Assembly: GCA_013336285.1 (NCBI GenBank)
Contig: JAAXTX010000008.1
Span: 1-38,191, forward strand
Direction: 5' to 3'
DNA: 38,191 nt
DNA from: Candidatus Moraniibacteriota bacterium
GTDB taxonomy: Bacteria; Patescibacteriota; Minisyncoccia; Moranbacterales; UBA1568
Shown here: in pieces, positions 1-38,191 of the stretch
Position numbering within the stretch: the first letter of the stretch is position 1
Layout of the letters: each line of letters starts with the position of its first letter
Notes under the pieces: generated by a model
What the model saw: the letters and a program-made list of their open reading frames with translations, nothing else
What the model was told of the DNA's origin: nothing
The model's database searches: none
Program-made: the position numbers and the translations under genes

Positions 1-266
1 TCCCCTGCCTGAGGGGAGCTCCCGTGGCCCTGCACGGGTGAGGGGTGGGAGCTGCTCCCTGTTCAATGTTATCTGTTCACTGTTCCCCGATTCCCCCGTC
101 GGGACCGCGGAAAGGAAGGCGTGCATGTCGCCTTTCCTTCCGCCGTCCCACCCAAAAAGGAGCGGTTTACTCCCCTCCGGACGGCAGAAATGTTTGAAAA
201 AATAGCTTTGTTAACGCCTGCCATTATGAGATTCGTCTCGTGTGAAGCGGGCAAAAAAAAATCGAT

Positions 267-422
267 ATGAAAAAAACAGTTTCGTCAGTTTCGCCTGCAA
301 AGCAGGCCGGCACGCAGCCATCTAAGCTGCACAAAAAGTCTGTCGCGGACCGCCGCGCGACAGTCCGCACCCACCACGTTGGGGCGGACACGACATTGCT
401 GGCGAAGAAATTCGCCAAGTAA
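267..422 (+). CDS. small basic hypothetical protein, 51 aa (MKKTVSSVSPAKQAGTQPSKLHKKSVADRRATVRTHHVGADTTLLAKKFAK)
   Basis: ATG at 267 to TAA at 420-422, below the length cut-off of the ORF track; followed by a hairpin plus T5 at 439-478. Confidence 0.4.
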   Translation: MKKTVSSVSPAKQAGTQPSKLHKKSVADRRATVRTHHVGADTTLLAKKFAK

Positions 423-438
423 GTCCGGGGTTTCCAAA

Positions 439-478
439 GGGTCAGCGACGATTAATTTCCTTGCTGACCCAACTTTTT
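439..478 (+). terminator. rho-independent terminator candidate
   Basis: GGGTCAGC (439-446) pairs with GCTGACCC (463-470), followed by AACTTTTTG. Confidence 0.55.
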
Positions 479-599
479 GAGAACTTGATCATCCGATCGA
501 GGCCTCAAAGAAGTTTTCATAAATCGTAATCAGTAAACTAATAAATCATATGTAGTAACTAACACCACGTCCATTCTTCCTCCAACCATCTTGGCGGCG

Positions 600-1090
600 T
601 TTCGAGAGAAATAGCATGTGTTTTCTCCCGGACCGCCGCCCGGATATGGTGCGGTAAGACAGTTCAAAACCACAAAAGTCCGCGAGGACAAGGAGGCGAG
701 ATGTTTCAGGACATCTAAGGTAGGTCGTTGCCCAGCGACCTTAAATGAAGTCGGCAGGCGCGTACCCGCCTCAAACTGCTTAGGAGGTCTCAACACCGAA
801 ACCATGAGGTATGTCATGCGTGGAAAATGTTGGAGGAGCTATGTTTTCGGCATAGTGGCAAATGACACGGATTGGAAAACGGTCTTTTGTCTGTCGACTA
901 CCGGTTAGTCGAATGTTATAGACGGGGTGGCGTCCGTCCGCGGTCAGTCGCGACAGCTAAGAAAAACCTAGGTCTTGGGAATGCCGCCGATATTTTTGCT
1001 TCGGCAACGAAATCGAGGAGTGAATATCACTTCGAGTCAGCCTAAGACGACAACTTCAAAAACATTACTCCCTCAAGGAAGACAGAGGGA
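600..1090 (+). ncRNA. candidate structured RNA / long structured 5' leader of the PPDK-like gene
   Basis: About 490 nt without a convincing CDS, packed with short perfect hairpins: GTCC-GCGA-GGAC 678-689, AGATGT/ACATCT 699-716, AGGTCG/CGACCT 722-741, AGGCG/CGCCT 756-771, CTATG/CATAG 839-855, TCGACTA/TAGTCGA 894-912, GACG/CGTC 921-934, GCCGA/TCGGC 986-1005, AGTGA/TCACT 1019-1031, TCCCTC/GAGGGA 1069-1090. Confidence 0.4.
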
Positions 1091-1101
1091 AAGGAGGTGA
1101 A

Positions 1102-3336
1102 ATGAAAAAAGAACTCATTTATCTCCTTGGGGAGAGCAATGGGAAAAACCCGCTTCCAACCATGGTTTTGGGAGGAAAGGGTAAGGCAATCGACGAAATG
1201 TCCCGTGACGGGATGCCGGTCCCACCGGCATTCACACTCCGGACCGGAGTCAGTCGTGCCTTCATGCAAGAAAAATGTCTGCCCCGACGCCTTGCATGGC
1301 ATCTGAAAAGGGGTATGTCGGAACTGGAAAAATCGACTGGCAGAAGATTTGGCGATCCAGCCAATCCTCTGTTGGTGTCGGTTCGATCCGGTGCTGCCGT
1401 ATCCATGCCCGGCATGATGGATACGATCCTGAATCTCGGCCTCAACCCGGAAACGACGATGGGGTTGGGCCGTATTGCCGGAGAAAGATTCGCTTGGGAC
1501 AGTTATCGGAGATTTCTTTCGCTTTTCGGCACTACGGTACTGGGAGTGAGTAAGGAGTCTTTTGAGAGCTTCCTTAGCACCTTGAAGAAAGATTTGGGGG
1601 TGGCAGACGACAGTCACCTGTCGGTAGACATACTGAAGCAAGTCTGCGATGTATTCCGCATCATAATAAAGCAGGCAAGCAAAGTTGAAATGCCAGATGA
1701 CCCGTGGCAACAACTCACGATGGCGCTACTCGCTGTCATGGAATCGTGGAAATCGGAAAGGGCCATGCTTTATCGGGAGAAATATGACATCCCGGAATGG
1801 CACGGAACCGCCGTAAACGTGCAGGCAATGGTATTCGGTAATCTCAATGACCGTTCCTGTACGGGAGTCGTCTTCAGCCGCAACGTCGCAACAGGAGAAA
1901 AAGGCCTCTACGGTGAATTTCTCGTCAATGCGCAGGGTGAAGATGTCGTATCCGGGGCCAGAACCCCGAGCCCGATTGCCGAAATGCAGCTATGGGATCG
2001 GGAATTGCACGATGAACTAGAGCGCTTGGTCATGAAACTTGAGGCCAAGTATCAGGACGTCGTGGATGTGGAGTTCACCGTAGAAAACGGAAAGCTCTAT
2101 ATCCTGCAGTCCCGGATTGCAAAAAGGACGCCCGAAGCTGCTGCGACCGTTGCCGTACACATGTTCTGGGACAAGACATGGGATCGCGAACGGTCGCTTG
2201 ATGCCGTGACACCCGAACAGGTATGGCAATTGCACACGCAATCGTTTGATGCTGATGCTCTAAAATCAGCTACGATCATTGCAAGGGGTATTCCAGCCTC
2301 GCCAGGCGCCATAGTGGGCACTGTTACCCTATCATCGCGATCGGCCGTTGAATTGGCGGCTCGCGGGAAAGTAGTGATTCTCGTAAGACCTGACACCTCT
2401 CCTGACGATCTGTCAGGTATGTTGGCAAGTGTCGGAGTCATCACGGGCACAGGCGGATCCACATCGCACGCTGCAGTCGTTTGTCGCGGTATGGGTAAGC
2501 CGGCCGTGGTCGGTTGCGATATCGATTCTCTCAAAGAAGGTGGCCTCGTCTCCATTGATGGCGCAACCGGAACCGTCTTTCTCGGAGAAGTAAAAAGAAA
2601 TGAAGCAAACAAAAAAAAGGAGGTAAACATCTTTCTCAGGTGGGTCGATCGGTTCCGTCGAATCAAGAGGAAGCCGAGAATCGGTTTCGAATACTATGGC
2701 AAGAGAGAGTCGTTTAACAGACTGTTAAATGACTTCTATCTATCCGAAGCTATAGCGGCAGAAACTGCTTCCACCGAAGCAAGTCAATTACGTGAAAAAA
2801 TCCACACAACAACAGCTGAACATATCGCGTGTTATCTCGCGATAGCTGTTGCCGGCGAATTACGGCATGCAAGAAGTATCACAAGGGAGATATCATCGTA
2901 CCTGAAAGAATTCGATATCTCGCTCGGAGGAGAGCGTCTGCCCGCACAAGGTAAAATCATCGCGATTCTGAAAAATGCGAGTGATCCCAAGAAAGGCATC
3001 CGGTTCTTCGAAGGCGCCGTAAAGGCTTTCAGGGAATGCGAATGGAAAGAAGGATTCGGTGGCAGTCAGTGGGCGCAGATCGCGGAAGCGCCGATCAATT
3101 ACCTTGCCGGTACAGTAAGTGATAGCGTGTTCGTAGATCACGCATTCGATCTACAGCACAACAACGGCTCGGTTTTTGGAAAGCACGACATGCTGTACGG
3201 AAGTCGCGACCTTCTTCAGAGCCAGCTAGAAGCAAAAAAGCTCGCGACCGGGAACGCGAGAGAATTGAGGAAGAAACTGAGCTGGATCTGTAATGAGTTC
3301 TCTCCCGAAGTCATCGCCATGCTCGAAAAAAATTAA
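1102..3336 (+). CDS. PPDK-like protein: nucleotide-binding and phosphohistidine domains, no PEP/pyruvate TIM barrel, unknown C-terminal module
   Basis: PPDK signatures SVRSGAAVSMPGMMDTILNLG, TAVNVQAMVFGN..GVVFSRNVATGEKGLYGEFLVNAQGEDVVSG and GTGGSTSHAAVVCRGMGKPAVVG; strong SD AAGGAGGTGA just before the ATG. Confidence 0.85.
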   Translation: MKKELIYLLGESNGKNPLPTMVLGGKGKAIDEMSRDGMPVPPAFTLRTGVSRAFMQEKCLPRRLAWHLKRGMSELEKSTGRRFGDPANPLLVSVRSGAAVSMPGMMDTILNLGLNPETTMGLGRIAGERFAWDSYRRFLSLFGTTVLGVSKESFESFLSTLKKDLGVADDSHLSVDILKQVCDVFRIIIKQASKVEMPDDPWQQLTMALLAVMESWKSERAMLYREKYDIPEWHGTAVNVQAMVFGNLNDRSCTGVVFSRNVATGEKGLYGEFLVNAQGEDVVSGARTPSPIAEMQLWDRELHDELERLVMKLEAKYQDVVDVEFTVENGKLYILQSRIAKRTPEAAATVAVHMFWDKTWDRERSLDAVTPEQVWQLHTQSFDADALKSATIIARGIPASPGAIVGTVTLSSRSAVELAARGKVVILVRPDTSPDDLSGMLASVGVITGTGGSTSHAAVVCRGMGKPAVVGCDIDSLKEGGLVSIDGATGTVFLGEVKRNEANKKKEVNIFLRWVDRFRRIKRKPRIGFEYYGKRESFNRLLNDFYLSEAIAAETASTEASQLREKIHTTTAEHIACYLAIAVAGELRHARSITREISSYLKEFDISLGGERLPAQGKIIAILKNASDPKKGIRFFEGAVKAFRECEWKEGFGGSQWAQIAEAPINYLAGTVSDSVFVDHAFDLQHNNGSVFGKHDMLYGSRDLLQSQLEAKKLATGNARELRKKLSWICNEFSPEVIAMLEKN

Positions 3337-3338
3337 AA

Positions 3339-3953
3339 ATGACAGTGAAAAAGAAACAAGCAAAAGGAGGGAGCGGGGGAGGCTTGGCTATGCCGAAGGC
3401 TCCACCTCTTCCGCCACATCCGGAACACCGAGGTGAACCGGTCCGGGTCGGTCCCTATACCATCCTCGCGGGTGGGATACGCGACCTCGTGGCCGAGGAT
3501 CTCGAAAAGGCGGACGTACTGATCCCGCTTCTCGACAGTCTGCCGAGGCTTGAGTTTGGCAGGCCGTATCAGATTCTGGCCGCGCCGCTCGCCGACTATG
3601 GCGGTGTGCCGAACAACTGGGAGCAGTTCCTGCGCGAGCAGGTAATCCCGCTCCTGGCCACCGAAAAAAAGGTGCTCGCGTTCTGCCACGGCTCTCACGG
3701 CAGAACCGGCTGCTTCCTCGCATCGCTCATCGCGATCCTGGAGACACCGGAAGAGACTCCTGACCCGATTGCCGCGGTGCGAAAGCGTCATTGCAAAAAG
3801 GCAGTAGAGTCGCAGGCGCAAGCGGAAGCAGTTTTTGCCCTCCGGGGCGAAAAACTCCCTCAGAAGTATTCGATGGAATTCACAAAAAAACCCGCTACTG
3901 TCTGGCCTTTGCCGCAAGACAACTGGTGGAACTTTCTTCCAACAGCTCACTGA
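3339..3953 (+). CDS. protein tyrosine / dual-specificity phosphatase-like protein (start may instead be 3390)
   Basis: CX5R-type motif FCHGSHGRTG; starts 2 nt after the stop of the PPDK-like gene. Confidence 0.65.
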   Translation: MTVKKKQAKGGSGGGLAMPKAPPLPPHPEHRGEPVRVGPYTILAGGIRDLVAEDLEKADVLIPLLDSLPRLEFGRPYQILAAPLADYGGVPNNWEQFLREQVIPLLATEKKVLAFCHGSHGRTGCFLASLIAILETPEETPDPIAAVRKRHCKKAVESQAQAEAVFALRGEKLPQKYSMEFTKKPATVWPLPQDNWWNFLPTAH

Positions 3954-3981
3954 GTACGCGGTGGGCAAAAAAACAAAAACC

Positions 3982-4338
3982 ATGAATAAATTCTTCATGG
4001 CCGGCACCGAAGGTACCGGCGAGTATGTCGTGATAGCCGTCACCGGCAAGGGCCGCGTCGGCTACCGCGTGCTCGAGGGCGCGGTCCGCGTCCGGGTTGA
4101 ACCGAAGAACCAGAAATGGGCCGTCCAGATGGCTCCGCTCTTCGGATATGACTGGAAGGTTCCGGACGGTCAGTTCCGGTTCTCAACCGTCGTGAGCGAC
4201 CCGGCCCCGGCAATCCGCCTCGGCCTTGAGGCCATCGGTGCGATTGTCAAACCGACGGTCCAGGTGAATGCCACCGCCCCTGATTGGGCCAAGGCGCTTC
4301 TCGCCTCAGCAGAGGTAGTGAATCAGGTCAAGGCATAA
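3982..4338 (+). CDS. hypothetical protein, 118 aa (MNKFFMAGTEGTGEYVVIAV...)
   Basis: Start chosen at 3982 to avoid overlap with the upstream gene; same strand and spacing as the preceding genes. Confidence 0.5.
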   Translation: MNKFFMAGTEGTGEYVVIAVTGKGRVGYRVLEGAVRVRVEPKNQKWAVQMAPLFGYDWKVPDGQFRFSTVVSDPAPAIRLGLEAIGAIVKPTVQVNATAPDWAKALLASAEVVNQVKA

Positions 4339-4622
4339 AGACCCTTTACACTCGCGTCAATGAACGCGTTCGCTGAAAACAATCCACAGCGGTAAATGAA
4401 CAGGTCGTCAGTCTCGTATCACGGGAATGTCCTGACGGAAACAAAGACAACACACGTGGGCCATATAGGGATTCATCCCTGGGAAGCAGAGCCTAAAAAT
4501 GAACAACGGTTTCAAAGAGAGCAAGCGTCATGTGGTATGGCCTTGCTCTTTCTTCCAAGCCCGAGCACGGTGGTGACGGTTTTGGAAGAAAATACTAAAC
4601 ATTAAATAATAGTAAGACTCCG

Positions 4623-4988
4623 ATGAGAAGAATCGTCGTCATGAACGAATCCCACAAACTTTTTCCTGAACAGAAAACTCTTCTTCAGGAAAAATTTGGC
4701 ACCTATGAGATCCTCTCGGTGCCGGAAGAAGGCTGGACACTCGAAGAAATGAGAGGTGTCGCCGACAGTATCGACCTATGGCAAGATCAGGTGCTCTTCG
4801 TATCACCGGTCCCATACCTCTTGGCTACCCTTAGTTTCAAGGCCGGCGAAATGTGCGGGCTTGTCGGACCCATTCCGGAAGATCGGCGCGGAGTGTACAT
4901 ATTCCACAACGACTTACGGGAGAAGAAGGAATTGCCGGGAGGAAGAATCGTATCCGTAACAGCAACGACTGGCTGGGTAACGGTCTAA
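4623..4988 (+). CDS. hypothetical protein, 121 aa
   Basis: Open frame with plausible protein composition; no family recognised. Confidence 0.5.
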   Translation: MRRIVVMNESHKLFPEQKTLLQEKFGTYEILSVPEEGWTLEEMRGVADSIDLWQDQVLFVSPVPYLLATLSFKAGEMCGLVGPIPEDRRGVYIFHNDLREKKELPGGRIVSVTATTGWVTV

Positions 4989-5263
4989 TCAAATACGCCA
5001 GTGGAGGGAAGAAAGAACGGTTATTTCTTCCCAAATATTCCCTCCCCTGGCACAGTTTTTCGAGTCCTTGGACCATTCGAGGATTCGAAGTGACTGTTTC
5101 CCTCTCCCGTCCCGCAGACGAGCCGATTCGCGATATATACGACCCCGTACAGGTCATTCGCCAATCCACTCTTCGTGATGTCGCCGTCTCCGAAAGATCT
5201 CTCTCCTTTCGGGAGCACTCCGACTCATCCCGCTCGTCCGCGGAACAAGGGATGGAATCAATG

Positions 5264-5292
5264 ATAACGAGGCGTGCGCCTCGTTATTTTTT
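5264..5292 (+). terminator. rho-independent terminator
   Basis: ATAACGAGGC-GTGC-GCCTCGTTAT followed by a T run (5287-5292). Confidence 0.85.
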
Positions 5293-5454
5293 CGTACCCG
5301 TTCTTTCCTTTCTGTATTCGCCACACCAAAGCCTGAGTGTGGGCGGGTCGTTTCCCGTTACCATCCCTGTCTACGGATTATTTATTCTGTCTACCCTCCC
5401 CGCCCCCGGATTCTCCTCCCAACGCGTTAACGTATGAACCCGTTAACGATCTGA

Positions 5455-5892
5455 CTAACTTTTCCAAGTTATCCTCCGCTCCGTTTCCGACACCCATTCG
5501 AGTGAAACCTCCACGATATCCTCGGGAAGGATGCTTTCGACGCGTTCCGGCCATTCAAGCAATACGATCCCCTCCGGATCCGTGATCCATTCCTCGAATC
5601 CGAGCCGGGCGAGATCATCCGGATCGTGTATTCGATACGCGTCGATGTGATAGACGCGCAGGATACCCTGCGACGATGATTCGGAAAGGTCGTACCGATG
5701 CATGATGACGAAGGTCGGGCTCTGAAAGGGGCCCGGGGCACCGAGCGCCGCAAGGACACCCGAAGAAAACGCCGTCTTGCCCGCGCCAAGGCCCCCCCGA
5801 AGTGCGACGACGCTTCCCGCCTGGGCACGAGCTGCGAATTTCGCCGCGATTCGTTTCGTTTCGTCTTCGGAATGGGAAATCATATCGTCCAT
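5455..5892 (-). CDS. tsaE: tRNA threonylcarbamoyladenosine biosynthesis ATPase TsaE
   Basis: P-loop GGLGAGKT, then SPTFVIMHRYD, HIDAYRI, LGFEEW and LLEWPERV, typical of TsaE. Confidence 0.92.
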   Translation of the reverse strand: MDDMISHSEDETKRIAAKFAARAQAGSVVALRGGLGAGKTAFSSGVLAALGAPGPFQSPTFVIMHRYDLSESSSQGILRVYHIDAYRIHDPDDLARLGFEEWITDPEGIVLLEWPERVESILPEDIVEVSLEWVSETERRITWKS

Positions 5893-5989
5893 ATCGTTCG
5901 CAAATCATTATTTTCATGTCACGATGAGCTCTTCCTCAGACGTATACTACTTCCCCCCGGCATCGGAAGCAACATCCGTACACCTTTAT

Positions 5990-6018
5990 TTGACATCACG
6001 GTTTTCTCCTGATATTCT
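5990..6018 (+). promoter_or_regulatory. sigma70-type promoter for the DHH-like gene
   Basis: TTGACA (5990-5995), 17 bp spacer, TATTCT (6013-6018). Confidence 0.65.
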
Positions 6019-6100
6019 GCCCCTCCTGGCCAGAAATCGATACCGACAGTTCCGCCGGAATTCCGTTCATCCTATTCTTTCCTTCATACGGGCTCACGCT

Positions 6101-7246
6101 ATGTCCCTCTCTCCCGCCGAACAGTTCGCCGAACTCATCCGGAAAAGCACGAATCCGATCATTTTGCTTCCCAGTTATCCTTCGAAGGACGTGGTCGCGT
6201 CCGCCGTGGCACTCTCGCGCTTTCTCGGAAATCAGGGAAAGCAGGTAACGGTCGCCGGGGAAGGAATTTCTGCCCGATTCGGAGAACTTCCGTTTTTGCC
6301 GGTCCCGACATCCGTCCTCGAATCACTCTCCGGCACGCGTGATTTCGTCCTCTCTTTCGATACGACCAGGAACCGCATCCTATCCGCACGGACCGAAGAA
6401 GTCGCAGGCGAGTTCCGCATCTATATCACGCCGGAGCAGGGAACGATAGATCCGCGCGACTTTTCTTTCATACCCGCTCGTTTCCAGTACGACGTGGTAT
6501 TCGTCCTCGGATCGCCGGATAAGGAGTCCGTCGGTACCCTGTACGAGGAAAGTCCGGATATCTTCTATGAAGTTCCGGTAATCAATGTCGATACGCGCGC
6601 CGAGAACGAACATTTCGGTCAGCTTAATCTCGTCGACATGACCGCGTCCTCGGTTTCGGAAATCCTCTTCGGGGTCTTCTCGGCCATAGACCAGAAAGCG
6701 ATCGATGCGACCGTTGCGGAAGGATTGCTGACCGGCATCATAACGGCTACCGACAGTTTCCAAAAAAAGAACACTACGCCGAGATCGCTTGAGATCGCAT
6801 CAAGACTGATCGCACTCGGGGCGGACCGCGAAAAAATCGTACTCTCCCTCTACAAGACCCAGCCATTCAATATTCTGAAACTCTGGGGGCGGGTCCTCAC
6901 GAATCTCCGATGGGACGAGCATCTTCGTCTCGTCTCCGCGAAATTATCACTCGATGATTTCGTCCGGAGCCGCACGAAACCCGAAGATCTCCCGGCCATA
7001 CTCGACCGGATCAAGGCGAATTTCTCATCCGGATCGTTCTTTGCCGTCCTCCATCCGGATACAGCCGACAAAGTCGCGGTCGTCCTGAAGACATCGGCGA
7101 GTGAACAGGCATTGCGGTTGTCGAAAACGATAGACGGGGCGATCCTGCATGGAGATGCGCTTCACTTCACGATTCCCGGCACTATCTCCGAAGAGACCGA
7201 GATGGCGTTCTTCGATATCATCAGGAAGGCGACCGAGGGCAAATAA
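6101..7246 (+). CDS. DHH-family phosphoesterase-like protein with degenerate catalytic motifs
   Basis: Fold-level similarity to NrnA/RecJ-like DHH proteins (VINVDTR..ENEHFGQLNLVDMTASSVSEIL), but DHH reads DTR; start trimmed from 5777 to 6101. Confidence 0.7.
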   Translation: MSLSPAEQFAELIRKSTNPIILLPSYPSKDVVASAVALSRFLGNQGKQVTVAGEGISARFGELPFLPVPTSVLESLSGTRDFVLSFDTTRNRILSARTEEVAGEFRIYITPEQGTIDPRDFSFIPARFQYDVVFVLGSPDKESVGTLYEESPDIFYEVPVINVDTRAENEHFGQLNLVDMTASSVSEILFGVFSAIDQKAIDATVAEGLLTGIITATDSFQKKNTTPRSLEIASRLIALGADREKIVLSLYKTQPFNILKLWGRVLTNLRWDEHLRLVSAKLSLDDFVRSRTKPEDLPAILDRIKANFSSGSFFAVLHPDTADKVAVVLKTSASEQALRLSKTIDGAILHGDALHFTIPGTISEETEMAFFDIIRKATEGK

Positions 7247-7274
7247 GGCCACGTTCACGAGATACGTGACGGTG

Positions 7275-7303
7275 AGACCGTTCCGACCGGACGGTCTTTT
7301 TCT
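7275..7303 (+). terminator. rho-independent terminator
   Basis: AGACCGT (7275-7281) pairs with ACGGTCT (7291-7297), followed by a T-rich tract. Confidence 0.75.
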
Positions 7304-7507
7304 TATTGGAAAATTTCTTGAAACCGTCATCATTTTCGAACCGGCGTCAGGACCATGCGATCCCGCCACCCTACTCCGTCCCATCGTTACGGTTCCGACG
7401 ATCATCAGTCCGTTTCGTTCCTCTTTCCGCGCTTTTCGGGTACAATAGGGTGCATAGACGGCCGCTATGCTTTCGCATGGTCCGATCAAGAACTAAACAC
7501 CCACACT

Positions 7508-10500
7508 ATGGTACAGGTCGTGAATTCGACCGCCTCGGATTGGCGGGATAAGAAACTTCAGAAAACCGAGGATACGCTCAAAGGCCTCGCGGGAACCTCG
7601 AAGGAACAGGCGGCCGCGAGACTTGCAGCCGAGGTCGGATTACCGTATTTCGATCTCCATATCTTTCCCGCCAGTCAGGAGGACGTGACGCTCGTTTCAG
7701 AAGAAAACGCGAAGAAACATCAGATCGCCGTTTTTGAAAAAAGCGGGGGGAAGATCCGCGTCGGATTCGCAGACCCTAAAAACTCCGCTGCGGCGGATTT
7801 CGTGGAATCGCTTGCGGACGATCGGGGTTGGCAGGTGGAGGCATACGTCGTCTCCGTTCCCTCCCTTGAAAAAGTCTGGCAGATCTACGACGAGGCACCG
7901 CTTATCAAGGATTTCGATCTTCTTCGGGTCTCGCTGTCCGGGGAGGAACTCAAGCGCTTCGAGGAAAACTTCAGCGCTATCATGAAACTTAAGAATGCCT
8001 CGAAGGTATCCATCTCCGAGACTATCGAGATCATTCTTGCCGGAGCCAACAAACTTCAGGCGAGTGATATCCATATCGAACCCGAAAAGGAAGGTGTCCG
8101 TCTCCGTTACCGTATCGATGGCGTGCTTCAGGATATCGGGTCGATCTCGGCGGACATCTATCGGCTCACGCTCTCCCGGGTAAAAATGCTTTCTCGCATG
8201 AAGATAAACATCCGTGACCGGGCACAGGACGGGCATTTCGGTATTTCGCTCGACGGGAAACTGATCGACCTTCGCGTCAACATCATCCCGGGAAATCACG
8301 GGGAGAGCATCAACATGCGTATCCTCAATAACGACGATGTCCTCTATGACATGACGAAGCTCGGCATTCAGGGAGCGACCTACGACAAGATCAAGCAAGA
8401 GACGGAAAAGCCACACGGCATGATCATCAATACCGGTCCGACCGGCGCCGGAAAGACGACGACCCTCTACAGCATATTGCGTACGGTGAACAGTCCTGAC
8501 AAAAAAATCATCACCGTCGAGGACCCTATCGAGTATCAGATCCAGGGTATCGTGCAGACCGAGGTCTCCAAGGGCCGCGAGTACGGATTCGCGACGGCGC
8601 TTCGCGCGATTGTCCGCCAGGACCCCGACGTGATCCTTATCGGTGAAATCCGCGATGATGAGACGGCGGAAATCGCCGTGAACGCGGCTATGACCGGACA
8701 TCTGGTCCTCTCCACCGTCCATGCCAACACCGCTCCGGGTGCCATTCCGCGTCTTATCGAACTCGGAGCGAAGCCATCCGCTCTCGCGTCGGCACTGAAC
8801 GTCGTCATCGGGCAGCGTCTCGTCCGAAAACTGTGCGAGAAGTGCAAGGAATCCTATCTGCCGGCCGAAGAGACGATAGATTCGCTTCGGGAAATACTCT
8901 CGATCGTTTCTCCGAAAGCGAAGGTCGAGATACCCCGTGAAATCACCGAGCTCTGGAATCCGAAGGGGTGTCCCTCCTGCGGAATGACCGGCTATCACGG
9001 CCGGATAGGAATTTATGAGTCTTTCACCATTTCCAAGGATATCGAGAAAGCCATCGTCGAACTGGGAACGGAACGTGAAATCATGAGAGTGGCCATAGAA
9101 GAAGGCATGGTGACCATGGTCCAAGACGGCATTCTCAAGGCAATTCATGGAACGACCTCCCTCGAGGAAGTGTGGCGCGCGACTGGACAGAAGAACGCGC
9201 TTCGGGAAATCTATGCAGAACTCATGCCGAGCATCCTCTCACGTACCTCTTTGCTTTCCAAGGAGACATTCGAGGCCGCGCGTGCGCATCTTACGACTCT
9301 CGAGGAATTCGGGCGATACGCCAAAACCCTTGGGGACAGCGACGTTTTACGCTCCATTTTCGCGGCCGCTCTCCTGCTTAAGGCCGGCGATATCCATCTC
9401 GAACCGGCGGATCAGGAGGTCCTGGTCAGGTTGCGCATCGACGGAATACTCCAAACCATAGCCGCGCTTCCGAAAGTCACGTATCCTCAGATACTCGGTG
9501 AGATTAAGCTCTGGAGCGGTCTCAAGTCCGGCCAACGCTCGGGTGTCGTGGACGGACGTTTCTCACTCACAGTGAAAGAACCTTACGAGCATATCCCGGC
9601 AGGCACCACCGACTTCCGTCTCTCCATAATCCTTGGGGGATTCGGGGAAACCGCCGTAATGCGTATTCTCAACAACTCACTCACGACACTCTCGCTCGAG
9701 TCTCTCTCTTTCCGACCCGAGAACCTTGTACGGATTCGCGAGGGTTTGAAGAGAGCGAACGGCATCATGATCAACACGGGCCCGACAGGCTCGGGAAAGA
9801 CGACGACCCTGTACAGCATGCTGTCGAAACTCAACAAGCCGGAAGTGAAAATCATCACTGTCGAGGACCCGATCGAATACCGTCTATCGGGAATCCTCCA
9901 GACGCAGATGAATCCGGAAGAGGGCTATACGTTTTCCGAAGCGCTACGCGCATTACTCCGTCAGAATCCCGACATCCTCATGATCGGCGAAATACGGGAT
10001 GAGGATACGGCCAAGATAGCATTGCAATCGGCGGAGACCGGTCATCTCGTGCTGTCCACCATCCATGCCAACAGCGCCACGGGCGTCATTCCCAGATTCC
10101 TCGGCATGGGAGCTTCCCCGGACGAGATCGCGAATACGGTCATCTGCCTTATCTCGCAGCGTCTCGTGCGAAAACTGTGCGAACATTGCCGACAAGAGGA
10201 TGTACCGACCGCTGAAGATTTGGATCTCATCGACCGCGTATTGAAAAAGGTTCCGGAGAATATCGGCGGCCAGGCAAGGACGGAAAAAAAGATTTGGAAG
10301 ACGACAGGATGCGAACGGTGCAACGGAACCGGATATACCGGACAGATCGTTCTCTCGGAAGTCCTCTCGATGGATCCTGATATCGAGGAACTCATCACAA
10401 CGGGAGCACTCATGTCGCAAATCGAGGAGACTGCGATAAAAAACGGTATGTTGACACTCGCGGGAGACGGCGTCCTGGCCGTACTCGAGGGCCGGACGAC

Positions 10501-10534
10501 TCTCGACGAGATCCGTCGCGTAACAAATGAGTGA
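7508..10534 (+). CDS. tandem-fused type IV pilus / type II secretion assembly ATPase (two PilB/GspE modules)
   Basis: Two Walker A motifs (GPTGAGKTTTLYSIL, GPTGSGKTTTLYSML), two GEIRD Walker B/Asp-box regions, two tetracysteine zinc motifs; start trimmed to 7508. Confidence 0.93.
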   Translation: MVQVVNSTASDWRDKKLQKTEDTLKGLAGTSKEQAAARLAAEVGLPYFDLHIFPASQEDVTLVSEENAKKHQIAVFEKSGGKIRVGFADPKNSAAADFVESLADDRGWQVEAYVVSVPSLEKVWQIYDEAPLIKDFDLLRVSLSGEELKRFEENFSAIMKLKNASKVSISETIEIILAGANKLQASDIHIEPEKEGVRLRYRIDGVLQDIGSISADIYRLTLSRVKMLSRMKINIRDRAQDGHFGISLDGKLIDLRVNIIPGNHGESINMRILNNDDVLYDMTKLGIQGATYDKIKQETEKPHGMIINTGPTGAGKTTTLYSILRTVNSPDKKIITVEDPIEYQIQGIVQTEVSKGREYGFATALRAIVRQDPDVILIGEIRDDETAEIAVNAAMTGHLVLSTVHANTAPGAIPRLIELGAKPSALASALNVVIGQRLVRKLCEKCKESYLPAEETIDSLREILSIVSPKAKVEIPREITELWNPKGCPSCGMTGYHGRIGIYESFTISKDIEKAIVELGTEREIMRVAIEEGMVTMVQDGILKAIHGTTSLEEVWRATGQKNALREIYAELMPSILSRTSLLSKETFEAARAHLTTLEEFGRYAKTLGDSDVLRSIFAAALLLKAGDIHLEPADQEVLVRLRIDGILQTIAALPKVTYPQILGEIKLWSGLKSGQRSGVVDGRFSLTVKEPYEHIPAGTTDFRLSIILGGFGETAVMRILNNSLTTLSLESLSFRPENLVRIREGLKRANGIMINTGPTGSGKTTTLYSMLSKLNKPEVKIITVEDPIEYRLSGILQTQMNPEEGYTFSEALRALLRQNPDILMIGEIRDEDTAKIALQSAETGHLVLSTIHANSATGVIPRFLGMGASPDEIANTVICLISQRLVRKLCEHCRQEDVPTAEDLDLIDRVLKKVPENIGGQARTEKKIWKTTGCERCNGTGYTGQIVLSEVLSMDPDIEELITTGALMSQIEETAIKNGMLTLAGDGVLAVLEGRTTLDEIRRVTNE

Positions 10535-10555
10535 CCTGTGACAGTCTTCGTTCGA

Positions 10556-10586
10556 AAAAAACTCCGCCAATATGGGCGGAGTTTTT
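10556..10586 (+). terminator. rho-independent terminator
   Basis: ACTCCGCC-AATATG-GGCGGAGT followed by TTTT. Confidence 0.9.
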
Positions 10587-10603
10587 GTGGAAAAAACGTT
10601 CAG

Positions 10604-10797
10604 CTGCAGGCAATCCGAAGCATTAAGAACGCCTCGGCAAGGAGCAGTGTCGAGGTATGGCAGAGCCGAGACCCCACCACCCATGTCTGGACAACTCGCA
10701 CTTCCCGATATCCGTGACATTTCACGAACAACGGAAAGTGCGAGAGAAAGCCCCCAGTCTTGAGGATAAAAGATAGTAATCCCCAATTTGCCTGCAG
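10604..10797 (+). ncRNA. candidate structured ncRNA closed by a 10-bp stem (strand uncertain)
   Basis: CTGCAGGCAA (10604-10613) pairs with TTGCCTGCAG (10788-10797); internal CTCGCACTT (10695-10703) with AAGTGCGAG (10736-10744); CTCGGC (10633-10638) with GCCGAG (10665-10670). Confidence 0.45.
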
Positions 10798-10868
10798 GTG
10801 AACGATCATTCCGTCACTATCGGAAGGCGCTGATCGCTCTCGATGTGACTGGGAATCCTATCATGGCT

Positions 10869-10896
10869 TTGTATTTATGTCAAGTGATGGTAGAAT
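10869..10896 (+). promoter_or_regulatory. sigma70-type promoter upstream of ruvB
   Basis: TTGTAT (10869-10874), 16 bp, TAGAAT (10891-10896). Confidence 0.5.
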
Positions 10897-10946
10897 GTCC
10901 TGGAACGAAGCCGTTTTTCTATCAATCTTACGTCACCCGGCACCTT

Positions 10947-11956
<1,010 letters not shown>

Positions 11957-11960
<4 letters not shown>

Positions 11961-12208
11961 CACGGATTCTATCGATGTTTTACCTCATACTGTTCCTCGG
12001 CATAAGCGCCGCGGGACTGTATATCTCATATCATATACTCCGATATTCGATTTCAAAGCAACGGGCGGCGCTAACGATGACACTGTTCGCATCGGTCTTC
12101 ATCTTACTCCTCGCGACGAATGCAACGCTGTTTTTTCGGATAAATTGGGATACCCTCATCGGAAATGGCATTTACCTCAAGCAACCGACGAATTATTCTC
12201 GTTTCTAA
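11957..12208 (+). CDS. small membrane protein, hypothetical
   Basis: Two hydrophobic segments; ATGA overlap with the ruvB stop. Confidence 0.6.
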
Positions 12209-12214
12209 TGCGCT

Positions 12215-12763
12215 ATGAACCTTTCACTGGTCCGTTTTCCTGGCAAACACGACGGGGAAGCCGTCATTGCCGTCTACCATCGTCACTGGTTCGATATCTT
12301 CTCGAGCCTTCTGATTCCGGTCCTCCTCTCCATCGTCGTTATCGGAGCATTCATCACCCTGCCTTTCGTAGCGCCGGTTCTCTTCAGGAGCGAGAGTGAG
12401 GCTTTCTTCACGTTCTTGGAGAATTCGTTTCTGCTCTTCTTCTGGTTGAACGTTTTTCTCATCTGGATCGACCTGTATTTCGATGTTTGGATCGTAACCG
12501 ACGAACGTATCATCAACATCGAACAAAAGGATCTTTTCACCCGCCGGGTCAGTGAACTTCGATTTTCCCGCGTTCAGGACGTGACGAGCGAGGTAACCGG
12601 TGTCATACCGAGCATATTGAATTTTGGCGACGTATACGTACAGACAGCCGGTGAAAATCCTCGGTTTATCTTCCATAACGTATCGAATCCCATCGCGATC
12701 AAGGATCTCGTAATGAGACTGGCGGAAAAAAGGCGCGCAACCGTAGGTTCGGCCGGAGATTGA
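12215..12763 (+). CDS. membrane-anchored bacterial PH-domain protein
   Basis: TM pair followed by DVWIVTDERIINIEQKDLFTRRVSELRFSRVQDVTSEVTG..LNFGDVYVQTAG, typical of the bPH2/YdbT-like family. Confidence 0.8.
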   Translation: MNLSLVRFPGKHDGEAVIAVYHRHWFDIFSSLLIPVLLSIVVIGAFITLPFVAPVLFRSESEAFFTFLENSFLLFFWLNVFLIWIDLYFDVWIVTDERIINIEQKDLFTRRVSELRFSRVQDVTSEVTGVIPSILNFGDVYVQTAGENPRFIFHNVSNPIAIKDLVMRLAEKRRATVGSAGD

Positions 12764-12772
12764 ACATATGAC

Positions 12773-12801
12773 TTGATGGATCCGTCGGACGCCGATATAC
12801 T
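12773..12801 (+). promoter_or_regulatory. sigma70-type promoter upstream of yebC
   Basis: TTGATG (12773-12778), 17 bp, TATACT (12796-12801). Confidence 0.6.
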
Positions 12802-12841
12802 GCATTGTCGTCGGTCGTTTATTGTTTTTTCCGGATCATTT

Positions 12842-13561
12842 ATGTCAGGACATTCCCACTGGGCAGGCATTCGGCACAAAAAGGCGCTCACAGACACGAA
12901 AAAGGCATCAGTTTTCACGAAAATGGCGAACAATATCACGATAGCCGCACGTCATGGCGGCAACCCGGATATGAATTTTCGACTCCGCCTCGCGATTGAC
13001 GCAGCCCGTGCGGTCAACATGCCCAAAGATAATATCGAACGTGCGGTCAAGCGCGGCACCGGAGAGCTTACTGACGGCGCCGTCATTGAGGAACTTGTCT
13101 ACGAAGCGTACGGCCCTGGCCAGGTTGCTTTGCTTATCGGAACGGCGACTGACAATCGGAACCGGACTTTCGGCGACATACGCACGATACTTACGAAAAA
13201 CGGCGGGAAAATAGTATCGGAAGGCGCTGTTTCGTATCTTTTTACGCTTTCCGGCGAAATCGTGATACCTCTCGACAACCGAAATCAGGATGAGGCAGAA
13301 CTCACCGCGATCGAAGCGGGGGCGGAGGATGTCTCACGCGACGGCGTTTCATTGATCGTCTTGAGCCGTCCCGAGGATTTGCAAAAAACCAAAGAGTCTC
13401 TCGAGGCGGCGGGATTCGCTATCGGTTCGGCTTCACTTGCGTATATTCCTACGCAAAAAATGTCGATTTCGAAAGAGAATCGGACCCAATACGACGCTCT
13501 GCTCGAGGCGCTCGATGAACACGCCGATGTTCAGGACGTGTGGGACAACCTTTCCGACTGA
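12842..13561 (+). CDS. yebC: YebC/PmpR family protein
   Basis: MSGHSHWAGIRHKKALTDTKKASVFTKMANNITIAAR..GGNPDMNFRLRLAIDAARAVNMPKDNIERAVKRG. Confidence 0.96.
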   Translation: MSGHSHWAGIRHKKALTDTKKASVFTKMANNITIAARHGGNPDMNFRLRLAIDAARAVNMPKDNIERAVKRGTGELTDGAVIEELVYEAYGPGQVALLIGTATDNRNRTFGDIRTILTKNGGKIVSEGAVSYLFTLSGEIVIPLDNRNQDEAELTAIEAGAEDVSRDGVSLIVLSRPEDLQKTKESLEAAGFAIGSASLAYIPTQKMSISKENRTQYDALLEALDEHADVQDVWDNLSD

Positions 13562-13637
13562 TGTCGTGAAAACATCGGTAAGCGCCGCTTACGACTTTTT
13601 GGAATAAATCGATTGCCGGCTAATTGCTGTTCGTCGT

Positions 13638-14129
13638 ATGAGAATCATCGGTATCGATCCAGGCACTGCGATCGTAGGCTGGGGCATCGTGGATGTTGAA
13701 GATGGCAGACCAAAGGCCGTAGCATACGGTCACATCACGACTCCCGCCGGCATGTACATAGGAGAGCGCGTACTTTTGATCGCGGAAGAGCTTGAAAAGA
13801 TACTCGACGAGCATGTGCCGGAAGAATCCGCCGTAGAGGAGCTCTTTTTTTCAAACAACGCCAAAACGGCGATGACCGTTTCGCAGGCACGCGGTGCCAT
13901 CCTCTTGACACTCGGTCGTTTTGGTGTTACCGTCTCCGGTTACACTCCGAACCAAGTCAAGCAGTCCCTCACAAGTTACGGACGAGCAGACAAACATCAA
14001 ATGCAGATGATGGTGAAAAACATTTTGCATCTCCCTGACATTCCGAAGCCGGACGATGTCGCGGATGCGCTTGCCGTCGCCGTCTGTCACTCCTTCTCAC
14101 GGAAAACTGCGGGCTTGATCGGGAAATAA
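13638..14129 (+). CDS. ruvC: Holliday junction resolvase RuvC
   Basis: MRIIGIDPGTAIVGWGIVD, VEELFFSNNAKTAMTVSQARG, DDVADALAVAVCH. Confidence 0.96.
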   Translation: MRIIGIDPGTAIVGWGIVDVEDGRPKAVAYGHITTPAGMYIGERVLLIAEELEKILDEHVPEESAVEELFFSNNAKTAMTVSQARGAILLTLGRFGVTVSGYTPNQVKQSLTSYGRADKHQMQMMVKNILHLPDIPKPDDVADALAVAVCHSFSRKTAGLIGK

Positions 14130-14190
14130 TTTCTTGCGTGATATCATGCCGGAGAGGATAATGCATTCACGTACGCGATAAGGCAACGAC

Positions 14191-14850
14191 ATGGAACACT
14201 ATCATCCGATTATCCGGTTCGTCGTCGAAGGCGGCGTCCCAATTCAGACGGCGGTCCTGCTTCTCATGCTCCCCATAGTAGCGACATTGGTCGCTTTTTT
14301 CCGGCAGATCGTCGGTATCAAGGCTTTCGGCATCTACACCCCATCGATCGTGACGTTCGCGCTTATCGCGTTCGATCCGAACGGGCTGAAATATGGCATT
14401 GCCATATTCGCGAGCGTCATCTTCGTCGGGATGATAACCAGGTTCATTCTTCGCAGATTCCGACTCCTCTATCTGCCGCGAGTGGCCATAACCCTGTCAG
14501 TCATTTCCTTTTCCATACTTTGTCTCCTTGTTTTCGGGGGTTACTATCATCGGACGGGGCTCGCGGCCGCCCCGATCTTTCCGATCCTGATCATGATTAC
14601 CATCTCGGAAAAATTCGTCGCTGCACAGATTGAAAAAGGGACAAAAACCGCTCTTATACTGGCAGCTGAGACGCTTGGCATCTCCCTTATCGGATATGCG
14701 CTCCTCTCATGGTCCGCCTTCATCTTGTTTCTTGTCGAATATCCCTGGACCATCCTTTTCACGATCCCCTTGAATGTCTTCATCGGAAAATGGACCGGCC
14801 TCCGCCTTTCCGAATACGTCCGGTTCGCGCGCATCATCCGGCAGAAGTAG
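14191..14850 (+). CDS. 7TM membrane protein similar to the 7TM module of inactive-transglutaminase proteins
   Basis: Multiple TM segments with GIKAFGIYTPSIVTFALIA..G; gene context with ATP-grasp proteins. Confidence 0.65.
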   Translation: MEHYHPIIRFVVEGGVPIQTAVLLLMLPIVATLVAFFRQIVGIKAFGIYTPSIVTFALIAFDPNGLKYGIAIFASVIFVGMITRFILRRFRLLYLPRVAITLSVISFSILCLLVFGGYYHRTGLAAAPIFPILIMITISEKFVAAQIEKGTKTALILAAETLGISLIGYALLSWSAFILFLVEYPWTILFTIPLNVFIGKWTGLRLSEYVRFARIIRQK

Positions 14851-14854
14851 GATT

Positions 14855-16252
14855 ATGTTCGAAGCGCTCAGGAAAAGCAGCGGGATTCTCGGGATGAACG
14901 CCCGAAATCTCGAATATATACGCCCTCTCAATAGGAAGCGTGGTCGGAATATCGCCGACGATAAGCTTCTTTCGAAACGTGTTCTCAGGAAAGCGGGCCT
15001 TCCTGTCCCGAAACTCATCGCGACCATTCGAAACAACGAGTCTCTTGAACAGTTCGATTGGAGCCTATTGCCAGGCGGATTTGCGCTCAAACCGAACCGC
15101 GGATTCGGCGGCGAAGGCATTCTCGTCGTCTATGGTAGAAAAAAGAATCGGGATGACGCCTGGGTAAAGGCGGATGGCTCACTCGTCACTATCGAGGACC
15201 TACGCGCTCATATTCGGAATATCCTCGATGGTTCGTTTTCGCTCACGAATTCGCCGGATATCGCTTTTTTCGAGGAACGACTTACCTTACTCAAATCTTT
15301 CAAGCCGTATTCCTACAAAGGCATTCCCGACCTCCGTATCATCGTCTGTAACCGTATTCCGGTCATGGCGATGCTTCGTCTCCCCACGAGGCAATCAAGC
15401 GGGAAGGCGAATCTACAACAGGGAGCTATCGGGGTCGGCATCGACCTCGCCACCGGAACGACCACGACTGCCGTTATCGGAAAGTCCCATATCATAGAAT
15501 ATGTGCCGAAAACACGACTCGCGCTTTCAGGTATCCGTATCCCTTATTGGAAGGAAATCCTCCGAATAGCGATCGAATCGCAAAATGTTTCCGGTCTCGG
15601 GTATCTCGGCGCGGATATCGCGATCGACCGCGAAAGGGGTCCTGTTTTACTTGAACTCAACGCCCGTCCTGGTCTATCGATCCAGATTGCCAACCTCGAC
15701 GGTCTCAAAGGCCGTCTCGATCGCGTAAAAGATCTCCGTGTCAAAACGACGGAACGAGGCATGACGCTCGGCATGAATCTTTTCGGCGGAGAAATCGAGG
15801 AGGAACTCGAGGAGATTTCAGGTAAACGGATCATCGGGCCCGTAACCAAGACGAAACTCGTCGGCAGGGATGGGAAAACGGAGATCGAAGTGGAAGCCAA
15901 AATCGATACCGGCGCCGATTCCACCTCCATCGACATCGATCTCGCACGCAGACTCGGTTTCAATGACACGGTAGACGGATATCTCAAGGCCGCGAAGGAT
16001 TGGCAGGAGATTTCCGAACTCTCGGGCGGTGAACGATGGAAGATGTTCGAACATATTCCCGGGGTTGTCGCGACCATCCCTGTCAAATCGGCAAGCGGCA
16101 CCACGTACAGGGTCGCGATCAGGATCGAGATCGTCGTGGACGGACTCCGTGTTCCGGCGCGCGCGACACTGATCGACCGTTCCAATCTCGAATATCCCGT
16201 CATCATCGGTCGGAAGAATCTTTCGCGATTTTTGGTGGACGTGACGAAATGA
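14855..16252 (+). CDS. alpha-L-glutamate ligase-like ATP-grasp protein fused to a RimK-associated retropepsin-like (aspartyl protease) domain
   Basis: ALKPNRGFGGEGILVV and VLLELNARPGLSIQIAN (ATP-grasp); C-terminal IIGPVTKTKL..AKIDTGADSTSID..YPVIIGRKNL (retropepsin-like); start trimmed to 14855. Confidence 0.85.
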   Translation: MFEALRKSSGILGMNARNLEYIRPLNRKRGRNIADDKLLSKRVLRKAGLPVPKLIATIRNNESLEQFDWSLLPGGFALKPNRGFGGEGILVVYGRKKNRDDAWVKADGSLVTIEDLRAHIRNILDGSFSLTNSPDIAFFEERLTLLKSFKPYSYKGIPDLRIIVCNRIPVMAMLRLPTRQSSGKANLQQGAIGVGIDLATGTTTTAVIGKSHIIEYVPKTRLALSGIRIPYWKEILRIAIESQNVSGLGYLGADIAIDRERGPVLLELNARPGLSIQIANLDGLKGRLDRVKDLRVKTTERGMTLGMNLFGGEIEEELEEISGKRIIGPVTKTKLVGRDGKTEIEVEAKIDTGADSTSIDIDLARRLGFNDTVDGYLKAAKDWQEISELSGGERWKMFEHIPGVVATIPVKSASGTTYRVAIRIEIVVDGLRVPARATLIDRSNLEYPVIIGRKNLSRFLVDVTK

Positions 16253-16271
16253 ATTATTAGTACGAATCGGC

Positions 16272-17234
16272 ATGCCGAAAACACTCGTCATCATTTATCA
16301 TAAGGACGACTGGGACGCCGAAATACCTTTTGAGCGGTCTCCCGACACCCGGGCGGCATTCGAGTCGTTTTATGATTTCGCGCGAAAGAAGGATGTCGAG
16401 GTTTTCCGAGCCGACATCCGTTGGTTCGATACGGCGAGATCCTGTTTCAAAAAGGCGTGGACATTCCGGAACGACACCTGGATCCGCCAGGAAGGCCCTA
16501 TCATTCCGGACGCTATCTTCGACAAGATGGCAGGAAAAAGAGACTACGAGTTCTTCGTATTGAAAACGTCGATCTCAAACCGTATTCAGATACTCAATAC
16601 CCCTTTGTTTCGTACGATGTTCGATAACAAACTTTCGCAATACCTGGCATTCCGTGAGTTCATGCCACAATCTTTGCTTGCCGAAAACGATGAGCATCTG
16701 AAAGAAGCCATCGCCCGGATTCGAACGGGCAAGGTTGTAATAAAGCAGATATACGGATCCGGAGGGAAAGAAGTCGTTATCGGAGATAAGACTCGTCTTA
16801 TCGAGACCGGCGTTCCCCTCTCGTTCCCGGTCCTCGTACAGGAATTCATTGGCACGTCCGGGATTCCCGGTTTTTCCGAGTCAGAAGAAGTTTCCGACCT
16901 CCGTATTGTCTATGTCGGTAAAGTACCTATTTACGCCTTGTCGCGTATCGCAAAAAGCGGGTCCCTCTTTACGAATTTTCACCAGGGAGCAACGGCCCGT
17001 ATCGTCCCAATGGAACGCATACCTGCCGACTGCCTCAGGATGGCCGATGCGATTCGAAAGACGCTTGATTTGTTTGAAAATACGAATTATTCTCTCGATT
17101 TCATGTTCTCGACGGATGGAACACCGTTTTTCGTAGAAATGAACACGACTCCCGGATTCGATTTGCTTCACATTATGGGGACTTCCGAATTAAAAGAGTG
17201 CTATTTCGAGTCCTTTCTTCGACTATTACGTTGA
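16272..17234 (+). CDS. RimK-like ATP-grasp ligase
   Basis: VVIKQIYGSGGKEVVI, VLVQEFI, DLRIVYVGKVPIYALSRIAKSGSLFTNFHQGATA, FFVEMNTTPGFDL. Confidence 0.82.
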   Translation: MPKTLVIIYHKDDWDAEIPFERSPDTRAAFESFYDFARKKDVEVFRADIRWFDTARSCFKKAWTFRNDTWIRQEGPIIPDAIFDKMAGKRDYEFFVLKTSISNRIQILNTPLFRTMFDNKLSQYLAFREFMPQSLLAENDEHLKEAIARIRTGKVVIKQIYGSGGKEVVIGDKTRLIETGVPLSFPVLVQEFIGTSGIPGFSESEEVSDLRIVYVGKVPIYALSRIAKSGSLFTNFHQGATARIVPMERIPADCLRMADAIRKTLDLFENTNYSLDFMFSTDGTPFFVEMNTTPGFDLLHIMGTSELKECYFESFLRLLR

Positions 17235-17274
17235 TTCATGAGTCCGATTCGTCTGAAAAAAATATGGATATTCA

Positions 17275-17303
17275 TTGAATATTCAACCGTTTCGTGGTAA
17301 TAT
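17275..17303 (+). promoter_or_regulatory. sigma70-type promoter upstream of the PBP gene
   Basis: TTGAAT (17275-17280), 17 bp, TAATAT (17298-17303). Confidence 0.6.
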
Positions 17304-17329
17304 CAGCCTACAAAGCTGATTTTTGCTTT

Positions 17330-19894
17330 ATGAAAAGACTTTTTTCTATTTTTCGCAGATCGGATCAGGAATATCTCGGATGGTCTGCCGACAGGAAGAA
17401 AAGGGCACTCAAAATGCTAGGTTGGGCCGCGCTTTGGGGTATCGGTTCCCTGTTCATATTCACGGTTGCCATATTCGCGTGGGTAGCCAAAGACCTCCCG
17501 AGCCCTGGAAAGGTTAATTCGCGAGTCATTCCGGAGTCCACCAAAATCTACGATCGCTCGGGTGATCATCTTTTATACGACGTCCATGGGGAGGAAAAAC
17601 GGACCATTGTACCATTGACGGACATACCTCAAAGCGTCCGTTTCGCGACCATCGCGCTTGAGGATCAGGACTTCTATTCTCACCACGGTATCAAGTTCAC
17701 GTCCATCTTAAGATCCATTTTAAACGACATCCGCCGCGGGGGTGCGGCTCAGGGTGGGTCGACCATCACCCAGCAGTTCGTCAAGAATTCCCTTCTTACG
17801 GACGAGAAAACGATAATCCGCAAAGTGAAAGAGGTTATTCTATCGCTTGAGATCGAGCAAAAATTCCAGAAGGACGAAATTCTCTCGATGTATCTCAATG
17901 AGATTCCATACGGTTCGAACGCTTATGGAATAGAGGCGGCGGCACAGACATTCTTCGGGAAATCCGCGAAAGACCTCAGTCTTGATGAAGCGGCTATACT
18001 CGCCTCTTTGCCGAATGCGCCGACGTATTATTCCCCGTATGGTTCCCATACGGAAAATCTTGTCGCGCGAAAGAATTATGCGTTGATTCAAATGGCCAAA
18101 CTTGGCTATATAACACAGGAACAGACGGATGCCGCGGTCGCAGAGAAAACGGTTGACAAGGTACAGCCGCAGAAAAATATAATTGCCGCTCCGCATTTCG
18201 TCATGTATGTGAAAGATTATCTTTCCCAGAAATATGGCGAAAATGTCATAGAAACAATGGGTCTCAAGGTCTTCACGACACTTGATTGGGACAGACAAAA
18301 TGAAGCGCAGCAGATCGTACGCGATCAGGCGATCGATAATGAGAAAAAATGGAACGCGGAGAATGCCGCGCTTGTCGCTATGGATCCGAAAACGGGACAG
18401 ATTCTTACGATGGTCGGTTCGCGCGACTATTTCGATAAGTCGATTGACGGACAGGTAAATGTCTCCATTCGTGAACGCCAGCCGGGTTCTTCTTTTAAAC
18501 CTTATGTCTATCTTGACGCCTTTACGAAAGGTTATAGCCCCGAAACCATACTTTACGATACGGAAACGAATTTCAGTACGGATGACGGAAAGGATTATAA
18601 ACCTCAGAACTACAACGGGAAATTCAACGGTCCCCTCCCGATGAAAGAGGCGCTCGCGCAATCCCTGAACATACCCGCTGTAAAGGCACTCTATCTCGTC
18701 GGTGCGAAAGATGCCGTCTCTTTCGCGAAAAATCTTGGGATCACAAGTCTCAATGATCCTAATCGCTACGGTCTTTCGCTCGTTCTTGGGGGCGGTGAAA
18801 TTACCTTACTGGATCATGTGAATGCCTATTCGACGCTCGCTACCGGTGGCGTAAAGCGCGAAAAGACGGCTATCTTACGTATCGAGGATGCGAAAGGAAA
18901 CGTGCTTGAGGAATACAAGGATTCACCGGGAACCCGTGTCGTGGACGAGAAATACGTCGCGATGCTCGACTTTATCATGTCCCATAATGAATTCCGGGCG
19001 CCAGTATTCGGGACAAACAACCCACTCCGCTTCGATAACCGTCCCGTCGCCGCTAAAACCGGCACGACTAACGAATTTCGTGACGGATGGACGGTCGGTT
19101 TTACGCCACAGATCGCTGTCGGGGTCTGGTCTGGGAACAACGACAATACACCGATGGTAACGGGAGCGGACGGTATCAATGTCGCTGCCCCGATTTTCCG
19201 AAAATTCATGGATTATACGCTCCGAAATCAGGCGGTCGAGAAGTTTCCGGAATATGATTCATCAAAGTATCTTGAGGATAATAAGGATCAGGATTGGATG
19301 AAGAAACCTCTTTTGAACGGACGACTCGACAAGCAGGACAATCTGAAGGTATGTGAGATCCCCGGGAAAAACAATAAGTACTGCATTGCGAACAAATATT
19401 GCCCTGACAGCGAAGTGAAAAAAAAGGATTTCGTTACCGTACATGACATACTGTACTACGTCGATCGGACTAACCCGCTTGAGCCGGTTCCGACCGACCC
19501 TAAAAAAGATCCTCAGTTCCAGAAATGGGAAGATGGGGTCGGTGCGTGGTATAAGGACAACGGAAAGAAAAGCGACATGCAAAGTGCGCCGACGGATGAA
19601 TGCAAGGAAAGTGATTTTTCCAAATATAAACCCAGTGTTTCCATCTCCGCGCCGGATACTGCCGGGCAATCCTTTACTATCAGCGTTTCGACTGATGCCG
19701 CTTACGGCGTCGATTCCTTGACCGTTTCCGCGAACGGTAATGAGATATCGTCCGGCGGCAATAATTCCGTATCCGTGACATACGATGTTCCATCGGACAA
19801 AAACGGTTCTTCCGTCAAGATCAACGCCACGATTAAAGACGGCAATGGAAATACCGCTAGCGACGAGAAAAACGTCTCGGTGAGCTGGCTGTGA
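17330..19894 (+). CDS. class A penicillin-binding protein (transglycosylase/transpeptidase) with C-terminal Ig-like domain
   Basis: ALEDQDFYSHHG, GGSTITQQFVKN, PGSSFKPYVY, AAKTGTTNEFRDGW. Confidence 0.96.
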   Translation: MKRLFSIFRRSDQEYLGWSADRKKRALKMLGWAALWGIGSLFIFTVAIFAWVAKDLPSPGKVNSRVIPESTKIYDRSGDHLLYDVHGEEKRTIVPLTDIPQSVRFATIALEDQDFYSHHGIKFTSILRSILNDIRRGGAAQGGSTITQQFVKNSLLTDEKTIIRKVKEVILSLEIEQKFQKDEILSMYLNEIPYGSNAYGIEAAAQTFFGKSAKDLSLDEAAILASLPNAPTYYSPYGSHTENLVARKNYALIQMAKLGYITQEQTDAAVAEKTVDKVQPQKNIIAAPHFVMYVKDYLSQKYGENVIETMGLKVFTTLDWDRQNEAQQIVRDQAIDNEKKWNAENAALVAMDPKTGQILTMVGSRDYFDKSIDGQVNVSIRERQPGSSFKPYVYLDAFTKGYSPETILYDTETNFSTDDGKDYKPQNYNGKFNGPLPMKEALAQSLNIPAVKALYLVGAKDAVSFAKNLGITSLNDPNRYGLSLVLGGGEITLLDHVNAYSTLATGGVKREKTAILRIEDAKGNVLEEYKDSPGTRVVDEKYVAMLDFIMSHNEFRAPVFGTNNPLRFDNRPVAAKTGTTNEFRDGWTVGFTPQIAVGVWSGNNDNTPMVTGADGINVAAPIFRKFMDYTLRNQAVEKFPEYDSSKYLEDNKDQDWMKKPLLNGRLDKQDNLKVCEIPGKNNKYCIANKYCPDSEVKKKDFVTVHDILYYVDRTNPLEPVPTDPKKDPQFQKWEDGVGAWYKDNGKKSDMQSAPTDECKESDFSKYKPSVSISAPDTAGQSFTISVSTDAAYGVDSLTVSANGNEISSGGNNSVSVTYDVPSDKNGSSVKINATIKDGNGNTASDEKNVSVSWL

Positions 19895-19915
19895 TGATTT
19901 CCTGTCCGGATAAGC

Positions 19916-19944
19916 AATAACCAGGGTCCTTGACCCTGGTTATT
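19916..19944. terminator. bidirectional hairpin between convergent genes
   Basis: AATAACCAGGGTC-CTT-GACCCTGGTTATT, 13-bp perfect stem; little T tract on either strand. Confidence 0.6.
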
Positions 19945-19977
19945 CGATTCTCACACGTATATTTATCACCGTTTTTT

Positions 19978-20655
19978 TCAGGTTATCCGTCTCAATAAGG
20001 TTCGTGCGAGTTCATAATAACGAGAACCGTTACCGACGATCAGGAAAATAATGGTGGTATAGATCGTTATATTCATCGGTATTGAGCGGGATGATAATTT
20101 TAATGCGGTTCCAAGCGAATGTTTCGGCTTAAAAGGGGTTCCATCGAAATGAATCGTTGCGTACAGTTCATCCAATATAAGATGGACGAGATACCCGGCC
20201 ATGATAACGATTCCGAGTAAGAAAGATTCTTGTTCGGTAAACGAAAATCTCATCGCGACCATATTTGCAATCAAGGCTGAAAGAAGCGCGGCAGGAATCG
20301 AATGAGCCATTCCTCGATGCCTCGTGAATCGCTTAAAGACCGTTCCTAACACACACCAGACAAATATGACGACCCCAAGCACTTTCAGCAACATTCCAAG
20401 GGGGTCGTTAATGCTATTTTTTAAAAGTTCAATGAATGTCAGAGTACCCATGACTAATGATAAGGACCCGAAAACCGCATGAAACGGGGTTCCGGAATCA
20501 CTGTCCAAATCAGGTAAAATCGAACCGAGTAAGGCCATGGTGAAGACGGCTACTAGGAATCCGGATCCGCTATTCAGGGCCGTAAAGACAAGCCCGATTA
20601 CACTCAATATTCCCAAGGCTGTACCGAAGGTGGTATGTGTCCTGAAGGCTGCCAT
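19978..20655 (-). CDS. YdjM-like membrane-bound metal-dependent hydrolase family protein
   Basis: RTHTTFGTALG, LGSILPDLDSDSGTPFH, RHRGMAHSIPAAL, GYLVHLILDELY. Confidence 0.85.
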   Translation of the reverse strand: MAAFRTHTTFGTALGILSVIGLVFTALNSGSGFLVAVFTMALLGSILPDLDSDSGTPFHAVFGSLSLVMGTLTFIELLKNSINDPLGMLLKVLGVVIFVWCVLGTVFKRFTRHRGMAHSIPAALLSALIANMVAMRFSFTEQESFLLGIVIMAGYLVHLILDELYATIHFDGTPFKPKHSLGTALKLSSRSIPMNITIYTTIIFLIVGNGSRYYELARTLLRRIT

Positions 20656-20666
20656 ACTTCGTTTCT

Positions 20667-20963
20667 TTATTCCGAGACTTTTATTTCCTTTACGACGACG
20701 TTCCCGAGCTCCTGATTGATCTTTTCCGAAAGGATCTCACGGGTGATCCAGAGCTCATTCGCCCACAGTGGGCTCTGACATGAAAAAAACAGCTTACCCC
20801 CCTTCCAGTACCGAGGAACGATATTTTCACGTCCTCGGACGCCATAGAGGCCTAATACGACCTTCTCTGCGAGGAAGAAGATGGTTTTTTCATCCGCATC
20901 GACTCGTTTCGGTCGCACCTGGACCCGGGACTTCGATTTCATCATCTCACTGATCGATTTCAT
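20667..20963 (-). CDS. DUF721/DciA-like protein
   Basis: Small protein immediately downstream of dnaN with GKLFFSCQSPLWANELWITREILSEKINQEL; start trimmed to 20963 to avoid overlap with dnaN. Confidence 0.65.
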   Translation of the reverse strand: MKSISEMMKSKSRVQVRPKRVDADEKTIFFLAEKVVLGLYGVRGRENIVPRYWKGGKLFFSCQSPLWANELWITREILSEKINQELGNVVVKEIKVSE

Positions 20964-20985
20964 GACATTGATCGGTTTATCTGTC

Positions 20986-22137
20986 TTATTTCCGTATCGG
21001 CATCGCGATATAGATGAACGAGCCTTTACCGCTCCCATCCTCATCCGCGGAAATGATCCCGGCTGGAGATGATTTCGAATTCATTTTCAATATGACATCC
21101 TTTGAATCAAGAACATTGAGTCCGTCCAATAGGTATCGCGGATTAAAAAGGACGTTCAGAGATTCGTTACCGGTAATATCACCGGACAAGACCGTTTTAT
21201 TCTCGCCGACATCCGATGATCGCGACGCTACTACCAATTCCCCTTTCTCAGGTACGAGCGAAAGTAACATTTCACCATTCATCTGTGAAGCGAACACGCT
21301 CGCCATACGGACGGCACGGAGCAACTCCTCTCGTGAGACTTTGGCGGAATATGTGAATTCTTTCGGAAGAATCTGCTTATAGTCGGGATATTTTCCGTTA
21401 ATGATCCTGGAAACAATCAATAATCCGTCTATCTCGAAAAATACCTGATTTTCTTCGAAAGAAACCTTGACCTCTTTCGTTTCGGGAGAAACGGCACGAA
21501 TTATCTCTTGAAGGGTTATCAGTGGAAGAATAATGGAAGAGTGATTCTCCATGAATTCATCGTATCCGTCACTACGAAAAGATTTCGGGAGATCCAGGAT
21601 CTGCTCCGCGAGACGAAAACTGTCCGTTGCGGCTATATGGACCTCAGAGTTGAAAAATAGAAAATTGACACCGGTCAGTTCAACCCGACTTTCATTCACT
21701 GAAACACAAGGTAATAACCGCTGTAAAGAATCCTTCAACTCATTCGCGGGAAAAGAAAAGAGGAAGTCACCCTTCTGTTGGGGGATGATCGGGAAATCTT
21801 TCACGTCGAACCCCCGCATCCGCATGGAATGTCCTCCGCTTTCCAATGCTATGGAATTACCCTCTATAGACAATGCGACGACATCACTCTCGGCGAGATT
21901 CTGTATGAAACTGTTCAATATCTTCGCCGGCGCAACTATATCGCCGGTTCCCTCGATTTTCGCATTCACGAATGCCGTCACTCCGATTTCAAGATTGGTA
22001 GCGGATAATTTGATTTTACCTTTTTCGGTTTGAAGGAGAAAATTCGAAAGGATCGGAAGACTTGTCTGTTTCCCAGTCACCCTCTCTAGGAAGGAAAAGG
22101 CTTTGGAAAGATTCTCACGCGTACATGTTATCCTCAT
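20986..22137 (-). CDS. dnaN: DNA polymerase III beta clamp
   Basis: MRITCTRENLSKAFSFLERVTGKQTSLPILSNFLL; clamp-like organisation, adjacent to dnaA. Confidence 0.97.
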   Translation of the reverse strand: MRITCTRENLSKAFSFLERVTGKQTSLPILSNFLLQTEKGKIKLSATNLEIGVTAFVNAKIEGTGDIVAPAKILNSFIQNLAESDVVALSIEGNSIALESGGHSMRMRGFDVKDFPIIPQQKGDFLFSFPANELKDSLQRLLPCVSVNESRVELTGVNFLFFNSEVHIAATDSFRLAEQILDLPKSFRSDGYDEFMENHSSIILPLITLQEIIRAVSPETKEVKVSFEENQVFFEIDGLLIVSRIINGKYPDYKQILPKEFTYSAKVSREELLRAVRMASVFASQMNGEMLLSLVPEKGELVVASRSSDVGENKTVLSGDITGNESLNVLFNPRYLLDGLNVLDSKDVILKMNSKSSPAGIISADEDGSGKGSFIYIAMPIRK

Positions 22138-22140
22138 AAG

Positions 22141-22376
22141 ATATTCTTTAGTATATATATAAGATTATTATCATTATTATAGTGGTGGAAAAGTGGACAA
22201 CCTGGAATAATGCCTTAGTCTGGACGTAATTTACGGAAGGAACTGTTCACGGTGTTATACATTTCTATCACGGTATGAGCGGTTGTGTCTCTAATATGAT
22301 CATCTTTACCATTTTTATGCTGAGTTTTCCACTTGATCCGGATGTATTATCGCACGTTATCAACGAGTTATACACC
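22141..22376. promoter_or_regulatory. dnaA-dnaN intergenic region with AT-rich tract and DnaA-box-like sequences (possible part of oriC)
   Basis: AT-rich run 22141-22182; TTATACATT at 22254-22262; TTATACACC at 22368-22376. Confidence 0.45.
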
Positions 22377-23807
22377 ATTTTGTCTGTATAAGACATCTTT
22401 TAAATCGGAAATCTCACCTTTCAAACGCAAATTTATCTCGATATCCTTTCCGATTTTCTCGAAAGCATGCAATGCTGTCGTATGATCACGGCCACCGAAG
22501 AAATCGCCGATCGCGGAAAATGGCATGTTCAATTCACTTCTCATCAGATACATGGCGATCTGCCGGGGGTGAGAAATACCCTTCTTTCTGCCTTTTTTTT
22601 TCAAATCCTCATCTGTGACTGAATACTTATTCAGAATCGCTGATAATATGTCTTCCGTTTTGATTTCCTTTTTACCCTGTATGATAATCTGAGCGAGAGC
22701 TTTCTCAACGAGTTTCAGATCGGGGGGGAGTTTGTAAAAATCAGCGTATGCTGAAATCCTATTGAGAGCACCTTCCAATTCACGAACATTTTGTGTTATA
22801 TGTTCGGCAATGAATCGAATCACCTCACTTTCTATATCGATACCTTTTTCCCGTACTTTCCGCTCAAGAATAGCCGTTCTTGTTTCAAGATTCGGCTGAC
22901 TGATATCCACGATCATTCCGCCTTCAAAACGGGACCGGAGGCGGTCTTCGAGTGTCTGGATCGACTTCGGAGGTCTGTCACTCGAGATGACTATTTGCTT
23001 ATTAAGCTGATATAAGCCATTGAATATATGAAAGAACTCATTTTGAGTTTTTTCACGTCCTGAAAGAAACTGGATGTCATCAATGATAAGAAGGTCCATC
23101 TGTTGATAATATTCCTTGAATTTATCGATAGTCTGGTTTTTGATGGAGTCTACAAGCTCGCTGGTGAATCGTTCCGATGTGATATATTTTATCGTGTTTT
23201 TAGGGTCCCTACGTTTTACCTCGTTTCCCAATGCCTGAAGAAGATGGGTCTTTCCGAGGCCGACGCCACCATAAATGAAAAGTGGGTTATATACACGGGC
23301 GAGATTTTGAGATATCGCGTAACAGGCCGCATGTGCCAATTCGTTATTTTCTGCCACGACAAAGCTCTCAAATTGGTAACGGTCGTTCAGATTGGACTCA
23401 TGGAATAAGGCAGTCGTTTTTTGTGGTGTGTTTACCGCGATGGTATCTATTCTTCCGGAAAATGTACTCTTATGCGTTGGGTGAGTCACTTGTGCGATTG
23501 TCGTTTCCGATTGTTTCGCTTGGGCAGCATCGAGATTTCTCCGTCCCGGAGGAACTGGCCCCGAGATGACACATCTCATACCTTTTATACTTTCGTCAAA
23601 GCTCCTCAAACTTTGTAGTATAGTGTGATTATACTTATTTTCAAGCCATTCTTTCGCAAATCCATTCGGAACGCTTATGGTAACGATACCATCTTCGATC
23701 GCGATGATTCCCGTATTCTGAAACCATGTCACAAAATTAGCTTTCGATATGGAAAGCTCTATCTGTCCAAGTGATGATTTCCACAATTCTTGCTGATCCA
23801 TAGGCAT
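22368..23807 (-). CDS. dnaA: chromosomal replication initiator DnaA
   Basis: YNPLFIYGGVGLGKTHLLQALGNEV, LLIIDDIQFLSGREKTQNEFFHIFN, GRDHTTALHAFEKI. Confidence 0.99.
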   Translation of the reverse strand: MPMDQQELWKSSLGQIELSISKANFVTWFQNTGIIAIEDGIVTISVPNGFAKEWLENKYNHTILQSLRSFDESIKGMRCVISGPVPPGRRNLDAAQAKQSETTIAQVTHPTHKSTFSGRIDTIAVNTPQKTTALFHESNLNDRYQFESFVVAENNELAHAACYAISQNLARVYNPLFIYGGVGLGKTHLLQALGNEVKRRDPKNTIKYITSERFTSELVDSIKNQTIDKFKEYYQQMDLLIIDDIQFLSGREKTQNEFFHIFNGLYQLNKQIVISSDRPPKSIQTLEDRLRSRFEGGMIVDISQPNLETRTAILERKVREKGIDIESEVIRFIAEHITQNVRELEGALNRISAYADFYKLPPDLKLVEKALAQIIIQGKKEIKTEDILSAILNKYSVTDEDLKKKGRKKGISHPRQIAMYLMRSELNMPFSAIGDFFGGRDHTTALHAFEKIGKDIEINLRLKGEISDLKDVLYRQNGV

Positions 23808-24014
23808 TGAGAGGAATTATATCATAGAGGGAAGGCAGGGTCACAGATGAGCGTGTATAAACGGTGTATAAGTTGAAATATTCCCTAATTAAAGGAAATC
23901 CCCAGATGTATTGTGGATATAATCAATCGCCGGCTTATAATGGCAATTGACTTTTGTAAGCCGATATTCTATGATTCTTGTGATATGTTACCGTAATTTC
24001 CGTAGAATCGTAAT
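23808..24014. promoter_or_regulatory. oriC: putative oriC core (dnaA-rpmH intergenic region)
   Basis: DnaA-box-like CGTGTATAA (23852-23860), GGTGTATAA (23863-23871) and TGTGGATAT (23912-23920) in one orientation; classic dnaA/rpmH context. Confidence 0.6.
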
Positions 24015-24149
24015 ATGAAGCAGACGTTTCAACCGAAAGTAAAAAGACGAGCCCGAAGACATGGCTTTCTTGAGCGGATGAGTACGAAGAACGGACGGAA
24101 AGTGCTGTCGGCTCGTCGTGCGAAGGGACGAAAACGGGTTTCCGTATAG
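24015..24149 (+). CDS. rpmH: 50S ribosomal protein L34
   Basis: [44 protein letters not shown]; 44 aa, below the ORF track cut-off. Confidence 0.97.
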
Positions 24150-24157
24150 CTTTCGCT

Positions 24158-24487
24158 ATGCTCCCGAAATCCCTCAGACTCAAAGAGAATACTGCTTTCC
24201 AAAAGGTTTTTCGCCAGGGAAAGCCGTTTTTCTTTAATGGGCTCGGATGCAGGGTACTTGGTGGATATGGGGATATGAAGATTGGTTTTTCCATATCAAA
24301 AAAAATGTATTCGAGGGCGGTGGACAGGAATCGTGCGAAGCGGTTGCTGAGTGATGCGGTTTACAAACACCTCCATGATATCCCGACAGATACCGGTCTC
24401 ATTTTTTTCCTTTCAAAAAAGCCGGAAACTCTGGATAATGTAAACATAGAGCATGGAGTGACTGCTCTTATAAGAAATATGAGATAA
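24158..24487 (+). CDS. rnpA: ribonuclease P protein component
   Basis: IGFSISKKMYSRAVDRNRAKRLLSDA motif and position after rpmH. Confidence 0.95.
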   Translation: MLPKSLRLKENTAFQKVFRQGKPFFFNGLGCRVLGGYGDMKIGFSISKKMYSRAVDRNRAKRLLSDAVYKHLHDIPTDTGLIFFLSKKPETLDNVNIEHGVTALIRNMR

Positions 24488-24494
24488 TACAAAT

Positions 24495-25301
24495 ATGAAT
24501 GTATTCCACATCCTGGTATTTCAACCGGTCTACAACCTCGTTATATTTTTTGCGGATATATTTCCCGGAGCCAACTTCGGGTTGGCAATCGTTTCCGCTA
24601 CGCTTCTTATCAAACTTCTGTTCCTGTCTCTGTCTAAAAAACAGATAGAGTCGCAGAAACAGATGCAGGAAATTCAACCGAAAATAAAACAGATTCAGGA
24701 AAGATTCAAAGATGATAAGGAACGTCAATCGAAGGAGATCATGTCCTTATATAAGGATAGCGGGGTGAATCCTTTCATGGGTTGCCTTCCGATGGTGATT
24801 CAGATAATATTTCTGATTGCGATATACCGGGTGATCCTTTCAATATCTGATACTGGTTTTACTCCTGCTCCGGAAGAGCTTTACGGCTTTATAAAGAATC
24901 CCGGATCGTTGTATAAGGTATTTCTCTTTACGGACCTCGCCGTTCCAAGTATTGTGTTTGCGGTGATCGCGGCAGCAGGTCAATTTTATCAGACGAAGAT
25001 GCTGATGATTTCGAATAAAACGAATAACGAAACAAAGACGGACGTGAAAGCCGGGCATAAACATAAAAAAAACGAGGAAGAAAAGCCGAAAGAGGCCGAT
25101 TTTGCTGCCATGATGAACCAGCAAATGCTGTATCTCGGTCCGGCGATGACTTTGTTTATAGGCCTGAAGTTTCCCGCGGCCCTTTCCTTGTATTGGCTTG
25201 TTTCTACCGTCTTCGCTATTATCCAGCAGAGATTTATCTTGAAGGAGAAGAAAGCGAATGCCGAAACGATGAATGATGTGAGGAAGAAATCCGCTCAATA
25301 A
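24495..25301 (+). CDS. yidC: membrane protein insertase YidC/OxaI
   Basis: NFGLAIVSATLLIKLLFLSLSKKQIESQKQMQEIQPKIKQIQERFKDD; NPFMGCLPMVIQIIFLIAIYR. Confidence 0.96.
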   Translation: MNVFHILVFQPVYNLVIFFADIFPGANFGLAIVSATLLIKLLFLSLSKKQIESQKQMQEIQPKIKQIQERFKDDKERQSKEIMSLYKDSGVNPFMGCLPMVIQIIFLIAIYRVILSISDTGFTPAPEELYGFIKNPGSLYKVFLFTDLAVPSIVFAVIAAAGQFYQTKMLMISNKTNNETKTDVKAGHKHKKNEEEKPKEADFAAMMNQQMLYLGPAMTLFIGLKFPAALSLYWLVSTVFAIIQQRFILKEKKANAETMNDVRKKSAQ

Positions 25302-25305
25302 AGGC

Positions 25306-25803
25306 ATGATTATGAATGAAAAGAACTTTCAGGAGGTCGTGAGTGGTATGATTCGGGAGCTGTTTGGAAATTTGGGAGTACAAGACATCGAGGTAAGTGT
25401 TTTTGCCGGTCGTCCCGGGGTTCGTGAATCATTCGTATTCAGCGTATCCGTACCCAAATCGGATTCAAAGATTCTTATTGGACAGCATGGCGTTACCCTT
25501 TCGGCAATTCAACATCTTCTCCAGACTATGGCAAAACAGTCAGCGGGAAATGATTATGAGACATTTTCGGTCGACGTGAACGATTATTGGAAAGATAAGA
25601 TCCGATTGCTGCGTCGCGATGCGGAGGAAGCCGCTCACCAGGTTATCGCTTCCGGACGCCCGGTCCAACTTCGCCCGATGTTTTCGTATGAACGAAAAAT
25701 CGTACATTCCGTTCTCGCGGATAACGAAAGGGTTGAAACTGAGAGTTCGGGTCGCGGTGAAGAAAGGAAAGTTATCGTAAAGCCGAAAGCGGTATTTTCA
25801 TAA
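25306..25803 (+). CDS. jag: Jag/KhpB-type KH-R3H RNA-binding protein
   Basis: LIGQHGVTLSAIQHLLQ (KH) and C-terminal R3H (MFSYERKIVHSVLADNERVETESSGRGEERKVIVKP); follows yidC. Confidence 0.88.
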   Translation: MIMNEKNFQEVVSGMIRELFGNLGVQDIEVSVFAGRPGVRESFVFSVSVPKSDSKILIGQHGVTLSAIQHLLQTMAKQSAGNDYETFSVDVNDYWKDKIRLLRRDAEEAAHQVIASGRPVQLRPMFSYERKIVHSVLADNERVETESSGRGEERKVIVKPKAVFS

Positions 25804-25820
25804 CAACGAAAGAAATCCGA

Positions 25821-25845
25821 AATCCCGCTCCAAGCGGGATTTTTG
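25821..25845 (+). terminator. rho-independent terminator
   Basis: AATCCCGCT-CCA-AGCGGGATT followed by TTTTG. Confidence 0.9.
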
Positions 25846-25846
25846 T

Positions 25847-25875
25847 TTGCTATTTCCGCTTCAGGACCGTACAAT
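25847..25875 (+). promoter_or_regulatory. sigma70-type promoter for the polysaccharide cluster
   Basis: TTGCTA (25847-25852), 17 bp, TACAAT (25870-25875). Confidence 0.6.
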
Positions 25876-25903
25876 ATGCATGTTGCAGCTATACATCCAA
25901 GCT

Positions 25904-27355
25904 ATGTCGACCCGGAAGATCGCCTACAATATCATATTCAACTCCTTCATGAAGGTCACGACGACCGTCATGCTTTCACTGATTTCGATACGCCTTATAA
26001 CCGGATACCTTGGAAAGGAGGGATTTGGGGATTATGCTACCGTATTGGCTTTTTTCTCATTCTTTTCGGCTATAGCCGATCTTGGTATCGGGTCGATAAC
26101 TGCTCGGGAGATATCCAGGGAAGGTGTGGATGAAGGCGGTATCCTTGGAAGGGTTGCTTCGCTTCGGATCGTTTCCTCGACTTTGTTGTTTTTGATAGTC
26201 CCGCTGTTCTTGCCGCTTTTCTCTTATCCCTTTCCGGTCAAAGTCGGGATCTTGGTAGCCGCCGCCGCCGTTATTTTTTCCACTTTTTCAATCTTTCTTA
26301 ACGGAATATTTCAGAAAAACATAGCCATGGATCGCATCGCGATGATCGAGTTTATGGGCAAGATGGTTCAAGTGGCGGCCGTCTATTTGGTCGTGACTTT
26401 GAATCTGGGGTTCCTGGCTATCGCATCGACGTTGATCCTTTCTATTTCGTTCAATGCGATGATGGCTTACTTATTGAGCAGAAAATATGCGAAATTCAAG
26501 TTCGTTCTCGATGTTCCTTTCTGGAAGAGGTTTCTCGGTGATTCCCTTCCGCTCGGAGGGAGCGCCTTGATTACGTTCTTTTACTTCAAGATGGACACCA
26601 TTTTACTTTCTTTCATAAAGGGAAGCGCGGCTGTCGGGACATACAGTGTCGCCTATAAGGTGATGGAGAACCTCACGTTTTTTCCGGCTTTGCTTGCCGG
26701 CCTCATACTGCCGCTTCTTTCAAGGGCATTATCGGTCGATCGAAATAAATTTCAAATCATCGCGGATACGACATTTCGCGTTTTTTCCATCATTGCCATA
26801 CCGATAGTTCTCAGTGGGGTTTTTTTCTCAGACCGGATAATATCGATAGTATCCGGAAACGGCTTCCAGGACGCCGTCCCGGTGCTCGAGATATTGCTCG
26901 TTTCGCTCATATTCATCTTTTTTGGAAATTATTTCAATATGCTGCTTATTGTCGGAAATCATCAGAAAGCATTGATGAAAGTACTTCTTGCCGTGGCGAT
27001 CGTAAATATAATTGCAAATCTCATTCTTATTCCCAGGTTTTCGTTTGTCGGCGCGGCAGCAACGTCGCTTGGTACGGAGCTTCTCGTTTCCGTATCGACG
27101 GGGCTCCTGACCTTCCGATTGCTTAAATACAGTCCTTCTTTCGAAAAGATCGGGAGAATTGTTGTTTCCGCATCAATTATGGCGGCAGTACTCTTTCTTA
27201 CGCGCACACTGCCGTTCGTTCTGTCGGGAACACTCTCGGGATTGGTTTATCTGGCGTCATTGTGGACGCTAAAAGCGGTCTCCAGTGTGGAAATTACCGG
27301 ACTTTTCTCAAAGCAGTCCGAACAGGAGGCCGCTTTTGTGGAGGAAATCCTTTGA
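25904..27355 (+). CDS. oligosaccharide flippase / polysaccharide biosynthesis (MOP superfamily) membrane protein
   Basis: Polytopic protein with SIRLITGYLGKEGFGDYATVLAFFSFFSAIADLGIGSITAREISR; start trimmed to 25904. Confidence 0.88.
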   Translation: MSTRKIAYNIIFNSFMKVTTTVMLSLISIRLITGYLGKEGFGDYATVLAFFSFFSAIADLGIGSITAREISREGVDEGGILGRVASLRIVSSTLLFLIVPLFLPLFSYPFPVKVGILVAAAAVIFSTFSIFLNGIFQKNIAMDRIAMIEFMGKMVQVAAVYLVVTLNLGFLAIASTLILSISFNAMMAYLLSRKYAKFKFVLDVPFWKRFLGDSLPLGGSALITFFYFKMDTILLSFIKGSAAVGTYSVAYKVMENLTFFPALLAGLILPLLSRALSVDRNKFQIIADTTFRVFSIIAIPIVLSGVFFSDRIISIVSGNGFQDAVPVLEILLVSLIFIFFGNYFNMLLIVGNHQKALMKVLLAVAIVNIIANLILIPRFSFVGAAATSLGTELLVSVSTGLLTFRLLKYSPSFEKIGRIVVSASIMAAVLFLTRTLPFVLSGTLSGLVYLASLWTLKAVSSVEITGLFSKQSEQEAAFVEEIL

Positions 27356-27469
27356 GAACGGCGGTATTCTCTGGAATACGTTGAAAATAGTGGGACTCGT
27401 ACGGTTTCGGCGTGATGGAAACCGTATGGAATAATGGTACTTTCGTCTTTCGAGGAACGTCATGATATC

Positions 27470-28339
27470 ATGTCCTATATGAACATTCGCCCGAAAGTCA
27501 TCGTGGTAGTGTTGAATAAGAACGGTAAGGATTGCCTACAAGATTGTTTGCGAGGTGTTTTTCAGTCTTCATATTCGAATTTTGAGGTCGTCGTCGTAGA
27601 TAATGACTCACGTGACGGGTCGCTTGAGGATGCGAAATCTATGTTCAGCAGGTCTCATTTTATTCTGAACCGGGAGAATCTCGGGTTTGCTGCAGGGATG
27701 AATGTCGGTATACGATATGCGTTTTCTCAGGGTGCACGATATGTCTGGGTACTGAACAACGATGCGGTTCCCGGCGGAGATGCTCTCTCAGAACTTGTCA
27801 AAACGGCCGAAAAACATGAGGATATGGCGATATTGAGCCCTTTGATTTTTGATCCGAAAGGTAAAGTCTGGTTTTCAGGGGGGAAAGTCGACTATTTCAG
27901 AATGAGAGCCCGACATGTATCTTCTCCCGGGGTAAGGCGTGCTAACATACCGTACGGATCCGCATATCTTTCCGGTTGTGCTCTTTTTCTTCCGAAAAAA
28001 GCATTGGACCGGGTAGGACTGTTTGATGAAGGGTATTTCCTGTATTATGAGGACGCTGATTTTTCAATACGTGCGCGAAAGGCCGGAATAGAGCTCTTAG
28101 TCGTTCCGAATGCGGTTGTGGTTCATGCGGAACGGAGCAATATGAACCCTGAAAAGTTGTATTGGCTTGTAAGATCCGGATTGCTTTTTTTTCGAAAAAA
28201 TACCCCGAAAATTTTGCGACCGTGGACGACCGTTTATCTTTTTCTTCGAAAGATGAAAAATGACCATGATAGGCGACGGGGAGGGACGGAATCCGATCTG
28301 GTCGCTCGAGCGTATGCCGATTCCCGAAAAGATGCCTGA
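27470..28339 (+). CDS. GT2 family glycosyltransferase
   Basis: VIVVVLNKNGKDCLQDCLRGVFQSSYSNFEVVVVDNDSRDGS, VWVLNNDAVPG, FDEGYFLYYEDADFSIRARKAG. Confidence 0.93.
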   Translation: MSYMNIRPKVIVVVLNKNGKDCLQDCLRGVFQSSYSNFEVVVVDNDSRDGSLEDAKSMFSRSHFILNRENLGFAAGMNVGIRYAFSQGARYVWVLNNDAVPGGDALSELVKTAEKHEDMAILSPLIFDPKGKVWFSGGKVDYFRMRARHVSSPGVRRANIPYGSAYLSGCALFLPKKALDRVGLFDEGYFLYYEDADFSIRARKAGIELLVVPNAVVVHAERSNMNPEKLYWLVRSGLLFFRKNTPKILRPWTTVYLFLRKMKNDHDRRRGGTESDLVARAYADSRKDA

Positions 28340-29114
28340 ATTGTCGATCGTGATAGTGAATTTCAAGAGTGCCGACATGCTTTCAAAAGCGCTTGGTGCG
28401 TTACTGTTTGGCGTTGAAAAGGACTGGGTGGAGATCGTGATTGTCAATAATGATCCATTAGACGATGATGCGATACGTCGCTTGGGAGCATCGTACCGGG
28501 TTCGCATAATCTCTCTTCCGGAGAATCGTGGATTCGGTGCGGCGTCGAACGTCGGCGTTTATGCGACGAGAGGGAGAATTATCGGTTTCCTGAACCCAGA
28601 CACGTTTTTATCGTCCGGATCGCTCAAAAGTATCACCCGATACTTTGCGGATAAGCCGAAGGTCGGTATCGTCGGTGCCGGACTCATCTCCAGGGATAAC
28701 AGGCCGGAACGATGGAGTGCGGGCAGAGGGGCTTCTTTTTTTGTGGTACTCGCGAACAAACTTCGTCTGACGAGATCCAGAATAGGGGAAAACCAAGACG
28801 GAGCGATTCCCGTTGATTGGGTGAGTGGGGCGGCGATGTTCATGCGCCGCGATCTGTTCGATGCGTTGCATGGCTTTGATGAGAATTTTTTCCTTTATTT
28901 TGAGGATATGGATCTATGTATACGTGCCCGTCAGGCCGGGTTCGACGTCGTTCGCTTCTCTGATCCGTCTTTTTTGCACCATGGCGGCGGAAGTATGCCT
29001 TCTACCGACGAACAAAGACGTAGATATTTTGAATCCCAAGAAATGTATTTTTTGAAACATCGTCCCTATTGGGAAGTTATGCTGTTAAGATCGTTCCGAA
29101 GGCTGTTCAAATGA
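28314..29114 (+). CDS. GT2 family glycosyltransferase (start uncertain, 28260-28332)
   Basis: LSIVIVNFKSADMLSKAL, GFLNPDTFL, DWVSGAAMFMRRDLFDALHGFDENFFLYFEDMDLCIRARQAGF. Confidence 0.92.
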   Translation: MPIPEKMPELSIVIVNFKSADMLSKALGALLFGVEKDWVEIVIVNNDPLDDDAIRRLGASYRVRIISLPENRGFGAASNVGVYATRGRIIGFLNPDTFLSSGSLKSITRYFADKPKVGIVGAGLISRDNRPERWSAGRGASFFVVLANKLRLTRSRIGENQDGAIPVDWVSGAAMFMRRDLFDALHGFDENFFLYFEDMDLCIRARQAGFDVVRFSDPSFLHHGGGSMPSTDEQRRRYFESQEMYFLKHRPYWEVMLLRSFRRLFK

Positions 29115-29118
29115 CCGT

Positions 29119-30402
29119 ATGAAAGGGTTCGTATTCCGGTTCGCCCAGTTATTCCTGTTCCTTGTTCCTTTGCAATTCGCATTGGTGCCATTTTCTGGCG
29201 TCGATCTCCCATATACGAGGATTCTCGCTCCGTTGCTGTTCATTTCCTGGTTGACCGACGGTTTAGCGAGGCGCAGGCTCAAGACACCACTGTCCGTAAC
29301 CTTGATCGGTCTTTCCGTGTACCTTTCACTCTCATTTCTTTCCATTTTTTTTGCGCAGGATCAGGAATGGGCGTTCCGTCGGGTAACATTCCTTTTCTCA
29401 TATTTTCCCTTGTTCCCGGTCTTTTCTTCGATTATGTCCGAATACGGTGATTATGGTTCAAAGAAGTTGCTCCGGGCCTTTCTTTTTGGGGCGACAAGCA
29501 TCGCTATCGTTGCGATCACGCAATTCGTATCGCAGTTCATATTCGGTGTCGAAGTCATATACAAATACTGGATTGAGTCGGTACTCCCGTTCTTTTTGGG
29601 ACCGGGGTTTTCGGGAGCCGTTTCGGTTTATCCGAGTCTCCTTGTGAATCTTGGCGGTAGGACCGTTCTTCGTGCAAGTGCCTTTTTCCCGGATCCGCAT
29701 ATGCTCGCTTTCTACATGGGACTCGCGTTGCCTGTCTCCGTCGCATTGTTCGTTTCAGACTCCGAGTTGCGCAGAAAAATATTCTATTTCGCTTCGTTTC
29801 TTCTCATATTGTCCGCTGATATCCTATCTTTTTCCCGCGGAGGCTATGTGGGATTGTTTTTCGGTCTGTGTACCGCCGCGGTACTTGTTATAAGACGGAT
29901 GGGATTTTCCAAAATATTATTAACATTTGCGGTATTTTTCACTTTTGCTGCCAGTATTCTTATAATATCCGTACCTGTTCGTGAACGTTTGATGTCGACA
30001 TTCTCCATCGATGACGGTTCAAATAAGGGACGGGTTGAAATGTTTCAGGAAGCGATGGCCAAAATATGGGTTCGACCTTACGGATATGGACTTGGTAACT
30101 ATCCTCTCGCAGTTAAACCGACAGCCGGGTATAGGGATCCCATATATGCACATGACCTTTATCTCGATATCGCGACCGAAGCCGGTATCCTTGCTTCGGC
30201 TGCGTTTCTTTTTGCTTTGGGAAGCGCATATTTCAGAAATCTACGACTAAGATCTGAAGTCATTCCTCTGTCGATAGCGGTCTCGATAGCCGTCTTTTTC
30301 GCGCACTCCTTATTCGAGACGCCATTATATTCGGTACAGGTATTGCCAGCTTTACTGTTCGTTCTTGCGCTTCCGGACGCATACGGTAGAATCGAAACAT
30401 GA
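29119..30402 (+). CDS. O-antigen ligase/polymerase-like membrane protein
   Basis: Polytopic; SRGGYVGLFFG, GRVEMFQEAMAKIWVRPYGYGLGNYP, AHDLYLDIATEAGIL (Wzy_C-like). Confidence 0.85.
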   Translation: MKGFVFRFAQLFLFLVPLQFALVPFSGVDLPYTRILAPLLFISWLTDGLARRRLKTPLSVTLIGLSVYLSLSFLSIFFAQDQEWAFRRVTFLFSYFPLFPVFSSIMSEYGDYGSKKLLRAFLFGATSIAIVAITQFVSQFIFGVEVIYKYWIESVLPFFLGPGFSGAVSVYPSLLVNLGGRTVLRASAFFPDPHMLAFYMGLALPVSVALFVSDSELRRKIFYFASFLLILSADILSFSRGGYVGLFFGLCTAAVLVIRRMGFSKILLTFAVFFTFAASILIISVPVRERLMSTFSIDDGSNKGRVEMFQEAMAKIWVRPYGYGLGNYPLAVKPTAGYRDPIYAHDLYLDIATEAGILASAAFLFALGSAYFRNLRLRSEVIPLSIAVSIAVFFAHSLFETPLYSVQVLPALLFVLALPDAYGRIET

Positions 30403-31637
30403 AAGATTTTTTTTCCCGAATAGCCGGATACGCCATATTCTTCGTTCTACCGGCCTTGTCGTTTGCGCAGGTTCGTTTTTTCGTTTTCGGTAATCCTGTC
30501 TATGTCCTGGAGGCAATAACATGCGTCTCCCTGTTTTTTTTCATAATTGCCCGATTTCGCGGCGAACGTGACCTGAAGCGTGTCGACAACCTGTTGATTT
30601 TTGGTTTTTTGCTCATATTTATAGGAATACTCCTATCGGCGTACCTTTCAACCGGGATCATCCCCGAGGAATTGGGTGTCTTGAAGAGCTGGATAGTATT
30701 GCCCGTAGTCGCAGGGTTTCTGATGTTTCAGCTTATTGACGGTAAATCGGATATCAATGCAGTTTTAATGTCGTGGTTCTTATCGATAAGTATTTTTTCA
30801 GTCGGGCTGTTGATGCCGGGACCTTTATCCGAAATTACGTATGACGGGCGTCTGACCTCGATCTTCCCCTCGCCGAATCATCTGTCGTTCTACTTATTGC
30901 CGGGTGTCCTTATCGGCTGGTACTTTCTCGTTCTAACGAAAATCGGGACGAGATCCGTGCCGATCCTGTTGATGGAAAGCGTCATATTATTGGCATTGAT
31001 TCGGACCGAATCGCGAGGCGCGATGTTTTCTCTTGGTTTGGGTACGATGGTTTTTTTTCTGGCTTCCCTGTTCGGAAGCCGGGCGATCATGAAGTGTTGT
31101 TACGCGCTTTTAGCGTTTCTCGCGATATTTTGTGGCTACGTCATGTTTTCTGGCGAGTATGTCCGACTTTCAGATGGTGGAGTACGATCCCCGTTAGCCT
31201 CCCGCGTCATGATTTGGAACGCGTCGGCCGCGATTCTTGAGAAACACCCGATCTTCGGGATAGGACCGAGAAATTTTCAGAATGAATATCTAGCCATACA
31301 GCATATGTTTCCGCCGTATCTCGAATGGGCGGTGCCGCATCCGCACAATGTCCTTCTCTCTTTTTGGCTTTCCGGGGGATTACTGGCGCTTGTGGGCTTT
31401 GTTTTGCTGCTGATTTCCGCATGTATTACTATCAATGTCGGATTATCGGGTTCGGAGGTTTCAGAACGTTTGATCGTAGCGCTTACCTCGTCCATTCTTT
31501 TGTCGATTTTGCTTCATGGTCTTGTAGATGATACGTATTTCAGGAATGACTTGTCGTTGACGTTCTGGTTGGTCCTTGCCTTATCGTTTGCTGCCGTTCG
31601 GATAGGAAAAAAAGCCGCGACAGGTGTCGCGGTCTAA
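30399..31637 (+). CDS. O-antigen ligase family membrane protein
   Basis: Polytopic; RTESRGAMFSLGLG, SRVMIWNASAAILEKHPIFGIGPRNF, PHPHNVLLSFWLSGGLLAL; ATGA overlap with the upstream gene. Confidence 0.87.
   Translation: MKDFFSRIAGYAIFFVLPALSFAQVRFFVFGNPVYVLEAITCVSLFFFIIARFRGERDLKRVDNLLIFGFLLIFIGILLSAYLSTGIIPEELGVLKSWIVLPVVAGFLMFQLIDGKSDINAVLMSWFLSISIFSVGLLMPGPLSEITYDGRLTSIFPSPNHLSFYLLPGVLIGWYFLVLTKIGTRSVPILLMESVILLALIRTESRGAMFSLGLGTMVFFLASLFGSRAIMKCCYALLAFLAIFCGYVMFSGEYVRLSDGGVRSPLASRVMIWNASAAILEKHPIFGIGPRNFQNEYLAIQHMFPPYLEWAVPHPHNVLLSFWLSGGLLALVGFVLLLISACITINVGLSGSEVSERLIVALTSSILLSILLHGLVDDTYFRNDLSLTFWLVLALSFAAVRIGKKAATGVAV
31607..31632 (-). terminator. minus-strand rho-independent terminator lying inside the 3' end of the convergent + strand gene
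   Basis: On the minus strand CCGCGACA-CC-TGTCGCGG followed by CTTTTTTTCC. Confidence 0.8.
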
Positions 31638-31659
31638 TGCCATATACGCGCGGAACGGA

Positions 31660-32805
31660 TCATTTCGGCAAGGCGATCCGATACAGTTTGTTATCCGTTC
31701 GGTTCGTGTAGAACAGATAGCTTTCGTTCCGATCAAGAAACAAGTCGGTGCTGTCATAGCTGCCAGGCATATTTTCGGGTGAAATGACCCGGTCAACTTT
31801 TCCCGTTTCGACGTCAAGCTTCCAAAACGAGTCGCTCGTTACGAGTGACTTGCCGAAATAGTCATCCGGCAGTACCGCACTTGATGTCAGAGATAGAGGC
31901 AACGCGTAATATACCGTGCGCCCGTCTTTTGTCCAGACGGCTTTCGATGTGAACGTCGGGACTTGAAGGGTATGAAATTCGCCACCGTTCTGATTTGCTA
32001 GTCCCAGACGGACTTCGGAACCGCCCTTACTGAGCGTATTGCTTATAAGCACGTGCCCGCCATCCGGAGACCAGAGAAAACTGGCTCCGAATTTTTGTCC
32101 GAATATCTTTTCAGGTGTCCCGCCGGTTACTGATACGGTATACAAGGAAGATTCTTCAAAGGCGGACGGACGGCTCCAGAACGAAAGTAATGCCGATTCA
32201 GGAACCGACTGGCTCATCGGGTCGAGAAGATTCGGAGCAGTCGCGATCTCTTTCCATTCGGTTCCGTCCGGTTTGGCGGAATTGATGCTGGTCCTGTCTT
32301 TTTCATCACGATAGAAATAATAGATTTTTTCGGATAAGTTCGACCAGGCGGGCGAATACATGCCCGCCTTGAGTGACGTGATAGAGGTGTGTTCGACATC
32401 GATCAGATACCACAGCTGAGTTTCGGTATTCCCTAGTAATGCGAGTACTTTCGATCTGTCCGGTGACCATCGGGACTGGAGCATCTTTCCGGGTAGCCCG
32501 CCAACGATGACGGACTCCCCGCCGCCGCCCAGCGAGAATTTCCGCAACGCGCCGTCACGAAAAAAACCGATCGCATTATCACCGATGACTGCGGCACCGA
32601 AGACGGGAGTATCGCTCACCGTTTCTAGCTGCGTCTGGCTCTGATTCCCGATGAATTCACTGTCGGACTGTGCCTTTGCTTCGATCTTCTTCTTTTCGTT
32701 TACGGTGGCATTTTTCGGGTTATTCTTGAAAGCGAAATTGTATGCACCCAAAAACAGGACGGTAATCGCGAAAAGTGACGCGGATATGATAAAAATTTTT
32801 TTCAT
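31660..32805 (-). CDS. N-terminally anchored WD40/TolB-like beta-propeller protein
   Basis: Signal anchor MKKIFIISASLFAITVLFLGAYNFAF; repeated SPDRSKVLALLG, SPAWSNLSEKIYYF, WSPDGGHVLIS, WTKDGRTVYYA. Confidence 0.75.
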   Translation of the reverse strand: MKKIFIISASLFAITVLFLGAYNFAFKNNPKNATVNEKKKIEAKAQSDSEFIGNQSQTQLETVSDTPVFGAAVIGDNAIGFFRDGALRKFSLGGGGESVIVGGLPGKMLQSRWSPDRSKVLALLGNTETQLWYLIDVEHTSITSLKAGMYSPAWSNLSEKIYYFYRDEKDRTSINSAKPDGTEWKEIATAPNLLDPMSQSVPESALLSFWSRPSAFEESSLYTVSVTGGTPEKIFGQKFGASFLWSPDGGHVLISNTLSKGGSEVRLGLANQNGGEFHTLQVPTFTSKAVWTKDGRTVYYALPLSLTSSAVLPDDYFGKSLVTSDSFWKLDVETGKVDRVISPENMPGSYDSTDLFLDRNESYLFYTNRTDNKLYRIALPK

Positions 32806-32840
32806 GTTGTTTGGCTGTCAGATCGGATCTGACCTGAATA

Positions 32841-34223
32841 TCACAATGTACAGCAGCTGGTCTGTGTGCTGACATGGACGTGCGCGGGTCTCCCCTCCGG
32901 ATTCACTCTCCCTCCGCATGCCGAGGCGGCACTCTGTATGTCTCTCGACAGTTGTGAATTGATATCACCACCGACTGACAAGTCCGCTGCCTGTGATTGC
33001 TGGCACTCAGTCGCGGTTTTCGAAGCGCCTCCGCCGTAATGACATGATGTCCGTGCATGGGCGCATTTTCTGTCGCTCCAGTTCGTCTTACATTCCGTAA
33101 AGCCGGCGCTGTCGGAAATGCTTGATAAGACCGCATTCGGTACTCTTCCCTTAATGCATGTAAGTAGTGTGGATAGGGCAGCCGACGCATCACCGCATTG
33201 CCTGTCGATGCCGGATTGTGTGCCAAGCCCGCCGCAGGAACCAGCTGCGACGGTCGGTGTCGTGACCCCGGTTTCATCCGTTGCAACAGGTGTCGCTTCG
33301 GTCGTGGAATTTATCGTTGCCGCTCCGAAATTTAAGCTTACCATGACCAGGTCGGGATTGATGACATAAAGAATCAACCAGGCGATGATCGCGAGTGCGA
33401 GCCCGATGAGTGCGTCAAAAATGACTTTTTTCGCCGAACTGGTCTGAGAAGTGTTTCCCGCACTGGTCAGATACATCATTCCACCGACTGCGATCATGAA
33501 CATCGCGGCGATACCTACCGCCCACAGTGCGAATTTGTATATCGCCTGTATGTAATCCGCCATCTGACCGCTGTTCGTGTTCGTGCCGGGGATCCGTTCC
33601 AGTGGAGTATAATCGGTATTTGTGAAGGTATTGGATGAACCGCTCCCGTCGCCCGTTCCCCCACCTCCGCCCGTACCTCCGCCTCCATCTAACGTCCCGC
33701 CTCCGCCTGTCGGAAGCGCAGAACTTGCAACGCAACAGTTCTGACCGGTGTACGCGCCGCCGCTAGCCGCAGTGCATGTGCTATCTGCGGACCTGCCTGC
33801 CGCGCAGGTCGCTTGACATACGCCTGAAACGCCACTGGTATTTCCTGTACAGGTTCCCGGTCCGGTTGTAGGTGAAGTGGCATCAGTGCTGCAACAATAA
33901 CCATTTGGCCAAGAACAGTTCGTTGCTCCACTTATCGTGTATTCGGCCAGACAGCTTCCGCCGCATGCTCCACCGATGTTTTCGCATAAAATGGAATTTT
34001 GAACCGGTACGCATGTGAGGCCTGACCCCGTACCCGCCTGGGTCAGATATGCCTGACACTCTGCCAGCGAGTTGTAATCCGTGAAGTTTCCCGCCCCGTT
34101 CGTGGTAGCAGCGCCGTTAAGGAATAAGCGGTATACGATGGCGGCGTGTGTCGGCTTAGCGGAAAGAAGAAAGATTACCGCAAGAAGGAAAAGGAGCTTG
34201 TGTGTATGTTTTGGCATAGACAT
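32841..34223 (-). CDS. secreted/membrane Cys-rich protein with central T4SS-pilin (VirB2/TrbC)-like two-TM segment
   Basis: Signal peptide; Cys-rich N-terminus; Gly-rich linker; IYKFALWAVGIAAMFMIAVGGMMYLTSAGN..AKKVIFDALIGLALAIIAWLILYVINPDL; Cys-rich C-terminus. Confidence 0.65.
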   Translation of the reverse strand: MSMPKHTHKLLFLLAVIFLLSAKPTHAAIVYRLFLNGAATTNGAGNFTDYNSLAECQAYLTQAGTGSGLTCVPVQNSILCENIGGACGGSCLAEYTISGATNCSWPNGYCCSTDATSPTTGPGTCTGNTSGVSGVCQATCAAGRSADSTCTAASGGAYTGQNCCVASSALPTGGGGTLDGGGGTGGGGGTGDGSGSSNTFTNTDYTPLERIPGTNTNSGQMADYIQAIYKFALWAVGIAAMFMIAVGGMMYLTSAGNTSQTSSAKKVIFDALIGLALAIIAWLILYVINPDLVMVSLNFGAATINSTTEATPVATDETGVTTPTVAAGSCGGLGTQSGIDRQCGDASAALSTLLTCIKGRVPNAVLSSISDSAGFTECKTNWSDRKCAHARTSCHYGGGASKTATECQQSQAADLSVGGDINSQLSRDIQSAASACGGRVNPEGRPAHVHVSTQTSCCTL

Positions 34224-34271
34224 TCATTTTTCGACAGTATACCACAGCGTCCATGGCTATCAAAGATTCCG

Positions 34272-34305
34272 ACAAACAAAACGTTCACGAGTGTCTTCGT
34301 GAACG
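34272..34305 (-). terminator. minus-strand rho-independent terminator for sod
   Basis: On the minus strand CGTTCACGA-AGACAC-TCGTGAACG followed by TTTTGTTTGT. Confidence 0.75.
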
Positions 34306-34345
34306 ATTGCCGAAATGCGGTTCCTATTATGACGATACGTGAACC

Positions 34346-34912
34346 CTATTCGTAACGCCGCTGTACCGTGTCCCAATCGATAGCTTTCATAAACGCTTCG
34401 ATGTATGAAGCTCGCTTGATGCCGTAGTCGCGGATATACGCGTGCTCGAATACGTCCATGACAAGTAGTGGTGTGCAACCGGCGAGATGACCGGCATCAT
34501 GTTCGTTTACCCAAACATTGAAAAGGCCGTCCCCGTTCGGGTCGTATGCGAGAACCGCCCAGCCGACTCCCCGAATTGCGCCCGTAGCGCGGAAATCTTT
34601 CTCCCATGCGTCGAAACTTTGAAACTTCTCCTCGATTTTCATCGAAAGACGGCCGCTTTTGTCGATCGGTATCGCTTGCTTCGTGATATTTTCGAAATAG
34701 AGCTCGTGGAGCTTCATACCGTTCCATTCCCAACCGAAACGCCTCTTCAGTTCCGAATATTGCGGAGTCCCCGTCTCGATCTCTTGTGAGAGCTTGGCAA
34801 ACTTATTCACATTCGTCACATATCCCTCATAAAGACCGAAGTGATCCGATAAGAGAGCGTCCGAGAAACCCGGAGTCCCGATGAGGTGGGAAAAGTCCTT
34901 CACTTCGTTCAT
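34346..34912 (-). CDS. Fe/Mn superoxide dismutase
   Basis: KLHELYFENI, GVGWAVLAYDP, NEHDAGHLAGCTPLLVMDVFEHAYIRDYG; start trimmed to 34912. Confidence 0.92.
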   Translation of the reverse strand: MNEVKDFSHLIGTPGFSDALLSDHFGLYEGYVTNVNKFAKLSQEIETGTPQYSELKRRFGWEWNGMKLHELYFENITKQAIPIDKSGRLSMKIEEKFQSFDAWEKDFRATGAIRGVGWAVLAYDPNGDGLFNVWVNEHDAGHLAGCTPLLVMDVFEHAYIRDYGIKRASYIEAFMKAIDWDTVQRRYE

Positions 34913-34959
34913 AATTGCTGTCGTTATAATATGAATGGTCCGTTGTGACCGAAACGTTG

Positions 34960-35598
34960 TCAGATTTTTCCTACAAGATCTATGCTGGGTTTCAATGATT
35001 TGTTCCCCGGCTTCCATTTCGCCGGGCACACTTCGAACCCGCCGTGTTCCCTCACGAACTGTGCCGCCCGCAGTTTCCGTAGAAGTTCTTCCGAGCTGCG
35101 TCCGATATTGTTGGCGTTGACTTCTATTCCCTGCAACACGCCGTCCGGATCAACAAGGAACGTTCCACGGAGTGACACTCCTTCGCCCTCGATATAGACC
35201 CCGAAGATTCTGGAAAGGTTCCCGGTAGGGTCGGAAAACATCGGATAAGAGACCTTCTTTACGGCCTCCGAGTGGTCATGCCACGCTTTGTGTACGAATA
35301 CCGTATCGGTGCTTACCGAAAGTACCTCCGCGTTCAATTCCTGAAACGTCGAATAGTTTTCTGCAAGGTCCTCCAGTTCCGTGGGACACACGAACGTGAA
35401 GTCAGCGGGATAGAAGAAAAGAATAAGCCATTTTCCCTTGTAATCAGATAAATTTACCTTTTTGAAAGCTTCTCCATGATAAATTTCTCCACTGAAATCG
35501 GGTATGCTCTCACCGATCGTAGGAAAAAACGATTCGCAGGAAGAACCGCATCCGCATTTTTCCGACTCATTTTCTTCGCAACAGTTCATAATGTGCAA
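34960..35598 (-). CDS. 2-Cys peroxiredoxin (AhpC/TSA family) with Cys-rich N-terminal extension
   Basis: LFFYPADFTFVCPTELEDLAENY, GTFLVDPDGVLQGIEVN, VREHGGFEVCPAKWKPG. Confidence 0.94.
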   Translation of the reverse strand: MHIMNCCEENESEKCGCGSSCESFFPTIGESIPDFSGEIYHGEAFKKVNLSDYKGKWLILFFYPADFTFVCPTELEDLAENYSTFQELNAEVLSVSTDTVFVHKAWHDHSEAVKKVSYPMFSDPTGNLSRIFGVYIEGEGVSLRGTFLVDPDGVLQGIEVNANNIGRSSEELLRKLRAAQFVREHGGFEVCPAKWKPGNKSLKPSIDLVGKI

Positions 35599-35724
35599 TT
35601 TATCTTATTAATAAGTGTAACCCCCGTCGCAGTCTGTCAGCATACTAGAACTCGGACAGGTCATCGTCAATGCTCTTGCCACCGTTTATGATTTGTTGTA
35701 GGATGTCTCGAATCACTCATATAT

Positions 35725-36717
35725 ATGACGGCAACGGAAGATAAAAAAATTCAAGTCGGAGTCCGGCAGGGGGATTCCGGACGACGTCTCGACTCGATCT
35801 TGGCCGAATCGGTTTTGACGGATGGAAAATCCAGGACGGTCGTTCGCCTGTTGATCGAGTCGGGCAACGTGACCGTCAATGGAGAGCCTCAGTCGAATCC
35901 GGCGAAACGGTTGCGATACGGGGATATAATCGGTTTGGAGCGGTACTCGTCCGAATCCCCCGTTTTGACCCCGAATCACGATCTTTCCATGACGATTCTT
36001 TTTGAGAACGACCAGCTTTTGGCCATTGCAAAGCCTGCCGGCGTGCAGATGCATCCGGCCGGAAACGATTTGACGGATACCGTTTCGAACTGGGTGATCG
36101 CAAAGAGACCGGATATGGCATCGGTCGGTTATGACCCTCTTCGTCCTGGTATCGTTCACAGGCTTGATAGAAATACGAGCGGCGTCGTCGTTCTCGCGAA
36201 AACACCCGAGAGTTTTAACGAATTACAGGAACTCTTCCGTGCTCGAAAGGTCAAAAAAACCTACCAGGCGCTTGTTTTGGGAAATGTTCGGGAAATCGAA
36301 GGGATAGTTAGCTATCCGTTGGCGCATCGTACGGGAACGCTTCGCCGACAGGCGATCGTGAAACAGGAAACGGAAGTCAAAGACGCGAAGGAAGCGGTAA
36401 CGGAATATCGCGTGAAACAAAGATACCGGGAGTACGACTTGTTGGAAGTGTTTCCGAAAACGGGGCGGACGCATCAGATTCGTGTGCATCTTGCGGCTAT
36501 TGGGCACCCTGTTGTCGGAGATCGTTTGTATGGAGGCAGACGGATGAAACGGGTTGGTATGCCCGAAAGACAGTTACTGCACTCTTTTGCGCTCTCCTTT
36601 ACTTTGTTTGGCATCCCTGTTCACTTAGAAGCGCCTCTCCCTCCTGATTTCTCGGAGTTTGTGGATTCCCTTGACGGGATGAAAAAAGCGGGGTATCCTG
36701 GGAAGGCTTTGAATTGA
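35725..36717 (+). CDS. RluA-family pseudouridine synthase with S4 domain
   Basis: RLDSILAES..SGNVTVNGEP (S4), PGIVHRLDRNTSGVVVLAKT, TGRTHQIRVHLAAIGHPVVGDRLYGG. Confidence 0.95.
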   Translation: MTATEDKKIQVGVRQGDSGRRLDSILAESVLTDGKSRTVVRLLIESGNVTVNGEPQSNPAKRLRYGDIIGLERYSSESPVLTPNHDLSMTILFENDQLLAIAKPAGVQMHPAGNDLTDTVSNWVIAKRPDMASVGYDPLRPGIVHRLDRNTSGVVVLAKTPESFNELQELFRARKVKKTYQALVLGNVREIEGIVSYPLAHRTGTLRRQAIVKQETEVKDAKEAVTEYRVKQRYREYDLLEVFPKTGRTHQIRVHLAAIGHPVVGDRLYGGRRMKRVGMPERQLLHSFALSFTLFGIPVHLEAPLPPDFSEFVDSLDGMKKAGYPGKALN

Positions 36718-36790
36718 TTACAGGGCTAATTAGTTTCATCCCGGTTTCGTGATTTCCGTTGGTTTTACGGACGGGTCTTATCTTATCGAT

Positions 36791-37288
36791 ATGCACAAGG
36801 ATCTCATCGCCTTCAATATGGCGCAGCGAGCGAAAAAAGAAGTCCCGAATCTCCATTCCGGGGATGTCGTGAAGGTTTATAGGAGAATCATTGAAGGCGG
36901 CAAGGAGCGAACCCAGATGTTCCAAGGAATGGTTATCGCGATGCGCGGCGGCCAGAGCTCTTCACCGACAGTCACGATCCGAAAGATTTCATTCGGAATC
37001 GGAGTAGAATTGGTACTCCCCCTGTACTCCGAGAACATAGAGAAAATCGAAGTCGTGAAAAGCACTCGCTCCCGTCGCTCGAAACTCTACTATGTTCGGG
37101 ATAAATCAGCCAAGCTTCTTCGTCGCAAACTGAAAGAAGTGGGATTGAAGGTGGGTAAGGGATTGAAGCCCGAAGATGCGCTTATCGCCGAGACGATTCA
37201 GACGGAATCTTCCGAATCAGAACCGGTCGAGTCGCCCTCGATGGATGGTGAAACGGTCGAAGAGGTATCGACGGAAGCTGGGAAGTAA
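36791..37288 (+). CDS. rplS: 50S ribosomal protein L19
   Basis: SGDVVKVYRRIIEGGKERTQMFQGMVIAMRGG..TVTIRKISFGIGVELVLPLYSENIEKIEVV..RSKLYYVRD; start trimmed to 36791. Confidence 0.96.
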   Translation: MHKDLIAFNMAQRAKKEVPNLHSGDVVKVYRRIIEGGKERTQMFQGMVIAMRGGQSSSPTVTIRKISFGIGVELVLPLYSENIEKIEVVKSTRSRRSKLYYVRDKSAKLLRRKLKEVGLKVGKGLKPEDALIAETIQTESSESEPVESPSMDGETVEEVSTEAGK

Positions 37289-37304
37289 GCTATTCTTCCC
37301 ATGG

Positions 37305-37388
37305 GCCCAGGTGGCGGAATTGGTATACGCGCTAGCTTGAGGTGCTAGTTCCCGCAAGGGATTGGAGGTTCGAGTCCTCTCTTGGGCA
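37305..37388 (+). tRNA. tRNA-Leu (GAG)
   Basis: GCCCAGG acceptor, anticodon loop TTGAGGT, long variable arm, T-loop TTCGAGT, 3' CTTGGGC-A; no encoded CCA. Confidence 0.95.
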
Positions 37389-37543
37389 CAACGGAACGGA
37401 GTGGAGTTGGGATGAAGAAACAAGCCAACGGTTTGGCTTGTGTGAGGACGAGAAGGCCGGAGCGAAGTGAGGCGGGGCTGGAAGCGATTCTTGCTTCGGG
37501 AATCGACTCTGGCCGAGTCCTCTCATGGGCACAGATAGATGTG

Positions 37544-37569
37544 AAAAGAACAGGCACCCTGTTCTTTTT
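37544..37569 (+). terminator. rho-independent terminator
   Basis: AAAAGAACAGG-CAC-CCTGTTCTTTTT. Confidence 0.85.
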
Positions 37570-37588
37570 GCTTGATAAAGGCAGAGTC

Positions 37589-37616
37589 TTGCTAATTTCT
37601 CACCATTTTGTACAAT
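37589..37616 (+). promoter_or_regulatory. promoter for tRNA-Val
   Basis: TTGCTA (37589-37594), 16 bp, TACAAT (37611-37616). Confidence 0.6.
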
Positions 37617-37630
37617 AGAAAAAGTCTTAT

Positions 37631-37704
37631 GCACGCTTAGCTCAGTTGGTTAGAGCACCTCGTTTACACCGAGGGGGTCCAAGGTTCGAGTCCTTGAGCG
37701 TGCA
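37631..37704 (+). tRNA. tRNA-Val (TAC)
   Basis: GCACGCT/AGCGTGC acceptor, anticodon loop TTTACAC between CCTCG/CGAGG, T-loop TTCGAGT. Confidence 0.96.
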
Positions 37705-37734
37705 CCGAAACCGTGTATAATGAAAGTCATGGTC

Positions 37735-37806
37735 GCCTGGGTAGCTCAGTGGTAGAGCAGAGGACTGAAAATCCTCGTGTCGACAGTTCGATTCTGTCCC
37801 CAGGCA
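37735..37806 (+). tRNA. tRNA-Phe (GAA)
   Basis: GCCTGGG/CCCAGGC acceptor, anticodon loop CTGAAAA between GAGGA/TCCTC. Confidence 0.96.
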
Positions 37807-37872
37807 CAGGAATATTGTGGATAAGTCGTGTATTGCGCCGGTTATCCACCGTTTCCGGAATCCATATAAGCC

Positions 37873-37945
37873 GGGACTGTAGCTCAGCGGTTAGAGCAGG
37901 CGGCTCATAACCGCTTGGTCGCTGGTTCGAATCCAGCCAGTCCCA
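37873..37945 (+). tRNA. tRNA-Met (CAT), or Ile2 if lysidine-modified
   Basis: GGGACTG/CAGTCCC acceptor, anticodon loop CTCATAA, T arm GCTGG-TTCGAAT-CCAGC. Confidence 0.92.
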
Positions 37946-38002
37946 CAGTCGGTGAAGATCGGTGAAAAGCGGGCCTGCCACGCCGAAGCGCGGAGCGCGA
38001 AG

Positions 38003-38074
38003 GCGGGTATCGTATAGCGGCTATTACGTGTCCTTGCCAAGGACAAAATACGGGTTCGACTCCCGTTACCCGCT
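38003..38074 (+). tRNA. tRNA-Gly (GCC)
   Basis: GCGGGTA/TACCCGC acceptor, anticodon loop TTGCCAA between TGTCC/GGACA. Confidence 0.94.
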
Positions 38075-38086
38075 CAGGAAAGCATA

Positions 38087-38111
38087 AACTCCCCCGCAGA
38101 GGGGAGTTTTT
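38087..38111 (+). terminator. rho-independent terminator after tRNA-Gly
   Basis: AAACTCCCC..GGGGAGTTTTT. Confidence 0.85.
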
Positions 38112-38191
38112 GCTTTTCCTGGGTAGATAGGGAGTCGAACGGGCAGGAACGAGTTGCGATCCGCCAGCTTGCGGAGAGCAAAACGAGTGTA

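Follow-up and report, generated by a model that had tools for sequence, protein, structure and literature searches.

The window analysed here is a 38,191-nt stretch (JAAXTX010000008.1, forward strand) from a Candidatus Moraniibacteriota bacterium (genome G000; 16S gene absent from the assembly), and it begins at a contig end. Near its start, a hairpin-rich block lies upstream of a PPDK-like gene, which is followed by a PTP-like ORF and small cargo ORFs, and two boundary palindromes flank this arrangement (Table 1). In the PPDK-like protein, an unrelated C-terminal part replaces the PEP/pyruvate domain. At the window end, five tRNA genes (Leu, Val, Phe, Met, Gly) are clustered at 37305-38075.

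Table 1 Features of the window and of related loci. Coordinates refer to the window unless a locus (L) is named.
Feature	Position	Strand	Description
Long hairpin	101-150	+	GCATGT loop; near start of variable gene block; common to G001 and G003 (blastn, GCATG-loop scan)
Terminator-like hairpin	440-446/463-469	+	GGTCAGC...GCTGACC, then T5 tract at 474-478 (sequence, inverted repeat)
Boundary palindrome, type B	471-515	+	From alignment of eight sites
−10-like box	518-523	+	CATAAA, candidate promoter; TATAAA in G001, CATAAT in G003
Hairpin P1	588-611/622-645	+	GCAUGU in loop; 24-nt imperfect inverted repeat
Hairpin P2	678-689	+	GTCC-GCGA-GGAC (sequence), GCGA tetraloop; U-A pair in window, C-G in G001
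SD and mini-ORF	690-696 and 701-718	+	AAGGAGG, directly 3′ of P2; MFQDI-stop (MLQDI-stop in G001)
Hairpin P3	699-716	+	One arm contains the mini-ORF start, the other its last codons to the stop
Hairpin P4	722-741	+	GGTCG/CGACC
Variable local-hairpin chain	746-1090	+	Without homologue; includes the next two features
Second SD-led mini-ORF	832-855	+	GGAGGAGCT-ATG TTT TCG GCA TAG
Stem	894-912	+	TCGACTA/TAGTCGA (sequence)
Last hairpin	1069-1090	+	TCCCTC/GAGGGA, then SD AAGGAGGTGA at 1091-1100 and ATG at 1102
PPDK-like gene	1102-3336	+	N-terminal and phosphohistidine domains (Pfam); NCBIfam TIGR01828 positions 3-530 of 865
PTP-like ORF	3339-3953	+	Motif CHGSHGRTG by eye; no family match
Small cargo ORFs	3982-4338, 4623-4988	+	Cargo remainder spans 3339-4988
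Boundary palindrome, type A	5047-5096	+	At cargo end
Other palindromes	L044 1706-1765, 7887-7935		
Other palindromes	L045 3818-3768, 1947-1895, 1392-1337	−	
Other palindrome	L085 7869-7820	−	
Conserved ~0.7-0.8 kb region	L079 3740-4470		On contig C58 of G000
Conserved ~0.7-0.8 kb region	L044 280-970		
Conserved ~0.7-0.8 kb region	L045 9290-8400	−	

An earlier note had described positions 600-1090 as a block with at least ten perfect stems, and all the stems that it named were found in the sequence where it had placed them. Counting perfect, non-overlapping stems of at least 5 bp with loops of 3-12, we obtained 11 hairpins, against 3.4 ± 1.6 expected from dinucleotide shuffles, none of which (0/300) reached 11. 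It also comes out on top when 77 equally sized windows across the 38 kb are compared. The whole-block MFE, however, is ordinary (z −1.17); the folding energy is better than chance for 588-745 (z −2.6, and −4.8 for its homologue in G001) and near chance for 746-1090 (z −0.8), so that the block is a series of local hairpins rather than a single compact large fold. In the same comparison of 588-745 and 746-1090, the minus strand folds with equally good energy. In the MFE structure of 600-1090, which considers a single fold, the last hairpin stops 5′ of the SD, leaving the SD outside the folded stretch.

The leader stretch is present in a single copy in its own genome. A Candidatus Moranbacteria MAG of the same genus (G001, CAINXS010000056.1) matches the window at 463-745, and G003 matches it only at about 470-522. 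Since blastn between G000 and G001 returned no match at 150-460 or 746-1090, the conserved stretch 463-745 is, as judged from these alignments, sharply bounded; within it, 588-745 is 85% identical to G001 (column mean). The covariance model R1, run on overlapping sets of genomes (190 relatives, 132 from the order and an even draw of 387 from the class), recovered G000 and G001 only. A weak R1 match in G048 was rejected, being poorly aligned and inside a predicted permease-type gene, as were matches in G129 and G178 with weaker scores and poor alignments. DNA patterns found nothing in viral contigs, or two short matches without the palindrome, and distant blastn gave no match in phage records; in genome contigs they recovered G001 and three unrelated organisms, the latter taken as chance. 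In total, the leader is present at the same locus in two of the six genomes of the genus. The large ornate RNAs that the earlier note had likened to the block in size and complexity do not fit, nor is the block a giant new RNA class: the conserved structure spans about 160 nt (280 nt including the boundary element) in two genomes only, the 3′ two thirds are unaligned, and the MFE is ordinary. The best-supported description is a regulatory leader of narrow, lineage-specific distribution.

The conserved module at 588-745 consists of four hairpins (P1-P4). When 588-752 was folded alone, 36 of the 44 comparable pairs were kept in G001, compared with a mean of 29.8 under random placement of the substitutions (P 0.012). 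Covariation, which the earlier note had proposed as a check, is thin: the count of pairs with double changes between 588-752 and G001 (two) is not significant by itself (P 0.22), with two sequences only. Both sequences form every one of the 35 consensus pairs, whereas slid controls reach at most 49%; a shuffle control of the consensus pairs (142/500) is little informative because it rests on two sequences. One pair of P1 changes from U-G in the window to C-G in G001, and P3 has a U-G pair in both, which would suit RNA from the plus strand, the strand of the genes. A likeness of P2 to the PyrR-binding loop was dropped, as there is no Rfam match and the loop differs.

Inside the third hairpin lies an SD-led mini-ORF of five codons (ATG TTT CAG GAC ATC TAA in the window, ATG TTA CAG GAC ATC TGA in G001). 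Both versions end in a stop codon (TAA or TGA), and the distance from SD to AUG is the same as for the PPDK-like gene. The variable part contains a second SD-led module of the same shape, without homologue. These mini-ORFs are suggestive of a leader-peptide role but no proof of it; the first, known from two species and only five codons long, may be due to chance.

The boundary elements form a family of their own. Eight sites, distributed over three genomes of one Moranbacteria genus, are alignable and fall into types A and B; they share a layout in which a variable-loop hairpin comes first, then a T5 tract that forms part of the palindrome. Each palindrome has a terminator-like hairpin on its 5′ side, and the sites mark the ends of gene sets that differ. 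The hairpin at 440-478 was unlisted by the terminator scan because its loop exceeds the scan rule, and the same layout recurs at the other boundary sites. The palindrome arms are paired in 98% of cells with five pairs doubly changed, compared with at most 57% in slid controls, a lenient comparison as the structure was derived from the same eight sites. Reading 471-515 as a mere operator palindrome is weakened by kept G-U pairs, which suggest that a folded single strand may matter. Downstream of type B lies the −10-like box, and the window and G001 then have the leader; in the window, the element from the terminator-like hairpin to this box takes up 440-523. The internal type A copies (just after L045 1339 and 3770 on the minus strand and L044 7935 on the plus strand) are followed by a TTCTTTGAAAA-type sequence (GTTCTTTGAAAA), which we take to resemble the boxA antitermination signal; no GTTCTTTGAAAA follows the terminal copies (window 5096 and L085).

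Between these boundaries, three species carry three different cargos between the same flanks. In G001 (L044 2332-5801), the cargo encodes E2-like (by eye), JAB (weak PADLOC match), ThiF/E1 (Pfam) and ubiquitin-like (by eye) proteins, a probable bacterial ubiquitin-like conjugation operon as predicted from sequence, and G003 carries other genes again. The genes tsaE and its neighbours at the far cargo end are syntenic in G003. On the other side, contig C58 of G000 ends just 3′ of a conserved ~0.7-0.8 kb region without a long ORF, and C58 and C16 presumably join into one locus. This region, divergent from a TrmB-family-regulator-like gene (by eye), opens with TTGACA-17-TATACT, a strong promoter sequence of the sigma-70 type. 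G001 and G003 also have it upstream of their variable genes, and G012 and G050 show a recognisable version of its promoter part. Its copy in G001 has no relevant Rfam match.

Outside the tRNAs, nothing in the window matches Rfam at the gathering threshold; the earlier note had assigned no class. A permissive search (E up to 5) of positions 1-1400 likewise gave nothing relevant, nor did Rfam searches of the G001 locus, and neither Rfam nor ARAGORN returned a match to riboswitches, T-box, tmRNA or RNase P RNA. Published descriptions place GOLLD and ROOL in phages and prophages, close to tRNA islands (PMC12286853). As in GOLLD, ROOL and OLE, many hairpins extend here over several hundred nt, and the window carries tRNA genes as in the GOLLD/ROOL setting, though about 36 kb away. 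Unlike all three, the block has no Rfam covariance-model match and its conservation ends at ~745, after ~160 nt; unlike GOLLD and ROOL, it matches no phage record.

Further parallels are found among cis-acting 5′ leaders and integron sites. In the trp and erm attenuators, for example, a cis-acting 5′ leader carries a leader-peptide ORF, and the present element shares with this type a long untranslated leader, serial hairpins, a strong first-gene SD at its end and a short ORF that has its own SD and overlaps a hairpin. It departs from this type in that no alternative terminator/antiterminator pair is visible, no series of regulatory codons occurs in the mini-ORF, and the leader fronts unrelated operons. 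The boundary elements, in turn, recall the attC sites of integron gene cassettes, which have the cores RYYYAAC and GTTRRRY: both are folded imperfect palindromes, here beside a variable-loop hairpin where exchangeable gene sets end, with pairing kept in the folded strand and homology between copies ending at or within a few bases of the 3′ end. In contrast to attC, no GTTRRRY/RYYYAAC core was seen by eye in the eight aligned sites, and unlike integron cassettes, each unit holds several genes; we do not claim integron membership. No integron integrase was recognised among the few cargo proteins scanned, and the literature searched on these phyla offered nothing on point about either integrons or structured RNA.

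Taken as a whole, we read 516-1101 as a cis-acting 5′ leader that serves an accessory operon in a variable locus, a tentative assignment to which we give slightly less than an even chance. The riboregulatory leader suggested by the earlier note fits the lack of an Rfam match, the conserved structured 5′ module, the absence of a plus-strand terminator-like site between 745 and the SD, and the shared strand with the operon. The link with the PPDK-like gene that it had drawn is incidental, because the homologous leader fronts different, unrelated cargo in G001. We infer a promoter, transcription and an attenuation-type mechanism, in which transcription would start probably within the boundary element (471-523) or directly behind it; a scan for consensus promoters called nothing at 518-523. 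The RNA from 588-745 would then fold into its four hairpins with the five-codon ORF inside the third, and translation of this ORF, or a factor bound to the hairpins, would set read-on in cis through 746-1090, so that expression past the variable chain would reach the first gene's strong SD. In G003, the type B site reaches a gene within about 40 nt of its end, and the leader RNA would thus be dispensable there.

Other explanations have to be weighed against this leader. That the block is coding or decayed coding sequence (small genes such as 618-908 or 872-1045) with incidental hairpins is, in our estimate, very improbable. The hexamer score of the ORF at 618-908 is low (0.07), as are those of the others in the block, but low values are also seen for several cargo ORFs nearby, so composition alone cannot settle the coding status of the block ORFs and leaves such genes conceivable, as does a possible small coupled ORF ahead of the first gene in G001 (L044 2181-2342), owing to which the untranslated part may be shorter there. 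Against coding, the 618-908 frame is not kept in G001, where alignment gaps of 1, 7 and 2 nt break it within 588-745; the ORF has no Pfam match, and the hairpin excess is the window's highest. The earlier note's term "non-coding" is therefore likely correct but unproven, as the low hexamer score does not discriminate here, and the block is best called untranslated except for the mini-ORFs. Somewhat less remote, yet still improbable, is a relic of a recent shared ancestor in a stretch without selection. It would agree with the occurrence at the same locus in two of six genomes of the genus, but leaves unexplained why 150-460 and 746-1090 are unalignable while 588-745 is 85% identical, and why pairing is kept above expectation.

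We regard it as about equally improbable that 588-745 is a stand-alone, trans-acting small RNA that lies ahead of cargo by chance. Such an RNA would allow for the compact conserved part and for downstream genes that vary from species to species; yet the scan found no plus-strand terminator-like site at 745-1101 or in the G001 counterpart, and the strand is that of the operon in both species. A role at the DNA level, in which the inverted repeats serve recombination or gene-set exchange as a folded single strand or by protein binding and any RNA role is secondary, is unlikely but deserves somewhat more weight. The conserved stretch starts at the boundary palindrome, related and covarying palindromes flank exchangeable cargo, and P1 is itself a 24-nt imperfect inverted repeat. 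However, P2-P4 and the SD/mini-ORF are kept though a boundary has no need of them, the U-G pairs in P1 and P3 suit RNA, and other boundary copies lack such a module.

If the cis-acting leader is real, Patescibacteria with small genomes would swap accessory gene sets at this locus behind a common leader and boundary elements, with a truncated PPDK-like operon here and a probable ubiquitin-like conjugation operon in the sister species. We put forward, as a speculative and rather doubtful proposal, an undescribed cassette-type Moranbacteria locus whose multi-gene units are bounded by a terminator-like hairpin and a covarying palindrome and expressed via shared leader RNAs with GCAUGU loop and mini-ORF, which would place different accessory operons under one control. 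Palindromes and leader would serve as sequence handles to find such loci. In itself, the conserved RNA is narrow and only modestly interesting, and the boundary palindromes in their setting of exchangeable gene sets may be more novel.

The loop of P1 recurs in the long hairpin at 101-150, close to where the variable gene block starts. When the loci were scanned for GCATG, the five best-stemmed of 166 sites were P1 (window and G001) and the block-start hairpin (window, G001 and G003), which suggests, from a likeness noticed post hoc, that the two hairpins are one element used twice.
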